Source: Chloroflexota bacterium (GTDB lineage: Bacteria; Chloroflexota; Anaerolineae; Anaerolineales; Villigracilaceae). From it: a DNA stretch of 64,000 nt. Where the stretch lies: the NCBI GenBank assembly GCA_016234485.1, contig JACRBL010000040.1, forward strand, positions 1 through 64,000. Direction: 5' to 3'. The notes under the pieces are model-generated. The model was not told the DNA's origin. It saw only the letters and a program-made list of their open reading frames with translations, and searched no databases. Below, in pieces: positions 1 through 64,000 of this stretch (position 1 is the stretch's first letter; every line of letters begins with the position of its first letter). The translations under genes and the position numbers were made by a program.

Positions 1-62
1 TGCAAGAACCGTTGCTCGGGCGTTTTGGCTTCCTGCCGACTGATTTCTTGTTCGTTGCTCAT
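1..62 (-). CDS. N-terminus of an unidentified protein (partial)
   Basis: Only the first 20 codons lie inside the window; the gene runs off the left edge. The reverse-strand ATG at 62 is preceded by a good GAGGTG ribosome binding site about six bases upstream. The translation begins MSNEQEISRQ and is polar and charged, with no signal peptide. Too little is visible to name a family. Confidence 0.5.
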   Translation of the reverse strand, partial: MSNEQEISRQEAKTPEQRFL

Positions 63-246
63 TTGTCACCTCTTTAGATTATAGCGGCCGCACCGCTCCT
101 CAAAGGGGACAGGTGTCACCATATATGTAATCTGTGGCAAAAGACTTTTTGTCGGGCAGTCGTCTACCAAAAGTAGAAGAAACGATCTTTTAGGAACCCG
201 TGTCATCCGCGAAATCCCTGTCCAAAAATTCACGCCACCCAACTGT

Positions 247-252
247 TATACT
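247..252 (+). promoter_or_regulatory. -10 box giving a leaderless start for the DUF309 gene
   Basis: TATACT ends seven bases before the ATG at 259, so transcription should begin at or next to the A of the start codon. There is no Shine-Dalgarno sequence. The same geometry is seen at the starts at 1456, 32110 (reverse), 51446 and near 20419. Confidence 0.5.
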
Positions 253-258
253 CCCCAC

Positions 259-651
259 ATGGACGATTGCAACGAACCCCTCCCTATCCACGCGCAAGAG
301 GGACTCCGTCTCTTCAATGCAGGCCATTACTTTGAAGCGCACGAAGCCCTCGAACTGGCCTGGCGCGCCGAGGCGCGTCCGATTCGCGATTTGTATCGCG
401 GGGTATTGCAGGCCGCGGTTGTCTACCTGCACATGCAGCGCGGCAACTTCAACGGGGCAGTCAAAGTGGGCGAGCGTTGCCTGAGGATCCTAAACGGCCT
501 CCCCGCCTCCTGCCGCGGCCTCCGCGTGGACATCCTCCGCGCCGACCTCGCCCGCGCGCTGGACGCGTGGCAAGCGCAGGGACCCGAACACCTCCACGAA
601 ATGGATTGGTCTCTGCTCAAGCCTGTCGAATGGAAAGAATTGGGAAAATAG
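259..651 (+). CDS. DUF309 family protein
   Basis: A 130-residue protein that matches the DUF309 family in length and in its helical core: a 'FNAGHYFEAHEALE' segment near residue 15, then an 'LYRGVLQAAV' helix. The paired His/Glu residues of the first helix (HYFEAHE) are the family's hallmark. No biochemical role is established for the family. The start at 259 is chosen because a TATACT box lies seven bases upstream (leaderless) and the family core begins about 15 residues later. The gene stands alone; the next gene converges from the other strand after a short gap. Confidence 0.75.
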   Translation: MDDCNEPLPIHAQEGLRLFNAGHYFEAHEALELAWRAEARPIRDLYRGVLQAAVVYLHMQRGNFNGAVKVGERCLRILNGLPASCRGLRVDILRADLARALDAWQAQGPEHLHEMDWSLLKPVEWKELGK

Positions 652-662
652 ATTCGCCGCGA

Positions 663-1406
663 TTATGGGGTGGTCAAACGAAACGTCTGAATTGCCGCGT
701 CGAAATCGGGCAGGCGCGTATACAACTCGTTGAATGGCGTCTTAAATCCCAGATAGTAGATCGCGTTATCCGTGTAGATCGCGTAGAACGCCAGGCCTGC
801 ATACGCCCCATCAATGTTAATGTCAAAGATCAACCTGCGCGCGTCAAATGACTCGAGCGTGAACTTAAACTCATCGCGCTCCAAAAGCCGTCCCTGGCGC
901 GAAAGCGTCCCAAACTGGTCATCCACCATCTCGTCCAGGCTGGGAGCGAAGGGACTGCGCGCCAACACCTGCAACGTGGTATTCATCCGAAACGTGCTGG
1001 GCGTCGAATCCCGAAGCCCCATCAATAGGGCGGTCGTGTCGGCATCCAAAAGGTTGGCGGTCTTATCCAACTCATCCTTGCTGAGAATCGAATAGGAAGG
1101 CGGAACCCAGATCTCCACGCCCGCATCTATGAAATGAATCCAGCCCGCAGGCACAAGCGACTCGTACGTGATCGGCGTGGGCGAAGGCGTGATCGTAGCC
1201 GTGGCCGTTGGCGCGGGTGTGAACGTGGGCGCGGGAGTAAAATTTGGAATCTCCAATTCGGGCGAAATATACGCCGCGGCCACTTGCAGGTTCAGCCACA
1301 TGTAGCCGCCCACCACAACCCCACCCATACACAAAAGCATCACCCCAACAACGCCCCACTGCGGGATGGTCATTCCAAGAAAACGTTTTGCGCGCGGTCT
1401 GCTCAT
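663..1406 (-). CDS. Single-pass membrane-anchored extracellular protein
   Basis: A 247-residue protein. The start at 1406 (MSRPRAK) is preferred over longer in-frame extensions because GGAGG lies about five bases upstream and the extension is Gly/Val-rich antisense of the neighbouring lipoprotein linker. Residues about 14-37 form one transmembrane segment, followed by a Pro/Thr/Ala linker (FTPAPTFTPAPT) and an extracellular domain of about 170 residues with alternating strands. I do not recognise the domain. A PsbP/LpqN-like lipid- or protein-binding fold is possible but unproven. It is transcribed divergently from the beta-lactamase-like lipoprotein. Confidence 0.6.
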   Translation of the reverse strand: MSRPRAKRFLGMTIPQWGVVGVMLLCMGGVVVGGYMWLNLQVAAAYISPELEIPNFTPAPTFTPAPTATATITPSPTPITYESLVPAGWIHFIDAGVEIWVPPSYSILSKDELDKTANLLDADTTALLMGLRDSTPSTFRMNTTLQVLARSPFAPSLDEMVDDQFGTLSRQGRLLERDEFKFTLESFDARRLIFDINIDGAYAGLAFYAIYTDNAIYYLGFKTPFNELYTRLPDFDAAIQTFRLTTP

Positions 1407-1455
1407 ATCGGCCTCCAGCGATAATTCTACTTGGTTTTGGATTAAAATGCCGCCC

Positions 1456-2760
1456 ATGAATAAATTTGCCGTCCTGTTAATACTTTTCTTTTTGACGACT
1501 TCGACTCTCGCCTGCGCGCCCACGCCCGCGCCTGACGCGACTCCCACGCCCTGCCCCACGCCGGAGCCGACCGCGTCCACTCCCCACCCCACAGCGGACT
1601 CCACCCCTCGCGCCACTTCGACCGCGCGCGTTTCCCCGCCAAACCACACCGAGGCCTTTCTCTCCTCCCTCCTCCTTTCAGACGGCAGTTGCCACCCGCA
1701 AAAAACCGCCGAAGATATCGGCGTCTACATCTACGACCTGACGAACGACCGCGCGCTCGTTTCCATCAACGCGGATGTGCCGTTCCAGTTCGCGTCCGCG
1801 TTCAAAGCGCCAGCCATGGTTTACTTCCTTTCCTCATGCCGCCACATCTGGGACTCGTCCGACGCGGCCTGGCAGGATCATTTTCACAATTTGGAAGCGG
1901 CAGAAAATATCGAATACTACGTCAGCCCTGAATATCAACAACTGGTTTCCGAATTTCTGGCCGACCCGCGTAATTGGAAAAACGTGGGCGATTTTTTCAG
2001 CGAACACCGCTACTCGCTCAACGGCGCAGGCGGAGACATTGACCAACGCTATTTCGTGCTGGAAAAAGTCTACTCCATGATCGCGCAAAGCGCCAACCTT
2101 GCCACAGCAGATATTTTGCAATTCACCTTTGAAAATTGCGTGGACGCCTCGCAACTTAAAATTGACGAGCCTTGCGGCGAAGCAAACGCTATCAACTCGT
2201 TCAACGCCTGGTTCAACCAATTCTCCCAAATCCAATATCCCGACAACACTCCCCTTCGGGGGCTATACGAATACGGTTCCGTCCTCGTCAACGGAGAGGA
2301 ACTCACCCTCCCCACACACGGTCAACGCGACCTGTGCGCCGTCCAAACCGCCACGCTCAAATGCGATCCGTTCTCCATCGCCTACAACGTGTACACGCCG
2401 CGCGACCTCTTCCAATTCTACGACGCGCTCTACCATCTCCGCGACGAACGCCTGCGCGATACTGCCCTCTCCCTCCTGCAAGTGGATGAGGCTGGTCCCG
2501 CTCGCGGCAATCTCAAAAATTTGGCGCGGACGATCCACGCCGTTTCGTTCAGCAAGAACGGGCAGGCCTTCTACAACAACGGCTCTATCCACACCGACGC
2601 GGGCATCGTCCGCTATAAGGGACGCGAATACATCATCGTCACGCTCTCGTTCAACGCGCTCGACTCGATGATTCGTCTCTACGGTTCGTTTGATAGCAAA
2701 GGGGAACTCGTCAGCGATCCTGGGTTGATTCAGAATCTATTGGAGGAGACATTACCGTAA
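1456..2760 (+). CDS. Beta-lactamase-like serine hydrolase lipoprotein
   Basis: A 434-residue exported lipoprotein. MNKFAVLLILFF is a signal sequence ending at a TLAC lipobox, followed by a Pro/Thr/Ala linker of about 35 residues and a class A beta-lactamase-type domain. The catalytic SxxK motif is visible as S-A-F-K after a 'YDLTNDR' strand, and a K-N-G sequence (SKNGQAF) near the C-terminus is in the place of the family's KTG box. The domain is longer than in true beta-lactamases. A resistance role cannot be claimed; a cell-wall or peptide hydrolase is equally likely. The start at 1456 follows a TAAAAT box by eight bases, so it may be leaderless. Confidence 0.65.
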   Translation: MNKFAVLLILFFLTTSTLACAPTPAPDATPTPCPTPEPTASTPHPTADSTPRATSTARVSPPNHTEAFLSSLLLSDGSCHPQKTAEDIGVYIYDLTNDRALVSINADVPFQFASAFKAPAMVYFLSSCRHIWDSSDAAWQDHFHNLEAAENIEYYVSPEYQQLVSEFLADPRNWKNVGDFFSEHRYSLNGAGGDIDQRYFVLEKVYSMIAQSANLATADILQFTFENCVDASQLKIDEPCGEANAINSFNAWFNQFSQIQYPDNTPLRGLYEYGSVLVNGEELTLPTHGQRDLCAVQTATLKCDPFSIAYNVYTPRDLFQFYDALYHLRDERLRDTALSLLQVDEAGPARGNLKNLARTIHAVSFSKNGQAFYNNGSIHTDAGIVRYKGREYIIVTLSFNALDSMIRLYGSFDSKGELVSDPGLIQNLLEETLP

Positions 2761-2761
2761 C

Positions 2762-2858
2762 GTAGGTCGGAATAACATTCCTGTTTTTCAGCAGTTGTAC
2801 TGCTGAATGGCTCGCAGTCCAACTGCTCGCGAACTTTGAAGGTTGGCAACCGACCTAC
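2762..2858. repeat. Palindromic intergenic repeat (GTAGGTCGG ends)
   Basis: The spacer between two convergent genes begins GTAGGTCGG and ends CCGACCTAC, with inner palindromes (GGAATAACATTCC; CAGCAGT..ACTGCTG). A related element with GCAGGTCGGGTTGGC and the complementary arm lies at 43106-43159, and another at 48181-48262. It probably folds as a cruciform or RNA hairpin and may act as a bidirectional terminator. Confidence 0.5.
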
Positions 2859-2859
2859 T

Positions 2860-3972
2860 TCATTCAGGCTTCAAAACAATCTCCGCCATCCGATACGCGT
2901 CCAGCGCGGACGGGTCCACCGTCACGCCCAGCCCAGGCGCGGAGGGAACGTCTATCGTGCTATCGGCGTTGAGCGAAAATCGCTCGTATGTGATATCGCG
3001 CAGGTAGTAGCGCTCCGATGCGGAGATATCTCCAGGCAGGGTAAACCCAGGCAGAGAGGCCAGCGCGAGATTGGACGCGCGTCCCACGCCCGTCTCCAAC
3101 ATCCCGCCGCACCAGACAGGCATGCCGCGCGATCTGCACAAATCATGGACAGCGATGCCCTGACTTAATCCGCCCAAACGCGCGGGCTTGATGTTGATGA
3201 TGCGGCAGGCATCCATCTCGATGGCGTAACGCGCGTGCCGCGGCGTGACGATGCTCTCGTCGAGACAGATGGCGGTCTTGAACTCGGTTTGCAATTTGCG
3301 ATGATCCCAAATATCGTCTTCATACAAAGGTTGCTCGATAAGGAGAAGTTCGAGTCCATCGAGAGGTTTGAGCGCCGCGCTGGTCTTCAACGTGTACGCC
3401 GAATTTGCGTCCACTTGCAAGAGCAGCGTCGGGAACGCGACGCGGACAGATGAGGCGTCCACCACATCGCGGCCAGGTTTGATCTTGATCTTCACGCGGC
3501 GATAGCCCTGCGCCACGTAATCTGCCACGGCATGAACGAGTTTTTCTGGCGAAGATTGAAGTCCCACCGAAACGCCCACATCCACTTTGCTTTTTTCTCC
3601 GCCAAACATCTCGCGCAAAGACTTGCCCGCGCGCTTGCCGAGCAGATCCCAGATCGCCATTTCCACGCCCGCCTTGGCAAGGTTGTGACCGCGGATCCCG
3701 TCCACGCGGCGTTGGAAGTCATCCGCGTCTTCAACGTTTTGTCCCAGCAACAGCGGTGCGATGAAATCTTTGAGAATATGCCAGGCCGTGCCGATCGTCT
3801 CGTAACTGTAGCCGGGGTCACGGTCAGCCACGCACTCGCCGTATCCCGTCAGCCCGTTAGATTGAGCCGTGATGAGGATGCACTCGCGGTGTGTGATGCG
3901 CCCGAACGACGTCTCGAACGCGGAGACGAGTGGCATGCGGAGGTGCGTGAGGGTGAGGGAGTCGAATTTCAT
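2860..3972 (-). CDS. menC: o-Succinylbenzoate synthase / N-acylamino acid racemase-like enolase
   Basis: A 370-residue enolase-superfamily protein of the MenC/NSAR branch. The KxK pair (VKIKIKP, near residue 160), the metal ligands in VDAN, IEQPL and LDES, and the second catalytic lysine in NIKPARLGG are all visible. MenC makes o-succinylbenzoate for menaquinone; close relatives racemise N-acylamino acids, and sequence alone does not separate the two. No other men gene is nearby. The start at 3972 is preferred to the ATG at 3981 because GGAGGG lies nine bases upstream; the longer start would overlap the upstream stop as ATGA. It is probably cotranscribed with the zinc-ribbon gene upstream. 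Confidence 0.8.
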   Translation of the reverse strand: MKFDSLTLTHLRMPLVSAFETSFGRITHRECILITAQSNGLTGYGECVADRDPGYSYETIGTAWHILKDFIAPLLLGQNVEDADDFQRRVDGIRGHNLAKAGVEMAIWDLLGKRAGKSLREMFGGEKSKVDVGVSVGLQSSPEKLVHAVADYVAQGYRRVKIKIKPGRDVVDASSVRVAFPTLLLQVDANSAYTLKTSAALKPLDGLELLLIEQPLYEDDIWDHRKLQTEFKTAICLDESIVTPRHARYAIEMDACRIINIKPARLGGLSQGIAVHDLCRSRGMPVWCGGMLETGVGRASNLALASLPGFTLPGDISASERYYLRDITYERFSLNADSTIDVPSAPGLGVTVDPSALDAYRMAEIVLKPE

Positions 3973-3977
3973 GGCTA

Positions 3978-4478
3978 TCATCCCTCCCCCATTTTCAACT
4001 CCCGCAACGCGTCATCCATACTGATGGATTCTTTGCGCGAGCCTGGCGCGGCCGTCCCGCAATAGGGACAGATGTTCCACGGTAATTCCATGAGACGCCC
4101 GCAACTGTGACAGGGCTTCTTGAGGCGCGTCTGACAATGCGGACACACCTGCCAGTCCTCGCGGACGCGGCGTTCGCATCCTGGGCAAAGGGACTGGTCT
4201 TCCAACGCCTGGAGCAAAGTCTCCTCTTCAAGCGTGTGCTGATACTCCTCTTCGAGCGTACGCGGCGGACGTAGGATGAGATAGACCAACACGCCAGGGA
4301 TGCTGAGCGCGGCCACCAATAACGCCGAAAGGATCTGCACCAGCTGATCGCGGGCGCGCGTGCGGATATCGCGATACGTCCACACGACGAGGCTCACCCA
4401 CAGCGCGGCCAAAAACGCGCCGCCAAATCCTGTCAGGATGAGGGCGAGATTGCTTAGAAAACCAGAGTCTGTGGACAT
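3978..4478 (-). CDS. Membrane protein with double zinc ribbon
   Basis: A 166-residue protein starting at 4478, where AAGGAGAG stands five bases before the ATG. Two transmembrane helices (about residues 8-33 and 50-70) are followed by an acidic linker and two zinc ribbons: CPGC..CPHC and CHSC..CPYC. Such cytoplasmic double-zinc-ribbon tails are common in Chloroflexota and Actinobacteria membrane proteins, with no assigned function. Its stop overlaps the possible upstream start of the MenC-like gene, so the two are likely one transcript. Confidence 0.7.
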   Translation of the reverse strand: MSTDSGFLSNLALILTGFGGAFLAALWVSLVVWTYRDIRTRARDQLVQILSALLVAALSIPGVLVYLILRPPRTLEEEYQHTLEEETLLQALEDQSLCPGCERRVREDWQVCPHCQTRLKKPCHSCGRLMELPWNICPYCGTAAPGSRKESISMDDALRELKMGEG

Positions 4479-4571
4479 AAGTTCTCTCCTTGAAAACACG
4501 CTTGGCTCGAAAGGCGGACAGAAGTCCGCGCTCCGAAATTAGACTGAGAATTTCATTTTACCGCGAGCCGC

Positions 4572-5981
4572 TCACGGCGTTTGGAAGATAAAGCGCCAAT
4601 CCAATCCATTTTGAATCATCGTGGACGTGACGCCGATCACTTCGTAAAAGGTGCGGCCTGGGCGTAGAAAAATGGGATCGCCCTCGCGCGTCGCCAAAAA
4701 GAATAACTGGTCTTTTTCGGGGCGCGACCAACGGGCAGGGATCACGACTCCGTCGCGGAAAACGTAGGCCAGCCCCTCGTCCACAAGATGGATGTTGTAG
4801 ACTTCATCCTCTGCGTTGAACTTGTTCGCGAACGTGTGCGATGCAAACACGACCACCACGTTCTCCGCGTTGACCTGTTGGTTGGTGACCGCATCAATCA
4901 GAGGCGCGTACGTTTCCGCGACGCCCCCTTCCGCGTCCACGTTGACGGTTTCCTGGTAGCGGAGATATTTCCGCGTGGCGATATCGTATTCCCAATAGTT
5001 GTAGGAGCGGTTGGAATAGGTGGTGTAAATGCGCTGGACTTGTCCCTCCGAGGCGGGGACTGTTTCGCTGAAGAATCCGTTGCGGAGGGTTTGACGTGAA
5101 TTGTTCACGCCCTTTTCTTTTGCGAAATCGTTGAAGCGCGTAGTATCGAAATAATTGGTGAAATGCTCCGCGTCTTCCACGTCTTTGATGCGCGAGACAA
5201 AGAACGGCGGACAAATCCCACCCGTGCAACTGGGGATGACGAGGAAGGGATAGAGGTCGCTCCCCTTCAAATAATTCCACTCGCGCGGATCGGCATAGTT
5301 GAAGACCAGAAAGGCCTTGAACATGCGCGCCACGTGCTCATCGAAGAATCGCCCCGAGCGGACGGGTCCCACCTTTTCGGAGTTGTTTCCGTAGAAGACG
5401 CCGATGAAGCGCGTATCGCCCCACTCGATGTAATATTCAAACACCTGGTCGGTGAGAGTCAATCCATACTGCGGACGGATCTCGCGCGGGAAGTTGGAAA
5501 TCTTGATCGCCAGCGGACGACGTTCGAGCAGGACGGGATCGGCGGGCGGCAGGCCTGTCAGCGGGTTGATGTCTACCACGAGGTTGAGCGCTTCGGCCGC
5601 GGTCGGCGCGGGGGACGCGTCCACGGGCAACGGGAGGAGCGGGCTGGCCGCGGTCGGGAAGGACGCGCCAGGCTGGAAGGGCGTCGGCGTAGGATCAGAG
5701 TCGGGGGTGGCGTAAACCGCCGCGGGGTCGGTTTGAGGCGAAGCGGAAGTCGCGGAAGGACTCCCAGCGCAGGCGGTCAGCAGGAGGAAGAGTCCCAAAA
5801 GTCCCCAAAAAATTGGACGCCCATTTTTTCGTCTGACACGTGGCGCTGATAATCCGTCATTGCGAGGGTGATCTTCCCGAAGCAATCTCCTCTCGCCACG
5901 CGGGATTGCTTCGTCGGGGAAAACGCCCTCCTCGCAATGACGAGATTTGGTTGTGAGAATTTCCATCGGCAAAAAATTCAT
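4572..5981 (-). CDS. DUF3048 (YerB-like) lipoprotein with repeat-derived N-terminus
   Basis: A 469-residue protein. The C-terminal 330 residues match the DUF3048/YerB family: 'NPLTGLPP', 'RPLAIKISN', 'RPQYGLTLTDQVFEYY', 'GPVRSGR'. A lipoprotein signal (hydrophobic run ending LLTAC) precedes a Pro/Thr linker. The odd part is upstream of the signal. No ATG, GTG or TTG lies between it and a copy of the CATTGCGAG repeat at 5855-5942, so the only starts in frame are MNFLP at 5981 or MEILT at 5966. The repeat is then translated as about 30 residues ahead of the signal peptide. YerB function is unknown; the protein is presumably anchored outside the cytoplasmic membrane. Confidence 0.75.
   Translation of the reverse strand: MNFLPMEILTTKSRHCEEGVFPDEAIPRGERRLLREDHPRNDGLSAPRVRRKNGRPIFWGLLGLFLLLTACAGSPSATSASPQTDPAAVYATPDSDPTPTPFQPGASFPTAASPLLPLPVDASPAPTAAEALNLVVDINPLTGLPPADPVLLERRPLAIKISNFPREIRPQYGLTLTDQVFEYYIEWGDTRFIGVFYGNNSEKVGPVRSGRFFDEHVARMFKAFLVFNYADPREWNYLKGSDLYPFLVIPSCTGGICPPFFVSRIKDVEDAEHFTNYFDTTRFNDFAKEKGVNNSRQTLRNGFFSETVPASEGQVQRIYTTYSNRSYNYWEYDIATRKYLRYQETVNVDAEGGVAETYAPLIDAVTNQQVNAENVVVVFASHTFANKFNAEDEVYNIHLVDEGLAYVFRDGVVIPARWSRPEKDQLFFLATREGDPIFLRPGRTFYEVIGVTSTMIQNGLDWRFIFQTP
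5855..5942. repeat. CATTGCGAG repeat, copy 1 (inside the DUF3048 gene)
   Basis: Ends CGTCATTGCGAG and CTCGCAATGACG with inner GAAGCAATCTCC / GGGATTGCTTCG arms, forming a near-perfect inverted repeat of about 88 bp. Five further copies lie at 19862, 29781, 37149, 40686 and 52466. This copy is open in the frame of the gene it occupies. Confidence 0.9.
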
Positions 5982-6044
5982 GCCGCAGATTGTACAACAT
6001 TCCCGCCTCGGCTGGCAAACCTGATAAAATAATCCCGCCCCGTT

Positions 6045-7625
6045 ATGTTCATTTTGATCACAATTCTCTTTTTGTTTGCGGCCGCGCTGGCATTGGCGAT
6101 CTTTCAGGTCACGCAACCGAATTACCGTTTTGGCTGGCTCATTGCCGCGGGCGGATCGGTGTTGGCCTGGGCGGGCGTTTTGCTTTGGCAGGCGCAGATG
6201 CCGATCACGTTGCAACTGCCCGCCTGGGGAGCAACCGCGCTGTTTGCCAACGCGCCTGTGTTCGTGGCAGACCAATTCGCCTGGCCCTACGCGCTGGCGC
6301 TCGCCACGCTGGGGCTGGCGGTCATCGTCAGCGCGGCGGCGCGCGAAAATTTCCCCGCGCTGTTTTCGTGGGCGGGAACCATGACGTTGATCGGCCTCGG
6401 CTTGCTGGCAACGCTGGCCGATAATCCGCTCACGTTGGTTTTGGTTTGGGCGGCCATCGACCTGACCGAACTCACCACGCACATTTTCTCCTCCAACGAA
6501 ACCGAAACGAACGGGCGCGCAGTGGCGGGCTTCGCGGCGCGTCTCGTTGGAATCGGATTGCTACTTTGGGCCGGACTCGAAAGCATGGCGCGCGGCGCCG
6601 CGCTCGATTTTCAAACCACCGTGCCGCAGGCGGGCATCTTCCTCATTCTTGCGGCGGGCTTGCGCCTCGGCGTTCTGCCCCTGCACCTTGGATATACCTC
6701 CGACTCAGCCGTGCGCCGCGGATTTGGCACAACCCTCCGTCTCGTCTCCGCCGCGTCGAGCCTCGTGATTTTGGCGCGCATCCCCGCGCAGGGCATCTCC
6801 TCGCCGCTCGCGCCCTATCTGCTCGCGCTCACCTCGCTGGCTGGCCTCTACGCCGCCTGGATGTGGATGCGCTCACCCGACGCGCTCGCTGGCCGCCCCT
6901 ATTGGGTGATCGCCTTCGCGGCGCTGGCGCTGGCCGCGGCCTTGCGCGGCAACCCCGCGGGGTCGGTGGGCTGGGGCGTGGCGCTCATCCTGGCAGGCGG
7001 CGCGCTTTTTCTCGCGTCCATTCAAAATAAAATTCTCAATCGCGTTCTGCTCTTCGCGGGCTTGTGGGGCATATCGGCTTTGCCATTCTCGCCCAGCGCG
7101 CGCGGCTGGGAAAGCGCCGCCGAAACGAGTTGGGCAACCTTCATTATGTGGCCTGCCCTGCTCCTCGCGCAAGCCTTGCTCGCGGCTGGATTCATCCGAC
7201 ACGTCACGCGTCCCGCGACTTCGACCGACCTCGACCCCGACCGCGCCTGGGCGCGCAACGTCTACCCGATCGGCATCGGACTCCCGCTCGCGGCCCTGCT
7301 CTTGTTGGGACTCTTCGGCTGGGACGGCGCGCGCGCCTTCGGAACGCTTCCCGCGTCGCTCGTGGCGGGCGCGCTCACCCTGGCGCTTCTCTGGCTGACG
7401 CCGCGCCTGCGCTGGCTCAACCCCGTGCGCGCCCACTGGATTCGCCCGCAAGAATCTTCCGCCTCGCGCCTCGACGCGTTTTACGATTTCCTCTGGAACC
7501 TCTACCGCTCTTTCGGACGCTTGACCGAATCCATCACCGCCGCGCTCGAAGGCGACGGCGGCATCTTGTGGGCGTTGCTCTTCCTCGTCCTCTTCCTATC
7601 CCTGCTCGCGCCGAGGACGCCATGA
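6045..7625 (+). CDS. Complex I / Mrp antiporter-like membrane subunit (NuoL/M type)
   Basis: A 526-residue polytopic protein with about 13-14 hydrophobic helices, related to the proton-conducting NuoL/NuoM/NuoN/MrpA/MrpD family. Recognisable remnants are an acidic helix (WAAIDLTEL) in the position of the family's essential Glu helix and 'LPLHLGYTSDSAV' in place of the canonical HxWLPxAH motif. Several key charged residues are replaced, so ion pumping is uncertain. Its stop overlaps the next ATG as ATGA, and the third gene is coupled in the same way. No peripheral Nuo or hydrogenase subunit is in the window. Confidence 0.65.
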   Translation: MFILITILFLFAAALALAIFQVTQPNYRFGWLIAAGGSVLAWAGVLLWQAQMPITLQLPAWGATALFANAPVFVADQFAWPYALALATLGLAVIVSAAARENFPALFSWAGTMTLIGLGLLATLADNPLTLVLVWAAIDLTELTTHIFSSNETETNGRAVAGFAARLVGIGLLLWAGLESMARGAALDFQTTVPQAGIFLILAAGLRLGVLPLHLGYTSDSAVRRGFGTTLRLVSAASSLVILARIPAQGISSPLAPYLLALTSLAGLYAAWMWMRSPDALAGRPYWVIAFAALALAAALRGNPAGSVGWGVALILAGGALFLASIQNKILNRVLLFAGLWGISALPFSPSARGWESAAETSWATFIMWPALLLAQALLAAGFIRHVTRPATSTDLDPDRAWARNVYPIGIGLPLAALLLLGLFGWDGARAFGTLPASLVAGALTLALLWLTPRLRWLNPVRAHWIRPQESSASRLDAFYDFLWNLYRSFGRLTESITAALEGDGGILWALLFLVLFLSLLAPRTP

Positions 7626-8230
7626 CCCTCATTCCCTACATCGTCCTGGCGCTTTTGCTGGTCACCTCGGTGGGACTGCTCCTCAGCCGCGACTGGCGCT
7701 GGAGCCTCGGCCTGCTGGCCGCGCAATATCTCGGCATGTTCTACCTCATCACGTTGCACTGGCCGTTCAGCCTGGCCTCCGTCAAACTGGTGACGGGCTG
7801 GATGGCTTCGGCCACGATCGGCGTCACCCGCCTCGGCATGTCGGAGAATGAAGCGGAGCAGGAAGAATCGTCCTGGCCGCGCGGGCGTCTCTTCCGTCTC
7901 TTCGCGGCGGCCATCGTCATCGTGCTGGTCGTCGCGACCACGCCCAAAGTGGAGACGTTGATCCCAGGTATCAGCCGTCCTGTCATCGCGGGCGCGTTGA
8001 CTCTGGCGGGCATGGGCATTCTGCTCCTTGGCCTCACCGCCGATCCGCTTCGCATCACGCTCGGCCTGCTTACCTTGCTGGCTGGGTTCGAGATTCTTTA
8101 TGCCACCGTCGAAACTTCGATTCTGCTGGCGGGGTTGTTGTCCATCGTCAATTTGGGGTTGGCGCTGGTCGGCGCGTATTTGATGACCGCCGCGCCCGAA
8201 GAAGAGCCCGAGGAGGACATTCTCGCATGA
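7622..8230 (+). CDS. Small membrane subunit resembling NuoK/MrpC/HyfE
   Basis: A 202-residue protein with about six hydrophobic helices. The last two, around 'LLAGFEILYATVETS' and 'GLALVGAYLM', resemble NuoK/MrpC, where a membrane Glu is conserved. The N-terminal half is closer in size to hydrogenase-4 component E. A short charged cytoplasmic loop (SENEAEQEE) splits the halves, and the tail is acidic (EEEPEEDI). The start is the ATG overlapping the upstream stop by four bases. It probably assembles with the two large antiporter-like subunits on either side. Confidence 0.6.
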   Translation: MTLIPYIVLALLLVTSVGLLLSRDWRWSLGLLAAQYLGMFYLITLHWPFSLASVKLVTGWMASATIGVTRLGMSENEAEQEESSWPRGRLFRLFAAAIVIVLVVATTPKVETLIPGISRPVIAGALTLAGMGILLLGLTADPLRITLGLLTLLAGFEILYATVETSILLAGLLSIVNLGLALVGAYLMTAAPEEEPEEDILA

Positions 8231-9618
8231 GCGCGCCCCTCCTCTGGATCTTTCTTCCGCTCAGCATCGGCGCCGCGTCGCTCTTGATCCGCCGCGAACG
8301 CTCCCTGTCCATGATTGGAGGCGTGAGCGCGGCCATGTTGAGCGTGCTGGCGTTCGTCATCCCCATTGACGAAGCGCTGTCCATCGGCTCTTTTTCTTTC
8401 AAGCTGGCTGGCTCGGTCATCATTCTTGGCCGCAGTCTGACGCTTCAACCCGCGCATGGTTCCCTGCTCGCCATCCTTTATGGATTGGCCGCCATGTGGT
8501 TCTTCGGCGCGCAGACCTTGGGTCTCGCCCGCCGCCTCGTACCAATGGGACTCGCCATCCTCGCGTTGCTGGTGGCGGCCATCGCGGTGCGCCCCTTCCT
8601 ATTCGCATCCGTCTTCATCGAGATCGCCGTCCTGCTCTCCGTGCCGATGCTGGTCGCGCCCTTTCAAAAACCCGGGCGCGGCATTCTGCGCTACGTTGCG
8701 TTTCAAACCATCGCCGTCCCGCTGATCCTGTTCGCGGGGTGGCTATTATCAGGCGTGGAAACCAGCCCAGGCGATGTGGAACTCACCGCCGCGGCCACCG
8801 CCATACTCGCGCTTGGATTCGCCTTCCTGCTGGCAATCTTTCCTCTTTACACCTGGATTCCCATGCTGACGGAGGAGGCGCATCCCTACCTCGTCGGCTT
8901 CCTGCTGTGGGTTCTGCCGCAGACGACCGCCCTGTTTGCCATCGGCTTTTTGGATCGCTACCCCTTCCTGCGCCTCTCCGCCGACTTGATGACTCTCCTG
9001 CGCGACGCGGGCCTGCTCATGGCGGTCACCGCGGGACTTTGGGCCGCCTTCCAACGCCACCTGGGCCGACTCATGGCCTACGCCGCCATCGCCGAGACGG
9101 GCTTCCTGCTCATCGCGCTCGGCCTCGGCACGTCGGAGGGAATCCAACTCGCGTTCATGCAGATCATCCCGCGCGGGCTGGGACTGACCGTATGGGCGCT
9201 GTCACTTTCGGTCATCCAGGCGCGCGCCGCCTCGCCCCGCTTCGTGGACGTGCAAGGCGCGGCCCGCGCCCTGCCGATCGCCAGCGCGGGCATCGCGCTC
9301 GCGCATCTCTCTGCCGCGGGACTGCCCCTGCTGGCGGGTTTCCCCATCCGCATGGCGCTGCTCGAAAGCCTCTCGCGTGAATCAATTGGGCTGGCCATCT
9401 GGCTGTTGGTGGGATTGCTCGGCCTGATGACAGGAGCCGTCCGCACGCTGGCTGTGATCGTCCTCCCCTCTGAAAAATGGGATCAACGGGAAACGTATTT
9501 CCAGGCCATTTTGATCGGTCTCGGCGTCCTCGCGCTTTTTATATTGGGACTTTTCCCGCAAGCCGCCAACTTCCTCACCACTGACCTGCCCGCCCTGTTC
9601 CAGAACCTGGGACAGTGA
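8227..9618 (+). CDS. Complex I / antiporter-like membrane subunit (NuoN/NuoM type)
   Basis: A 463-residue polytopic protein with about 14 helices, more canonical than the first gene of the operon. It has 'FPLYTWIPMLTEEAHP' where the family has HTWLPDAH, and 'GRLMAYAAIAETGFLLIALGL' matching the 'YSSIxHxG' helix of NuoN/NuoM. The usual Lys of the discontinuous helix is not obvious. The start overlaps the previous stop by ATGA, completing a three-gene unit. The operon could be the membrane arm of a respiratory complex whose soluble arm is elsewhere, or a stand-alone ion transporter. Confidence 0.65.
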   Translation: MSAPLLWIFLPLSIGAASLLIRRERSLSMIGGVSAAMLSVLAFVIPIDEALSIGSFSFKLAGSVIILGRSLTLQPAHGSLLAILYGLAAMWFFGAQTLGLARRLVPMGLAILALLVAAIAVRPFLFASVFIEIAVLLSVPMLVAPFQKPGRGILRYVAFQTIAVPLILFAGWLLSGVETSPGDVELTAAATAILALGFAFLLAIFPLYTWIPMLTEEAHPYLVGFLLWVLPQTTALFAIGFLDRYPFLRLSADLMTLLRDAGLLMAVTAGLWAAFQRHLGRLMAYAAIAETGFLLIALGLGTSEGIQLAFMQIIPRGLGLTVWALSLSVIQARAASPRFVDVQGAARALPIASAGIALAHLSAAGLPLLAGFPIRMALLESLSRESIGLAIWLLVGLLGLMTGAVRTLAVIVLPSEKWDQRETYFQAILIGLGVLALFILGLFPQAANFLTTDLPALFQNLGQ

Positions 9619-9648
9619 GCGCTATAATTTTGCAGGCAAAAAATGAGC

Positions 9649-9702
9649 ACGGAGTCCAACGTCTCTGACTTTGGATAACGAACGTCAGAGACGTTCGACT
9701 CC
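9649..9702. repeat. GAGTC-ACGTCTCTGAC palindrome, copy 1
   Basis: An imperfect inverted repeat: ACGGAGTCCAACGTCTCTGA on one arm and the near-complement CGTCAGAGACGTTCGACTCC on the other. Related copies lie at 18219-18275 and 42163-42214. All three are intergenic. Confidence 0.85.
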
Positions 9703-9723
9703 CCACTAACTCGGAGCGATTTC

Positions 9724-10920
9724 ATGGAATTTGAACAGATCATCAAACGCATAGACTGGCTGGAAAAACAACAACGCAAAACCAGCGATGTGAACGCCGC
9801 GCTGGAGGATCGCCTGACTTCCATCGAACGCGAAGTGACCGCGCTGTCTAAACACGCCAAATCGCTCGAAAAAGGATTGGCCGAGATCACCGCCACAGCC
9901 GCGCGTTTGAATCAATACGAAGAATTGCTCGCCAAGCACCGCAAAGACATGGCGACCAATCTTGATGAGATCGAGAAGAGATCCCAAAAACGCGAAGCCG
10001 AAATAACAAAGCGCGGCCAGGTCGAATACGAGAAACTGAGCCGCACGATCGAAGAAGTCCGCAAACTGACGGATGTCAGCGATATCCGCAAGCAGATGAA
10101 ACTCAACGCCGCGGAGGACATCCGCCTGACGCAAGCCATCGCAGATATGAAAGCACGCGTCGAGGAGGTGGCCGCCGCCCACGAGCCGCTGGAGCGTGGA
10201 CAGAAATCCATCGAAGAAGCGCGCCGCACCGACATCAAACGCATCGCCGACTTGCAGGGCGACCTCGTCGCCGTCCGCAAGCGCCTGGACGAGACGCGCG
10301 ACAAAATGCAGCTTAACATGGACAGCCTGCGCGTGATCGAAGGCCGCATGAACGACCTGCTTGCATCCGAATCAGATCGCAAACAGGCCCAGGTTGTTTT
10401 CATCGAACAGCAGACCCTCGCGCACGTGGAACGCGACCGCGCCTGGAAGGAATGGAATGACCGTGTGGACGCCTTCAAGAAACAAGCCTCCACGCTCGAT
10501 ACGCAAGTGCAGGCCGCGGAGGAAGCCTCCCGCGCCGCCAAACGCGCGCAGGAAGCCTACATCGAACTCAACCAAAAACTGGAGCGCCGCATCAACGAGA
10601 TCACCGAAATGCAGCGCCTCGGCGACGAGCGCTCGCGCCAGGAATGGGCGTCCTTCAAAGCCGAAGACCAGAAACGCTGGACGAGTTACACCCTCTCGCA
10701 GGATGAATCCATCCGCGAATTGCGAGCCTCGGTCGCCGCGGCGGAGGAGCGCGTCCACGCCTTTGATGAAGTCGTGCAGACCGCGCAGGATCAACTGCAC
10801 CAGACCGCCGACGCCACCGAACGCCAGATGCAGGAATTGATGAACTGGGCGCACGAATGGCTCACCGCCACCGAACGCATCATGGGGCATGGCAAGAAGA
10901 CGGCGGCGAAGAAAAAGTAA
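9724..10920 (+). CDS. Long coiled-coil protein abutting selB
   Basis: A 398-residue, almost wholly helical protein of charged heptads ([33 protein letters not shown] and onward), with no signal peptide, transmembrane segment or recognisable catalytic motif. It ends in a lysine-rich tail (KKTAAKKK). Its TAA stop is immediately followed by the ATG of selB with no intervening base, so it is almost certainly cotranscribed with selB. No selB-linked coiled-coil family is known to me. An SMC-like structural or nucleoid role is conceivable but unsupported. Confidence 0.65.
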
Positions 10921-12798
10921 ATGCGCGTCATCGGCACAGCAGGCCACGTAGACCACGGCAAGTCCACGCTCATCGCGGCGCTGACGGGCGTCCATCCTGA
11001 TCGCCTAAAGGAAGAACGCGAGCGCGAGATGACGATTGATCTCGGCTTCGGCTGGCTCACGCTTCCGAATGGCGAAGAAGTCGGCATCGTGGATGTGCCT
11101 GGTCACCGCGACTTCATCGAGAACATGCTGGCGGGCATCGGGGGCATAGATGCCGCCCTGCTCGTCATCGCCGCGGACGAGGGCATGATGCCGCAGACGC
11201 GCGAACACCTCGCCATCCTCGACCTGCTCCAAATCCCCGCCGGACTCATCGTCCTGACCAAAACCGACCTCGCTCCCGACTTCGACTGGCTGGGGTTGCT
11301 CGAAGCGGACGTTCGCGCCGCCCTGAGCGCCACCGTCCTCGCCGACGCGCCGATCGTGCGCGTCTCCGCCAAAAACAAGACGGGACTCGATTTACTAATT
11401 ACCAATCTCCAATTGCTTTTACAAGAAAAACCCTCCCGCCCGAACCTCAACCGCCCCCGCCTGCCGATTGACCGCGTCTTCACCATGGCGGGATTCGGAG
11501 CCGTCGTCACTGGTACGCTGACAGATGGCGCGCTCGCCGTGGGCGACGAAGTGGAAATTTTACCGAGCGGCAAAAAGGGACGCGTACGCGGCTTGCAGAC
11601 CCACAAGAAAAAAGAAGACCGCGCCGAGGCTGGCTCGCGTACGGCCGTCAATATTTCGGGAGTCGCGGCAGAGGAAATTCAGCGCGGCGAGGTGGTCGTC
11701 CACCTGAATCAATACCAGCCCTCCCGCCGCGCCGACGTGCGCCTGCATTTGCTGAAAGACATCGCCGCGCCGCTCAAACACGCCGCCGAAGTGAAAGTCT
11801 TCCTCGGCACGGCAGAGACGATCGCGGCCGTCCGCCTGCTGGGCGTGGACGAGCTCGCGCCCGCGTCCGACGGCTGGGCGCAACTCGAACTGCGCGACCC
11901 GCTCGTAGCCGTGCGCGGCGACCGAATCATCGTCCGCCGCCCCTCCCCCTCCGAGACGCTCGGCGGCGGCGTTATCGTTGACCCGCATCCGAAGGGACGC
12001 CACAAACGCTTCGACGAGGCCATTCTCAAATCATTGGAATCCCTCGCCCAGGGTTCCCCCGCGGACGTCTTACTCGAAGCCGCGCTGGCTCTCGGTCCCG
12101 CGTCCGTGAAGGATGTCATCGCGCGCTCGCGGTTGGAGGCCGAATCCGCCGCGTCCGCGCTGAAGGAACTGTTGGAGGCGGGTTCCCTGATATCGCTCGA
12201 AGATGGCAACAACCAGTTATTAATTGCCCTGTCACAATGGAACGCATTGCAGGATAAAACCTTGCAGATCGTCGGCGAGTATCACAAAGCATTTCCGCTT
12301 CGCAAAGGCATCCCGCGCGAGGAGTTGAAGAGCAAACTCAAATTATCTCCTCGCGTTTTCAATGCACTGATAACGTTGAACGTTAAACGTTCAACGTTAA
12401 ACGAACTCACAGCCTTCCTCTCTCTCCCGTCCCACAAAGTAACGTTCGATGGGGCGAATCAGGCCCAAATGTCGGGGTTGATGCGGAAGTTCGCGGCGAA
12501 TCCGTTTGGGCCGCCGAGCGTCAAAGAATGTCTGGCCGAGGTTGGGGAGGAAGTCTACAACGCGTTGATCGAAATGGGCGAGTTGACGACGGTTTCGCAG
12601 GAGGTCGTTTTCCGCACGCAGGATTACGAGGCGATGGTGGAAAAAGTGAAATCGGCCATTCGGCAAAAGGGACAAGTCACCCTGGCCGAAGTGCGCGACC
12701 TGCTCGGCACCACGCGCAAATACGTGCAGGCGCTGCTCGAGCATCTCGACGCGATTGGGGTGACGATGAGGGATGGTGAGGCGAGGAAGTTGAAGTAA
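10921..12798 (+). CDS. selB: Selenocysteine-specific elongation factor SelB
   Basis: A 625-residue GTPase that delivers Sec-tRNA(Sec) to the ribosome at UGA codons followed by a SECIS hairpin. The G1 motif GHVDHGKST is at residue 7 onward, with G2 region [11 protein letters not shown]3 DVPGH and G4 TKTD. Two beta-barrel domains follow ('[17 protein letters not shown]'), then C-terminal winged-helix repeats that bind SECIS RNA (about 375-625), the usual bacterial layout and length. [11 protein letters not shown] segment at 12370-12402, inside the winged-helix part, is encoded by a perfect DNA palindrome and looks inserted. A likely substrate, a UxxC redoxin, is at 57823. selA, selC and selD are not in the window. 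Confidence 0.95.
12370..12402. repeat. In-frame AACGTT palindrome within selB
   Basis: TTGAACGTTAAACGTTCAA with flanking AACG/CGTT units forms a palindrome read as [11 protein letters not shown] longer relative occurs in frame in recJ at 36043-36084. Confidence 0.85.
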
Positions 12799-12829
12799 CG
12801 CGGGGGTATAATTGCGAAGGAGGTGTACC

Positions 12830-13071
12830 ATGACCAGTTTTAAACAAACGCTTTTGCAGGAAACTTCGTCCCCGCAAAAATCGCGTCGCGCAGACGCGCT
12901 GGCCTTTGTACGTTATCTTCGCATCAGCCTGATGGATGATGAAGATTTGGAACGCCGATATGACGCGGCCATTAAAAAGATTCGTGATACCGCATAAAAT
13001 ATAACATCGCCGAAAAGGATGTAGATAAAGAAGTCCGTGCCGTGAGGAAAGAACGTGCGCGTCGTTCTTGA
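12830..13071 (+). pseudogene. Frameshifted antitoxin of a PIN-type toxin-antitoxin pair
   Basis: A perfect AAGGAGGTG site precedes the ATG at 12830. The intact frame gives 55 residues and stops at 12997. From 12994 another frame continues without interruption to 13071 as IKYNIAEKDVDKEVRAVRKE, which reads as the missing helical tail of an antitoxin, giving a protein of about 80 residues. One lost base at 12992-12994 explains the break. The tail would overlap the toxin start at 13055 by 17 bases, a normal antitoxin-toxin arrangement. The 55-residue product could still be made. Confidence 0.6.
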
Positions 13072-13117
13072 TACGAATGTTTTTGTTTCGATGGCGGATG
13101 CGAAGAAGTTTGGATAA
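13055..13117 (+). pseudogene. Truncated PIN-domain toxin (start only)
   Basis: From a GTG at 13055, with GAGGAAAG upstream, the reading MRVVLDTNVFVS is the typical first strand of a PIN-domain ribonuclease, including the first catalytic Asp and the TNV/FVS signature. Eight unrelated codons and a TAA follow, so the remaining 110 or so residues are gone. Residue of a deleted toxin gene. Confidence 0.65.
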
Positions 13118-13146
13118 AAAAATGATGACGTGAGGAAAGGAAACAA

Positions 13147-13590
13147 ATGATTATCAAGCCATCGAGAATGGATGTTTTCTTAAGCACAAGGGGCCTATGG
13201 ATTGGTTACATTTTAGCAGTGAGCATTTTTCTTCTAATTGACAAAAAGCCTCATTACGAGTCCTTTATTGGCTTGTTTTTAGGCGCAACGATTGTTGAAA
13301 TTTTAGTAATGACAGTTCTCTTCAACCAAACACAAGAATGGGCTACATTTGTGATCACGGAGAATAGCATTGAGGGACCTTCGGGGGCGATGATAATTAA
13401 TAAAAGAGTCAAACTGAATTTTGCTCAAAATATGAAGGTTATTGATAGATATCCAGGATGGCTGGTAATTCCCAAGATTATTTGTGGAAATCAACAAATA
13501 ACAATTCCGTCCTTCATTAATAAAAGGGATTGCGAACAAATTTTGAAATTGGTTAAAGAGAGGATTTCATGTGCGGACGTTTCACCTTAA
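13147..13590 (+). CDS. Small membrane protein of unknown function
   Basis: A 147-residue protein, AT-richer than its neighbours. Two hydrophobic helices (about residues 17-33 and 40-58) are followed by a soluble domain of strands (VITENSIEGPSG, VIDRYPGWLVIP) that looks like a small PH-like or YcxB-like cytoplasmic domain; this is a resemblance only. GAGGAAAGG lies about eight bases before the ATG. Its 3' end overlaps the SRAP gene by 22 bases. Together with the decayed toxin-antitoxin pair just upstream it marks a small accessory patch. Confidence 0.55.
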   Translation: MIIKPSRMDVFLSTRGLWIGYILAVSIFLLIDKKPHYESFIGLFLGATIVEILVMTVLFNQTQEWATFVITENSIEGPSGAMIINKRVKLNFAQNMKVIDRYPGWLVIPKIICGNQQITIPSFINKRDCEQILKLVKERISCADVSP

Positions 13591-14237
13591 CCGTTGACCC
13601 CTCCGACCTGCAAGAAGCATTTGCAAATTTCACCTTCCCTGCGCAATTTGCGCCGCGCTTTAACATCGCGCCGTCGCAACCCGTTCTCGCGATTCCCAAC
13701 GATGCAAAAAATAAAGCCGATTTCTTCATCTGGGGATTGATTCCCTCCTGGGCAAAAGACCCCACAATTGGCAACCGTCTCATCAACGCGCGCGGCGAGA
13801 CGTTGGCCGAAAAACCATCCTTTCGCGGCGCGCTCAAATACAAGCGCTGTCTCATCATCGCGGACGGATTCTACGAGTGGAAGTCCCAGCCTGGGACGAA
13901 GACCAAAATCCCGCACTACATCTTTCTCAAGTCGCGTCAACCCTTCGCTTTCGCGGGTCTCTGGGACGAGTGGCATTCCCCTGATGGAGGCTCCATCCGC
14001 TCGACGACGATCATCACCATCGAACCGAACGAACTGATGTCCCCCATCCACAACCGCATGCCCGTGATTCTGCCGCCGTCTGCCTACGATCAGTGGCTCG
14101 ACCCCGCGCCGCAAACTGCTGACCGCCTGCTCCCCCTCCTTAAACCCCTCCCCGCCGCGGAGATGTCCGCGCATGCGGTCGGCACGCTGGTTAATTCTCC
14201 CGCGAATGATCGCGCGGAGTTGGTTGTGCCAGCGTGA
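13569..14237 (+). CDS. yedK: SRAP-domain abasic-site DNA-protein crosslink protein (YedK/HMCES type)
   Basis: A 222-residue protein that covalently caps abasic sites in single-stranded DNA. The catalytic Cys2 (MCGRFTL, exposed by Met removal), the Asn/Arg cluster (RFNIAPSQ), the glutamate in GFYEWK and the histidine in IHNRMPVIL are all present and in order. Length is normal for the bacterial family (220-230). The start is certain because Cys2 must follow the first Met. It overlaps the preceding small membrane gene and is followed by word-repeat DNA. Confidence 0.92.
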   Translation: MCGRFTLTVDPSDLQEAFANFTFPAQFAPRFNIAPSQPVLAIPNDAKNKADFFIWGLIPSWAKDPTIGNRLINARGETLAEKPSFRGALKYKRCLIIADGFYEWKSQPGTKTKIPHYIFLKSRQPFAFAGLWDEWHSPDGGSIRSTTIITIEPNELMSPIHNRMPVILPPSAYDQWLDPAPQTADRLLPLLKPLPAAEMSAHAVGTLVNSPANDRAELVVPA

Positions 14238-14338
14238 GAAGTACACAAGTACACACATAAACAGGTACACACGGAATACGCAATACGCAGTACTCAGTAC
14301 GCAACACGCAACCCCTATCCCGCCTCTCCCCTCCCTCC
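14238..14338. repeat. Word-repeat spacer (TACACA / ATACGCA / AGTACGCA)
   Basis: About 100 bp made of stuttering short words: ACAAGTACACACA, CAGGTACACACG, then AATACGCAATACGCAGTACT and GTACGCAACACGCAA. It holds no gene. Related word-repeat spacers occur at 27575, 45955, 48137, 49686, 55200 and 56746. The MFS gene starts immediately after it. Confidence 0.7.
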
Positions 14339-15589
14339 TTGAAATCCCGCTTCCCCGCTCTCGCCTCGCGCGACTTCCAACTCTTCCTCGCTGGACAATT
14401 CATCTCCGTCATCGGCACGTGGATGCACAACACGGCTCAGCCGTATCTCGCGTATCGCATCACTGGCCGCCCGCTGGATTTGGGGATCATCGGATTCGCC
14501 ACCACCCTGCCGACCCTGCTCCTGGCGCTCCCTGCGGGTGTGTTGATCGAGCATTGGGACAAACGCAAAACGGTCATCATTTTGCAAGTGGTCATGTCTC
14601 TGCAAGCCTTTGGCCTCGCCGCGTTGGCCTTGAGCGGGCGGATCCAAATCTGGCATATCACCGTGCTGGCGTTCATCTTCGGCACAGCCTCCGCCGTGGA
14701 GATCACCGCGCGTCAGGCCATGCTGGTGGAACTCGCGGGCAAGCAGGCTCTCCCCAGCGCCATCGCCCTCCAGACGACCGCGTTCAATCTCGGGCGGATT
14801 CTCGGCCCCGCGCTGGCCGCGCCCCTCCTCGCCCGCGGCGGCGAAGCGTCAGTCTTCTTCGTCAATGGACTCAGTTTCGTGTTCGTCATCGGCGGACTGC
14901 TCGTCGCGCGCACCCCGTTCCAGGTCCCGCGCGTGGCGATCAACTGGAGAAATATCTTCAACGATCTCGCGTCCGAATTTCACGAGGGTATGTCGTTCAT
15001 CCGCGGACATGCAGTCATCCGTACCGTGATCGTGATGTCCACGCTGTTGGGCATTTTCGGCATCCCCCTGCTTCAACAAATTCCCGCGCTGGCGCGCGAC
15101 GTGTTGCAAACCGCGCAGGACACCGAAGCGCTCATCGCCACGCGCACAAGTCAGGTCTACGCCTTGCAGGGAGTGGGCGCGCTGGCGGCAGCGTTCCTCG
15201 CGGCCTATTACAACCGCACCCGTCGCAAAGGCCTGATTCTCCTGGTCGGGCAAGTCGTGTTCACCATCGCGCTGATCGGCATGTCGTTCACATCGAACCT
15301 GCCGATGGCGCTGGTCTTGATCGCCATCATCGGCTACGGTTCGGTGACGCAACTCGTGATGATGAACACCATCATCCAGATGGGCGTCCCCGACGCGTTG
15401 CGCGGCCGCGTGTTCGCGGTGTATCTGTGGGCATTGCAGGGCGTGGCGCCGATCGGAAGCCTGCTCATCGGCGGGAGCGCGCAAGGCTGGGGCGTGCAAT
15501 TTTCCATGCTCATCAGCGCGCTGGTCATGCTGGCGTTGGTCGGCGGGTTGCACCTTGCCTACCCACAAGTGCGCCGCGCCTCTGCTTAA
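14339..15589 (+). CDS. Major facilitator superfamily exporter (MFS_3/EntS-like)
   Basis: A 416-residue transporter with 12 predicted helices and the opening typical of the enterobactin-exporter-like MFS_3 group (ASRDFQLFLAGQFISVIGTW). The cytoplasmic loop between helices 2 and 3 carries 'LIEHWDKRKTVI', the motif A region. The substrate cannot be inferred. The only suitable start is TTG at 14339, directly downstream of the word-repeat spacer; there is no clear Shine-Dalgarno sequence. It stands alone on the forward strand. Confidence 0.85.
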   Translation: MKSRFPALASRDFQLFLAGQFISVIGTWMHNTAQPYLAYRITGRPLDLGIIGFATTLPTLLLALPAGVLIEHWDKRKTVIILQVVMSLQAFGLAALALSGRIQIWHITVLAFIFGTASAVEITARQAMLVELAGKQALPSAIALQTTAFNLGRILGPALAAPLLARGGEASVFFVNGLSFVFVIGGLLVARTPFQVPRVAINWRNIFNDLASEFHEGMSFIRGHAVIRTVIVMSTLLGIFGIPLLQQIPALARDVLQTAQDTEALIATRTSQVYALQGVGALAAAFLAAYYNRTRRKGLILLVGQVVFTIALIGMSFTSNLPMALVLIAIIGYGSVTQLVMMNTIIQMGVPDALRGRVFAVYLWALQGVAPIGSLLIGGSAQGWGVQFSMLISALVMLALVGGLHLAYPQVRRASA

Positions 15590-15653
15590 GCCTGCATGAG
15601 AGCGCCGCTTGACTCAAAAATTTGCCTTTGTTATGATACTCAACGAGGCATAA

Positions 15654-16859
15654 ATGAATTCTGAATTTCGCGAAGAACGACCGCGCGGCGAGCAAGGGAC
15701 AACAAACGCCGCGTCCAAACAAAAACGATCCCGACGCAACCCGCTCGCCGAATGGACCGCGTCCCTGCTCTCGCTCGGACTGGGAGAGGGACTCCTGCGC
15801 CTCGGCACTGCGCTTCTTTCCCTGACCCTGATCGGCGCGGCCATTTGGTTGCTTTCCGCGTTCAACGAGCAGACTCCGCTGAAGTTGGGCGCGTTACCCG
15901 CCTTCGCGGCGGGACCCACCGCCACGCCATTCATTGACCCCAACCTGCTCCCCCCGCCGACCGATTCCCTCGTCCCTGGCGTTTCGCGTCTCGCGGAACC
16001 CCACACCAACGTCCCGACGCGGCCGCGGCAGGAAGTCATCACCTACACCGTGGAGGAAGGCGATTCCGTCTTTGGCATCGCCGAAAAATACAACCTGCTC
16101 CCCCAGACAATTTTATGGGCAAACTTCAACACGCTCGCGGACGATCCGCACTCGCTCCAGCCTGGGCAGAAGTTAAACATCCTGCCCGTCAACGGCGTGT
16201 ACTACGAATGGCTGGGCGACGTCAACTTTGAAGCTTGGGCCGCCTTCTTCGGCGTGACCGCCGCGGACATCATTGATTATCCTGGCAACAAATTAGACCC
16301 CGCCGTGGTTGGCAATTACGCCGCGCCCAACATCTCGAAGGGGACGTGGCTCATCATCCCTGGCGGGAAGCGCGAGTTCGCCGCCTGGAACTCCCCCGTC
16401 GGTGTGACGCGTGACGATCCCGCCGTGGCGCGCAACTGGGGACCTGGCTCCTGCGGCCCTGTGACGGGCGGCAATATCGGCACTGGCACGTACGTCTGGC
16501 CGGCCGCGAATCACTTTCTCTCCGGCAACGATTATTCCCCCGAAACCAACCACTACGGCATTGACGTAGACGGCGAGACGGGCGACCCCGTCTATGCCAC
16601 CGATTCGGGTGTGGTGGTCTACGCGGGTTGGAACGATTACGGTTATGGCTATATGATTATGGTTGATCACGGCGATAACTGGCAATCGCTTTACGCGCAC
16701 CTTGAATCGATCTGGGTTACATGTGGCGAAAGCGTCGTTCAGCAACAGACTATCGGCGGAATCGGCTCCACGGGCAAGTCTTCGGGCTCGCACCTGCACT
16801 TCGAGATCATGCACGGCGTAGGCAAAGTGAACCCGTGGAATTTCCTTCCGCCGCCGTAG
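15654..16859 (+). CDS. LysM and M23 peptidase protein, membrane anchored
   Basis: A 401-residue cell-wall enzyme. A basic cytoplasmic N-terminus (KQKRSRR) precedes one transmembrane helix (about 52-70) and a Pro-rich linker. A LysM domain (TYTVEEGDSVFGIAEKYN) is followed by a second, degenerate LysM-like segment (FGVTAADIIDYPGN). The C-terminal M23 domain has its zinc ligands in HYGIDVD and HLHFEIM, and the LYAHL strand. M23 enzymes cut peptidoglycan cross-links; all catalytic residues look intact. The upstream TATGAT and CGAGG support the start. Confidence 0.9.
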   Translation: MNSEFREERPRGEQGTTNAASKQKRSRRNPLAEWTASLLSLGLGEGLLRLGTALLSLTLIGAAIWLLSAFNEQTPLKLGALPAFAAGPTATPFIDPNLLPPPTDSLVPGVSRLAEPHTNVPTRPRQEVITYTVEEGDSVFGIAEKYNLLPQTILWANFNTLADDPHSLQPGQKLNILPVNGVYYEWLGDVNFEAWAAFFGVTAADIIDYPGNKLDPAVVGNYAAPNISKGTWLIIPGGKREFAAWNSPVGVTRDDPAVARNWGPGSCGPVTGGNIGTGTYVWPAANHFLSGNDYSPETNHYGIDVDGETGDPVYATDSGVVVYAGWNDYGYGYMIMVDHGDNWQSLYAHLESIWVTCGESVVQQQTIGGIGSTGKSSGSHLHFEIMHGVGKVNPWNFLPPP

Positions 16860-16871
16860 CCCTCACCCCCT

Positions 16872-16902
16872 GCCCCTCTCCCAAGTGAACGGGAGAGGGG
16901 AG
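16872..16902 (+). terminator. Hairpin after the M23 peptidase gene
   Basis: CCCCTCTCCC and GGGAGAGGGG arms around AAGTGAAC, followed by AGTAAAAAAT. The same CCCTCTCCC motif recurs at 34500, so it may be a mobile hairpin as well as a terminator. Confidence 0.5.
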
Positions 16903-16914
16903 TAAAAAATAGAC

Positions 16915-16943
16915 TTGCATTACAAAGTTGTCTCGGCTATAAT
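16915..16943 (+). promoter_or_regulatory. Sigma-70 promoter of the tRNA-Val gene
   Basis: TTGCAT and TATAAT are separated by exactly 17 bases; the expected start, near 16950, lies about six bases before the mature tRNA. Confidence 0.8.
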
Positions 16944-16955
16944 GCCCATCACTCC

Positions 16956-17029
16956 GGGCGCGTAGCTCAGCTGGTTAGAGCGCATCATTCACATTGATGA
17001 GGTCGGGGGTTCGAGCCCCTCCGCGCCCA
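16956..17029 (+). tRNA. tRNA-Val (anticodon CAC)
   Basis: A 74-nucleotide cloverleaf. The acceptor arms are GGGCGCG and CGCGCCC (seven Watson-Crick pairs), the D arm GCTC/GAGC, the anticodon stem CATCA/TGATG with loop TTCACAT giving anticodon CAC (reads GUG), and the T arm GGGGG/CCCTC with loop TTCGAGC. The CCA end is not encoded (CAA follows). A consensus promoter lies just upstream and a hairpin terminator just downstream. Confidence 0.95.
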
Positions 17030-17030
17030 C

Positions 17031-17058
17031 AAGACCGTCTCCCACAAGGCGGTCTTTC
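17031..17058 (+). terminator. tRNA-Val terminator
   Basis: AAGACCG and CGGTCTT arms with a short loop, followed by TCTC. A second copy follows the tRNA-like duplicate at 17119. Confidence 0.75.
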
Positions 17059-17087
17059 TCATTGATGCCCCCATTAAGGGGATGAGA

Positions 17088-17130
17088 AGGTCGGGGGTTC
17101 GAGCCCCTCCGCGCCCACAAGACCGTCTCC
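17088..17130 (+). repeat. Direct duplicate of the tRNA-Val 3' end
   Basis: 43 bases identical to 17000-17042, covering the variable loop, T arm, 3' acceptor strand and the start of the terminator. Upstream, in place of the 5' half, is an unrelated hairpin (CTCAT..CCCC / GGGG..ATGAG, 17058-17085). It cannot form a tRNA. Confidence 0.9.
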
Positions 17131-17148
17131 TTTGTGAGGCGGTCTTTC
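17119..17148 (+). terminator. Duplicated tRNA terminator
   Basis: AAGACCG and CGGTCTT arms, a second version of the hairpin at 17031 with a changed loop (TCTCCTTTGTGAGG), followed by TCT. Confidence 0.65.
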
Positions 17149-17191
17149 TAATTCTCGGCTCTCTACTCTCTGTTCTCTCCCCCTCCTCCGT

Positions 17192-17197
17192 TATAAT
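17192..17197 (+). promoter_or_regulatory. -10 box of the sigma-factor gene
   Basis: TATAAT ends ten bases before the ATG at 17207, predicting a leader of only about three nucleotides. No Shine-Dalgarno sequence is present. Confidence 0.5.
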
Positions 17198-17206
17198 CAC
17201 CCCACT

Positions 17207-17845
17207 ATGCCCACCCGCACCAACGAACAATGGCTCGCAGACCTGCAATCCGAAGGCCCCATCCGTGACGCCGCGCTGGAAGACTTACGCGTGGTCATCG
17301 CGAAAGGCCTGCCCTACGCGCTTTCGCGGTGGGTCTCGCCATCCGAACCGCAATTTGAATTCCTCGTCGAAGAAGTGACGCAAGAATCCCTCCTGCGCAT
17401 CCTCAATCGCCTGCACACCTTTGAAGGCCGCAGTCAGTTCACCACCTGGGCACACAAGGTCGCCATCCGCATCGCGCTCTCGGAATTGCGCCGCAAACGC
17501 TGGCGGGACTCGTCGCTGGAGGAACTGGTCGAAAACGAGGATGCCCCCGCGCCCGAATCCCTGCTGGAGGATTCCAGCGCCAGCCCCGAGACCTCTGTCG
17601 AGCGCGCCGACATGATGACCCGCGTCCGCCGCATCATCGCCGAGGAACTGACCGATCGTCAGCGCGAGGCGCTCATGCTCCTCTCCGTGCAAAATATGCC
17701 CATGGAAGAGGCCGCCGTCAAACTCAAGACCAATCGCAACGCCTTGTATAAACTTCTCCACGACGCCCGCCTGCGCCTGAAACGACGTCTCTCGCTCGAG
17801 GGCCTGTCCGCGCAGGAAGTGTTGACCGCCTTTGAAACTGGGTAA
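17207..17845 (+). CDS. ECF-type RNA polymerase sigma factor
   Basis: A 212-residue sigma-70 family factor. Region 2 spans about residues 48-90 (EEVTQESLLRILNRLHTF, QFTTWAHKVAIR) and region 4 about 148-200 (LTDRQREALMLL, then a helix-turn-helix ending KLLHDARLRLKRRL). An acidic linker joins them. Length and domains are typical of extracytoplasmic-function factors. The next gene encodes a zinc-binding Cys/His protein that looks like its anti-sigma partner, 32 bases downstream on the same strand. Confidence 0.9.
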   Translation: MPTRTNEQWLADLQSEGPIRDAALEDLRVVIAKGLPYALSRWVSPSEPQFEFLVEEVTQESLLRILNRLHTFEGRSQFTTWAHKVAIRIALSELRRKRWRDSSLEELVENEDAPAPESLLEDSSASPETSVERADMMTRVRRIIAEELTDRQREALMLLSVQNMPMEEAAVKLKTNRNALYKLLHDARLRLKRRLSLEGLSAQEVLTAFETG

Positions 17846-17877
17846 GAAATTTTCCCTGCCCATCGTCAACGGATAAG

Positions 17878-18174
17878 ATGAGAATGAAATTAAAAGACTG
17901 GCTCTCCAAAATGGGACTCGGCAACATGCCCAAAGAAAACCTTCCCGACTCCAGCGTGCTGGACCTGATCCGCTACCTCGAAAATTGCGAGGTGGATTGC
18001 GAGCAGGCCTTCCACATGCTCGATCAATATGCCGAAATGGAAATCCGCAAGGAGGACGCGGCTCGTCTCATGCCGCTTGTCCACCAACATCTAGAAATGT
18101 GCTCAGGATGCAACGATCACTACGAGGCCCTGTTGGATGTTCTGGCAAAAGTCAGAGAATCATCCGAAGCCTAG
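17878..18174 (+). CDS. Putative zinc-binding anti-sigma factor
   Basis: A 98-residue soluble protein carrying HLEMCSGC near residue 76, an Hx3Cx2C pattern that is the core of the ZAS zinc anti-sigma fold, with a candidate fourth ligand upstream (CEVDCEQAFH). No transmembrane segment is present, so any sensing would be cytoplasmic. It lies 32 bases after the sigma gene and is closed by a strong terminator at 18181. The anti-sigma role is inferred from the motif and the neighbour. Confidence 0.7.
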   Translation: MRMKLKDWLSKMGLGNMPKENLPDSSVLDLIRYLENCEVDCEQAFHMLDQYAEMEIRKEDAARLMPLVHQHLEMCSGCNDHYEALLDVLAKVRESSEA

Positions 18175-18180
18175 ATACAA

Positions 18181-18217
18181 AAACCCGTTTTCATCTTGAA
18201 AACGGGTTTCTTTTTTT
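18181..18217 (+). terminator. Strong intrinsic terminator of the sigma/anti-sigma operon
   Basis: AAACCCGTTTTC and GAAAACGGGTTT arms around a four-base loop (ATCT), then a run of seven T. Confidence 0.95.
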
Positions 18218-18218
18218 A

Positions 18219-18275
18219 ACGGAGTCCAAAGTCTCCGACTTTAGACAAACGAACGTCAGAGACGTTCGACTCCGT
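18219..18275. repeat. GAGTC-ACGTCTCTGAC palindrome, copy 2
   Basis: ACGGAGTCC with AGTCTCCGAC on one arm and CGTCAGAGACGTTCGACTCC on the other, closely matching 9649-9702. It directly follows the terminator. Confidence 0.85.
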
Positions 18276-18292
18276 ATCGCTGTCATTCGTGC

Positions 18293-18808
18293 CTATTCGT
18301 GCTCTTCGTGAAACACCTTCTCCCCCGCGCGGATCGGAACCTTGAGCCGATTCTCGAACGGCGTCAGCGGGCAGGACCATTTATCGTTGTAGGCGCAGTA
18401 GGGGTTGTAGGCCAGGTTGAAATCCACGAGGAAGCGGTTGCCAGGCAAAGGCTCCAGGTCGAGGTAGCGGCCCGCGGGGTAAGTCTCTTTGCCCGCGAGG
18501 GAATCTACGAAAGGCAGGAAGAATCCATGTTCAGTTTCGTAGATCGTCAGCGCGGCATCCTGACCATCCACAGTAAATTGGAAGCGGGCAAAACGCGTGT
18601 AGACGCGCACGTCGCCTGTGGAAGTTTGGATCTCGATCTGCTCGCGCTCCGCGAAGGGCGTGACGCTGATTTCGAGTCGCAGGGAGGGGTCCTCGTCAAA
18701 ATAGCGCAGCCCCTCAAAGGTCCGTTTTTGAAGCGCAGTGAGTGGGCTTTGCGGATGGCTCGCGAAGAAGTCATCCTTCTCGGCGCGAAAGTTTTCCAAG
18801 TCTGTCAT
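18293..18808 (-). CDS. DUF1684 family protein
   Basis: A 171-residue protein starting at 18808 (MTDLENFRAEKDDFF), with a GGAGA ribosome binding site. It carries the DUF1684 features: an N-terminal 'RAEKDDFF' helix, 'LTALQKRTFEGLRYF', and the conserved 'DFNLAYNPYCAYNDKWSCPLTP' stretch (18 of the residues at about 135-156), with the Asn-Pro-Tyr-Cys core. No enzymatic role is established. Soluble, single gene, divergent from the response regulator with about 90 bp between them. Confidence 0.85.
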   Translation of the reverse strand: MTDLENFRAEKDDFFASHPQSPLTALQKRTFEGLRYFDEDPSLRLEISVTPFAEREQIEIQTSTGDVRVYTRFARFQFTVDGQDAALTIYETEHGFFLPFVDSLAGKETYPAGRYLDLEPLPGNRFLVDFNLAYNPYCAYNDKWSCPLTPFENRLKVPIRAGEKVFHEEHE

Positions 18809-18860
18809 TTGTTCTCCAATGCCTTGTAGACCGCGCCAATTCGTCAAACCTTACGGCCTC

Positions 18861-18889
18861 TTGCCATTTCCCATATCTTGTGCTATTTT
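18861..18889 (+). promoter_or_regulatory. Promoter of the response-regulator gene
   Basis: TTGCCA and TATTTT separated by 17 bases; the predicted start, near 18896, leaves almost no leader before the ATG at 18899. Confidence 0.5.
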
Positions 18890-18898
18890 TGAAGTACG

Positions 18899-19276
18899 AT
18901 GACCGCTCAAAAAACCGTCCTTGTTGTGGAAGATGAACCCGATGCCGCCGAACTATTCGCGGAGATGATGCGCGTGAACGGCTTCCGCGTGGTCAAGATG
19001 TTCAGCAGTACGCCCGCCATCGCCACGATCATCCAGGAAAAACCCGACGTTGTGATCCTCGACGTGATGATGCCCGACGTTTCAGGGCTGGAAGTGTTGC
19101 GCTACATGCGCCGCGATCCCGACCTGATGAACATCCCCGTCATCGTCGTTTCGGCCAAGAGCATGCCGAGCGATATCAGAACTGGCATGGAAGCGGGCGC
19201 TTCGGTGTACCTGACCAAACCCGTCGGCTACCTCGACCTCAAGCAAGCGGTGGAGCGCCTCACCCAAAACGTATGA
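18899..19276 (+). CDS. Single-domain response regulator (CheY-like)
   Basis: A 125-residue receiver domain with no output domain. The acidic pair EDEPD at 11-15, phospho-acceptor Asp55 in VVILDVMMPD, the switch Ser/Thr region (VVSAKS) and the conserved Lys in LTKPV are all present. Stand-alone receivers relay phosphate or bind partner proteins. No histidine kinase is nearby. The stop overlaps the start of the ThpR gene, so the two are translationally coupled, probably by chance of packing. Confidence 0.92.
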   Translation: MTAQKTVLVVEDEPDAAELFAEMMRVNGFRVVKMFSSTPAIATIIQEKPDVVILDVMMPDVSGLEVLRYMRRDPDLMNIPVIVVSAKSMPSDIRTGMEAGASVYLTKPVGYLDLKQAVERLTQNV

Positions 19277-19857
19277 TGCCCCTGCGCGTTTTCATCGCGG
19301 TGGAAATCCCCCCTTCGATCCGACAAGCGATCCACAGCCAGACCGAGTCCCTGCGCGCCGCGCTGGGACGCGACCTTGTGCGTTGGGTTCCCGCCGAAAA
19401 CATGCACCTGACCTTAAAATTCATCGGGGACGTTTCACCCGCCAGCGTGGACGCCCTCGCCAAAATGCTCACCGCCGAGACGCAGACCTGCGCGCCCTTC
19501 GCGCTCACCGTGGGCGGACTCGGCTCCTTTCCCACCCCGAAGCGGGCGCGCGTGATCTGGATCGGACTCCACACCCCAGCCGCGTTGACCTCGCTCCAGC
19601 GCGGACTCGAAGCCGCCGCGGCGCGTCTCGGCTACGAAGAGGAGGCGCGTCCCTTCTCGCCGCATCTCACGCTCGGACGCGTCCGCCAGCCCATCGGCGC
19701 GAGCGACCAGCAAAAGGTGCGCATCGCGCTCGAGAAGACGCAGATCGGCGCGCTGGGAACCGTCGAAGTGACCGCCGTCCATCTCTTCAAAAGCGATTTG
19801 AAACCTTCTGGCGCGGAATACACTCGTTTATTTTCCGCGCCGTTGAAATCCATATAA
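19273..19857 (+). CDS. thpR: RNA 2',3'-cyclic phosphodiesterase
   Basis: A 194-residue 2H phosphoesterase (LigT/ThpR family) that opens 2',3'-cyclic phosphates on RNA ends. The two catalytic HxTx motifs are visible: HLTL in 'ENMHLTLKFIGD' (near residue 44) and HLTL in 'FSPHLTLGRV' (near 136). 'RVFIAVEIPP' is the family's first strand. Length is normal. The start (ATGATG) overlaps the TGA of the preceding response regulator. Confidence 0.92.
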   Translation: MMPLRVFIAVEIPPSIRQAIHSQTESLRAALGRDLVRWVPAENMHLTLKFIGDVSPASVDALAKMLTAETQTCAPFALTVGGLGSFPTPKRARVIWIGLHTPAALTSLQRGLEAAAARLGYEEEARPFSPHLTLGRVRQPIGASDQQKVRIALEKTQIGALGTVEVTAVHLFKSDLKPSGAEYTRLFSAPLKSI

Positions 19858-19861
19858 TTTT

Positions 19862-19991
19862 CCGTCATTGCGAGGACGGCGCTCTTCCGTCCGAAGCAAT
19901 CTCCTCATTGAGATGGAGATTGCTCACCTGCACTGCGCCGAACGCAGTGCGGTGCAAGTGTCGCCGCAAAGAGCGCGGCTCGCAATGACGG
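19862..19991. repeat. CATTGCGAG repeat, copy 2
   Basis: Ends CGTCATTGCGAGG and CTCGCAATGACGG; the inner loop is longer than in other copies and holds a secondary hairpin (ACTGCGCCGAACGCAGT). It lies directly upstream of rsfS. Confidence 0.9.
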
Positions 19992-20016
19992 ACAACCAAT
20001 CCAATGAGGTGACTCT

Positions 20017-20361
20017 CTGAACGCACACGAACTTGCCCGCTCCGTTATTGATGCCCTGGAAGACAAAAAGGGCGAAGACATCCTGTTGATAGACATCAAG
20101 GAAGTCGCATCGTTTACCGATTACTTCGTCATCTGCACTGGCACCAGCGGCCGCATGTTAGACGCGCTCGCCAAGTCTGTGCTGGAGGCGATGAAAGGGA
20201 CGCACAAAAGGAAAGGCCGCATCGAGGGCGAAGCCCATGATGGCTGGATGGTTGTGGATTTTGGCGATGTGGTCGTCCATCTCTTCTCGCCCGATCAGCG
20301 CGCGTATTATCGCCTGGAAGAATTGTGGCAGGAGGGGAAGGTGTTGTTGCGGGTGAAGTAA
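20017..20361 (+). CDS. rsfS: Ribosomal silencing factor RsfS, apparent CTG start
   Basis: A 114-residue protein that binds uL14 and blocks joining of the ribosomal subunits. The core 'KEVASFTDYFVICTGTS' and 'GWMVVDFGDVVVHLF' are unmistakable. The family N-terminus (NAHELARSVIDALEDKKGED) is also encoded in frame, but no ATG, GTG or TTG lies before it: an in-frame TGA closes the frame 15 bases upstream. CTG at 20017 has GAGGTGA four bases before it and gives the normal length. The alternative TTG at 20086 would remove the conserved first helix. Confidence 0.88.
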   Translation: MNAHELARSVIDALEDKKGEDILLIDIKEVASFTDYFVICTGTSGRMLDALAKSVLEAMKGTHKRKGRIEGEAHDGWMVVDFGDVVVHLFSPDQRAYYRLEELWQEGKVLLRVK

Positions 20362-20466
20362 AAAATTTCGGATTACACATTACCAGTCAAGGTTATCAAT
20401 TCGCGCTATACTTTACCCATGTTACATTTGTCCTACGCTCAAATCCCTCGTCGCCAGGTGAGTCTT

Positions 20467-20979
20467 ATGGATCTCAAAGATATTTTCCGATTCATTTCTC
20501 CGCAGGTGCGGGAAGCCGCCATTCAGACCGCCGCCCAATTGGAGCGAATCGGCGTACGCTACGCGCTAGCGGGCGGTTTGGCAGTGGGAGCGCATGGATA
20601 TATTCGCGCCACAACCGACGTTGACTTTTTAGTTGGCGAAGAAGCCTTCGACCATCATGGAACTCTTGTCACATTTAAAGCAGGGGTTCCCATTGAAGTG
20701 GGAGGGATTCGCATTGATTACCTTTCTCCCGTATCTCTCGGCTCGCAGGTGGAAGAGGCGCTCGACCAACCTGTCACCAGCGAAGGTCTTGCCGTCGTTT
20801 CAATAGAAACGCTCATCTACATGAAATTGGTCGCCAAGCGCAGAAAAGACCTGGTGGATATCGTCGAACTTATCAAAGCGGGCGCAGACTTAAAACGCGT
20901 TCGAGATTATCTCCAACAATACGCCAGCGACTTGGTTCCCTTGTTCGATGAACTGGCAAACGAAGCCCTCGGCGAATAA
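20467..20979 (+). CDS. Nucleotidyltransferase-fold protein
   Basis: A 170-residue protein with the minimal nucleotidyltransferase signature: 'YALAGGLAVGAHGYIRATTD' followed by VDF, i.e. GG then TxDxDF, near residues 33-55. It matches DUF6036/AbiEii-like or MNT-like stand-alone transferases, often found as antitoxin or abortive-infection components. No HEPN or kinase partner gene is adjacent. AGGTGAG precedes the ATG at 20467. An upstream in-frame ATG at 20419 sits exactly seven bases after TATACT and could be a leaderless start adding 16 residues. Confidence 0.7.
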   Translation: MDLKDIFRFISPQVREAAIQTAAQLERIGVRYALAGGLAVGAHGYIRATTDVDFLVGEEAFDHHGTLVTFKAGVPIEVGGIRIDYLSPVSLGSQVEEALDQPVTSEGLAVVSIETLIYMKLVAKRRKDLVDIVELIKAGADLKRVRDYLQQYASDLVPLFDELANEALGE

Positions 20980-21005
20980 CGCCTTTAATCCCACCCAAAA
21001 ACAAA

Positions 21006-21040
21006 AATCGTCCCGCAGACCTTACCTCTGCGGGACGATT
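21006..21040 (-). terminator. Intrinsic terminator of ndk
   Basis: AATCGTCCCGCAG and CTGCGGGACGATT arms; on the reverse strand the stem runs into TTTTTGTTTTT. It may also stop the nucleotidyltransferase transcript from the other side. Confidence 0.85.
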
Positions 21041-21065
21041 ACGATTTACGCCTTACGTTTTATTC

Positions 21066-21524
21066 TTACTTCTCAAACACCCACTTATCCACTTCCCTGC
21101 TCCAGTTCACCAGTTCTTCCTGCTTGAACCAGAGAGCCACTTCCTTCGCGCCGTTCTCCACCGTGTCGGAGGCGTGCGTCAGGTTGCGTCCCACTTCGAG
21201 GGCGAAGTCATGGCGGAGCGTGCCAGGGGCGGCTTCCACGGGTTTGGTCGCGCCCATCGTCTGGCGGACGGCGGCCACGGCCTGCGGGCCTTCCCACACC
21301 ATCGCCATCACAGGCGCGGACGTGATGTACGAGATCAGTCCATCGTAAAACGGTTTGCCTTTGTGAATGGCGTAATGCGTCTCGGCCAGTTCCTTGCTCA
21401 CAGCCATAAACTTGGCCGCGGCCATTCGCAGTCCACGTCGTTCGAGGCGGGAGATCACTTCGCCGATCAGCGCGCGCTGCACGCCATCGGGTTTAACAAG
21501 CACCAACGTTCGTTCCACAGACAT
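21066..21524 (-). CDS. ndk: Nucleoside diphosphate kinase
   Basis: A 152-residue enzyme that transfers the gamma phosphate between nucleoside di- and triphosphates. It shows '[19 protein letters not shown]', '[15 protein letters not shown]' and the active-site histidine in LTHASD. The C-terminal part ([10 protein letters not shown]) is slightly longer than in the E. coli enzyme. The start is at 21524 (MSVERT) behind GGAGGA. It lies downstream of the TPR protein on the same strand; the 48-bp gap holds a small GGCGGAATGACATTCCGCC palindrome. Confidence 0.95.
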
Positions 21525-21541
21525 TCCTCCAGAATTAAATT

Positions 21542-21570
21542 TGTAGGGCGGAATGACATTCCGCCCCACG
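21542..21570. repeat. GGCGGAATGACATTCCGCC palindrome
   Basis: A short perfect inverted repeat between ndk and the TPR gene. A diverged version (GGGGCGGAATGGCATTCCACC) is at 61349-61370. Confidence 0.7.
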
Positions 21571-21572
21571 GG

Positions 21573-24569
21573 TTAGCGTAACAGTTCTTCCGCCTTGGTA
21601 TACGCGTCGAGCGCGTCTTGCAGACGGTTGGCGCGCATGTACGCGTCGCCGAGGGCCTGCCAGATGGACACCTCCACCGGGAAGCGATACAACGCCTCCT
21701 TCAAATCGAAGGTGATGTCCTCCAGCAGTTTACCTTTACGGATAAGATTTGCGTAGGCCTGCAACGCGTCGGGAATTTTCCCGTGTGACAGAGCGTCGCG
21801 CGCGGCCGCAAGAGCGGGATCAATTAAGGGTGGCAACATGCCTGTCCTCCGCAGTTCAGGTTTGGGTTCGGCCTTCTTCGGCTCGACTTTCTTCGGTTCG
21901 GCCTTCGGTTTCGGCGCGGGCTTGGCAACGACAGGTTTCGGCGCGGACGCGGGTTTCGTCGCTTCGGGAACCCATTCGGCCGGACGCGTCGGCGAGGGCG
22001 GTTTCGGCGCTTCTGGCTCTTCGCCGCGCAACCAATCGGGCAGACTCTCCACCGACGGCGCGACCGCCTCCATCTCTTCTTCCACGTTCGCTGTTTCAAG
22101 ACCGCGCAGCCAACTGGGAAGATCGGCCTCCGATGCGGACTGCCCCAACTGTCCCGTGGACGGTGGCGGCGTGAACTCGAGCTCGCCCGACCATTGAGCG
22201 GCCTCCGTTTCGACAGGTTTTTCCTGCGCCTCGGGCATCTCCTGCGCCGTTTCCGATTCTTCGAGTTTGCGCAACCAATCCGAGTCTTTCGACGCGACAG
22301 GGCGGATATCCTGCTCGTCGAGATCGCGCAACCACGTCCCTGTTTGATCGAGAGGAGACGGCGTCGGTTCGGGTGTCGGTTCAGGCGCGGCTTCAAGCAT
22401 TGGCTCGGGCGCGGGCATGGTCTCATCCCTGGCAACCGCCTGGATGGAATCGCCTACCGCTTTGGCCTGTTCGATCCAATCGGGGACGGTTTCGGAGCGC
22501 GCGTTCGGGTCGGTGATGAGTTCTTCGGATTTCGCGCCTTGCTTCGTGGCGAGGCTTTCCAACCACGCCATGGCGGCATCCTGCTCGGCCTCAGACGTAC
22601 CGAGACTGCCCAATCCAGTGGGAGCGGCGGGTTCAGGATTCGTCGGCTCGGGGGCGATGTCGTCCAGTTTCGAGAGCCAATCGGCGGTGGCAGAAGCGGC
22701 CTCTGCGGCGGAATGTTCCACGGGGATCGGCTTGTCCTCGGGAGTCTCATCATCCAGCGTGGACAGCCATTCGGCAGTCGCGGAAGCGGCAGTGGCCGCG
22801 ACGGGTGCGCCCAGGTCGGCCAGCCAGTTATCATCGGGCGTTTCGTCTTTCGTGACGGGCTGAATGGAATCGCCCACGGCTTTGGCTTGCTCAATCCAAT
22901 CTGGCACAACTTCGGAGCGCGCGTTCGGGTCGGTGATAAGTTCTTCAGATTTCGCGCCCTGCTTCGCGGCAAGACTTTCCAGCCATGCCATGGCGGCATC
23001 CTGCTCGGCGGCGGACGTGCCGAGGTTGCCCATGCCAGCAGGCGCGGCAGGTTCACCCTGCGGGTACTCCGTAGGCGTGGACGCGGGCGAGGTCGCTCCT
23101 TGCATCGGCGCGCCAAGTTCGGACAGCCAATCGGGGAAACCTTCGGCGGGCGCAGCGGGTTCCCCCTGCGAGTACTCCGCGGGCGCGGACGTCTGCGGAG
23201 CGTTCATCGGCGCGCCGAGTTCGGAAATCCAATCGGGAAAGCCCGCGGCGGGCGCGGCAGGTTCACCCTGCGGATACTCCGCGGGTGTCGCGGTGGGCGC
23301 GGCTTCGAGGGGAAGTTCTTGCGCGCCGAGGAAGGGAGCGGTGTCGAATGGTCGGTCGCCGCCCAGTTTGTTGAGCCAGTCCATGTCATCGTCGGAGGGC
23401 GCCGACGCGGGCGCGGCAGGCGTGGGCGTTTCGGCGGGCGCCATGGATTTGATCCAGTCGGGCAGGTCGGCCTTGGCCAGTTCGTCTGCGGCGGGTTCGC
23501 TGTCCATCGTGGCTTGCGATTCGTCAAATGCGCCCGTGGATTGTCCCCAGCCTGCTTTTTGCATCCAATCGGGGATGCCATCCACATTTTCATCGGGCGC
23601 ATTGGCGGGAGCGGCAAAGGCGTCGCGGTCGCTTGCGAAGGACGCGTCCGCCTCAGGCGTGGAAAGAGGCGAGGGTGAGTCAAACGCGGATGACTCCCCC
23701 CTCATCCAATCTGGTTGGGCGTTGGATGCGACCGCGCCGCCGCCGAGTCCGATGGCGAGGGATTTGTCCCACTCGCCGCCTGCATCCTGTGCGGGGCCGC
23801 GATAATCGAGACGTTCCACTGCAACGGACGCGTCGGGGACTTCGGCAGTTTGGAAGATGGAACCGCGGGCGTAGGCGGCGTAGGGGTCGAGTTCAACGAC
23901 GCGCTGTTTGTAGGCGGCGGCGCTATCGGCCATGCCCGTGCCGGGCAAAATTTCCACCAGCACGCGGTTGGCGTCGAGGCAATACGGGAATTGGTTGAGG
24001 AGGCGCGTGCAGGTTTCGGAGGCTTCCACCTTTTGGCCGCCACGGAAATAAGCCAGCGCCAGCAAAGCCTGTAATTCGGCGCGGGAGGGTTCTTCGGCCA
24101 GCACGGCGCGGGCCTCGGCAATGGCCGCGGGGAAGAGTTCACCCTGCACGTACATGTGTGCGAGCGCGCCGCGGGTGAGGCGGATCTTGGGCGGTTCGCG
24201 CCCGTCGCGGCGGCCGTAGAGTCTTTGCAGTTCCGAGTGGATGGCGGCGTTGGATGGTTGTTTTTCGAAGGCGCGTTCCATGTGCCAGATGGCGTCGTCC
24301 ATGCGTTTGCCCTCATCGGCGATGATGCTCAAGCCCACGTGCGAAACGAAATCGTCTGGCACGGCCATAAGGATGCGGTTGAAGATATCGGACGCATCGC
24401 CGTGGCGTTTGGTTTCGAGATAGGCCTTGCCCAAGAGCCGATAGGTTTCGAGGCATTTGGGATAGGTCTGCAAAATATGACGGGCGTGCGCAATGGCCTC
24501 ATCCGCCTGTCCACGGTCGATCAGTGATTCGATCTCGCTGTTATATTTTCTCAGGGGGACTTTCGCCAT
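21573..24569 (-). CDS. TPR protein with a long array of tryptophan short motifs
   Basis: A 998-residue cytoplasmic protein. Residues 1-235 form TPR-like helical repeats (QADEAIAHARHILQTYP, GDASDIFNRILMAVP) and about 925-998 form a second TPR block. Between them, from about 285 to 890, lies low-complexity Ala/Pro/Glu sequence in which a short motif of the form PDW[LIM]xxL recurs about 17 times: QPDWMRG, IPDWMQK, LPDWIKS, FPDWISELG, FPDWLSELG, AMAWLESLA, VPDWIEQA, AEWLSTLD and others. Two larger duplications are present, one including AMAWLESLA to VPDWIEQA. The start at 24569 follows AGGAGA. The array looks like a multivalent docking region; the partner is unknown. Confidence 0.8.
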   Translation of the reverse strand: MAKVPLRKYNSEIESLIDRGQADEAIAHARHILQTYPKCLETYRLLGKAYLETKRHGDASDIFNRILMAVPDDFVSHVGLSIIADEGKRMDDAIWHMERAFEKQPSNAAIHSELQRLYGRRDGREPPKIRLTRGALAHMYVQGELFPAAIAEARAVLAEEPSRAELQALLALAYFRGGQKVEASETCTRLLNQFPYCLDANRVLVEILPGTGMADSAAAYKQRVVELDPYAAYARGSIFQTAEVPDASVAVERLDYRGPAQDAGGEWDKSLAIGLGGGAVASNAQPDWMRGESSAFDSPSPLSTPEADASFASDRDAFAAPANAPDENVDGIPDWMQKAGWGQSTGAFDESQATMDSEPAADELAKADLPDWIKSMAPAETPTPAAPASAPSDDDMDWLNKLGGDRPFDTAPFLGAQELPLEAAPTATPAEYPQGEPAAPAAGFPDWISELGAPMNAPQTSAPAEYSQGEPAAPAEGFPDWLSELGAPMQGATSPASTPTEYPQGEPAAPAGMGNLGTSAAEQDAAMAWLESLAAKQGAKSEELITDPNARSEVVPDWIEQAKAVGDSIQPVTKDETPDDNWLADLGAPVAATAASATAEWLSTLDDETPEDKPIPVEHSAAEAASATADWLSKLDDIAPEPTNPEPAAPTGLGSLGTSEAEQDAAMAWLESLATKQGAKSEELITDPNARSETVPDWIEQAKAVGDSIQAVARDETMPAPEPMLEAAPEPTPEPTPSPLDQTGTWLRDLDEQDIRPVASKDSDWLRKLEESETAQEMPEAQEKPVETEAAQWSGELEFTPPPSTGQLGQSASEADLPSWLRGLETANVEEEMEAVAPSVESLPDWLRGEEPEAPKPPSPTRPAEWVPEATKPASAPKPVVAKPAPKPKAEPKKVEPKKAEPKPELRRTGMLPPLIDPALAAARDALSHGKIPDALQAYANLIRKGKLLEDITFDLKEALYRFPVEVSIWQALGDAYMRANRLQDALDAYTKAEELLR

Positions 24570-24666
24570 GGCATTTCTCCTGCGCCAATTATGCCTTTTT
24601 CTTAAGATTAAGGCAAGGACGCGATGGTCATATGGGCAATTTTGAGGCTTGAGTTGGCCGAGAATG

Positions 24667-24723
24667 AGGGTGCGTCGCACCTGACGGGTCAGTTTTTTCT
24701 ATCGGGTTGGGTGCGACGCACTC
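24667..24723. repeat. GTGCGTCGCACC inverted repeat
   Basis: GGGTGCGTCGCACCTGA and GGGTGCGACGCACTCCT arms flank a T-rich loop just after the 3' end of the phosphorylase gene. A sister element lies beyond its 5' end at 26069-26123. Confidence 0.65.
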
Positions 24724-24728
24724 CTGCC

Positions 24729-26024
24729 TCACTCATAAAACAACGGAAGCGGCGGGACGGGGAAATCGTCGAACTCGTGCGCGGCCAGAACGGTTTTCAC
24801 CGCGGCGGCCAGTTTTTTCTTATCATTGGCGTAGACGGTAAACAGCGCCTGGCCTTCCTTGATCTTATCGCCGACTTTATGATGGATGACGAAGCCGACC
24901 GAATGATCGAGCGGATCGCCCTTCTTGGCGCGCCCCGCGCCCAAAGCGACGGAGGCCTCCCCGACACTGCGGGCATGGACTCGTTCGAGGTATCCGCTTC
25001 GAGGGGCTTTCACCACTTCGACAAAGGGCGCGCGCGGGAACTTATTGGGATTAACCACATACGAAAGATCGCCGCCCTGCGCCTTGACGAGTTGACGGAA
25101 CTTCGCCAACGCCGAGCCTTTGGCGATGGACTTCTCTACCAGTTTGCGCGCCTTCGCCAGCGAATCGGTCACCTCGCCCAACACGAGCATGTGCGCGGCC
25201 ACGTGCAGGCAGTGTTCGCGGAAATCGGCGGGACCTCCGCCTTGCAAGGTCTCGATGGCTTCGCGGACTTCGAGCGAGTTGCCCACGGCGCATCCGAGCG
25301 GCTGATTCATGTCGGAGATGAGCGCCACCACTTTGCGTCCCGCGAGTTCGCCAATTTTCACCATCAGGTCGGCCAGTTCATGCGCGTCTTTAAGATTCTG
25401 CATGAACGCGCCGTTGCCCACTTTCACATCCAACACCACGGCATGCGCGCCGCCCGCGATCTTCTTGCTCATCACGGACGAGGCAATCAGCGGAATGGAC
25501 TGCACCGTGCCGGTCACATCGCGCAGGGCGTAGAGTTTGCCGTCGGCGGGCGCGAGGTCTTTCGACTGGCCGCACAGAACCAGCCCGATCTTCTTTAATT
25601 GTTTCTCAAACTCCTCGGTGGTCAAATCCACGCGATAGCCTGGGATGGCTTCCATCTTATCGAGCGTGCCGCCGCTGAAGCCGAGTCCACGCCCCGACAT
25701 TTTACCAACGGGCAGTCCGCAGGCCGCGACGGCAGGCAGAACCACCAGCGAAGTCTTATCGCCCACGCCGCCCGTGGAGTGCTTGTCCACTGCGATCTTC
25801 ACCACGTCCGACATATCCAGCACTTCGCCCGAATGCGCGATGGCAAGGGTCAGGTCGGTGGTCTCGCGCGGGGTCATGCCGTTCAACAACACGGCCATCG
25901 CCCAAGCCGCGGCCTGATAATCGGGGACGCGCCCCGTGGCGATACCGTTCACGAAAAAGCGGATTTCTTCGCGGGTCAATTCTCCCTTGTCGCGTTTTTT
26001 GATGATGATGTCTACTGCTCGCAT
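24729..26024 (-). CDS. pdp: Pyrimidine-nucleoside (thymidine) phosphorylase
   Basis: A 431-residue enzyme that phosphorolyses uridine, thymidine and deoxyuridine to the base plus (deoxy)ribose 1-phosphate. The signature 'KHSTGGVGDKTSL' (phosphate/thymidine site) is near residue 80, followed by 'GKMSGRGLGFSGGTLDKME'. Length fits Pdp of Gram-positive type (about 433) as well as DeoA. The start at 26024 (MRAVDI) has GAGGAA upstream. The gene is bracketed by two related GTGCGTCGCACC inverted repeats. Confidence 0.92.
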   Translation of the reverse strand: MRAVDIIIKKRDKGELTREEIRFFVNGIATGRVPDYQAAAWAMAVLLNGMTPRETTDLTLAIAHSGEVLDMSDVVKIAVDKHSTGGVGDKTSLVVLPAVAACGLPVGKMSGRGLGFSGGTLDKMEAIPGYRVDLTTEEFEKQLKKIGLVLCGQSKDLAPADGKLYALRDVTGTVQSIPLIASSVMSKKIAGGAHAVVLDVKVGNGAFMQNLKDAHELADLMVKIGELAGRKVVALISDMNQPLGCAVGNSLEVREAIETLQGGGPADFREHCLHVAAHMLVLGEVTDSLAKARKLVEKSIAKGSALAKFRQLVKAQGGDLSYVVNPNKFPRAPFVEVVKAPRSGYLERVHARSVGEASVALGAGRAKKGDPLDHSVGFVIHHKVGDKIKEGQALFTVYANDKKKLAAAVKTVLAAHEFDDFPVPPLPLFYE

Positions 26025-26068
26025 GGGTTCCTCGATGCGGATTGTAATGCAATTTCCGTGCCAGCGCG

Positions 26069-26123
26069 AGAGCGTCGCACCCGATGGTGGGGATTCACTT
26101 CCCAATTAGGTGCGACGCACCTC
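26069..26123. repeat. GTCGCACC inverted repeat, second element
   Basis: GAGCGTCGCACCCGATGG and TTAGGTGCGACGCACCTCGC arms with a GGGGATTCACTTCCC centre. Related to 24667-24723; together they flank the phosphorylase gene. Confidence 0.6.
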
Positions 26124-26125
26124 GC

Positions 26126-26752
26126 TCACTTTTGCAGACACGCGATCAACTCGCGGACAGAGCCGGCGGGTTCGGCGGGAGTGAGCGCGAGGACGGGGAC
26201 AGACGCGACGACATACAACTCGCGCAATTGATTGTTCATCCAACGGCGCGGGAGGATGCCGATCGCGTTCGGGTCGGACGTCAGCGCCGTGAGCATGTGC
26301 GACGGGCTGACGGCCAGCCGCGCAAATGACGTGACGCTTCGCCCGTCCATTAAGGCGGACTCGAACGCCTTCTGCGTTTCCTCCGCCGACGCGTACGCCC
26401 ACACTTGCGTGGACGGGTTGCCCTGCCCCGCGAAGATCGCCCACGCGGATTCGTCTGTCAGCGCGGCGATGGGGCTGGCGAGCGAGACAACGACGAGGAT
26501 GTCCTCGGCGGCCACTTGGAAGGAGAGTCCCGCCCACCCGTCGGGTTGACCGAGTGAGAGGGAGAGGTCGGGCGAGTCGGAGGTCAGGTTGAGAGTCACA
26601 GAAGAGGAGTCCGCGCAGGCGAAGAGGTCAGATAGAAAAGGTTGCGCGGCAGGGGAGACGGAGACGTTGACGATGGAGGTTGGAGAGGAAGTGGCGGGCG
26701 CGCAGGCAACAAGGAAAGATGAAAGAAGGAAGAGGAGGGCGAGGCGTTTCAT
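26126..26752 (-). CDS. Lipoprotein of substrate-binding-protein type
   Basis: A 208-residue lipoprotein. MKRLALLFLLSSF leads to a clear LVAC lipobox. The mature part (TSIVNVSVSPAAQPFLSDLF, 'WAIFAGQGNPS', 'ILPRRW') resembles PBP-like (phosphate/tungstate-type) periplasmic folds; this is a structural guess, and no transporter genes are adjacent. Its ATG overlaps the TGA of uppP (ATGA), so it is translated from the uppP message. The 3' end approaches the inverted repeat at 26069-26123. Confidence 0.7.
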   Translation of the reverse strand: MKRLALLFLLSSFLVACAPATSSPTSIVNVSVSPAAQPFLSDLFACADSSSVTLNLTSDSPDLSLSLGQPDGWAGLSFQVAAEDILVVVSLASPIAALTDESAWAIFAGQGNPSTQVWAYASAEETQKAFESALMDGRSVTSFARLAVSPSHMLTALTSDPNAIGILPRRWMNNQLRELYVVASVPVLALTPAEPAGSVRELIACLQK

Positions 26753-27558
26753 CGCAGGAAAAGGATGAGCGCGCCGACGACCGCGCAATAAACAGCGAAA
26801 ACGTAGAGCGAGTGTTTGCCGAGGTAGCCGATGAGCCATTTGATGGACAGCCAGCCGACGATCGCCGCGGACGCGAAGCCTGTGAAGAGATATGGAAGGA
26901 AGGCGCGCGTGCCTGTCATTTCGATCACTTTGAGCGACTCGTACGCGCCCGCCGCGAGCAGGATCGGCGCTGACATGAAGAAGGCGAAGCGCGCCGCGGA
27001 GGGACGATCGAGGCCGCGCGCCATGCCGCCCGCGATGGTTGTGCCAGAGCGCGAGGCGCCAGGGAAGAGCGCCAGAACTTGGAAGAAGCCGACGGCGAGG
27101 GCGTCCCACCAGTTGGCCGATTCGAGTTTGCGGTTGCGCGCACCGAAACGTTCCACCAGGGCAAGCAAAGCCGCGGACATGAGCAGGCGGAGACCCGCCT
27201 GTAAAAGCGCGTCATCGAAGAGGTTTTCGATGATGTCTTTCATGAAGAAGCCGAACACAAGCGCGGGGATGGTGGCGACGATCAACAACCAACCAAGCAG
27301 AGAGTCATGAGTCTCGAATGGTTTTTTGTTCCAGATGCCGAGCAGAAAGGCGCGGGCGACATGGTAGATGTCTTTCCAGAAAAAGACGAGCAGGGCAAAG
27401 ACCGTGCCAAGTTGAACGATGACGTTGAACGCGAAAATTCTTTCGTCGGTGACGCCGAGCAGTTCCTGCCCGATGAGCAGGTGCGCGGTGGACGAGACAG
27501 GAATGAATTCCGTGAGGCCTTGAATAATGCCGAGGAGGAGGGCTTGGAGGAGGGTCAT
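26749..27558 (-). CDS. uppP: Undecaprenyl-diphosphatase
   Basis: A 269-residue BacA/UppP membrane enzyme that recycles the undecaprenyl carrier lipid for peptidoglycan synthesis. The two signatures are intact: 'GLTEFIPVSSTAHL' near residue 15 and 'PGASRSGTTIAGGMARG' near residue 165. About eight transmembrane helices, normal length. It is first of a coupled pair with the small lipoprotein. The upstream spacer (27559-27632) is word-repeat DNA. Confidence 0.95.
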   Translation of the reverse strand: MTLLQALLLGIIQGLTEFIPVSSTAHLLIGQELLGVTDERIFAFNVIVQLGTVFALLVFFWKDIYHVARAFLLGIWNKKPFETHDSLLGWLLIVATIPALVFGFFMKDIIENLFDDALLQAGLRLLMSAALLALVERFGARNRKLESANWWDALAVGFFQVLALFPGASRSGTTIAGGMARGLDRPSAARFAFFMSAPILLAAGAYESLKVIEMTGTRAFLPYLFTGFASAAIVGWLSIKWLIGYLGKHSLYVFAVYCAVVGALILFLR

Positions 27559-27632
27559 GGGAGGGGGCGAGTTAGGAATTAGGGGTTGCGAGATAGGAGA
27601 TGCGTGTTGCGTATTGCGTAGAGGATGGAGGG
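27559..27632. repeat. Word-repeat spacer (TTAGGAATTAGG / GCGTGTTGCGTATTGCGTAG)
   Basis: Stuttering words without coding potential, using the same ATTGCG/TTGCGTA vocabulary as 14238-14338 on the opposite strand. Confidence 0.6.
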
Positions 27633-28118
27633 TTACGTGGGTTCTTGTGGAGTGGGGACAGGAGCGGGCGGAGGGGTGAAAAGCGCTTTTGTGCTGGGGC
27701 GGAGGAGGATGTATAAGACAGTTACTTCAAGAACGGCAGATAAGAATAGTAACCCAACTGCCTGAATTTTCGACAAGGGAGTATCTATGTTGAGAAATAT
27801 GAGTCCATAAGATGCTTCGGGTGGAAAGATAAATACCAACAATAAAAGTACCGCTACAAACAACAACCCAAATCCAGTGAGGATGATTGTCCAGTTTCTT
27901 GCACTATCTCGTTTATTAATCAGACCAACTGCCAGAGCAAAAAAAATGATCGCGGTGATTAGGGAACCAAAATTCAAGAAATGATCTTTTGCATACCCAA
28001 CAATTTCGATTGCGAACTCAATAACATCGAAAAAGCCCAATAAGCCAAGCCAAATCACCACGAGTTTAAGTGCGAGTGGAAGTTGTCGAAAACCAATTTT
28101 GGGAGTTGAGTCGGTCAT
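27633..28118 (-). CDS. Four-helix membrane protein, tandem paralogue B
   Basis: A 161-residue AT-rich membrane protein with about four hydrophobic helices and a Pro-rich tail (FTPPPAPVPTPQEP). Its first 18 residues (MTDSTPKIGFRQLPLALK) are nearly the same as those of the gene just upstream, and both share 'YILLRPSTKALFTP' near the end, so the two arose by tandem duplication. The start overlaps the upstream stop by ATGA. The family is not known to me. Confidence 0.7.
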   Translation of the reverse strand: MTDSTPKIGFRQLPLALKLVVIWLGLLGFFDVIEFAIEIVGYAKDHFLNFGSLITAIIFFALAVGLINKRDSARNWTIILTGFGLLFVAVLLLLVFIFPPEASYGLIFLNIDTPLSKIQAVGLLFLSAVLEVTVLYILLRPSTKALFTPPPAPVPTPQEPT

Positions 28119-28597
28119 TTTGCCTCCTGTTGAGCGACATCAAGCGACGAAACAGGTTGAGGGGTGAAAAGCGCTTTGGCGCTGGGGCGGAGGAGAATGT
28201 AGAGGAGAATCGCGTTGAAAACAAGATTCAAGATTAACGAAACCGCCATTTGAGATTGTGAAAGAGGAACGCGAGTAAATATCAAACCGAAAGTATACGG
28301 CCCTTTAGCATATCCCAAAACTATCAAAGCCAAACTGATAGCCCTAATTAAAGTACCCAAACCAACAAAAATGCTACACCAAATTCTTGAACTATTTTGT
28401 TTGTTAACCAATCCATTTGCCAATCCAAAATATATCCAAAAACCGACTGCATTTCCCAAGTTTATTTGAAACGCAGTGAAGGCTGGCAGTAGAAGACCAA
28501 TTAAAAAAGACAAACTCCTAAAATACGTCCACACCACCACAAATTTCAACGCGGGCGGGAATTGTCGAAAACCGATTTTGGGAGTTGTGTCGGTCAT
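28115..28597 (-). CDS. Four-helix membrane protein, tandem paralogue A
   Basis: A 160-residue membrane protein, sister of the downstream gene: same start (MTDTTPKIGFRQFPPALK) and end (YILLRPSAKALFTP), with a diverged middle. Seven bases separate it from tgt upstream, so tgt and both paralogues form one reverse-strand transcript. Base composition is AT-richer than tgt, suggesting later arrival. No function can be assigned. Confidence 0.7.
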   Translation of the reverse strand: MTDTTPKIGFRQFPPALKFVVVWTYFRSLSFLIGLLLPAFTAFQINLGNAVGFWIYFGLANGLVNKQNSSRIWCSIFVGLGTLIRAISLALIVLGYAKGPYTFGLIFTRVPLSQSQMAVSLILNLVFNAILLYILLRPSAKALFTPQPVSSLDVAQQEAK

Positions 28598-28603
28598 ATC
28601 ACC

Positions 28604-29865
<1,262 letters not shown>

Positions 29866-29866
29866 G

Positions 29867-31099
29867 TTAACTAACAGTTGCAAACAGACATTTCAAATAC
29901 GCCCCTTCTTTAAAACGGATCGGATGATCGAGCGCGTGCGCGGTGCGTTCGATCTCGGTCAACTTGCGCCCCGCTTCTTTCGCGGACTGGTGAACGGATT
30001 CGAAAAACGATTCGGCGTCCACGCGGCTGGAGCAGGAGGCCTGTACCAACGTGCCGCCGTGACGTAAAACGCCTAAACCAAGATGAGTCAGTTTGCGATA
30101 GGCGGATAGCGCAACCGCGATTTGCTTTTCGCTTTGGGCGAACATGGGCGGGTCGAGGATCACCACATCGAAGAGACGGTTTTGCGACGCCATGCGCGCC
30201 AACACCTCAAAGGCATCTTCGGCGATCGTTTCGTGAGGCGCGGTCAACTTGTTATACGCCATGTTGCGGAGCGCGGACTCGAGGGCGGGCGCGCTGACGT
30301 CCACGCTGACGATTCCTTTTGCGCCGCCGCGCGCCGCGTAGACGGAAAATCCGCCCGTGTAGGCAAATATGTTGAGGACAGATTTATTTTTGGAGAGTTT
30401 TTCCACCCTGGCGCGGTTGTCGCGTTGATCGAGGAAGAAACCAGTCTTCTGCCCGTGGATGGGATCAGACTCAAAGGTGAGTCCATTCTCGCGAAACAGG
30501 ATCAGGCTCGGGGGAGTCGGATGCGTGAGGGTCATCCCGTCGTGGAGTCCGTGCAGGAGGTCAGTCTGTTTTTCAAGCGAGCGGTTGAGTCGTAGAATCA
30601 AATGCGTTGACGGGTTGACCTGCGCGAGCGCATCGCAAAATTGTTTGAGGTGGGGAATCCAGGCGGGGGTGTAAAGTTTTAGGACGAGCGTGTCGGCGTA
30701 GCGGTCGAGGACGAGGCCGGGCAGACCGTCGTTCTCGCCGTGGACGAGGCGGTAGCCCGTGGTGTTTTGTTTTTCGAGCGGGGCGCGCAGTTGCGCGGCG
30801 CTGACGAGTTTTTCTTGGAACCAGTCGGCGTTGATGGTTGCGGGTTCGCGGGCTTGCAGGATGCGGACGCGGATCGGGGAGGCGGGGTCGTACAGGCCAA
30901 TCGCTAGAAAGCGGCGCTTGTCGTCGAAGATGACAGCGAGGTCGCCCGCCGCGCCCGCGTGGCTTTGCTCGGTGATGGACTGATCGAAAACCCACGGATG
31001 CCCCTGCCGCAGGGCGCGTTCCGCAGGCGCGCTGATGCGCAACGCGATCCGTTTTGCGGAGGGCGCGGGGAGTTGGGCGAGGGATGAGGTGAAATCCAT
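29867..31099 (-). CDS. rlmI: PUA-domain 23S rRNA cytosine methyltransferase (RlmI-like)
   Basis: A 410-residue class I SAM methyltransferase. An N-terminal PUA domain (about 15-90, 'GHPWVFDQSI') is followed by an EEHEE-type linker domain and the Rossmann domain: 'QKTGFFLDQRDNR', 'NIFAYTGGFSVYAARGG' (SAM loop), 'VILDPPMF' (catalytic DPP) and 'LVQASCSSR'. E. coli RlmI makes m5C1962 of 23S rRNA; the exact target here is inferred. It begins just downstream of the DUF2891 gene on the same strand, separated by nine bases. Confidence 0.88.
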   Translation of the reverse strand: MDFTSSLAQLPAPSAKRIALRISAPAERALRQGHPWVFDQSITEQSHAGAAGDLAVIFDDKRRFLAIGLYDPASPIRVRILQAREPATINADWFQEKLVSAAQLRAPLEKQNTTGYRLVHGENDGLPGLVLDRYADTLVLKLYTPAWIPHLKQFCDALAQVNPSTHLILRLNRSLEKQTDLLHGLHDGMTLTHPTPPSLILFRENGLTFESDPIHGQKTGFFLDQRDNRARVEKLSKNKSVLNIFAYTGGFSVYAARGGAKGIVSVDVSAPALESALRNMAYNKLTAPHETIAEDAFEVLARMASQNRLFDVVILDPPMFAQSEKQIAVALSAYRKLTHLGLGVLRHGGTLVQASCSSRVDAESFFESVHQSAKEAGRKLTEIERTAHALDHPIRFKEGAYLKCLFATVS

Positions 31100-31108
31100 G
31101 TGGAGGAA

Positions 31109-32110
31109 TTAAATGGGATGAAGCATATACACCGCGAACGACGCCAGCCAATGCTCGCCGCCATAATGACCCGACGCGACATTCGCGAGACCCTCGCGGG
31201 CGTGACTCTGCGCGGACGCGTTCAACGCCACTCGATGCGCGTCCCCCTCGGGCAGAGTGGACGCGACGCGATCCATGCACCAGGCGCGGCTGAGGTTGAG
31301 TCCGTCGAGGTGGACGAGTTGCAGGTCGCTTCGGTCGGAGACAAAGGCTGGGGTCAGCAACCCCGCTGGGAGGTCGGGGAGGAAGCGGTGAAACCAGTCC
31401 GCGAATTCGGCGGGAGGCAGGACGCGCGTCATCAGGTCGGCTTCGATCAGGGACGGGGAGAGGAAGTCGTTGCCGCCTGGCTCGAACGCGGCGGGGATAT
31501 TTTCGTCGCGGGAGAAGTAATCCAAACTGCGGCGCACGAGCAGGGACTCGAGTTCGGCGTGTTTGGCGGCGCGGGCGTAATCGAGTGCGAAGGCCAGACC
31601 AAAGGCGGTGTTGGCGTGTGTGCCCACGCGGATGGGATAGGTCTGCTTGGGGAGGAAATCGAGATAGCCGCGTACGATGACGTCCACCAGCGGACGGAGA
31701 TTCCGCGACCAGTCCGCCGCGTCGTGGTCGGAGGAGGCGGTGAGTTCCTCGGCCAGTTTGAGCAGCCACGTCCAGCGGTAGGTGCGCTCGAACGAACGGC
31801 GGTTCGGCGCGTGGAAGTAGTCGGCTTCCTTTTGCAGATTGGACTCGGTGAGATTGCCCGCCAGCGCGGCGCGGATTTCGTCGGCCTTCGGCAGATTGGG
31901 GAAGAGACGCAGGAGACGCGCCAGCATCCAATGCCCGTGGACGGAGGAGTGCCAGTCGAAACAGCCGTAAAAAGCGGGATGCAAGGCGCGCGGCGATTGG
32001 ATGTCCGCGGGGCTGTTGAGGACGAGCCCTGGCGCGTTGGGATATTCACGCGTGATGCCTGACAGGGCGAGGTCCGCGAAGAGGGAGGCGCGGGAGAGGG
32101 TGAGGGTCAT
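31109..32110 (-). CDS. DUF2891 family protein
   Basis: A 333-residue soluble protein matching DUF2891, an alpha-toroid-like family of unknown function. Family landmarks are 'HPAFYGCFDWHSSVHGHWML' at about 45-64, 'RTYRWTWLLKL', 'FEPGGNDFLSPSL' and 'ASGHYGGEHWLASFA' near the C-terminus; the conserved His/Trp/Asp residues suggest an enzyme. The start at 32110 is preferred over a longer frame that runs into word-repeat DNA; a TATAAT box eight bases upstream and no Shine-Dalgarno site indicate a leaderless message. Confidence 0.85.
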   Translation of the reverse strand: MTLTLSRASLFADLALSGITREYPNAPGLVLNSPADIQSPRALHPAFYGCFDWHSSVHGHWMLARLLRLFPNLPKADEIRAALAGNLTESNLQKEADYFHAPNRRSFERTYRWTWLLKLAEELTASSDHDAADWSRNLRPLVDVIVRGYLDFLPKQTYPIRVGTHANTAFGLAFALDYARAAKHAELESLLVRRSLDYFSRDENIPAAFEPGGNDFLSPSLIEADLMTRVLPPAEFADWFHRFLPDLPAGLLTPAFVSDRSDLQLVHLDGLNLSRAWCMDRVASTLPEGDAHRVALNASAQSHAREGLANVASGHYGGEHWLASFAVYMLHPI

Positions 32111-32356
32111 GGGAGGGATTATAACCTTGGGAGTATGGGACACGGATGACACGGATTTCACGGATTCAATAAAACGTTTTAAAAATCCGTGTACTCCGAG
32201 AAATCCGCGTCCAAAAAAGATTTTAAGGAACAACCTCCAAGCGGTGCAATGGCATTTTTCCACAGTTTACATTTGCATTTTTGACAAGCAGAAAATCGCG
32301 TTCATCCACAGTGGGTAATTTATAATCACCAAAACAGTATCCACTCGGAGAACAAG
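32111..32356. other. Divergent promoter region with word repeats
   Basis: The 246-bp spacer between divergent genes holds, near 32115, the TATAAT of the leaderless reverse gene; stuttering words (GACACGGATGACACGGATT, 32140-32165); and TATAAT at 32321-32326 for the forward gene, whose ATG at 32357 follows CGGAGAA. No ORF of note. Confidence 0.55.
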
Positions 32357-34465
32357 ATGAGCCTCAATCAAAATCGCGCAAGCGCATTGTTAAACATGGT
32401 GACAAGCGACGGGGAAACGCCGACCGCGTCCACGGGACGAATCCGCTGGCAATTGTTCCTGACCAGCTTCATCATTTTGTTCTTTGAGCTTGTCTGCATC
32501 CGCTGGTTGCCTGCCTATGTCCGCTTTTTGGGATATTTCATGAACTTCATCATGCTGGCCGCGTTTTTGGGGATTGGCGCGGGCATCATGGTCTCGCGGC
32601 GCGAAAAATTACGCCTGCCCGATTTCTTCGTGTGGTTATTCCTGCTCGTTACAGTGGCGCGGCTGGCGCAATTTGAACTCTACCTGCCGTCCACGCAGGT
32701 GCTTTATTACGTGGCGGGCGAAAAAGTGGCTCCGCCCGAAAACGCCATCGTCTTGCCAGTGATCTTCTTTTTGGTGGCCTTTAGTTTCATGATTTTGGCG
32801 CGTCCGCTGGGAAAAATGCTGAGGGAACTGCCGCCGCTCCAAGCCTACACGCTCGATATTCTCGGAAGCCTGGCGGGCATCGCCGCGTTTTTTGTGATGT
32901 CCTATTTCTCCCTGCCGCCGTATGTCTGGTTCCTGGTTTTGACCGTCCTCGTCCTGTTCACCCTGCCGCGCGGAAAGTGGGCGGCCGCGCTCCCGTTCGC
33001 GGTGGGCGCGCTGGCCATCGTCTACGGGGTCGGACTCGGAAGCCAGTGGTCGCCGTACTATCGCATCCAGGTGAACCAAAGCGACACGGGCGATTACATG
33101 ATCAACGTCAACAACGTCGGTCATCAGGTGGCCTCCCAATTCACGAAAAAGGAAAATTTCTATTTCAGGGTCTACGACCTGTTTGGCGACAAGGCCTTCA
33201 AACGCGTCCTCGTGCTGGGATCTGGCACGGGGTCCGACGTGGCGATCGCGCTCCACTACGGCGCGGAGGCTGTGGACGCGGTGGAGATCGACCCCGTGAT
33301 CCATCAACTCGGAATTGACCTGCATCCCGACCGTCCATACGACGATCCGCGCGTGCGCGTCTTCATCAACGACGGGCGCTCTTTCCTGCGCAACTCCGCG
33401 GAAAAATATGACCTGATCGTGTTTGCCCTGCCCGATTCGCTTACCCTCACTTCGAGCTATTCCAGCCTGCGCCTGGAAAGTTTTCTGCTCACCACAGACG
33501 CCATCGAGAGCGCGGGTCACCTGCTCACCGATGACGGCCTGATCGTGCTTTACAACTATTACCGACAGGACTTCCTCGTCCGCAAACTGGCGGGGATGGT
33601 GGACACCGCCCTCGGCTCGCCTCCGTACGTGACCACATACGGACTCTACGGCCGCGCCGCGGTCATCGTCGGCGGGCCGCGGCTCTCGCAACTGGATCCC
33701 GCGCTCAACGTCCCGTATTCCGAAGCGGGCGTGGACATCCCTCCCACCGCGATGGGATTCCAACTTCCCATCATCGGCCACGGACGAATGAGCGTGGATA
33801 CCTCCCAAGCGCTCGCCACCGACGATTGGCCGTTCGTCTACATGCCCGTGCCAACCATCCCAACTCTCTATATCCAGGCGTTGGCGGTCATCCTGATCCT
33901 TTCGGGGCTGATGCTGGCGGTCGTCGCGCCGCGCGCCATCCTGGCGCGCTTCGACTGGCACTTCTTCCTACTCGGCGTCGCGTTCATGTTGCTTGAGACG
34001 CGCAGTCTCGTGACATTTGGCCTGCTCTTCGGCAACACGTGGATGGTGAACTCGCTGGTGTTCTTCGCCATCCTGAGCAGTGTCCTGCTGGCGATCCTGT
34101 TCAACGCCCGCTTCAAGATGACGCGCATCTGGATTTTGTATGTCCTGTTGTTCGTGTTCCTTGCGCTGAATTATTTCCTCCCGCTCGATACCCTGCTGGG
34201 AATCTCATCCCCCGCCCTGCGGTATGGACTGGCGAGCCTGCTGACCTTTGCGCCCATCTTCTGCGCCAACGTGGTCTTCAGCCACTCCTTCCGCGACAGC
34301 CTCGCGGCCGATATCGCCTTCGCGTCCAACCTGCTGGGGGCGATGATCGGCGGCATGTTCGAATACGTCTCGCTCGCGCTGGGATACCAGGCTTTGCTGT
34401 TGTTCGTTCTTGCGTTTTATGTCTTCGCGTATCTGACTCGCAATAGGAATCGAGTGATGGCTTGA
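32357..34465 (+). CDS. Membrane-embedded spermidine-synthase-like protein
   Basis: A 702-residue fusion. About six to seven transmembrane helices (residues about 33-240) precede a soluble Rossmann methyltransferase/polyamine-synthase fold (about 240-450) with the nucleotide loop 'VLVLGSGTGSDVAIALHYGA' and the acidic 'VDAVEIDPV'; about seven more helices follow (500-695). 'MINVNNVGHQ' resembles the substrate-binding strand of spermidine synthases. Such membrane forms are annotated as spermidine synthases, but polyamine synthesis is rarely shown. CGGAGAA precedes the ATG. No speD or speA is nearby. Confidence 0.75.
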   Translation: MSLNQNRASALLNMVTSDGETPTASTGRIRWQLFLTSFIILFFELVCIRWLPAYVRFLGYFMNFIMLAAFLGIGAGIMVSRREKLRLPDFFVWLFLLVTVARLAQFELYLPSTQVLYYVAGEKVAPPENAIVLPVIFFLVAFSFMILARPLGKMLRELPPLQAYTLDILGSLAGIAAFFVMSYFSLPPYVWFLVLTVLVLFTLPRGKWAAALPFAVGALAIVYGVGLGSQWSPYYRIQVNQSDTGDYMINVNNVGHQVASQFTKKENFYFRVYDLFGDKAFKRVLVLGSGTGSDVAIALHYGAEAVDAVEIDPVIHQLGIDLHPDRPYDDPRVRVFINDGRSFLRNSAEKYDLIVFALPDSLTLTSSYSSLRLESFLLTTDAIESAGHLLTDDGLIVLYNYYRQDFLVRKLAGMVDTALGSPPYVTTYGLYGRAAVIVGGPRLSQLDPALNVPYSEAGVDIPPTAMGFQLPIIGHGRMSVDTSQALATDDWPFVYMPVPTIPTLYIQALAVILILSGLMLAVVAPRAILARFDWHFFLLGVAFMLLETRSLVTFGLLFGNTWMVNSLVFFAILSSVLLAILFNARFKMTRIWILYVLLFVFLALNYFLPLDTLLGISSPALRYGLASLLTFAPIFCANVVFSHSFRDSLAADIAFASNLLGAMIGGMFEYVSLALGYQALLLFVLAFYVFAYLTRNRNRVMA

Positions 34466-34480
34466 TTACCTAATATTACG

Positions 34481-34557
34481 CGCCCTCACCCTAACCCTCT
34501 CCCGAAGGGAGAGGGGACTCCCTTCCCCCTTTGGGGGAAGGGTTGGGGATGAGGGAA
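34481..34557. terminator. Double hairpin between convergent genes
   Basis: CCCTCTCCC/GGGAGAGGG followed by CCCTTCCCCC/GGGGGAAGGG. It separates the convergent spermidine-synthase-like and DUF2721 genes and belongs to the same C/G-rich hairpin type as 16872 and 51398. Confidence 0.55.
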
Positions 34558-34560
34558 AAC

Positions 34561-34959
34561 TCACCCCTTCATCTCCCCCTCTTCCAATTCTCCCAACAAC
34601 AACTCCAGCGCGCCGACGGAGACTTGCAACTCGCGCAAAGACAGCAACATCGAGAGAATCATCAGGATCAGCGCGGCGGCGAAACTCCACTGTCCGCCCA
34701 CAAGCCAGCCCTCGAACAAGGCGAACATACTGACCACACAAAGTAGTAAACTAGCAACGCCAAGAATCTGCATGTTGCGGATCAGATACACGCGATAACG
34801 CAAATTCGCGATCTGCGCCAACAGGTTCGCGTTTCGATCGGCTTGGTATTTGCCATGCAAATTGCGGATGATGGTCGCGAGCGTGTTGAAGCGATTGGTG
34901 TAGGCCAGCATTAACAAAGTGACGGCAGGGAAAAGAAGTGCGGGAGTGGTAATGTCCAT
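34561..34959 (-). CDS. DUF2721 family membrane protein
   Basis: A 132-residue protein of the DUF2721 family: an N-terminal helix 'TTPALLFPAVTLLMLAYTNRF', a cytoplasmic helical stretch 'NLLAQIANLRYRVYLIRNM' and two C-terminal helices ending in an acidic tail (LLGELEEGEM). Function unknown. It lies two bases downstream of the DUF2255 gene and is presumably cotranscribed. Confidence 0.85.
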   Translation of the reverse strand: MDITTPALLFPAVTLLMLAYTNRFNTLATIIRNLHGKYQADRNANLLAQIANLRYRVYLIRNMQILGVASLLLCVVSMFALFEGWLVGGQWSFAAALILMILSMLLSLRELQVSVGALELLLGELEEGEMKG

Positions 34960-34961
34960 GA

Positions 34962-35357
34962 TTATTCCTGAATCGGAATCAACTCCGTCGTCGTCTCACG
35001 CGCGGGACTGCGCGCCATATCTTCCACGTAACCGACGGAGCCGCGCGTGTTGTACTTCTCGCGATACGCCGCAGTAACCGCCTCTTTCAACTTCTCGCCC
35101 TTCACCAGCTTCGCGCGGACTTTGATTCCCCGCTTCCTTCTCGCGACGAAAATTTCCCCGTTCGGGTCTTCCAAAAACGTCCGCCACCAACTGCGCGGCT
35201 TCATGCTCCACGAGCGGGCGAAGACGCGTCCATCCACGACCACCATCCAAATCCCGATGACGCGGTGTGTACCGTCGCTCCCCGCGCGGATGCCAACGAT
35301 TTTATCCGCGTGGATTCGGGTAAGAATTTCTTCGGGGAAATGATTTTTTGTTTTCAT
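34962..35357 (-). CDS. DUF2255 family protein
   Basis: A 131-residue soluble protein with the DUF2255 layout: 'VVVDGRVFARSW', 'WWRTFLEDPNGEIFV' and 'AYREKYNT', resembling the FMN-binding split-barrel/deazaflavin nitroreductase-like folds. Function unknown. TATAAT lies about ten bases before the ATG (reverse strand), and GAAG provides only a weak ribosome site, so a very short leader is likely. It is divergent from recJ. Confidence 0.8.
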   Translation of the reverse strand: MKTKNHFPEEILTRIHADKIVGIRAGSDGTHRVIGIWMVVVDGRVFARSWSMKPRSWWRTFLEDPNGEIFVARRKRGIKVRAKLVKGEKLKEAVTAAYREKYNTRGSVGYVEDMARSPARETTTELIPIQE

Positions 35358-35426
35358 GGCTTCTTCGATTATACTCGCCCCGTCTTACCCATCCCCTGAC
35401 ACCTGACACTTGATTCCTGATACCTT

Positions 35427-37133
35427 ATGACCCACAAGAACCGCTGGCTCCTCCAAACCCGCATCACCCCCGAAGCGGACGCGGCCCTCGCATCGCATCC
35501 CCCCATCCTTCGCCAGATTCTTTTTAATCGCGGCATCGCCACCAGCGACGAGGCCGAGGCCTTTTTGCGCGCCGAGCCAAATTTCGACACCGACCCATTT
35601 CTGATGAAGGACATGCGCGTCGCCGTGGATCGCATTCGGGCCGCGCTCGCCGAACGCGAGCCGATCGCCGTCTATGGCGATTACGACGTGGACGGCGTCA
35701 CCGCCACCGCGCTGCTTGTCCAATTTTTGCGTGCGCTCGGCGGAGACATCCAAGAGTACATTCCCAACCGCTTCGAGGAAGGTTACGGACTCAACAACGA
35801 CGCGCTCGACAAACTTCATGCAGACGGCATCCGCCTCGTCATCAGCGTGGACTGCGGAGTCCGCTCGCCCGACGAAGCCCGCCACGCGCGTGACCTGGGG
35901 CTGGATCTCATCATCTCGGACCACCACGAACCCTCCGGATCCCTGCCCGACGCGCTGGCCGTGCTGAACCCCAAACAGGAAGGCGACGCGTACCCTGAAA
36001 AATATCTCGCGGGCGTGGGCATCGCGTATAAGATCGCAGAGGCGTTAACGTTTAACGTTGAACGTTCAACGTTAAACGTTAAACTGTCCGATTACCTTGA
36101 TCTGGTCGCTTTGGGAACTGTCGCGGATTTAGCGCCATTGACTGGCGAAAACCGCGCCCTCGTCCGCAAGGGACTGGAGCAGATGCGCCAAACCTCGCGG
36201 CAGGGACTCTTCTCGCTCGCCAACATCGCCGGCGCGGACATCACCAAGGCCAACGCCACCACCATCGGCTTCACGCTCGGGCCGCGGCTCAACGCGTCGG
36301 GGCGGCTGGAATCGGCGATGGCCTCCTTCGACTTGTTGACCACCACCGACGTAAAAGAAGCGGGCGACATCGCGGTGAAATTGAACCAGCAAAATGTCGA
36401 GCGCCAGCGGCTGACAAAAGAAATTCAGGGGCAGGCCGAAGCGCTCGCGCTCGAAGGACAGGAAGAATCGCTGTTGCTGTTTGCGGCCTCGCCCGAATTC
36501 AATCATGGCGTCGTCGGGCTGGCGGCTTCGCGCCTCACCGAGACGTATTACCGCCCCGCCATCGTCGGTCACTTCGGCGAGGAGACCACGCGCTGTTCGT
36601 GCCGCTCGATCCCCGAATTTCATATCACAAAAGCATTGGACGAATGCGCCGACCTGCTCATCCGTCACGGAGGCCACGCGGCCGCGGCGGGATTCACCGT
36701 CCGCAACGAAAACCTGTCCGAGTTGGTGGCCCGCTTGCGGTCCATTGCGAAGCGTGAGTTGAGCGGACGCGACCTGCGCGCGAGCATGACCGCCGACGTG
36801 GAAGTCCCGCTCTCGCAGTTGAACTTCACCTTGCTCGACCAGCTCAAACGCCTGCAACCCACGGGCTACGGAAATCCCGAACCCGTTTTTATTTCACGCG
36901 GCGTGAAGGTGCAAAGCAAGCGCACCGTGGGCGCGGACGCGAAACACCTGAAACTTTCGATCACCGACGGACGCTTCACCTTCGACGCGATCGGTTTCCG
37001 CCTGGGCGACCTGTTCGCAGACCTGCCGCCGATGGTGGACGTGTTGTATACTTTTGAAGCCAACGAGTACAACGGGCGCACCAACCTGCAATTGAATCTT
37101 AAAGACATCAAGGCCGCGGGCGTGCCTGATTAA
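35427..37133 (+). CDS. recJ: Single-strand-specific 5'-3' exonuclease RecJ
   Basis: A 568-residue DHH-family nuclease used in recombination and mismatch repair. The metal motifs are complete: DYDVDG near residue 84, 'ISVDCGVRS', DHH in 'IISDHHEPSG' and the DHHA1 motif 'HGGHAAAAGF'; an OB domain closes the protein. At residues about 205-219 an extra LTFNVERSTLNVKL is encoded by an AACGTT palindrome (36043-36084) between two conserved segments ('GVGIAYKIAEA' and 'DYLDLVALGTVAD'). The ATG follows word-repeat DNA (CCTGACACCTGACACTTGA). Confidence 0.95.
   Translation: MTHKNRWLLQTRITPEADAALASHPPILRQILFNRGIATSDEAEAFLRAEPNFDTDPFLMKDMRVAVDRIRAALAEREPIAVYGDYDVDGVTATALLVQFLRALGGDIQEYIPNRFEEGYGLNNDALDKLHADGIRLVISVDCGVRSPDEARHARDLGLDLIISDHHEPSGSLPDALAVLNPKQEGDAYPEKYLAGVGIAYKIAEALTFNVERSTLNVKLSDYLDLVALGTVADLAPLTGENRALVRKGLEQMRQTSRQGLFSLANIAGADITKANATTIGFTLGPRLNASGRLESAMASFDLLTTTDVKEAGDIAVKLNQQNVERQRLTKEIQGQAEALALEGQEESLLLFAASPEFNHGVVGLAASRLTETYYRPAIVGHFGEETTRCSCRSIPEFHITKALDECADLLIRHGGHAAAAGFTVRNENLSELVARLRSIAKRELSGRDLRASMTADVEVPLSQLNFTLLDQLKRLQPTGYGNPEPVFISRGVKVQSKRTVGADAKHLKLSITDGRFTFDAIGFRLGDLFADLPPMVDVLYTFEANEYNGRTNLQLNLKDIKAAGVPD
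36043..36084. repeat. In-frame AACGTT palindrome within recJ
   Basis: GTTTAACGTTGAACG and CGTTCAACGTTAAAC arms. Read in frame as FNVERSTLNVK; a shorter relative is in selB at 12370. Confidence 0.9.
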
Positions 37134-37148
37134 AAAAAGCCTACTTCT

Positions 37149-37235
37149 CGTCATTGCGAGGAGGGCGCTCTTCCCGACGAAGCAATCCCCTCATCGTGGA
37201 TGAGATTGCTTCGCAACGAACGCTCGCAATGACGG
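37149..37235. repeat. CATTGCGAG repeat, copy 4
   Basis: CGTCATTGCGAGG and CTCGCAATGACGG ends, GAAGCAATCCCC and GAGATTGCTTCG arms, between recJ and guaB. Confidence 0.92.
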
Positions 37236-37253
37236 GCAATCTCAGAGGTTCCC

Positions 37254-38711
37254 ATGCAAATTCGACCACACAAAGGTTTAACCTTCGACGACGTTCTGCT
37301 CATTCCGCGGCGTTCGTCCATCACCTCGCGCCAGGACGTGGACACCGCCACGCGCCTGACCGCGAGCATCAACCTTAAGATTCCGATCATGTCCGCCAAC
37401 ATGGACACGGTGACCGAAGCGCGCATGGCCATCGCGATGGCGCGCGCGGGCGGCATCGGCATTTTGCATCGCTTCATGTCCATCGAGCATCAGGCCCGCG
37501 AAGTGAAGATGGTGAAGCGCGCCCAGGGATTCATCATTGAGCATCCCTACAACATCGGACCCGACGCGACCATCGAACAGGCGCGCGCGTTGATGGATCG
37601 GCACAAGGTCGGTGCGTTGATCGTGATGGACGCGGGCAAACTGGTCGGCCTCGTCTCGCAACGGGACCTGATGCTGGCCCCCGCTTCGCTCGGCGCCATC
37701 CGCGCCGCGATGACGCCACGCGAAAGACTCGTCACCGCCAAACCCGACGTTTCGGTGGACGAGGCGCGTGAACTGCTCTACAAACATCGCATCGAAAAAC
37801 TGCCCGTGCTGGATAAAGACGATAACCTGGTCGGCCTCATCACCTCGCGCGACCTTATTAAACTGAATCAGTCGCCCGACGTGACCACCGACGAAAAGGG
37901 ACGCCTGCGCGTGGGCGCGGCCATCGGCGTGACCAAAGGCGAACGCGAACGCGTCGCCGCCCTGCTCGACGCGGGCGCGGACGTGCTCGTGCTGGACATC
38001 GCGCATGGCCACGCCGATCACTGCATCCAAATGGTCAAATCGGTGCGCGCGGACTTTCCGAAAGCGCAGATCATCGCGGGCAACGTGGCCTCACGCGAAG
38101 GCGCGCGCGAGCTGGCCGAAGCGGGCGCGGACGCGATCAAGGTCGGCATCGGGCCAGGCTCCATCTGCACCACCCGCATCGTGACGGGTTTCGGCGTCCC
38201 CCAGTTGACCGCTATCATGGACAGCGCCGCGGGCGTGAAAGACGCTGGCCGCGATATCCCCCTGATCGCGGACGGCGGTATCCGCACCCCTGGCGATCTC
38301 GTCAAGGCGCTCGCGGCGGGCGCAGAGACGGCTATGATCGGCGGCCTGTTCGCAGGCTGTGACGAAGCGCCAGGTTCGCCCGTTCTGCGCGACGGCAAGA
38401 AAGTGAAAGTGGTACGCGGCATGGCATCCCTCGGCGCGACGATGAATCGTCGCAAGGCCGAACGCGGCGAGGACGAATCCGCCGAGGATCAGGAAGATTG
38501 GTCGAAAGTTGTGCCGGAAGGCGTGGAAGCCGTCGTGCCGTATCGCGGCAACGTCAGCGAAATCCTGCATCAACTCGTGGGCGGACTACGCTCTGGCTTA
38601 AGTTACGGCGGCGCGCACAACATCCGCGAATTGCAGGAAAAAGCCGAATTCATCGAGATCACCCCCGCAGGCATCCGCGAATCCAACTCGCATGATGTAG
38701 ATCGGGATTGA
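37254..38711 (+). CDS. guaB: Inosine-5'-monophosphate dehydrogenase
   Basis: A 485-residue enzyme that oxidises IMP to XMP with NAD, the committed step to guanine nucleotides. It has '[15 protein letters not shown]', two CBS domains inserted at about 95-205, the catalytic cysteine in '[15 protein letters not shown]', 'DGGIRTPGD' and the '[14 protein letters not shown]' flap. Length and domain order are canonical. 'AGGTTCCC' just upstream is only a weak ribosome site; the CATTGCGAG repeat lies immediately before it. Confidence 0.96.
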
Positions 38712-38842
38712 TAGTCGCGTAGTTCGGTAGTCACGCAGTTCGATAGTTATTGCCGTTCCAAGCGAAGCATTTCCGATTGGAACAATAGGTTCAAAACAAC
38801 CCCCATCACCGATTGGGTGAGCCACTGTAATACGGAAAAAAC

Positions 38843-39547
38843 ATGCGAATAAAAAGAGCAATCTTCTTTTTTGCGTTGTTTGTGGTTTTGGGAGGAAGTT
38901 TATTCGTGCTTTTAAAGCATAATAAATTTGTTCCTACCGAACTGCGCAAAGCTGAACAAGAAGTGTATTCCGCCTTAATTTTTCCCAAAGCAAGCAACTA
39001 TGGCTCGGAATATGTTTACAACATAGACATAGATGAACTTAAAATTCTTGAGTATACAAATTTTGATGGTGACCCGGCCGAAGAGAAAAATGACGTTGTT
39101 ACAAGCAATCATTACATATTTCTAGGGCTCCCACCAAGTTTTCGAGGATGCCAGATAAGCGCTGCAAATAGCGCTGGTTACCTAATTGATTTCGACATGG
39201 ATAAATATTCTGGCCTCCAAAAAGAGACTTGGGCCGACTTACAAGAAAAGAATCAGATTGCATATCCCCTTGAGGAATATTTACTATCTACAGATGGAAT
39301 AACTTTCATCAATCCATCTACGGGCAAGCAGGGTGATTCGTGGGTATCTTTTTCCCGTATCGGTTTTAATTGGTTGCTTACTCAGGCTCTTGTGCAAGTA
39401 GTGGATTGTCGAGGAGATTTATGCTATGACAGTGCAGGTAGTTTCATGTATTGTCGTGGGTATTATGTCTTCCTTCAAAGGATAGATGGCAAATGGATGT
39501 TCGAAAATATGGAGGAGGCTTGGTTAGTTGAAGCGCCTTCCCCATAA
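38843..39547 (+). CDS. Exported or membrane-anchored protein of unknown function
   Basis: A 234-residue AT-rich protein: one N-terminal hydrophobic helix (about 5-25, basic start MRIKRAIFFF), then a soluble domain with several cysteines (GCQIS, VVDCRGDLCYD, MYCRGYY). The last 40 residues ('YYVFLQRIDGKWMFENM') resemble the end of NTF2-like or lipoprotein domains. I do not recognise the family. Its low GC content relative to the flanking guaB and SGNH genes suggests recent acquisition. Confidence 0.5.
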   Translation: MRIKRAIFFFALFVVLGGSLFVLLKHNKFVPTELRKAEQEVYSALIFPKASNYGSEYVYNIDIDELKILEYTNFDGDPAEEKNDVVTSNHYIFLGLPPSFRGCQISAANSAGYLIDFDMDKYSGLQKETWADLQEKNQIAYPLEEYLLSTDGITFINPSTGKQGDSWVSFSRIGFNWLLTQALVQVVDCRGDLCYDSAGSFMYCRGYYVFLQRIDGKWMFENMEEAWLVEAPSP

Positions 39548-39624
39548 TAATCGGGCATTACATACTCAAAGCATTCAACTTCACGTAATTTTTCGCAAAG
39601 TCATAAAGAGATCTTACATTGTTC

Positions 39625-40671
39625 ATGCACCTATTTTCTCGTGAGACTATACAAATAAAGTCATTCAGCTTTTCACAGTCCCTGCGCGGGATCGTTTATT
39701 TTCTGCTCACCATCCCCCTCGTCTTCCTCACGGCGGAGATCGTGGCGCGCTCGCCAATCGGGATACTCCTCCCCGCGCCCTCCGTCAACGCGGATAATTT
39801 CCTCTTCGACGCGAAGATCTACCAACTCGAAAATCAATTGCGCCGCGATGGAAGCCTTGACTGTCTCTTCCTCGGCAGTTCGGTTGCCAACTCCGATATT
39901 GACCCCGCCGTCGTAGAGCAGGTCTACCGCGAGAAGACGGGTGAGACGATCCACTGCTTCAACCTCGGCCTGCCCGCCATGACCATCGAGACCGCCTCCG
40001 CCTTGGCCGAAGCGGCCATCGCGCGCTTTCATCCAAAGGTCATCTTCTACGCTATCCTGCCGCGCGATGTCCACGACGCGATTGCCAACGTGGAATATCT
40101 CGGGGAGATTGATTGGGTCAAATATAATCGCGGCGTCCCATCATTGAATGGGTGGCTCGTCAACCACTCCTACGCCTATCGCTACTTTATGACATGGCGT
40201 TACTGGCTGGCGCTTCCCAACCGAGCCAAAATGGAAGCCGAGGCCAGTCCGCTCGCGGCGAAAGGCTACCAGCCCGCGCCAGGCATCCGCGAACCCTACA
40301 TCGAAAACCTGACGATGACCCCCGAACGCCTGCACGAAGCCTGGGACGATCCCCGCCAGGCGCAGGCCGTCGAATATTTTCTGACTCTCCAGCAAAAGGG
40401 CGTAAAGATCGTCTTCCTCGAAGGCCCTTCATATCACGAATCCGACGCGTCCGACGCGGAGACGTGGCGCGTCTACGAGACCGAATATCTCCCCACGCTG
40501 ATTCAGATTCTCGACGAGAACCAAATCCCCTTCTGGCGTACGCAAGAAATCGCCATCGCAATCCCGAAAGAGCATTGGTTCGACTGGCTCCATCTCAACT
40601 CCGACGGCGCGGCCGCGTTCAGCCAATGGCTGGGAGAGATGATGGCGGAGAACAGAGGATTGTTTAAGTGA
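39625..40671 (+). CDS. SGNH-like protein paired with an MBOAT acyltransferase
   Basis: A 348-residue protein with one N-terminal membrane anchor (about 22-40) and an extracytoplasmic SGNH-hydrolase-like domain: block I as 'CLFLGSSVANSDIDP', an 'FNLGLPAM' segment, and block V 'DWLHLNSDGAAAF' with the catalytic Asp and His. Such DltD/AlgJ/X-like proteins work with membrane-bound O-acyltransferases to acylate surface polymers, and an MBOAT gene follows directly. ATG at 39625 is preferred; TTG at 39619 is an alternative. The first Ser of block I (GSS) is the likely nucleophile. Confidence 0.7.
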   Translation: MHLFSRETIQIKSFSFSQSLRGIVYFLLTIPLVFLTAEIVARSPIGILLPAPSVNADNFLFDAKIYQLENQLRRDGSLDCLFLGSSVANSDIDPAVVEQVYREKTGETIHCFNLGLPAMTIETASALAEAAIARFHPKVIFYAILPRDVHDAIANVEYLGEIDWVKYNRGVPSLNGWLVNHSYAYRYFMTWRYWLALPNRAKMEAEASPLAAKGYQPAPGIREPYIENLTMTPERLHEAWDDPRQAQAVEYFLTLQQKGVKIVFLEGPSYHESDASDAETWRVYETEYLPTLIQILDENQIPFWRTQEIAIAIPKEHWFDWLHLNSDGAAAFSQWLGEMMAENRGLFK

Positions 40672-40685
40672 ATCATTCCCACTTC

Positions 40686-40766
40686 CGTCATTGCGAGCGA
40701 AGCGAAGCAATCTCCTCCGTGTACGCGGAGATTGCTTCGTCGCAGCGAACGCTCCTCGCAATGACA
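40686..40766. repeat. CATTGCGAG repeat, copy 5
   Basis: CGTCATTGCGAGCGAAGCGA and CGCTCCTCGCAATGAC ends with GAAGCAATCTCC / GGAGATTGCTTC arms, between the SGNH-like and MBOAT genes. Confidence 0.92.
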
Positions 40767-40778
40767 TAGCAACCAATC

Positions 40779-42161
40779 ATGCAACTCGTCTCCCTCCCCT
40801 TCCTCCTCTTCGCCGCGATCACGCTGATCGTTTATTATTTCCTCGCGCGCAAAGCACAAAACATCTGGCTTCTCGCGGCCTCTTACTTTTTCTACGTCAC
40901 CATCAGCCCGTCCTACGCGCTGGTTCTGTTCGCGGTCACGGCAGTCAATTTTTACATTGGCAAAAAAGCGACGTTCCGATTCTGGCTCACCCTCGGCGTC
41001 GGCCTCAACCTCGTCAGTTTTGCGGCGCTCAAGCTGGTATCCGGCCCGTATGGGCCGCGCCTGCTCCCCGTCCCGCCTGAGGCGTTAAGTCTGCTCCTGC
41101 CCGTCGGCTTCTCGTTTTACATCCTGCAAGCCATCTCGTATTTGGTGGACATCCACAACCGTCAAACGGACTCGGCGGACGACTTCTTCGACTTTGCCCT
41201 CTATCTGACGTTCTTCCCCAAACTTTTATCGGGACCCATCGAACGCCCCGCCCGCTTCCTCGCGGACCTTCGGGCGGCCCGCCACGTGGACGCGTCCGCG
41301 CTGGCCCGCGGCGTTGGCCTTATCCTCGTCGGCCTCATCCGCAAGATCGTCATCGCCGACCGATTGACCTCGTTCTTGCCGCCGGCCGTTTTCTCCGATC
41401 CCGCCGCGTTTTCGTCGCTCGAAAAAGTCATTTGGTTGCTGGCCTTCACGTTTGGGCTTTACAACGATTTTGCGGGCTACACATCCATCGCACGTGGACT
41501 GAGCGCGTTGATGGGCATCGAACTCGGCCCCAATTTCCGACAGCCGTTCCTCGCAAACTCGTTGAGTGATTTCTGGACGCGCTGGCACATCAGCCTCTCC
41601 TTTTGGCTACGCGACTACGTCTTCTTCCCCACGCGCCGCTGGCTGATGCAACATCGCTGGCCCCAACTCGCGGCCACCATCCTGCCGCCGCTGGTCACCA
41701 TGCTCGCCAGCGGATACTGGCACGGCACGCAGGCGGCCATGATCGCCTGGGGCGGCCTGCATGGACTGTATCTGGTTGGCGAACAATTGTTGAAATCAAA
41801 GACGCCGCGTCCGCCCTCGCGCCTGCGAACCGCGCTCTCCACCTTGGCCGTGTTCACGCTCACCACTCTCGCGCTAATTCTCATCGCGGCTTCCAGTTTG
41901 CGCGCCGCGTTCGTTTACTTCACAGGCCTCTTCGCCTTCACCGCGCAGGTGACCAGCGTCATCCCCGCCGTTGACCTGGTCGCGGCCGCCGCGCTGACTC
42001 TTCTGCTCGACTGGCAGGAGTCCCGTCACGGGGCAGACGCGTTCTTCATGAAATGGACTCCCACCGCCCGCGCCTGGGGCTTCGCCGCCGCGCTGTGGAT
42101 CCTGATTCTCTTCCTCGGCCCGCAAGCCAGCGTGGTCACATTTGTGTATCAGGGGTTTTAA
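40779..42161 (+). CDS. MBOAT-family O-acyltransferase
   Basis: A 460-residue polytopic membrane enzyme of the AlgI/DltB type. Family features are 'LLLPVGFSFYILQAISYLVD', 'FPKLLSGPIERP', 'ISLSFWLRDYVFFPTRR', the 'SGYWHGTQAAMIAWGGLHG' region with the conserved catalytic histidine (GLHG), and about 11 helices. It would move an acyl group across the membrane to a surface polysaccharide or teichoic-acid-like polymer, with the upstream SGNH protein finishing the transfer. The acceptor is unknown; no polysaccharide operon is adjacent. Confidence 0.85.
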   Translation: MQLVSLPFLLFAAITLIVYYFLARKAQNIWLLAASYFFYVTISPSYALVLFAVTAVNFYIGKKATFRFWLTLGVGLNLVSFAALKLVSGPYGPRLLPVPPEALSLLLPVGFSFYILQAISYLVDIHNRQTDSADDFFDFALYLTFFPKLLSGPIERPARFLADLRAARHVDASALARGVGLILVGLIRKIVIADRLTSFLPPAVFSDPAAFSSLEKVIWLLAFTFGLYNDFAGYTSIARGLSALMGIELGPNFRQPFLANSLSDFWTRWHISLSFWLRDYVFFPTRRWLMQHRWPQLAATILPPLVTMLASGYWHGTQAAMIAWGGLHGLYLVGEQLLKSKTPRPPSRLRTALSTLAVFTLTTLALILIAASSLRAAFVYFTGLFAFTAQVTSVIPAVDLVAAAALTLLLDWQESRHGADAFFMKWTPTARAWGFAAALWILILFLGPQASVVTFVYQGF

Positions 42162-42162
42162 G

Positions 42163-42214
42163 GGAGTCGAACGTCTCTGACGTTCCCGTCCAAAGTCAGA
42201 GGCTTTGGACTCTG
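42163..42214. repeat. GAGTC-ACGTCTCTGAC palindrome, copy 3
   Basis: GGGAGTCGAACGTCTCTGAC and GTCAGAGGCTTTGGACTC arms; same family as 9649 and 18219. It lies between convergent genes. Confidence 0.85.
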
Positions 42215-43036
42215 TTACCTCCTTACCTTCAACTCATCCTCTCTCTCCGGAATAGTAAACCGCGTGATCGTCGTGTAATCCACCAGCCAGTTCGCGAACC
42301 GATTCAGCCAGACGCTCACCGTCCACGCCCAGGGGAGAATCCACATGGCGCGCGGCCTGCGGACGAGTTTCACCACGGCCTGCCCCACCTGTTCCGCCGT
42401 CAACAACATGGACTTGGGAGTTGTGGCGTTCGTCTTGCGTTTAATGCCCGCGTGGGAGGCGAACTCGGTCACCACGCCGCCTGGATAAATGAGGGACACG
42501 TCAATGCCCCAGGGTTTCACTTCGCGGCGCAGGGCTTCGGAGAATCCATGCACGGCATGTTTGCTGGCCGCGTAAACCGTGTACGTGGGCGTCGCGACCA
42601 ATCCCGCCATCGAACACATGTTAATGACCGCGCCGCCGCGCTGTTTGATCATCACAGGCAGAACTTGGCGCGTCGTCTGAATCACCCCCATCACATTGAC
42701 GGAAAATTGCGCTTCAATATCTTTAACAGGGTCGAGATTTTCCAGCCAATCGAGTCGGCCAAAACCGGCGTTGTTCACCAATACGTCAATGCGGCCAAAC
42801 TTGTCGAGCGTCTGTTTCACCAGCGTTTGGATGTCTTCCAGTTTGGACAAGTCCGCCGCGACGACGAAGGCTTCCGCGCCCATCCCCACAATTTCCTTCG
42901 CGAGCGCTTCCAATCTGTCCACGCGGCGCGCGGCGAGAACGACCTTCGCGCCCGCGCGTCCAAACTCGCGCGCGGTGGCTTCGCCAATTCCCGATGACGC
43001 GCCTGTGACGATGACAACTTTTCCTTTTGGTTCCAT
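42215..43036 (-). CDS. Short-chain dehydrogenase/reductase
   Basis: A 273-residue classical SDR. NAD(P) binding is shown by TGASSGIG (residues about 12-19) and the downstream basic 'LAARRVDRL', which favours NADP; NNAG, the catalytic Ser (NMCSMAG) and YAASK follow. The C-terminal 40 residues are hydrophobic and basic (MWILPWAWTVSVWLNRF), like membrane-associated SDRs acting on lipids or ketones. The substrate is unknown. The start at 43036 has AAGGAG upstream; the longer frame runs back into a palindromic repeat. Confidence 0.88.
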   Translation of the reverse strand: MEPKGKVVIVTGASSGIGEATAREFGRAGAKVVLAARRVDRLEALAKEIVGMGAEAFVVAADLSKLEDIQTLVKQTLDKFGRIDVLVNNAGFGRLDWLENLDPVKDIEAQFSVNVMGVIQTTRQVLPVMIKQRGGAVINMCSMAGLVATPTYTVYAASKHAVHGFSEALRREVKPWGIDVSLIYPGGVVTEFASHAGIKRKTNATTPKSMLLTAEQVGQAVVKLVRRPRAMWILPWAWTVSVWLNRFANWLVDYTTITRFTIPEREDELKVRR

Positions 43037-43105
43037 GGTTCGCTCCTTTGACAACAATAAAGTTTTCGCAATCTTATCGCGAATCCGCGAGCGCGTCTCG
43101 TTTCG

Positions 43106-43159
43106 CAGGTCGGGTTGGCAACCCGACCTATGAATGGACAAGTTGGCAATTTGTCCTAC
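43106..43159. repeat. GGTCGGGTTGGCAACCCGACC palindrome
   Basis: CAGGTCGGGTTGGC and its complement form a tight hairpin, followed by a second weaker one (GGACAAGTTGGCAATTTGTCC). Related to the element at 2762. It overlaps the last codons of the TolB-like gene. Confidence 0.7.
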
Positions 43160-44142
43160 GGCCCCCAGCGTGGTTGGTAATCGCAATAACCATTTTCCGT
43201 CAGGCGACGTACGTCTGTGCCATCAATGCGGATGATGTAAATTTCGCAGCCGAGATCGTCTCCATAATTATCAAAGTAGGACGTGAACGCGACCCACTTG
43301 CCATCGGGCGAGAAACTCGGGCCTTGGCTGTTACCGCCCTCGGGAGTCAGTCTCCGCAACTCGCTGAAATCGGGGCGGAAGATGAAGACCTCGCGCTTCC
43401 ACGGCTGGCCGTTGTACGTGACCATCCACGCGCCGTCAGGCGACCAGTCTGATCGTCCGCGCAGGGCATCGAAATCGGTGACGCGGCGCGCGTCCGAGCC
43501 ATCGCGATTCATGACGTAGAGATTCTTCGCGCCTTCCGCGTCCGACGCGAACAGGATCTGCGTCCCATCGGGCGACCAGGTTGGGTCCCAGCCTCGCGCG
43601 TGGACCTGGCGCGGGTTCGCCCCACTGCGCTCCATGAGCCAGATCTGCGAAGCGCCTTTTGCATCCCCGCGCGTGAAGACGACGAGACTGCCATCGGGCG
43701 AGATTTCGGGCGCGAGCAATACGCCGAGTTTATCGGTCAATTGAGTGATAACTCCACTTGCCAGATTCAATTCATAGATTTCGTAGATGTTGTCTTCCGC
43801 AAATCCGCTATATACAACGCTCGCGCCATCAGGGGACAAAGCCGCGTACCAACGGCGATGAGAGTCGCTCGTCAGTTGTTGGAAACCTGTCCCATCGGCG
43901 TTGATGATACAGATCTGATCCCCGTCCAATTGGCAGGTGTAGACGATCTTGCCTGTCGGCTCGTCAGACGGGAAAAGGCTGGGGGTGGGCGCGGCCGTTG
44001 AAGGTCCGGGGGGAGGCGTGAGGGAGGGAGAGGCGGAGGCCTGCGCGCGCAAGGTCGCAATGCTCAGCGTGGGAGGCGGCGCTGACACCAGGTTGCAGGC
44101 GAGGGTCAAAACGATAAAGGGGATAAGGATGAGTCGGCGCAT
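43156..44142 (-). CDS. TolB-like beta-propeller lipoprotein
   Basis: A 328-residue lipoprotein: a hydrophobic leader ending LTLAC, a Ser/Pro/Thr linker (SLTPPPGPSTAAP), then a WD40-like Pd40 propeller with at least six blades marked by SPDG and its variants ('LSPDGASVVYSG', 'ISPDGSLVVFTR', 'WSPDGTQILFAS', 'WSPDGAWMVTYN', 'FSPDGKWVAFTS'). TolB-like propellers bind proteins or glycans at the cell surface; no Tol or Pal partner is present here. The start at 44142 is chosen for its signal peptide. It lies just 5' of the rnpB terminator side on the same strand. Confidence 0.85.
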   Translation of the reverse strand: MRRLILIPFIVLTLACNLVSAPPPTLSIATLRAQASASPSLTPPPGPSTAAPTPSLFPSDEPTGKIVYTCQLDGDQICIINADGTGFQQLTSDSHRRWYAALSPDGASVVYSGFAEDNIYEIYELNLASGVITQLTDKLGVLLAPEISPDGSLVVFTRGDAKGASQIWLMERSGANPRQVHARGWDPTWSPDGTQILFASDAEGAKNLYVMNRDGSDARRVTDFDALRGRSDWSPDGAWMVTYNGQPWKREVFIFRPDFSELRRLTPEGGNSQGPSFSPDGKWVAFTSYFDNYGDDLGCEIYIIRIDGTDVRRLTENGYCDYQPRWGP

Positions 44143-44183
44143 GATAAAAAGTTGTACCGCAAATTTAATTTGCGGTACAGTTG

Positions 44184-44627
44184 CCTCGGCTGGTCTGTAA
44201 GCCGCATTCTGTCCGGCGAGGGGGTTGCACCCTGCCTGTGCGATCATCTCTCTAGGCGGCGCGTCGCCGCGCCGCTCAAGCGACCTACCCGGGACTGGCT
44301 CTCTCCCTTAAGGAGGAGCGCGTAAGGAGACGAGCCGCCTCCTTCCGTCCACAGACGGGATCGTCCCTGCTTGGCCTTGCTCCCGGCGGGGGTTGCCTGG
44401 CCGCCCGCATTACGGCGGGCGCCGGTGGTCTCTTACACCACCTTTTCACCTTCACGTCCCTGCCCCGAAGGGTGGGTGCGCAGTTTGTTTCTGTGGCCCT
44501 CGTCCGGCAGGTTGACTCGAAGTGGAGTCTCCCCGCCCCGGGCGTTATCCGACGCCGTGCTCTGTGGAGTGCGGACTTTCCTCGATCCCGTAAACACAGG
44601 ACCGCGATCGCCCGACCAGCCTGAGAC
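44184..44627 (-). ncRNA. rnpB: RNase P RNA, bacterial type A
   Basis: The reverse strand carries the universal GAGGAAAGTCC core at 44573-44583, and its 5' and 3' ends pair through P1 (GGCTGGTC at the start, GACCAGCC at the end). 'GAATGCGGCTTACAGACC' near the 3' end is the conserved P4/J2-4 side. The length of about 440 nt and many GC-rich hairpins suit type A. It cleaves the 5' leaders of pre-tRNAs. Exact ends are estimated from the P1 pairing and the promoter at 44634. Confidence 0.93.
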
Positions 44628-44633
44628 GCGGTC

Positions 44634-44662
44634 ATCATACCCGCTTCGGAGGAGGAAGTCAA
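44634..44662 (-). promoter_or_regulatory. Promoter of rnpB
   Basis: On the reverse strand, TTGACT and TATGAT are separated by 17 bases; transcription would start about 44627, the base taken as the 5' end of the RNA. Confidence 0.85.
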
Positions 44663-44817
44663 TCAAACATTACCTTTGCGCATCGTAATTCATCCCTGGT
44701 TCAAACCATTATCCTTACAAATCTCGAAAGCGCCATGCTTCCAATATTTGGCGGGAGAGGCTATTGGCGGGGTTTTTCAAGTAAAATAGAGGCACAGCAT
44801 CTTTTTAAGGAGTCCTT

Positions 44818-45951
44818 GTGAGCAACTGGCCCGGTAAATACATCATCGGCCTGACAGGCAACATCGCCACCGGCAAGAGCGTCGTGCGCCGCATGTTGGA
44901 GCATCTCGGCGCGTATAGCATAGACGCCGACTCGCTCTCGCACCGCGCCATCGCCAGGGGCGCGCCTGGATTCCAGCCCACCGTGGATTTGTTTGGCAAG
45001 TGGATCCTCGGCAAGAACGGCGAAATTGACCGCGCGAAACTGGCGGGGTTGGTTTTCCGCGATCCGCAGGCGCTTTCACAGTTGGAAGATATCGTCCACC
45101 CGCTCGTTCGGCAGGCCGCGGATTTGTTTATCCGCCGCTCCACGCAGAGGGTGGTCGTGATCGAGGCAATCAAGTTGCTGGAAAGCGAACTCAAGACAGG
45201 ATGCAACGCCGTCTGGGTGGCGTACGCGCCTGAGGATGTGCAGATCGAACGATTGATCCGAAAGCGCGGCCTCAGCCGCGATGCCGCGCTGGATCGCATC
45301 CACGCGCAATCGCCGCAAAATGAAAAGGTGGCCGCGGCCAGCGTGGTGATCCGCAACACGGGTTCGTACGAAGATTTGTGGAAGCAGGTGACGGAAGCCT
45401 GGAAGCAGGTCTCGCCCGTCACCGATACCGCGCCCGTCGTCCACAAGGAGGCCGCCGCGGGCGACTTGATCGTGCAACGCGGACGTCCGCGCGATTCGAA
45501 GGCCATCGCCGAGTTGATCACGCGCTTGAGCAAGGGTCAACGCACGATGACCTCGGACGACGTGATGGAAGCCTTCGGCGACAAGGCCTATCTTCTGCTC
45601 CTCTCTGGCGGAAACCTGGTGGGGCTGGCGGGCTGGCAGGTGGAAAACCTGGTGGCGCGCACCACCGACCTTTACGTGGAAGCGGGCGTGGACGTGGCCG
45701 CGGCGTTGCCCGCCATCGTCAACGAAGTGGAACGCGCCTCGCACGAACTCCAGTCGGAGGCCTCGCTTGTCTTCCCGCCCGCCGACCTGGCGGGCAACGA
45801 GGCCATTTGGAAAAACCTGGGTTATGAAAAACGCACGCCTCAAACATTGGGCGTGCAAGCCTGGCAGGATGCCGCGAACGAGTTAATGTCCATGGGCGCG
45901 GCTCTTTACTTCAAGCAATTGCGACAGGACCGAGTCCTGCGACCAATTTAA
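44818..45951 (+). CDS. coaE: Dephospho-CoA kinase fused to a GNAT-like domain
   Basis: A 377-residue protein, almost twice the usual CoaE length. Residues 1-190 are CoaE, which phosphorylates dephospho-CoA in the last step of CoA synthesis: P-loop GLTGNIATGKS, 'YSIDADSLSHRAI', 'VHPLVRQAA' and the arginine-rich lid (LIRKRGLSRDAA). After a linker, residues about 212-377 form a second domain ('DSKAIAELITRL', 'NLVGLAGWQVENLV', 'EAIWKNLGY') with GNAT-like order but no clear acetyl-CoA loop. The GTG start follows AAGGAG. The tail may be regulatory or a CoA-using partner. Confidence 0.88.
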   Translation: MSNWPGKYIIGLTGNIATGKSVVRRMLEHLGAYSIDADSLSHRAIARGAPGFQPTVDLFGKWILGKNGEIDRAKLAGLVFRDPQALSQLEDIVHPLVRQAADLFIRRSTQRVVVIEAIKLLESELKTGCNAVWVAYAPEDVQIERLIRKRGLSRDAALDRIHAQSPQNEKVAAASVVIRNTGSYEDLWKQVTEAWKQVSPVTDTAPVVHKEAAAGDLIVQRGRPRDSKAIAELITRLSKGQRTMTSDDVMEAFGDKAYLLLLSGGNLVGLAGWQVENLVARTTDLYVEAGVDVAAALPAIVNEVERASHELQSEASLVFPPADLAGNEAIWKNLGYEKRTPQTLGVQAWQDAANELMSMGAALYFKQLRQDRVLRPI

Positions 45952-45954
45952 CAG

Positions 45955-46022
45955 GAATTACAAATTAGGAATTCGGCCGGATGCCCAAGGGGGCCTGATT
46001 TGTAATTCCCGATTCCTAACCT
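45955..46022. repeat. Word-repeat spacer (GGAATTACAAATTAGGAATTC)
   Basis: GGAATTACAAATTAGGAATT and TTTGTAATTCCCGATTCCTAA arms form an imperfect inverted repeat around a GGCCGGATGCCC centre, between coaE and cdaA. Confidence 0.55.
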
Positions 46023-46028
46023 CCAATC

Positions 46029-46889
46029 GTGGAAGAATTCATCAGCAACCTCCTCTTTGTATTTCAACGACTCAACTGGCTGAGCATCCTCGACATAGCG
46101 CTGGTGGCGGGCATTTTTTTTGGCCTGCTCTACAGTCTGCGCGATACCCAGGCCATGTCGTTGTTGCGCGGCATGATCTTCCTCTTTGTTTTGCTGGCGC
46201 TACTCACCAGCCTGGTGGCGCTCCCTGCATTCTCGTGGCTCGTGAGCAATGCCCTGCCAGCCCTCCTGCTTTCCATCCCCGTGATCTTCGCGCCCGAAAT
46301 CCGCCGCGCGCTGGAACGCATCGGACGCGCGGGCGCGTTCGTGCCGCCGTCCAGCAGGGTATCCAACGCCAAAACCGAATTGGCGATCCAGGCCATTGTC
46401 AACGCGGCCGCGCGGCTTTCGGCTCGTCAGCATGGCGCCTTGATCGTGATCCAACGCGTGGAAGGTTTGGAAAACTTCATCGAGACGGGCGTGCGGATGG
46501 AAGCCCGCGTCACGCCTGAACTTTTATTGCAGACGTTTTACCCGAACACGCCCCTGCACGACGGCGCGGCGATCATCGCGGACGGGAGGCTGGTCGCGGC
46601 CGCCTGCGTGATGCCCCTCTCTTCCAGCGGAATCCTGAACCGCTCGCCCGAGCGGCAGATGGGACTCCGTCACCGCGCCGCGCTGGGCATCTCGGAAGCG
46701 ACCGACGCGGTGGCGGTCGTCGTCTCGGAGGAGACGGGTTCCATATCCATCGCGCACAGCGGACGGATGATCCGCCGCATTGACCCCGAACGATTGGAAA
46801 ATATTTTGCTGGCATTTTACCGTCCCTTGAACGCGCCGCAGCGCAACTGGTTTCAGCGCCTATTCCCGCGCAAGGATGAGGAACGATGA
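46029..46889 (+). CDS. cdaA: Diadenylate cyclase CdaA
   Basis: A 286-residue membrane enzyme that makes cyclic di-AMP from two ATP. Three N-terminal helices (about 18-95) are followed by the DAC domain with the catalytic DGA in 'NTPLHDGAAIIADGR' and RHR in 'GLRHRAALGISE'. The order and spacing are canonical. The GTG start at 46029 begins MEEFISN; no strong Shine-Dalgarno site precedes it. The stop overlaps the ATG of the YbbR protein (ATGA), the usual cdaA-cdaR arrangement. Confidence 0.95.
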   Translation: MEEFISNLLFVFQRLNWLSILDIALVAGIFFGLLYSLRDTQAMSLLRGMIFLFVLLALLTSLVALPAFSWLVSNALPALLLSIPVIFAPEIRRALERIGRAGAFVPPSSRVSNAKTELAIQAIVNAAARLSARQHGALIVIQRVEGLENFIETGVRMEARVTPELLLQTFYPNTPLHDGAAIIADGRLVAAACVMPLSSSGILNRSPERQMGLRHRAALGISEATDAVAVVVSEETGSISIAHSGRMIRRIDPERLENILLAFYRPLNAPQRNWFQRLFPRKDEER

Positions 46890-48133
46890 TCCGCTGGTTC
46901 CAAAAAAACTGGAGTTCCATGCTATGGGCGCTAACCCTCTCGGTGGCGGTCTGGATCGCGGCTGTCACCGCGGCGGACCCCGACGAACAGCGCATCTTCG
47001 TCCGACCCGTGGAAATCGAGATCGTGGGCCGCGACGCCGGGCTGGTGATCCTGAATGAGATTCCCGCCAGCGTGGAAGTGACCCTGCGCGCGCCGCGCTC
47101 GGTTTGGGCAAGGCTCGAAGCGCAGGAGATTCCCATCCGCGCGGTGGCCGACCTTTCGGCCATGAGCGCAGGCGATCACGCCGTCCACATCCAGGTGCAG
47201 GTGACCGAAGGGCCGTCGCGCGTCGTGTCGGTGTCGCCGTCCGAATTCACGGTCACGCTCGAAGCGTTGGAGAGTCGCGTCTTCCCGATCGGGTTGACGT
47301 TGAACGGTCAGCCAGCCACGGGCTATCTGGCAGGCGATCCGATCATCAATCCCGAACAGATATTGGTTTCGGGCGCGGCCTCGCTGGTGGAAAAAGTGGA
47401 GCGGGCGCGCGTGGAGATCAACTTGACTGGCACGCGTGAAAGCGTGGAGCAAGCGATGGAAATTCAATTGCTCGACGATAACAACCTGCCAGTCGAAGGC
47501 TTGAGCATTAACCCGACTTCGGCGCTGGTCAACATCCCCGTCACGCAACAGGGCGGATACCGCGACATGGCCGTGAAAGTGATCGTACATGGACAGGTGG
47601 CGAACGGCTACCTGCTCACCAATCTTTCGGTCTTCCCGCCCATCGTGACGGTTTTTTCCACCGACCCGAATCTGGTGAACGACCTGCCCGGCGTGGTGGA
47701 GACGCAGGAGTTGGAACTGAGCGGCGCGAGCGACGATATCTCCACCCGCCTCGCGCTGGAATTGCCCGAGGGCGTTTCGGTGGTAGGCGAACAGAGTGTG
47801 CAGGTGCAGGTGGGCATTGACCCGATCATCAGCAACCTGACGCTTTCGAATATCAAGATCGAAGTGGTGGGACTCGGCGAAGGCTTGAGCGCGCTGATCT
47901 CTCCCATCGAAGTGGACGTGATCCTCTCTGGCCCCGCGCCCCTGCTCGACCTGCTTTTATTGCAGGATATCCGCGTGGTAGTGGACGTGACCGACCTCGG
48001 CGCGGGCGTGTATCAACTGACTCCCAGAGTGGAAATTCTGGTGGCCGATGTTGTGGTAGAGTCTGTGCTTCCCAACACAGTAGAAGTGACCATCGTCATC
48101 GCGGCGGAGGGGACGCCGACGGCGACGCCGTGA
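46886..48133 (+). CDS. cdaR: CdaA regulatory protein CdaR (YbbR repeats)
   Basis: A 415-residue protein with one N-terminal transmembrane helix (about 10-28) and four consecutive YbbR domains (about 40-400), all extracytoplasmic: 'PVEIEIVGRDAGLVI', 'VFPIGLTLNGQPATGYL', 'DMAVKVIVHGQVANGYL' and 'NLTLSNIKIEVVGLGEG'. It ends with the Pro/Thr tag GTPTATP seen in other exported proteins of this genome. In Firmicutes CdaR binds and modulates CdaA; the four-base overlap supports the same here. Confidence 0.9.
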   Translation: MIRWFQKNWSSMLWALTLSVAVWIAAVTAADPDEQRIFVRPVEIEIVGRDAGLVILNEIPASVEVTLRAPRSVWARLEAQEIPIRAVADLSAMSAGDHAVHIQVQVTEGPSRVVSVSPSEFTVTLEALESRVFPIGLTLNGQPATGYLAGDPIINPEQILVSGAASLVEKVERARVEINLTGTRESVEQAMEIQLLDDNNLPVEGLSINPTSALVNIPVTQQGGYRDMAVKVIVHGQVANGYLLTNLSVFPPIVTVFSTDPNLVNDLPGVVETQELELSGASDDISTRLALELPEGVSVVGEQSVQVQVGIDPIISNLTLSNIKIEVVGLGEGLSALISPIEVDVILSGPAPLLDLLLLQDIRVVVDVTDLGAGVYQLTPRVEILVADVVVESVLPNTVEVTIVIAAEGTPTATP

Positions 48134-48136
48134 TTC

Positions 48137-48317
48137 AGTGAGCAGTGATCAGTTTTCAGTGATCAGTCATCGGTGTTTCAAAGTTCGCGAGCAGTTGCAC
48201 CCCTGGCAACCCCGCCAGGGCAGTTGTGCGAGCCGTCAGCAGTCCAACTACTGACGGAACACGTAACAGTGATTGGTTCAAAAATCGTAAATCAAAAATC
48301 GGAAAATCGTAAATCGT
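48137..48317. repeat. Word-repeat spacer before der
   Basis: Three kinds of repeat in a row: stuttering CAGTGATCAGT words (48140-48170); a double hairpin (GCAGTTGCACCCCTGG/CCAGGGCAGTTGTGC, then CCGTCAGCAGT/ACTACTGACGG, 48192-48257); and AAATCGTAAATCAAAAATCG words (48282-48316). No gene is present. The CAGTGATCAGT words recur at 49690. Confidence 0.7.
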
Positions 48318-49682
48318 ATGAAGCCTGTTGTTGCATTGGTTGGCCGACCGAATGTCGGTAAAAGTACATTGTTCAATCGCCTGATCGGCGAGCGTCTTGC
48401 CATTGTGGACGATGTCCCCGGGACGACGCGCGACCGCCTCGTCTCGGAAGCGGAGTGGAACGGACGCGCCTTCCACGTGGTGGACACGGGCGGCATTGAC
48501 CCCGCGCACGGCGGCAAGACTCCGCTCTCGATCGGCTCGGTGGATTTCATTCAGGAGATTCGCGCCCAGGCGCTAATGGCCGTCCGCGACGCGGACGCGA
48601 TCCTGCTGATCGTGGACGGGGAGACGGGCGTCACCGAACCCGACCGCGAGGTGGCCGAGATTTTGCGGCGGATGCAGAGGAAAGTCGGCGAGACGTTCCA
48701 GCCGCCGATCTTCGTGGTCGCCAACAAATGCGAGAGCGTCCAACGGCGCGACATGGCGACCCAATTCTACGAACTCGGTTTGGGCGAGCCATATCCCATC
48801 TCCGCTGTCCACGGGACGGACACGGGCGACCTGCTCGACGCGCTGGTGATGTCGTTCCCCGAACAGCCCGTGAACGAGGAAGACGATTCGGTAAAGATCG
48901 CCATCGTGGGCAAGCCGAACGCGGGCAAGTCTTCGCTGTTGAACAAACTTGCAGGCGAGGAGCGCGCCATCGTCAGCCCCATCGCGGGGACGACGCGCGA
49001 CTCAATCGACTCGCATCTCGAATTCAACGGGGTGGCGATCACGCTGATCGACACCGCGGGCATCCGACGTCGAGGAAAGATCGAGCATGGCGTGGAGCAA
49101 TATTCCGTCCTGCGCGCGTTCAAATCCATCGAGCGCGCGGACGTCGTATTGCTGGTCATCGACGCGGTGGAGGGCATCAGTTCGCAGGACGCGCACATCG
49201 CGGGCTTCGTGTTGGAAGCGTCGAAGAGCGTGGTGGTGCTGGTCAACAAATGGGACGCGGTGGAGAAGGATAATTACACGATGAACGCCTTCACCGACAA
49301 GATCCGCCAGGACTTGAACTTCATGGCGTATGTCCCCCTGCTGTTCATCTCTGCCAAGAACGGCCAGCGCGTGGACCAGGTGTTGCCGATGGCGTTGCGC
49401 GTGCAGGAGGAACGTCTGGCGCGCTTGACCACATCACAGATCAATCAGGTGTTGCAGAAAGCGCAGGACGAACATCCCGCGCCCTCGCACGCGGGACGTT
49501 CGATGAAAATGTATTACGGCACGCAGGTGCGTTCCAACCCGCCGACGTTTATGATCTATGTCAACGACCCGAAACTCGCGCACTTCTCGTACCGCCGATT
49601 TTTAGAGAATCGCATCCGCGAGGAGTATGGCTTCCTGGGAACGCCGATTCGGTTGGTGTTGAAGGGACGGAAGGAGAAGTGA
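48318..49682 (+). CDS. der: Ribosome-assembly GTPase Der (EngA)
   Basis: A 454-residue tandem GTPase for 50S subunit maturation. The first G domain has 'GRPNVGKSTLFNRL' and DTGG; the second has 'GKPNAGKSSLLNKL' and DTAG, followed by 'NKWDAV'. A C-terminal KH-like domain ends with 'FLGTPIRLVLKGRK'. Length and layout are canonical for a universal bacterial gene. The ATG directly follows the AAATCG word repeats. Confidence 0.96.
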   Translation: MKPVVALVGRPNVGKSTLFNRLIGERLAIVDDVPGTTRDRLVSEAEWNGRAFHVVDTGGIDPAHGGKTPLSIGSVDFIQEIRAQALMAVRDADAILLIVDGETGVTEPDREVAEILRRMQRKVGETFQPPIFVVANKCESVQRRDMATQFYELGLGEPYPISAVHGTDTGDLLDALVMSFPEQPVNEEDDSVKIAIVGKPNAGKSSLLNKLAGEERAIVSPIAGTTRDSIDSHLEFNGVAITLIDTAGIRRRGKIEHGVEQYSVLRAFKSIERADVVLLVIDAVEGISSQDAHIAGFVLEASKSVVVLVNKWDAVEKDNYTMNAFTDKIRQDLNFMAYVPLLFISAKNGQRVDQVLPMALRVQEERLARLTTSQINQVLQKAQDEHPAPSHAGRSMKMYYGTQVRSNPPTFMIYVNDPKLAHFSYRRFLENRIREEYGFLGTPIRLVLKGRKEK

Positions 49683-49685
49683 GCG

Positions 49686-49757
49686 GTTGGCAGTGATCAG
49701 TGATCAGTCATCAGTGATCAGTTTTCAGTGGTCAGTGGAGGATGATGGAGGCGAAAG
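49686..49757. repeat. CAGTGATCAGT word-repeat spacer
   Basis: GCAGTGATCAGTGATCAGTC, ATCAGTGATCAGTTTTCAGT and GGTCAGTGG words, nearly identical to 48140-48170. Confidence 0.75.
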
Positions 49758-51017
49758 ATGATTGGGAAATTTTTTGTCAAACAAGGCATCGTGTTGTTGT
49801 TCATTGTGACGCTCGTCGGCTGTACGGGAAGTGCAACCGTCCAGCCGACGGAGACGTTGACGGCTACATTCAGCGCTTCGCCCACAACTGAATTGACACA
49901 GTCACCGACTACTGTCCCATCTCCAACCCCTATATTTGTTGATTCGCGAGAAACACTTTCTCAAGGAATGTACGCTGTATATTGGAATAAGGACACATGG
50001 TACATAAAAGGCATTGGCGAGTCAGATGCCAGGGTGTTAATTCCCAACGCAATCAGTGATTTATACACAGTAATGGAATTATCCCCTGACGGGAATTTGG
50101 TTGCTTTTTCTGACGCAGGCGGACGGATTTCAATCTATGATTTTCGCACCGGCGAAATAAAATCATTTACAAACTCCAGAATCAACGAAATCAGGGAGAT
50201 AGTCTGGTCGAATGATGGGAAAATGCTTTATTATTCAGGCACGATAGAAATAATTTGGCGGCCTGAAGCAAGCGCTGGTCTATTTTGGATTTCCCTTGAA
50301 ACTGAGGAAACATCTACCCTCCTGGAATTATGGAATCAAAAATTCCAATTGAGAGGACTAGCCTTGTCAAAGGACGATCGCTGACTCGCTTTCTATGCGC
50401 CAACACTGTCTGAAATCATGGCTCCAGATCCAAAATATGCAGTCTACCTAATGGATACAAATTGCATAAACGATTTCAAATCTTGCGCCAATTCAGTAGA
50501 GTTAATCGGTGATGGCCATAGACCTGTTTGGTCGCCAGATGGCAAATTGAGTTGGGTCTGCTCCAACAATGCTTTGTGCATGGCAGATGTAGATTCCGCA
50601 GAGATCACGAAACAAGTTTTTTTGACCACTGATGATCTTGGGATGACAACTAATGCCTCTTTCGGTCACTTTTCGTGGTCGCCAGATGGACGCTATCTTG
50701 CAATCAACCTTGAAGAGTCCCAATCTGGGTCTAGCGAAACAACCGCGGATGTATTTATTTATTCGCTCCAGGCAAAGCGTCTAATAAACATTACAAACAC
50801 ACCAGATCAAGATGAACATTCGGCTGGATGGTCATCTGATAGCAAATATCTGGCTTTTGAGCGATACGTTGGAGTCGCCGAACTTATAGAAAGCCTTGGT
50901 TTTCAATTTGCCATTTACGACACTTATATTTATGATGTTGAGACAGGACAAATCATTGACCAAATATTGTCGGCAGGTAATCGCCAAGATTTTAATTTTT
51001 TCATGACGATTGAATAA
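49758..51017 (+). pseudogene. TolB-like propeller lipoprotein interrupted by an in-frame TGA
   Basis: The first 208 codons encode a lipoprotein (leader ending LVGC, then a Ser/Thr/Pro linker) and the first blades of a WD40-like propeller (ELSPDGNLVAFSD). The frame meets TGA at 50382-50384 and then continues without shift for 211 codons with further blades ('WSPDGKLSWVCS', 'WSPDGRYLAINL', 'WSSDSKYLAFER'). The context SKDDR-stop-LAFYAP fits the blade motif DGRWLAF, so TGG to TGA is the simplest explanation. AT-rich. A restart at 50418 (ATG) has no ribosome site. Confidence 0.8.
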
Positions 51018-51034
51018 ATAGAACGCCTGTTGTA

Positions 51035-51063
51035 TTGAAATCCGATTCCATTTGCGCGACAAT
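51035..51063 (+). promoter_or_regulatory. Possible promoter of the riboswitch-like array
   Basis: TTGAAA and GACAAT separated by 17 bases, 15 bases before the first element. The -10 box is imperfect. Confidence 0.35.
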
Positions 51064-51077
51064 GAAAGCGCTCCGAT

Positions 51078-51164
51078 AAAGAGCCAAACCGGGAAAACCC
51101 GGCGGCGCAAAGTCATGGATCTAAAGCCATGGTTATTTACATGGTCACGACCGCCAGACTGCCG
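51078..51164 (+). promoter_or_regulatory. c-di-GMP-I (GEMM) riboswitch-like element 1
   Basis: GCCAAACCGGGAAAACCCGG gives the P2 hairpin with its GNRA-like loop, GGCGCAAAGTC is the GEMM core (consensus GACGCAAAGCC), GGATCTAAAG matches the GGGTCTAAGG segment, and CGCCAGACTGCCG is the 3' strand. The strand and order match the class. A known ligand-binding G may differ, so affinity is unknown. Confidence 0.65.
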
Positions 51165-51246
51165 ATAAAAGCAAAACCGTCCAAAGACGGCGACACAGAG
51201 CCAGACATCTAAAGCCAGCGCACGCCGCTGACCAGGATCGGCCGGC
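51165..51246 (+). promoter_or_regulatory. c-di-GMP-I riboswitch-like element 2 (degenerate)
   Basis: GCAAAACCGTCCAAAGACGG is the P2 hairpin and CGACACAGAGCC a changed core (consensus GACGCAAAGCC, with CACAGAG in place of CGCAAAG); ACATCTAAAGCC follows. The 3' strand is weakly conserved. Probably a decayed copy. Confidence 0.5.
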
Positions 51247-51253
51247 CGCCCGA

Positions 51254-51341
51254 AAGGCAAAACCGGGGCAACCCGGCGACGCAAAGTCATGGGTCCTGAG
51301 CACAAGTTTTCGACCGGGATCGCCAGACTGCCGAAGAGCGA
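51254..51341 (+). promoter_or_regulatory. c-di-GMP-I riboswitch-like element 3
   Basis: The best preserved copy. GGCAAAACC with GGGGCAACCC forms P2 and a GCAA tetraloop, CGACGCAAAGTC is a full core, GGGTCCTGAG follows, and GCCAGACTGCCGAAG is the 3' strand whose TGCC pairs with GGCA as P1. It directly precedes an 11-bp terminator hairpin. Confidence 0.7.
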
Positions 51342-51347
51342 AGATCA

Positions 51348-51381
51348 GCCGGGAGGATGAAAATCCTCCCGGCATCGTTTT
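51348..51381 (+). terminator. Intrinsic terminator after the riboswitch-like array
   Basis: GCCGGGAGGAT and ATCCTCCCGGC, an 11-bp stem closed by GAAA, followed by ATCGTTTT. It sits seven bases after element 3, the place of a transcriptional expression platform. Confidence 0.88.
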
Positions 51382-51397
51382 AACCTAACCCCCTCAC

Positions 51398-51422
51398 CCC
51401 CTTCCCTTTTAGGGAAGGGGGA
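51398..51422. terminator. C/G-rich hairpin upstream of ruvB
   Basis: CCCCTTCCCT and AGGGAAGGGG arms around TTT; a hairpin of the same kind as those at 16872 and 34481. Confidence 0.5.
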
Positions 51423-51433
51423 CGGGGGCAGGT

Positions 51434-51439
51434 TATAAT
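51434..51439 (+). promoter_or_regulatory. -10 box giving a leaderless start for ruvB
   Basis: TATAAT ends seven bases before the ruvB ATG at 51446, with no Shine-Dalgarno site. It implies ruvB has its own promoter downstream of the array's terminator. Confidence 0.65.
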
Positions 51440-51445
51440 CGCCCC

Positions 51446-52465
51446 ATGCCAAAACCCCGTCCCCTCGACCCCGAAGCCAAACCCGACGACCGCGTAGACA
51501 ACGCCCTCCGTCCGCAGATGCTGACCGACCTGATCGGACAGGATCAGGTGAAGGAAAATCTCCACATCCTGATCCAGGCGGCCAAAAAACGCGGCGAGGC
51601 CCTCGACCACGTCCTCTTTTATGGACCGCCCGGCCTGGGCAAGACAACCCTCGCGCACGTGGTCGCGAACGAGATGGGAGTCAACATCAAGATCACCGCG
51701 GGACCTGTGATCGAGCGCGCGGGCGACCTGGCGGCGATTCTCACCAACCTTCGGGCGGGGGACGTGTTATTCATAGACGAAGTCCACCGCCTCGGCCGCG
51801 CCGTGGAGGAGGTACTCTACCCCGCCATGGAAGATTACGCGCTGGACATCGTGATCGGCAAGGGACCGTCGGCGCGCTCCATCCGCCTGAAACTGCCGCG
51901 CTTCACCGTGGTCGGCGCGACGACGCGGCTGGCGCTGGTGACCGCTCCATTGCGGGCACGCTTCGGCGCGGTCTATCGGCTGGACTACTACGACCCGTCC
52001 GCGATGCAGGCCATCGTCAAACGCGCGGCAGGGATGCTGAAAGTCCCCGTCGAAGCGGATGGCATCGAGGAGATCGCGCGCCGCGCCCGTGGGACGCCGC
52101 GCGTCGCGCTCCGTCTGTTGCGACGCGTGCGCGACTTCGCCCAAGTCCGCGCGGATGGGGCGGTCACGCGCAAGATCGCGAAAGACGCGCTCGACCTGCT
52201 CGCCGTGGATCCGCTCGGTCTCGATGACGTGGATCGCCGCGTGCTGAAGACCATCATTGAAAAATACAACGGCGGCCCCGTGGGATTGAACACCATCGCC
52301 GCCTCCATCAGCGAAGAACAAGACACCATCATGGACGTGGTGGAACCGTATCTCCTGCAACTGGGCTTCCTGGATCGCACCCCGCAGGGACGCGTCGCTA
52401 CCAAGTCCGCGTATGAGCATTTGGGATTTGAGTGGCGGGAAGAGGGACAGCCGAGGCTCTTATAG
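51446..52465 (+). CDS. ruvB: Holliday junction branch-migration helicase RuvB
   Basis: A 339-residue AAA+ motor that drives branch migration with RuvA. Walker [10 protein letters not shown] is near residue 62, Walker B '[15 protein letters not shown]', sensor 1 'VGATTR', the arginine finger region 'PLRARFGAV' and a C-terminal winged helix ending '[17 protein letters not shown]'. Length is canonical. ruvA and ruvC are not adjacent. Regulation may be separate from the upstream riboswitch array because a terminator and a new TATAAT box intervene. Confidence 0.96.
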
Positions 52466-52573
52466 AGTCATTGCGAGACGGTGTCCTGAGCGGAGCGCAG
52501 CGTAGTCGAAGGATACCGTCGAAGCAATCTCCGCGCGAAAGAGGAGATTGCTTCGCTTCGCTCGCAATGACGG
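52466..52573. repeat. CATTGCGAG repeat, copy 6 (long variant)
   Basis: GTCATTGCGAGACGG and GCTCGCAATGACGG ends. The inner part has GAAGCAATCTCC/GGAGATTGCTTC and an extra GAGCGGAGCGCAGCGTAGTC insert not seen in the other copies. Confidence 0.88.
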
Positions 52574-52582
52574 AGAAAGACT

Positions 52583-52810
52583 ATGGAATCCATCGGACGT
52601 TACCTCATGCTCGGCGGAGTCATCCTGTTTCTGGTAGGCGGTGGACTTTATCTCTCCGCCAAATTCGGCCTCCCGCTGGGACGGTTGCCTGGCGATATCC
52701 GCATTGAGGGAGAGAATGGCGTTTTCTATTTCCCGATCACGAGTTCGATTTTGGTGTCGGTTGTGTTCACGATATTAATCAACATAGTTTTGCGTTTAAT
52801 TAAAAAATAG
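52583..52810 (+). CDS. DUF2905 family membrane protein
   Basis: A 75-residue protein with two transmembrane helices (about 7-26 and 50-70) around the family signature 'LPLGRLPGDIRIEGENG' and 'FYFPITSSILVSV'. DUF2905 genes commonly neighbour ruvB and queA in many bacteria, as here, but the function is unknown. It is the second gene after ruvB, across a CATTGCGAG repeat. Confidence 0.9.
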   Translation: MESIGRYLMLGGVILFLVGGGLYLSAKFGLPLGRLPGDIRIEGENGVFYFPITSSILVSVVFTILINIVLRLIKK

Positions 52811-52818
52811 GGTTAAAA

Positions 52819-53952
52819 ATGGATTCACTTTTTGAGTTGTTGCAAAGGCATTTGAAGGAATTTCACCATCACGATTCAATAAATGCATCCAATGTTGAAG
52901 ATGCTTTAAAAAACTGCCCGAAGGCAATTGACAATGATGATCTTCTTCATTGGTGGCATGAACAGGATACACGTTGGATTGCGTCTTTATTGTCTTTTAT
53001 GTTTTGGATGTGGACAACAAACCGAATCGAGTATCGTTTTTTTGAAACCACATATGATTTTTTAAATTCACCGCATTCTAAATCGTGGAATATGCCACTT
53101 GAAATCACCACTGGAATTGATTCGCCTCTTCTCGATGGTGGATTCTTAGGAAAAGGGTTTTCTATTTCGCAGTATCGATTTTCTCCTTCAAACCATGATC
53201 TTGTAGTTACTAAACAAGAGTTTCCTGTTTCATCAAAAACAATACAAAGTCTTGATTTAGCGCTTGATTATTTATCATTTCTACTTGATAAAAGCAGTCT
53301 AGGGCATTTAGGCTTTCGTCAAAAGCCAGCTCGTAAATGGCAATTATTCGAAAACAAGATTGTTGGAGGTATGCTTAGCCCAGAAATACGGCGGGTAATC
53401 CCCGACTTTGATTTCACCGTGATTGAGGATGATTTACTTGAAATCGAGTCCAATGATTGGGTTTCTAATAATGGCTTTTCACTGATTGAATTATTACGTG
53501 TCCGTCATCGGGCTATTCTCGACAGCAGCCTAGAAAGTAAACTCATTACTTTATGGGCTGGAATAGAAGAAATGTGGGGCGAGGAGTTGGAACAAGATTT
53601 TCTATTGTCAAGTGACGAGTATAAAAAAGTAAAAAAAGCAATCCGACCTATATTCAACACGAAAATCGCACATCAAAAATATGATGTAATTCTCCAAGTG
53701 CTGAGTAAGTTGAAGTCTAAAACCAAGAATGAGAAAATAATCAAAGAATTAGACAATCTAGAATGTTCTAAACAATGGCCTGATTTAAAAAAGACAATCG
53801 GAGAAATATTTAGTTTCCGTAGTAGATTTGCGCATGGAAAATCAATAAGTGCGAATGACATCAACCTTGTAAATCTGTACATCTCATATCTCATCCATGT
53901 TTATGACGAATTGATCTTACAAAGGCTGAAGGCATTGGGGGTCACGATATGA
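52819..53952 (+). CDS. Low-GC protein with a HEPN/Apea-like C-terminus
   Basis: A 377-residue protein of markedly lower GC than its neighbours, wedged between DUF2905 and queA, genes that often adjoin. The first 220 residues match nothing I know. From about 225 the pattern 'IELLRVRHRAI', 'ESKLITLWAGIEEMWG' and 'FSFRSRFAHGKS' resembles ApeA-type HEPN domains, including an Rx4H ribonuclease motif (RSRFAH). HEPN proteins often serve in phage defence; that role here is only suggested. No signal peptide or membrane helix. It starts eight bases after the DUF2905 stop. Confidence 0.55.
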   Translation: MDSLFELLQRHLKEFHHHDSINASNVEDALKNCPKAIDNDDLLHWWHEQDTRWIASLLSFMFWMWTTNRIEYRFFETTYDFLNSPHSKSWNMPLEITTGIDSPLLDGGFLGKGFSISQYRFSPSNHDLVVTKQEFPVSSKTIQSLDLALDYLSFLLDKSSLGHLGFRQKPARKWQLFENKIVGGMLSPEIRRVIPDFDFTVIEDDLLEIESNDWVSNNGFSLIELLRVRHRAILDSSLESKLITLWAGIEEMWGEELEQDFLLSSDEYKKVKKAIRPIFNTKIAHQKYDVILQVLSKLKSKTKNEKIIKELDNLECSKQWPDLKKTIGEIFSFRSRFAHGKSISANDINLVNLYISYLIHVYDELILQRLKALGVTI

Positions 53953-54019
53953 GTTATAAAGAATGGCCTGCTGAATGCGTCATCCTTTGATGATCTCATC
54001 CCCATCAAATAAAAATCCC

Positions 54020-54115
54020 ATGAAACGCCTCCTCCCTCTCATCCTCCTCACTTCCTGCGGGCGCCTCGACTCGCTCCCCTATGCCCCTCCGCAAACGCCA
54101 ATATCTCAACCATAA
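54020..54115 (+). CDS. Possible 31-residue mini-lipoprotein or lipoprotein remnant
   Basis: ATG AAA CGC opens a short frame with a complete lipoprotein leader (MKRLLPLILLTSC, lipobox LTSC), then 18 residues rich in Pro and a TAA. No ribosome binding site is visible. Either a tiny entericidin-like lipoprotein or the leftover 5' end of a larger gene. Confidence 0.35.
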   Translation: MKRLLPLILLTSCGRLDSLPYAPPQTPISQP

Positions 54116-54135
54116 TTTTTTTCCAAGAGCCCCCC

Positions 54136-55212
54136 TTGAACACATCTGATTTCAACTACCTCCTCCCCGAATCCTCCATCGCGCAGACTCCGCTCGAGCC
54201 GCGCGATTCCTCGCGCCTGCTCGTCTTAAAACGTGAAACGGGGAACTTGGAACACCGAGTTTTCCGCGATCTTGGGGACTATCTCCGCCCGAACGATCTC
54301 CTCATCCTCAACCAGACGCGCGTCATCCCCGCGCGCGTCTTCGCCCGCAAACCCACGGGCGGACGCGTGGAACTGCTCCTCCTCCGTCGCCGCGACCTGT
54401 TGCGCTGGGAAGCGCTCGTGGGCGGCAAAGGCCTGCGCGTGGGAAGCAGGGTCAGGATCGAGGGCGGACCCGAAGCGATGATCATCGAATTTTTGGAAGG
54501 CGCGGAACGTCTCCTGCTTTTCACTGAACCGATCGAGCCGTATCTGCCCAAGGTGGGCAATGTCCCCCTGCCGCCGTACATCCACGAAAAGCTGACCGAC
54601 CCCGAGCGCTACCAAACCGTCTACGCGCGTGAGCCAGGCTCCGCCGCCGCGCCGACCGCAGGTCTGCACTTCACGCCGCGTCTTCTGGACGAGTTGCAGG
54701 GCATGGGAGTGAAGACCGCCTACGTCACATTACACGTCGGCCTCGACACCTTCGCCCCCGTGACCGAAGACAATCCGAAGCGCCACAAGATCCACACCGA
54801 GTGGTGCGAACTCCCCCAGGAAACCGCCGACGCCATCAACCAAACCAAAGCATCTGGCGGACGCGTCATCGCGGTCGGCACAACGTCTGTGCGAACACTC
54901 GAAACGGCGGGCCGATACTCGATATTAGATAATTCGAAAGACGATCACCGAATATCGAATATCGAATCCCAAATATCGAATCCCGAATATCGAATATCGC
55001 CATTCTCTGGCCCCACCTCCATCTACATCCTCCCAGGCTACCAATTCAAAGTCGTGGACGCGATGATCACCAATTTCCACCTACCCAAATCCACGCTCAT
55101 CATGCTCGTCAGCGCCTTCGCGGGCCGCGAAAAGATTCTCGAAACCTACGAAACCGCCATCCGCGAAGGCTATCGCTTCTACTCCTTCGGCGACGCGATG
55201 ATAATTCTGTAA
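54136..55212 (+). CDS. queA: S-adenosylmethionine:tRNA ribosyltransferase-isomerase (QueA)
   Basis: A 358-residue enzyme that builds epoxyqueuosine on preQ1-tRNA using the ribosyl group of SAM. Conserved runs include 'PLEPRDSSRLLVL', 'TRVIPARVFARK', 'AAPTAGLHFTPRLL', 'VGLDTFAPV' and 'NFHLPKSTLIMLVSAFAG'. A TTG start at 54136 gives the family N-terminus. Between 'TTSVRTLETAGR' and 'PFSGPTSIYILPGYQFK' an extra stretch of about 28 residues is encoded by ATATCGAAT word repeats (54920-55003), absent from the family and in frame. Tgt is at 28604. Confidence 0.92.
   Translation: MNTSDFNYLLPESSIAQTPLEPRDSSRLLVLKRETGNLEHRVFRDLGDYLRPNDLLILNQTRVIPARVFARKPTGGRVELLLLRRRDLLRWEALVGGKGLRVGSRVRIEGGPEAMIIEFLEGAERLLLFTEPIEPYLPKVGNVPLPPYIHEKLTDPERYQTVYAREPGSAAAPTAGLHFTPRLLDELQGMGVKTAYVTLHVGLDTFAPVTEDNPKRHKIHTEWCELPQETADAINQTKASGGRVIAVGTTSVRTLETAGRYSILDNSKDDHRISNIESQISNPEYRISPFSGPTSIYILPGYQFKVVDAMITNFHLPKSTLIMLVSAFAGREKILETYETAIREGYRFYSFGDAMIIL
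54920..55003. repeat. ATATCGAAT word repeat inside queA
   Basis: Units CGATATTAG, CGAATATCGAATATCGAATC, CAAATATCGAATC and CGAATATCGAATATCG within the reading frame. Similar words (ATCGATATTCGTTATTCG) lie between genes at 29754-29772. Confidence 0.8.
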
Positions 55213-55275
55213 ACAGGTACACACGAACAAGGTACACATGTAAACTTGAAACTTGGAACCTGAAACTTGACACCG
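55213..55275. repeat. Word-repeat spacer (ACAGGTACACAC / AAACTTGAAACTTGG)
   Basis: CAGGTACACACGAACAAGG, then AAACTTGAAACTTGGAACC and TGAAACTTGACACC. The words continue into the first codons of the next gene. Confidence 0.65.
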
Positions 55276-55938
55276 AAACACCTGACACTGGAACACCTCA
55301 ACACCGAAATCACATCCTGCCACCTCTGCCCCCGCCTCGTCGCGTGGAGAGAACAAGTCGCGCGCGAAAAGCGCAAGGCCTATCGCGATCAGGAATATTG
55401 GGGCAAACCCGTCCCTGGATTTGGCGACCCGAACGCCCGCGTCCTCGTGGTGGGACTCGCCCCCGGCGCGCACGGCTCGAACCGCACGGGACGCCAGTTC
55501 ACGGGCGACGCGTCGGGCGATTTTCTCTATCTCGCCCTCTTCCGCACGGGGTTTGTGAACCAGCCCCACTCTTCCGCGCGAGGCGACGGGTTGACTCTCC
55601 ACGATATGTACATCACCGCCTCGGGACGTTGCGCCCCGCCCGACAACAAACCGTCCCGCGAGGAATTAGACAATTGCCAACCTTTCCTCGAGCGCGAAAT
55701 CGAAATCATCCAACCGAAAGTGATCGTCGTTTTGGGTCGCGTCGCTTTTGAGAGAATCCTACGAATATTTTCCTTCCGTCATTCGAATTTCACGTTTGCT
55801 CACGGCGCGACCTTTGACCTTCGACCTACAACCTTGATTTGTTCCTATCATCCTAGCCAGCAAAATACTCTGACCGGAAAACTGACCGTCAAGATGTTTG
55901 ATGAGATTTGGCAGAAAGCGAAATCACTTTTGAAATGA
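55267..55938 (+). CDS. Uracil-DNA glycosylase, family 5 (UdgB-like)
   Basis: A 223-residue iron-sulfur uracil-DNA glycosylase. The FeS cysteines begin with CHLC (residues about 18-21) and include one in 'GRCAPPDNKPS'. The active-site loop 'GLAPGAHGSNRTGRQFTGD' has Ala where family 4 has Glu, typical of family 5, and the DNA-binding 'HPSQQN' motif is near the end. The first residues (TPKHLTLEHLNTE) are translated from word-repeat DNA; the start is TTG at 55267. The stop overlaps the next ATG. Confidence 0.88.
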   Translation: MTPKHLTLEHLNTEITSCHLCPRLVAWREQVAREKRKAYRDQEYWGKPVPGFGDPNARVLVVGLAPGAHGSNRTGRQFTGDASGDFLYLALFRTGFVNQPHSSARGDGLTLHDMYITASGRCAPPDNKPSREELDNCQPFLEREIEIIQPKVIVVLGRVAFERILRIFSFRHSNFTFAHGATFDLRPTTLICSYHPSQQNTLTGKLTVKMFDEIWQKAKSLLK

Positions 55939-56735
55939 AAATATTAAAAGTTTTTCTTTTTGGCCTCGTTATCATTCTCGTTCTCGCCTTCGCGTGGTTT
56001 GTCAATTGGGCGAATCATCCGCTCCCTGCCGCGCCTGAGGCTTTGGCCGCACTTCACGGTGATGAGCGCGTCAATGTTTATGAAGCGAAAAAGTACATTT
56101 CTTTTTCACCACATATTTCATGGGGAACGAAAGAGTATATAACTTTTTCGCCTGCCGATCCGCAACAAGATGTTTACACTGGGTTCATCTTTTATCCTGG
56201 CGCGCACGTGGACCCGCGCGCCTATGCCGCGCCTCTTCGTGAAATTGCCGCTCATGGTTATTACGTTATTTTGGTGACCATGCCATTGAATATGGCGGTC
56301 TTTGATATTAACGCCGCAAATTATTTTTATAATGCCGAAGAGCGGTATTCGGATTTGCAATGGGTCATTGGCGGACATTCCCTTGGCGGAGTAGCCGCGA
56401 CGATGAATGCAGAAAGGAACTCGTCGGAGGTGCGCGGCCTTATCCTTTGGGGAGCGTTTGTGAGCAATAATCGTTTCCAGAAATTAGATATGCCCGTTCT
56501 CTCCATTTATGGTACACGAGATTTCACAGGTTTGGAAACCTTCGAAAACGCGCGCGCCTTCCTTCCGCACGATACCCAATTCCTTGTCATCGAAGGCGGC
56601 AACCACTCCCAGTTTAGTGATTATGGCCTCCAACCTGGCGACAACGAAGCCACCATCTCCCGCGCCAACCAGCAAGCCCAAACCGTCGAAGCCGTGGTCA
56701 AATTTCTCGAATTCTTAAAATCCGCTCCTCGCTAA
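55935..56735 (+). CDS. Membrane-anchored alpha/beta hydrolase
   Basis: A 266-residue protein: one N-terminal membrane helix (about 3-22), then an alpha/beta hydrolase domain with nucleophile elbow GHSLGG, 'SIYGTRDFTGLE' carrying the acid, and the histidine in 'GGNHSQFSDYG'. It matches the 'alpha/beta hydrolase family, AB_hydrolase_5' type, whose substrates are unknown. The ATG at 55935 overlaps the glycosylase stop by ATGA, so the two are coupled, perhaps only through gene packing. Confidence 0.8.
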   Translation: MKILKVFLFGLVIILVLAFAWFVNWANHPLPAAPEALAALHGDERVNVYEAKKYISFSPHISWGTKEYITFSPADPQQDVYTGFIFYPGAHVDPRAYAAPLREIAAHGYYVILVTMPLNMAVFDINAANYFYNAEERYSDLQWVIGGHSLGGVAATMNAERNSSEVRGLILWGAFVSNNRFQKLDMPVLSIYGTRDFTGLETFENARAFLPHDTQFLVIEGGNHSQFSDYGLQPGDNEATISRANQQAQTVEAVVKFLEFLKSAPR

Positions 56736-56745
56736 TTAGCCTTCT

Positions 56746-56848
56746 GCTCTCTGCTCTCTGCTCTCTGCTCTCTGCTCTCTGCTCTCTGCTTTCCGCTTTC
56801 CGCTTTCCACCTACTGTTCTCTACTCTCTATTCTCTACTCTCTCCCTC
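56746..56848. repeat. Pyrimidine-rich tandem word repeat (TCTCTGC)
   Basis: At least five tandem copies of the 7-mer GCTCTCT, then GCTTTCCGCTTTCC and TTCTCTACTCTCTATTCTCT words up to the next ATG. A short relative is at 17158-17180. No gene. Confidence 0.85.
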
Positions 56849-56849
56849 T

Positions 56850-57821
56850 ATGAAACGCTGGCAAAAAACCATCCTCATCTCAATCACCGTCCTCGCGCTC
56901 CTCGCCTGCATCGGTCCCTTCCTCGTCCCCGTGCCGCCCCTCGAAGGGACAGTGACCGAATCTGAACTCGCCGACCCCGATAGCAAATTTATCGAAGTGG
57001 ACGACGTGACCATCCATTACAAGGAACAGGGAAGCGGTGAGACGACCTTCATCCTCCTGCACGGATTCGGCGCGAGCGTCTTCTCGTGGCGTGAGGTTAT
57101 GGACGATTTCGCGGCGCGCGGCCGCGTCATCGCCTACGACCGTCCCGCCTTCGGCCTCACCGAACGTCCCATGCCCGAAACGTGGACGGCCAATCCCTAC
57201 GGCATGGACGCCAACATCGAACTCCTGCGCGGGTTGATGGACTCGCTCAAAGTCGAGAAAGCGATTCTCGTCGGCAACTCGGCGGGCGGCGCGGTGTCCG
57301 TCGCGTTTGCGCTGCGCTATCCTGAAAGGGTAGAGTCGCTCATTTTGGTTGACCCCGGCCTGGGCGGCGGACGCGGACGCGAGTTTCCCACGTGGGCCTT
57401 GCCGCTCATGCGGAGTCCGCAAATGCGTCATGTCGGCCCGCTTCTCGTCCGCGATATTGCCGTGGATGGCGACGAAACGATTCTGCGCGCCTGGTCGGAC
57501 GCGTCGAAAGTCACCGCTGAAATTTTCGACGGCTATCACAAACCGCTTCAAGCGCACAACTGGGACCGCGCCCTTTACGAACTGACGTTTGCGCCTCCGT
57601 ATCCCGAACTGCGGCCGTTGTTGCCCAATTTGAAAACGCGCGCGTTCATCATCGGCGGTCAAGATGACCGTCTTATTCGTGCCTGGTATTTCGAAGCCAT
57701 CGCGCTCGAAATCCCTGGCGCGCAACTCGTCTTGTTGCCGCGTTGCGGACACGTCCCGCACGAAGAATGTCCCGACGCGTTACTCACGAACGTATTCCAG
57801 TTTCTTGATTCCCTTCCATAA
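56850..57821 (+). CDS. Membrane-anchored alpha/beta hydrolase
   Basis: A 323-residue protein with an N-terminal membrane helix (about 7-27) and an alpha/beta hydrolase domain: oxyanion region 'ILLHGFGASVFSWRE', nucleophile elbow GNSAGG, the acid in 'IGGQDDRLI' and the histidine in 'RCGHVPHEE'. It is a different subgroup from the preceding hydrolase. Substrate unknown. It starts immediately after the TCTCTGC repeat; the selenoprotein gene follows its stop by one base. Confidence 0.85.
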   Translation: MKRWQKTILISITVLALLACIGPFLVPVPPLEGTVTESELADPDSKFIEVDDVTIHYKEQGSGETTFILLHGFGASVFSWREVMDDFAARGRVIAYDRPAFGLTERPMPETWTANPYGMDANIELLRGLMDSLKVEKAILVGNSAGGAVSVAFALRYPERVESLILVDPGLGGGRGREFPTWALPLMRSPQMRHVGPLLVRDIAVDGDETILRAWSDASKVTAEIFDGYHKPLQAHNWDRALYELTFAPPYPELRPLLPNLKTRAFIIGGQDDRLIRAWYFEAIALEIPGAQLVLLPRCGHVPHEECPDALLTNVFQFLDSLP

Positions 57822-57822
57822 A

Positions 57823-58299
57823 ATGAACAACATCCTCACCCCCGGCGAACTCGCCCCCGATTTTGAAATTGATGATCTCAACGCCCGCCGCATCCGTCTT
57901 TCCACCCTGCGCGGCCAACCCGTCCTGCTCTACTTCCTGCGCGGCTTCATGTGACCGTATTGCCGCGCGTCGTTGGCGCGCTTGCGAAACGATTACGAAA
58001 AATTCTCACAGCGCAACGTGACCATCCTGACCGTTGGCCCGAACACCGAAGCCGCCTTCCAAAAATATTGGCGCGAAGAAAAAATGCCCTTCATCGGCAT
58101 CCCCGATCCCGAGCATCGCGTCGCGCTTCTCTATCGTCAACAGGTCAACATCTTCAAACTTGGCCGCATGCCGCTCCTCTGCATCGTGGACAAAAATGGC
58201 CGCATCCGCTACGCCCACTACGGCGCATCCATGTCCGACATCCCCGAAAATGAAACCCTGCTCAACGTAATAGACCAACTCACCGCCTCATCCAACTGA
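57823..58299 (+). CDS. Redoxin (AhpC/TSA-like) selenoprotein with UxxC motif
   Basis: A 158-residue thioredoxin-fold protein if TGA at 57952-57954 is read as selenocysteine (U44). The frame opens 'APDFEIDDLNARRIRL' and 'VLLYFLRGFM', then U-P-Y-C, 'RASLARLRNDYEKF', 'VTILTVGPN' and 'MPLLCIVDKNGRIRYAH'. Cysteine homologues of this peroxiredoxin-like group carry CPxC at this position. A hairpin at 57964-57980 (five GC pairs, loop GTCGTTG) sits 9 bases after the TGA, where bacterial SECIS elements lie. selB is at 10921. It probably reduces peroxides or disulfides in the cytoplasm; no signal peptide. Confidence 0.9.
57955..57986 (+). promoter_or_regulatory. Candidate bacterial SECIS element
   Basis: Downstream of the TGA: stem CGCGC/GCGCG (57964-57968 with 57976-57980) with a seven-base loop that contains GU. 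GC at 57962-57963 can extend it against GC at 57984-57985, leaving bulged U residues at 57982-57983, as in known bacterial SECIS hairpins. Confidence 0.65.
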
Positions 58300-58300
58300 C

Positions 58301-59344
58301 ATGACCATCGGACGCATTGCCTTCCTCGGCTCAGGCGAGACTTCCCTCGCGGGCGGCCGCATCTTCGAGACGCTCGCCCGCCTCCATCCGGACCTCGCGC
58401 GGGTCGCGATCCTCGAGACGCCTGCCGGCTTCGAGCTTAACTCCGCCTCCGTCGCGGGCCGCGTCGCCGACTTTCTGCGGACGCGCCTGCAAAACTACTC
58501 CCCACGCGTGGACGTGGTCCCCGCCCGCAAACGCAACTCCCCCTTCAGCCCCGATGATCCCGAAATCTTAAAACCACTCCTCGACGCCAACCTCATCTTC
58601 ATGGGGCCAGGCAGTCCCACCTACGCGGCGCGCCAACTGCAAGGGACGCTCGCATGGGACATCGTCCGCGCCCGTCATCGCATGGGAGCCACGCTGGTCT
58701 TCGCCTCCGCCGCCACCATCTCTGTGGGCGCGTGGGTTCTGCCCGTTTACGAAATCTACAAAGTGGGTCAAGACGTCCACTCCCTGCCTGGTTTGAATAT
58801 CTTCTCCGATTTCGGCGTTCCGCTCTCCTTCATCCCGCACTGGAACAACGCCGAGGGTGGAGCTGATCTGGATACCAGCCGCTGTTTCATCGGCATGGAC
58901 AGGTTCGCGGAATGGTGCGACATGCTTCCGTCCGATCATACGATTGTCGGATTGGATGAGCATACGGGATTGATCCTGGATTTTGAGAAAAACGAATGCA
59001 CAGTCAGCGGCGTCAGTTCGGTCTCGCTCGTGCGTGAATGTGACCCCGAAATTTACGCGGCAGGAAAGACCTTCCCGCTGAGCGCGTTGGGGAATTTCAC
59101 TCGCCCCGCGCTGGAAGATGGCATTTCCCCCCAAGCGTTGGAGTTGATCCACCACGTGGCGCGCATCGAAGAAGATTCTCCCGACGCGGAGACGCTGTCC
59201 CTTCTGGACGCGCGTGGAAAAGCGCGCGCGTCGAAGGACTGGGCCGCGTCCGATCGTCTTCGCGATGAAATCGCCGCGCACGGCTGGGCGGTGAAAGACA
59301 CTGCCGCGGGGCAGACCTTGAAAAAAAACTCCATCCAATCTTAA
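58301..59344 (+). CDS. Peptidase S51-like protein with CysRS-like C-terminal tail
   Basis: A 347-residue protein. Residues 1-265 resemble cyanophycinase/dipeptidase E (S51) or type-1 glutamine-amidotransferase-like folds: 'IAFLGSGETSLAGG', 'IFMGPGSPTYAARQL' and a nucleophile-position segment 'LVFASAATISVGAW'. The canonical GxSAG elbow reads ASAA here. Residues about 300-345 ('ARGKARASKDWAASDRLRDE', then IAAHGWAVKDTAAG) match the C-terminal helix pair of cysteinyl-tRNA synthetases. It begins two bases after the selenoprotein stop, so it may be part of the same operon. Confidence 0.7.
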   Translation: MTIGRIAFLGSGETSLAGGRIFETLARLHPDLARVAILETPAGFELNSASVAGRVADFLRTRLQNYSPRVDVVPARKRNSPFSPDDPEILKPLLDANLIFMGPGSPTYAARQLQGTLAWDIVRARHRMGATLVFASAATISVGAWVLPVYEIYKVGQDVHSLPGLNIFSDFGVPLSFIPHWNNAEGGADLDTSRCFIGMDRFAEWCDMLPSDHTIVGLDEHTGLILDFEKNECTVSGVSSVSLVRECDPEIYAAGKTFPLSALGNFTRPALEDGISPQALELIHHVARIEEDSPDAETLSLLDARGKARASKDWAASDRLRDEIAAHGWAVKDTAAGQTLKKNSIQS

Positions 59345-59373
59345 ATTTTAAGAAAAGACGAGTTCCCGTCGCC

Positions 59374-59416
59374 AAAAAATTCACGCATCCAGTCAAATGG
59401 ACGCGTGAATTTTTTT
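59374..59416 (+). terminator. Intrinsic terminator
   Basis: AAAAAATTCACGC and GCGTGAATTTTTT arms around a loop of about 15 bases, then TTAATT. It closes the operon that contains the selenoprotein. Confidence 0.85.
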
Positions 59417-59468
59417 AATTACAGACCTTAAAGTTTTTTTTCTTACGCGATTCTTAAGGCAAAAAACC

Positions 59469-59496
59469 TTGATTCATTTTCAGAATGTAGTATAAA
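59469..59496 (+). promoter_or_regulatory. Promoter of the ATP-grasp gene
   Basis: TTGATT and TATAAA separated by 16 bases; a leader of about 38 nt carries AAAGGAGAA, rather far (about 15 bases) from the ATG. Confidence 0.5.
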
Positions 59497-59540
59497 TTGA
59501 TTCGTAAGTTGTTACGCAAAAGGAGAATCTTAAATAAAAA

Positions 59541-60560
59541 ATGGACACAGATGATTCATTAATCGCTTTGGTCTACAACGAGGAAGAGGAAGTTCTAAAA
59601 GGCGACTCGCAAGACCTCGTTGCACTGCAAGGTACGATCAAAACTGCATCCTCGATCTATGAGGCCCTGCTCCGTCTCGGTTACCCAACCGTGATGGTGC
59701 CAGCGAAGAACGATCTCGAATCGTTCGCGCGCGATCTCAGTCAATATTCGCCGCGCAACACGTTTGTCTTTAACGTCTGTGATGGATTCGCAGGCGATAA
59801 CTTCAGCGCTTCCCTCATTCCACAGGTACTCAAGGATTTGGGATTCAAGTATACGGGTTCCAAAGCCGAGGCCGTGCGCCTTTGCACCGACAAAGCGCGC
59901 ACAAAACGCCGCCTGCTTAGACAGGGCGTGCCGACCCCCGCGTATCAGTTGTTTTCCAAAGCCAAAGGCGGAGTCTCGTTGCAGTTCCCCGCCATCGTCA
60001 AACCCGTCCACGAGGATGCCAGCATGGGCATCAACGAAAACTCGGTGGTCACCAACGCCAGCGACATGTTCGAGCGCGTGGACTACGTGGTGAGCGAATA
60101 TCGCCAGCCCGCCCTCGTGGAAGAATACATCACGGGACGCGAGTTCTCCGTCTCGATGTGGGGCAACGGCACAATGGAAGTGATGCCCATCTCGGAGCAT
60201 GATTTTTCCGCCATTGACGACCCGCTCAAATCCCTGCTCACCTACGAATCGAAGTGGCTCGAAGACTCGTTCACCTACAACTCGTTCAGCGTGATCTGTC
60301 CCGCCGAACTCACCAAGACCGAGGAAGAGACCATCAAAACGACGGCTGTCAGCGCCTTCCGCGCCATTGGTCTGCGCGACTTCGGCCGCGTAGACATGCG
60401 CTACCGCGACGGCGTCCCCTACGTGATTGACATCAACGAACTCCCCGACCTGGCTCCCGACGCGGGTTTTGCGCGCAGCGCCGAGATGGCGGGCTATCCC
60501 TACGACAAGATGGTGGATCGTATTCTCAATCTTGCCCTTCACCGCGAAGGTTGGAAATGA
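59541..60560 (+). CDS. D-Ala-D-Ala ligase-like ATP-grasp protein
   Basis: A 339-residue ATP-grasp enzyme of the Ddl group. Landmarks are 'FNVCDGFAGDNFSASLIPQVL' (in place of 'LHGxxGEDG'), 'TGSKAEAVRLCTDKARTK', 'FPAIVKPVHEDASMGI' (ATP grip) and the metal-binding C-terminal 'VPYVIDINELPDLAP'. The final Asn-Glu-Leu-Pro resembles the magnesium motif NxxP of Ddl. The altered front part suggests an amino-acid ligase other than canonical Ddl. It overlaps by four bases a GNAT acetyltransferase gene. Confidence 0.8.
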   Translation: MDTDDSLIALVYNEEEEVLKGDSQDLVALQGTIKTASSIYEALLRLGYPTVMVPAKNDLESFARDLSQYSPRNTFVFNVCDGFAGDNFSASLIPQVLKDLGFKYTGSKAEAVRLCTDKARTKRRLLRQGVPTPAYQLFSKAKGGVSLQFPAIVKPVHEDASMGINENSVVTNASDMFERVDYVVSEYRQPALVEEYITGREFSVSMWGNGTMEVMPISEHDFSAIDDPLKSLLTYESKWLEDSFTYNSFSVICPAELTKTEEETIKTTAVSAFRAIGLRDFGRVDMRYRDGVPYVIDINELPDLAPDAGFARSAEMAGYPYDKMVDRILNLALHREGWK

Positions 60561-61009
60561 TCCTCGAACCAGCCAAACCAGAAGACCGCCAGGGCATCCT
60601 GGCGGTCACCGCGAAGATAGATATTTTCACGGACGAAGAGAAGGACACCGTCCGCGAATTGTGGGACGAGGAACGCGATTACAAATTCATCGTCGCGCGC
60701 GAGGACGGGCAAATCGTCGGCTTCACGTGCTACGACGAGCGCGGCCTCACGCACGGGACGTACGATCTCTACTGGATCGCCGTGGACCCGTCCGCGCGCA
60801 GGCTGGGGGTGGGAAAAGCCCTGATGCGCGCGACCGAGGCCGAAGTCAAGGAAAGAGGCGGACGTCTGATCGTGGTCGAGACGTCGGGCTTGGAGGAGTA
60901 CGAGTCCACGCGCGCGTTCTACGAGGGGGTCGGCTACGAAAAAGAAGCGGTCATCCGCGACTTTTACAAAGTCGGCGATGATTTGGTAATCTACACCTTG
61001 CACCTGTAA
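60557..61009 (+). CDS. GNAT-family N-acetyltransferase
   Basis: A 150-residue GNAT with motif A 'WIAVDPSARRLGVGKALMRA' (RxxGxG/A variant RRLGVGKA for acetyl-CoA), strands 'YKFIVAREDGQIVGFTCYD' and 'GRLIVVETSG', and the C-terminal 'AFYEGVGYEKEAVIRDFYK'. The start at 60557 overlaps the ATP-grasp stop (ATGA). Coupling with an ATP-grasp ligase suggests it acetylates, or works on the same product as, the ligase. The operon ends at a perfect terminator at 61023. Confidence 0.88.
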   Translation: MILEPAKPEDRQGILAVTAKIDIFTDEEKDTVRELWDEERDYKFIVAREDGQIVGFTCYDERGLTHGTYDLYWIAVDPSARRLGVGKALMRATEAEVKERGGRLIVVETSGLEEYESTRAFYEGVGYEKEAVIRDFYKVGDDLVIYTLHL

Positions 61010-61022
61010 CATTCACCCACTG

Positions 61023-61055
61023 CAAAAAAGAGACGGCCGCGGCCGTCTCTTTTTG
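61023..61055. terminator. Palindromic bidirectional terminator
   Basis: AAAAAGAGACGGCC and GGCCGTCTCTTTTT, with the arms joined through GCGGCC, T runs on both strands. It separates convergent genes. Confidence 0.95.
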
Positions 61056-61057
61056 TC

Positions 61058-61282
61058 TTACGACTGTTCGTGCGACTGGACAGGTTGGACGGGCGCTTCG
61101 CTCGGGACGATCAACGCCATGATGATGTAGGCCAGCAAAACGCCGGGCCCGGTGACGAAGAACAGCAGGACGAAGATCAGGCGCATAACTGTGGGATCCA
61201 TGCCCAGGTAATCGCCGAGGCCCGCGCACACGCCAGCAAACATGCGGTCTTTCTCGCTTCGGGTAAGTAGTTTGTTATTCAT
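61058..61282 (-). CDS. PspC-domain protein
   Basis: A 74-residue protein with the PspC signature: 'RSEKDRMFAGVCAGLGDYLG', 'MDPTVMRLIFVLLFFVTGPG' and one long membrane helix pair. PspC domains in phage-shock systems sense envelope stress; stand-alone short forms like this are common and of unclear role. No pspA or pspB is nearby. A normal AAGGAG precedes the ATG on the reverse strand. Confidence 0.9.
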   Translation of the reverse strand: MNNKLLTRSEKDRMFAGVCAGLGDYLGMDPTVMRLIFVLLFFVTGPGVLLAYIIMALIVPSEAPVQPVQSHEQS

Positions 61283-61348
61283 TGGTTTCTCCTTTGTATT
61301 TTCTGTGGAGACATACGGGGGAGAATGAGGGAAGTTGCGGTTAGTGTG

Positions 61349-61370
61349 GGGCGGAATGGCATTCCACCTT
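61349..61370. repeat. GGCGGAATGGCATTCC palindrome
   Basis: A short imperfect inverted repeat related to 21542-21570, at the 3' end of the GyrI-like gene. Confidence 0.55.
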
Positions 61371-62013
61371 ACACTTTTTCAATCGGGTGCCTCACCACTG
61401 TCTTCAATTTCTCAGGCGCCGCCTTAAGCGGATTGCCTAAATAGATCTCGTGATGGTTGCCATTTGGTCCGACATTATCACGATAACCTTGTTCGAGCGC
61501 ATGGATGCGCATAATTTCCACGGTGACAGGCTCGGTCGCGTAAGGACCGATATGCATCATCTGCACACACATGCCTTCCTCAAAATCCGCCAGTCGCACT
61601 TTGGATAAGGATGGGAAGTCACCTTTTCTTTGGCGGACCTGTTCGCGCGCCTCTTTGAACAGCTCTTGTGTGATGACATCGGGTTGCAGGATCATTAACG
61701 TGTAAACATAGTTATCCTTGACGTTGATGTCGAATATGCCGTCCTCCACCCACCACAATCCTTCGAGCGCCATTACGGGATAATCAATTGGATTCGTTTT
61801 TCGTTTCTTTAAAGTGAATTTCAACGTATATGAGATACTGTACAGCGCCCGTGCCGCCTCTGCGAACCCCGGCGAGTTGCCGGGTTCTTTTCCCTTTTCA
61901 ATAGCGCCGTCAATCATCGCGAATTGGAAACGCGGAACTTCGATCAGCGTCGGTTTCTTTGAGGAAGGTTGATAGAAATCCTTCAGTTGTTTTTTCAGGT
62001 CAAGCGTTTTCAT
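61369..62013 (-). CDS. GyrI-like small-molecule-binding protein
   Basis: A 214-residue protein of the GyrI-like/SOUL-type fold: 'IEVPRFQFAMIDGAIEKG', 'YPVMALEGLWWV', 'VCVQMMHIGPYATEP' (given as GMCVQMMHIGPY) and 'IYLGNPLKAAPEKLKTVVRH'. GyrI-like domains bind drugs or hydrolyse cyclopropanoids and are often attached to regulators. The start at 62013 overlaps the GNAT stop (ATGA). It is last in an operon of regulator, acetyltransferase and GyrI-like protein. Confidence 0.85.
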   Translation of the reverse strand: MKTLDLKKQLKDFYQPSSKKPTLIEVPRFQFAMIDGAIEKGKEPGNSPGFAEAARALYSISYTLKFTLKKRKTNPIDYPVMALEGLWWVEDGIFDINVKDNYVYTLMILQPDVITQELFKEAREQVRQRKGDFPSLSKVRLADFEEGMCVQMMHIGPYATEPVTVEIMRIHALEQGYRDNVGPNGNHHEIYLGNPLKAAPEKLKTVVRHPIEKV

Positions 62014-62786
62014 TGCGAATTCCTTTCCTTGAGCAACTTCTCGAAATCCTTTTCGAGCAGATATTGATACGCCAAGAGCCGCCCGTCCAGCACCGTGCCG
62101 AAGACGCCATACGCGGATGGCGAACGCTCCTGCACCTCGCGCGCGGACTGGAACTCCACCACCTTCGTTGGAATTCCCCGCGCCTCTGCAAATGACAGGA
62201 TTCCGCTCGCGCCATTCTCGATGTACGGACACTGCGGCGTGCGAACTACGGTCAGGCCCGACCCGAAGGCTTGCGCGCGTTCCTCCCAATTTTTCGGCAG
62301 GCTCGGCCCTTTGCCGGACCCGAAGCGGGTTGCCATCAACTGAAACGACGGTAGCGCCGAAGCCGCTTCCGTAAATCCGTTGCGCTCGAAGATGTCTTTG
62401 CCAGCCAGCCAGGTGTGGTCGCTCGTCAGCATCGCGACGCCCTTCATCTTTTCGGCCTGCGCCTCGCGGACGCACTCCTGGATCAACACGCTCCCATATC
62501 CCTTGCCCTTGCCCTTTCCCACCACCCACAAGCAATGGATGAACATATATCCCTTCGCGTTCACGGCGCGCCAGGCATATTCGCCAGGGATGTACTCGAT
62601 GAAGGCTGTGTCGCGTCCGTCAATCTCGTGAATGACCTTGATCCGCATCCCTTCGGCGAAGCGCGCTTCCAGCCAATCGCGTTTCTGTTTGTAGCCTGGC
62701 TCCTTGCGTTTGCTCATGTAGCAGAAGAAGCCGAGTGTATCCACGTTGCCCGCGTCCACTGTTTTGATTTCATACTTTGCTTTCAT
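62010..62786 (-). CDS. GNAT acetyltransferase with YoaP-like C-terminal domain
   Basis: A 258-residue protein starting at 62786 (MKAKYEI, GAGGCAAC upstream). Residues 60-150 form a GNAT domain ('WVVGKGKGKGYGSVLIQECV' is the acetyl-CoA loop). Residues about 170-258 match the YoaP-like tail: 'TVVRTPQCPYIENG', 'VVEFQSAREVQ' and 'YGVFGTVLDGRLLAYQYL', with a CPY motif. The natural substrate is unknown. It overlaps the upstream regulator by 17 bases and the GyrI-like gene by four. Confidence 0.85.
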   Translation of the reverse strand: MKAKYEIKTVDAGNVDTLGFFCYMSKRKEPGYKQKRDWLEARFAEGMRIKVIHEIDGRDTAFIEYIPGEYAWRAVNAKGYMFIHCLWVVGKGKGKGYGSVLIQECVREAQAEKMKGVAMLTSDHTWLAGKDIFERNGFTEAASALPSFQLMATRFGSGKGPSLPKNWEERAQAFGSGLTVVRTPQCPYIENGASGILSFAEARGIPTKVVEFQSAREVQERSPSAYGVFGTVLDGRLLAYQYLLEKDFEKLLKERNSQ

Positions 62787-63747
62787 TGTTGCCTCGCTTG
62801 TATTTTTGACTTGTTGCATCCAGCCACTCCGCGATCATCAAGCGCAATTCGGGCGGCGCGATGACCTCCGCCGCGGGGCCATATGCCAGCGCTGTGCTGG
62901 CCGCCCATTCGAGCGTCGGCGCGGGGAAGGTCACATCCACCGAACCGTCGGGGTTCACATCCACCGTTGCCCAATACGAACGATTCCCCGCCGCCACACT
63001 TGCCGCCTCGGGCGTGAACCGCAAGCGCGCGGTACTGTGCGGTTGCGCCTGCATCTCGCCTTTCAAATATTCCTGTAAATTGAAATCGGCGCGGCGCGAA
63101 AAATTCGTCTCCAGCAGAAGCGCTTCATGGATGCGGTCGGCGCGGAACGTGCGCGGCTCTTGATGCACGTGACAGAACCCGATCACGTACCACCATCCCC
63201 AGCGATGGACGAGCGCGTACGGGTCGAGTCTGCGCTGGACGGGGTGAGGGGTTTGCCCGCCCTGATATTTCATCTCCACCGTGCGATTCTCACGGATGGC
63301 GCGTCGCAATTTTTCCAGGATGGGAGTCAGCGCCTTCAGGTCGGAGCGGTTCAATCCCGTAACCGCCAGCGATCCACGCGCCCACGCCACCTCCCGCGTC
63401 TGCTCCTCGGGCAACAGGGTTTCGATCTTCGCCAGCGCGCCCCGCGCCGACGCGCGATACAACTCGCCCCACATCTCCTCCACAATGCCCGTCCCCAAAG
63501 CGATCGCCACTGACTCTTCGAGCGTGAAAACCAGCGGCGGCATTTTATATCCGCGGGCCAGCGAAAAGCCGCCATACGGCCCCCGCTCCGAATAGACAGG
63601 AACGCCCATCTCCTCCAGCATCTCGAAATAACGGTGAACCGTCCGTTGCGAAACGCCGAGTTTCTCCGCCAGTTCCGAAGCCTTCTGGTTCGGCTGGTTT
63701 TGCAGAAGAAAAATGAGCGTGATCAAACGCGTGGCTGTGTTCGTCAT
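62770..63747 (-). CDS. WYL-domain transcriptional regulator (YafY/DeoR type)
   Basis: A 325-residue regulator: N-terminal winged helix-turn-helix ('NQKASELAEKLGVSQRTVHR', 'ERGPYGGFSLARGY'), then a WYL domain with 'YALVHRWGWWYVIGFCH' and a C-terminal WCX region. WYL domains bind small ligands or nucleic acids. It heads the reverse-strand operon with the GNAT and GyrI-like genes and probably controls it. A near-perfect palindrome lies 24 bases upstream of its start (63771-63807). Confidence 0.9.
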   Translation of the reverse strand: MTNTATRLITLIFLLQNQPNQKASELAEKLGVSQRTVHRYFEMLEEMGVPVYSERGPYGGFSLARGYKMPPLVFTLEESVAIALGTGIVEEMWGELYRASARGALAKIETLLPEEQTREVAWARGSLAVTGLNRSDLKALTPILEKLRRAIRENRTVEMKYQGGQTPHPVQRRLDPYALVHRWGWWYVIGFCHVHQEPRTFRADRIHEALLLETNFSRRADFNLQEYLKGEMQAQPHSTARLRFTPEAASVAAGNRSYWATVDVNPDGSVDVTFPAPTLEWAASTALAYGPAAEVIAPPELRLMIAEWLDATSQKYKRGNNESKV

Positions 63748-63770
63748 GGGTCAAATCCTTTACAAATATA

Positions 63771-63807
63771 AACCGCATTCATGTCAAATTATGACATAAA
63801 TGCGGTT
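63771..63807. promoter_or_regulatory. Palindrome upstream of the WYL operon
   Basis: AACCGCATT-C-ATGTCA and TGACAT-A-AATGCGGTT arms around AATTA. It could be the regulator's operator or the terminator of the upstream dinB gene; no T run follows on the reverse strand, which favours an operator. Confidence 0.55.
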
Positions 63808-63842
63808 CGCAATTTCAGCCATTTATCACATCTTTGGCGGTC

Positions 63843-64000
63843 TTAACTCACATCGCCTCGTTTGATCACATCCCTGCCATACTTCTCTTGTAACGAATCA
63901 ACCGCATCCTGCAACTTGCGCGACTTCTCCCCGCCATCGTCCCACAACGAAAGTTGACGGATGGGCGCGCCCAGCCCCCTGACTCCGACTCCAATCAGCC
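63843..64000 (-). CDS. dinB: DNA polymerase IV, C-terminal end (partial)
   Basis: The last 51 codons of a reverse-strand gene that continues beyond the window. 'LIGVGVRGLGAPIRQLSLWD' is the end of the little-finger domain of Y-family DinB polymerases, including the QLSLWD beta-clamp-binding motif, followed by 'KLQDAVDSLQEKYGRDVIKR'. DinB performs translesion synthesis. Only the terminal domain is visible. Confidence 0.85.
   Translation of the reverse strand, partial: LIGVGVRGLGAPIRQLSLWDDGGEKSRKLQDAVDSLQEKYGRDVIKRGDVS

Follow-up and report, generated by a model that had tools for sequence, protein, structure and literature searches.

The DNA analysed here (the window, a stretch of 64,000 nucleotides from a Chloroflexota bacterium) contains a redoxin-like reading frame on the plus strand, at 57823-58299, whose sole interruption is a TGA codon at 57952-57954, and the question is whether this codon ends a protein or encodes part of one. 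Translation table 11 splits the frame at the TGA, as a preliminary description of the window had foreseen for ordinary annotation. The same description regarded the two sides as frame-matched halves of a single protein, and this view was borne out: translated with TGA as U, the frame, whose own true stop is also TGA, gives one AhpC/TSA-fold product of 158 residues that matches PF00578 (AhpC-TSA) at 3.2e-23 over residues 8-130 and also Redoxin (PF08534), in both cases across the TGA. The codon would encode residue 44, a putative selenocysteine (Sec), within the active-site stretch FLRGFM-U-PYCRASLARL, and the TGC at 57961-57963 encodes Cys47, the second residue of the UxxC motif (here UPYC). 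The genome (4.46 Mb in 68 contigs, 94% complete) has 11 AhpC-TSA matches, and a TGA lies inside only the match at 57823-58299.

A pseudogene or a sequencing error at the TGA, either of which would leave two broken halves, could account for the split made by table 11 and for a downstream hairpin that in the window alone is only mildly unusual. However, the same codon is TGA in 92 of 99 related loci, spread over 90 genomes of the class, and the protein downstream is conserved, so that this explanation is negligible. The 99 aligned loci, the window locus among them, stem from a search across the class to which the window belongs, in which 104 of 298 genomes gave matches at E <= 1e-15; 13 further places stayed outside the alignment, two beginning past codon 44 and 11 being weak, stop-free matches of 30-36% identity. 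Besides TGA, query codon 44 is TGC in one locus (L066) and TCA and ACC in one each (the distant paralogues L106 and L107), and four partial matches have no aligned residue there. When the family profile was run more widely, against 400 genomes of the phylum, 68 of them gave matches at E <= 1e-25, and 40 more stretches were drawn from these, mostly picked for carrying TGA. The 127 family loci used for analysis of the selenocysteine insertion element (SECIS) were selected as TGA-bearing, with the distant TGA loci L094 and L195-L197 omitted from the count; among them Arg at residue 40 is shared by 125, Cys at residue 47 by 126 (one TGA locus, L105, lacks it) and Pro at residue 117 by 126. In close homologues the sense codon aligned with the TGA is always Cys (L066, L148 and L149). 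Residue 44 in homologues is thus a predicted U or a Cys, and not Trp, Arg or a genuine end, the outcomes that the preliminary description had named as contrary to its reading. We regard 57823-58299 as a confirmed selenoprotein gene on comparative evidence only, and the selenoprotein reading of the earlier description as supported at the level of sequence.

The machinery for inserting Sec is present in this genome. A gene for the Sec-specific elongation factor SelB lies at 10921-12798 on the plus strand (TIGR00475, 343.5 bits, over the cut-off, with SelB winged-helix domains), about 45 kb from the redoxin gene, as the preliminary description had stated, and selA (558.3 bits), selD (353.9 bits, both over their cut-offs) and tRNA-Sec (69.3 bits; anticodon tca according to ARAGORN), on which it had made its reading depend, were all found elsewhere in the genome. 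The selD gene (L010, contig C8:234851-235783, minus strand) has one in-frame TGA and so is itself a predicted selenoprotein gene; the fold after that TGA has a GUU loop, the same as that of the putative SECIS in the window. Across the class, selA occurs in 85 of 90 genomes with the TGA form and in 165 of 208 without it (Fisher p 9e-4), and five TGA-form genomes gave no selA at 1e-40; as selA is common in the class (250 of 298 genomes overall), this association is mild support only. It has also to be considered that the UGA is read through in some other way, as Trp or another residue, by a suppressor tRNA or by leaky termination, with the hairpin being merely stimulatory. UGA has both meanings in this family, as the window gene and other members end in TGA (among 125 of the 127 loci the true stops are 52 TGA, 38 TAG and 35 TAA, the remaining two being cut off), and the Sec reading is built from sequence comparison. 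Nevertheless, we consider such readthrough very improbable in view of the invariant Cys at the aligned sense codon of close homologues, the presence of selA, selB, selD and tRNA-Sec together, the GTT loop shared with the SECIS of selD and the occurrence of a TGA in no more than one of the 11 places where the genome matches AhpC-TSA.

The candidate SECIS core of the window occupies 57964-57982 (plus strand), with a stem of 7 bp (57965-57971 paired with 57975-57981) and a loop, GUU, at 57972-57974. The bacterial SECIS (bSECIS) model, as given in a 2026 review (PMC13188914), specifies a loop of 3-9 nt with a G in the first two positions, a stem of 4-16 bp, a distance from UGA to loop of 16-37 nt and a minimum free energy of at most -7.5 kcal/mol. 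The window hairpin agrees on all four points, with its GUU loop lying 17 nt after the UGA and the 19-mer folding at -11.6 kcal/mol, and the claim of the preliminary description that a hairpin follows the TGA at a SECIS distance therefore holds. Among 5000 synonymous recodings, 1.4% fold equally well (z -2.3), and against dinucleotide shuffles the 45-mer scores z -1.8 and the 19-mer z -2.2. Taken alone, then, the hairpin of the window stands out only slightly and is weak evidence for a SECIS; it is the comparison across relatives that lifts the SECIS and TGA reading beyond chance. Rfam has no SECIS family at the redoxin locus, the only sub-threshold match being GNAS-AS1_1 (E 4.2), which was dismissed as chance. 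With minimum energy as the sole criterion the 45-mers folded into a mixture of hairpins, a matter that was settled by comparison of pairing registers and by synonymous constraint. In the 92 class loci, synonymous variation collapses right after the TGA and the constraint is strongest there, with z scores of 9.7, 6.2 and 8.6 at codons 52, 53 and 54 and of 5.9 at codon 49.

Comparison of the 127 loci revealed that this element is found in two registers, a feature absent from the preliminary description. With assignment requiring at least 5 of 6 pairs, 125 loci fit one of the two registers: 106 are of an ancestral type, in which positions 23-28 pair with 33-38 (TGA being 1-3), 19, including the window, are of a relocated type, in which 14-19 pair with 25-30, and two (L109 and L119) fit neither. 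The SECIS is therefore 9 nt closer to the UGA in the window clade than in other relatives. The ancestral-type loop is AGTT in 98 of 102 distinct sequences and the relocated one is AGTTG or a close variant; GTT is present in 101 of the 102 and in 18 of the 19. Counts of pairing and folding per register are partly circular, because the groups were defined by pairing; with that proviso, 99.7% of cells in the 102 ancestral-type sequences are paired, against 95.4% with columns permuted (maximum of 1000 permutations, 96.7%), and in 25 of the 106 loci the 45-mer as a whole folds best into another hairpin, with a local fold retaining the SECIS in all 106. Changes on both sides of the ancestral-type stem are seen at pair 24-37 (91 G-C and 9 C-G), and pair 25-36 is G-C in 73 sequences, G-T in 24, A-T in 4 and T-A in 1. 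The stem of the 19 relocated loci varies by wobble changes, on one side only.

Synonymous constraint follows the same division. In the 106 ancestral-type loci it is found at codons +8 to +11 (z 11.0, 7.1, 12.5 and 4.7), with codon +10 being TTG in every locus, and codons +3 and +5 score high as well. For the 19 relocated loci the constraint covers codons +4 to +9 (z 2.8 to 5.2) and is lacking at +10 and +11 (z 0.2 and -2.2), and two high-scoring codons lie outside the SECIS (+20, z 3.5; +55, z 3.1). By these scores the codon constraint has shifted together with the predicted SECIS. The encoded residues appear to have gone with it, as Ala-Gln-Leu at residues 52-54 of the ancestral type (RHMAQLRQ) recurs at residues 49-51 of the relocated type (RAQLARLR). 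A tree of 135 proteins, from which the 15 residues after U were removed so that the SECIS-coded segment was ignored, places the 19 relocated loci in one clade (support 97/91), which branches from within the ancestral-type loci and has L148, a Cys form, as its sister (93/95, below the tool's star); the tree has few columns and, by the tool's warnings, an unsettled bootstrap. A single clade within the ancestral-type family and a shifted constraint suggest a single relocation that brought the SECIS three codons closer to the UGA, with Ala-Gln-Leu moving alongside. A concrete path for such a shift is offered by 14 of the 106 ancestral-type loci, in which four inner pairs of the new register can already form.

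Three genomes (G637, G651 and G562) hold a relocated copy and a second copy of the ancestral type (L180, L182 and L183), one per register, as would be expected if the two registers marked two ancient paralogues and not a relocation within one lineage. We give this possibility a small but appreciable chance. The relocated clade, however, branches inside the ancestral-type family on a tree free of SECIS-coded residues; the second copies fall elsewhere, among other sequences of the class; and the relocated copies in the three genomes keep the alpha/beta-hydrolase neighbour of many ancestral-type copies, which the second copies do not have upstream. Immediately upstream of the second copies, or overlapping them, is a hydrophobic protein of 115 residues. 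We put at roughly 94% the probability of the main reading: that UGA 44 is read as Sec through SelB and a GUU-loop hairpin, in a redoxin of thioredoxin/peroxiredoxin fold whose SECIS has been relocated once.

The Cys forms differ in what they have kept of this element. L066, in genome G289, has ACT CAA CTT in place of the GCG CAG TTG of Sec loci, and the SECIS motif is lost. In the same genome selA is found in two overlapping pieces (G289:C6:30365-31518), neither over the cut-off, through decay or an assembly error. L149, from a metagenome-assembled genome (MAG) labelled Bacillota, has no such hairpin, and selA was not found in its genome. L148, from an Anaerolineales MAG with selA, has retained five pairs of the relocated register, with a loop of AGTTA; five pairs are reached by 0.55% of synonymous recodings and by 0.05% with the GTT loop as well. 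Since another fold is the minimum-energy one for its 45-mer, only its register and loop mark the L148 hairpin as a relic. Remnant SECIS elements in Cys homologues have been described before (PMC1794560). The Anaerolineales label of L148 and the kinship groups together point to Chloroflexota, probably Anaerolineae, as the origin of the window. A second redoxin family, from the same bacterial family, also carries TGA (L195, L196 and L197), with a UMQC motif and a hairpin loop of AGTTG; the Cys form of that family, L198, has AGCTG instead.

An AlphaFold2 model of the redoxin (mean pLDDT 91.1, pTM 0.88) is closest in Foldseek to Bcp/AhpE-type peroxiredoxins (3drn_A, TM 0.88/0.91; 1xvw_B, 0.87/0.86), and ResA also ranks high (1su9_B, 0.75/0.86). 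Peroxiredoxins have a conserved active-site Arg, and in ResA/TlpA-type thioredoxins the Pro of the facing loop is a cis-Pro and the protein carries a membrane anchor or an export signal. In profile alignments, U44 falls on the first Cys of ResA (3c71) and of 3hdc, with Cys at both positions of the motif and Pro opposite P117. The Cys motif and the facing-loop Pro are thus shared with the ResA-like proteins, from which the window redoxin differs in having Sec for the first Cys, in an N-terminus (MNNILTPGELAPDF) that shows, by eye only, no hydrophobic stretch to serve as anchor or export signal, and in reaching 53.1 of 170 bits with the NCBIfam ResA model. Aligned with the Bcp-type 2ywn and 2cx3, by contrast, U44 falls on Thr or Ser, C47 on the peroxidatic Cys and P117 on the conserved Arg.

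These alignments bear on whether the protein is a true peroxiredoxin with Sec as its peroxidatic residue, as PF00578 being the best domain and the Foldseek ranking of Bcp/AhpE-type structures might suggest. The prospect is slim: it is C47 and not U44 that takes the peroxidatic position, the residue aligned with the active-site Arg is Pro117 in 126 of the 127 loci, and both Cys positions and the Pro agree with ResA and 3hdc. The peroxiredoxin motif PxxxTxxC/U, as quoted in PMC13188914, also fails to appear, its Pro column being Arg (R40) in 125 of 127 loci, where the paralogue L107 has Pro, and its Thr column being Sec. The whole fold is nevertheless shared with the Bcp/PrxQ and AhpE peroxiredoxins (2ywn, 2cx3, 3drn and 1xvw), relative to which the window redoxin has Sec for the Thr of TxxC and Pro for Arg. 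The assertion in the preliminary description that the TGA stands at the catalytic Cys of CPxC accordingly applies to ResA-type and Cys-form homologues and not to true peroxiredoxins, which have Thr there; similarly, the Cys encoded at 57961 is indeed kept, as was claimed, but is not simply a resolving Cys, because U44 and C47 align with the Thr and Cys of the PrxQ/Bcp TxxC. The redoxin is Prx-like: its active site resembles that of ResA and its scaffold comes closest to the peroxiredoxins. We infer that it works as a thiol:disulfide oxidoreductase, disulfide reduction being favoured over peroxidase chemistry at odds of nearly two to one.

Such an enzyme would be made as follows. SelB carrying Sec-tRNA(Sec) would bind the GUU-loop hairpin 17 nt downstream of UGA 44, which would be read as Sec, to give one cytosolic-looking 158-residue redoxin of thioredoxin/peroxiredoxin fold with the N-terminal Sec of a UxxC motif and a Pro at the position of the Pro of ResA. 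The selenolate of Sec44 may attack a disulfide, a sulfenic acid or a peroxide, and may then form a selenenylsulfide with Cys47 that a thioredoxin-type reductase would reset.

An alpha/beta hydrolase (56850-57821, plus strand; PF12697, 2.7e-26) ends 1 nt before the redoxin ATG, and relatives of it form the largest cluster of upstream neighbours, in 28 of 122 loci; as these neighbours vary, a strictly conserved redoxin operon was rejected. A gene of the uracil-DNA-glycosylase superfamily (55267-55938) and an Abhydrolase_5 gene (55908-56735), both on the plus strand, precede the hydrolase and redoxin, and in several relatives what appears by eye to be the same glycosylase lies directly upstream of the redoxin. 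Further upstream, two tandem c-di-GMP-I riboswitches (51072-51166 and 51246-51335, plus strand) lie just ahead of ruvB (51446-52465), an unexpected pairing.

Downstream, the ATG of an S51-like protein of cyanophycinase-type fold (58301-59344, plus strand) lies 1 nt after the redoxin stop. Its relation to the S51 structure 6nqc is seen in both sequence (profile, 7.2e-9) and fold (Foldseek, 7.1e-16), its C-terminal CysRS-tail domain (residues 296-339) matches PF23493 at 1e-8, the profile comparison that gave 6nqc also gave CysRS chains, and Ser136, a candidate catalytic Ser, and His180 do not vary across the 22 rows of alignment A3. Our literature search on S51 with CysRS returned nothing relevant. 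The coupling of this gene to the redoxin, which the preliminary description had noted, holds for all 19 relocated loci and for L108 and L148, with a gap of 1 nt in 16 of the 19 and a longer one in L148, but it is bound to that clade: 95 of 298 class genomes have the gene and, by coordinates, only 14 of them have it next to the redoxin, with another 3 having it no more than 2 kb away. An obligate partnership was rejected on this count, and also because G164, from the window's family, has an ancestral-type SECIS and carries the gene on a contig other than that of the redoxin. The association of register and S51-like neighbour counts as one event, because the relocated loci form one clade, and the two may have arisen together, since both are already present in the Cys-form sister L148. 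One could imagine a unit gated by selenium and made up of the relocated SECIS together with the S51/CysRS-tail gene close behind it: when Sec is lacking, ribosomes would halt at codon 44 and never reach the end of the redoxin, and the S51-like ATG, 1 nt beyond that end, would need termination-reinitiation, so that the S51-like protein would be made only with selenium. We regard this as unlikely. If it were true, the UGA of the redoxin would be a selenium sensor for the operon besides being an active-site codon.

The class to which this gene belongs has long been known, as the preliminary description recognised, and the window gene is a further example. Prx-like selenoproteins with PF00578 and UxxC or UxxU are listed in PMC13188914, and a "Prx-like protein" is named in PMC1088965. 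The window redoxin was assigned to this class by its PF00578 domain and its UxxC motif, and was set beside published representatives by description; it shares with the Prx-like thiol:disulfide oxidoreductase selenoproteins the AhpC-TSA domain, the N-terminal Sec of UxxC and a SECIS directly after the UGA. No NCBIfam model reaches its cut-off for the window redoxin; the best, the SelL-related redox protein NF040769, matches all 22 members of alignment A1 and gives 67.7 bits for the window redoxin, below the cut-off of 120. PMC5029168, a 2016 survey, reported 32 Prx-like selenoproteins in 28 organisms, PMC1794560 listed three selenoproteins for Chloroflexi as then sequenced, and a search within PMC12013277 gave no match; the TGA form was found here in 90 of 298 genomes of one class. 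A known class of selenoprotein would thus be used across many genomes of a single bacterial class, and gene calling with table 11 cuts each copy in two at the TGA.

Going by the literature searched, the new part is the moved SECIS: the titles and opening lines of abstracts covered in our search on moved bacterial SECIS elements contained no account of one. Relative to the bSECIS model, we describe one gene family with the element in two registers 9 nt apart, and in the window clade a spacing of 16-17 nt, at the model's lower limit of 16. The family may represent a natural recoding experiment, in which the same SECIS loop in the same gene occupies two registers and both the codon constraint and the encoded amino acids move along with it. 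Having two registers would make two matters testable, namely the minimum distance between UGA and SECIS and the way in which residues next to an active site are dictated by a signal in the RNA.
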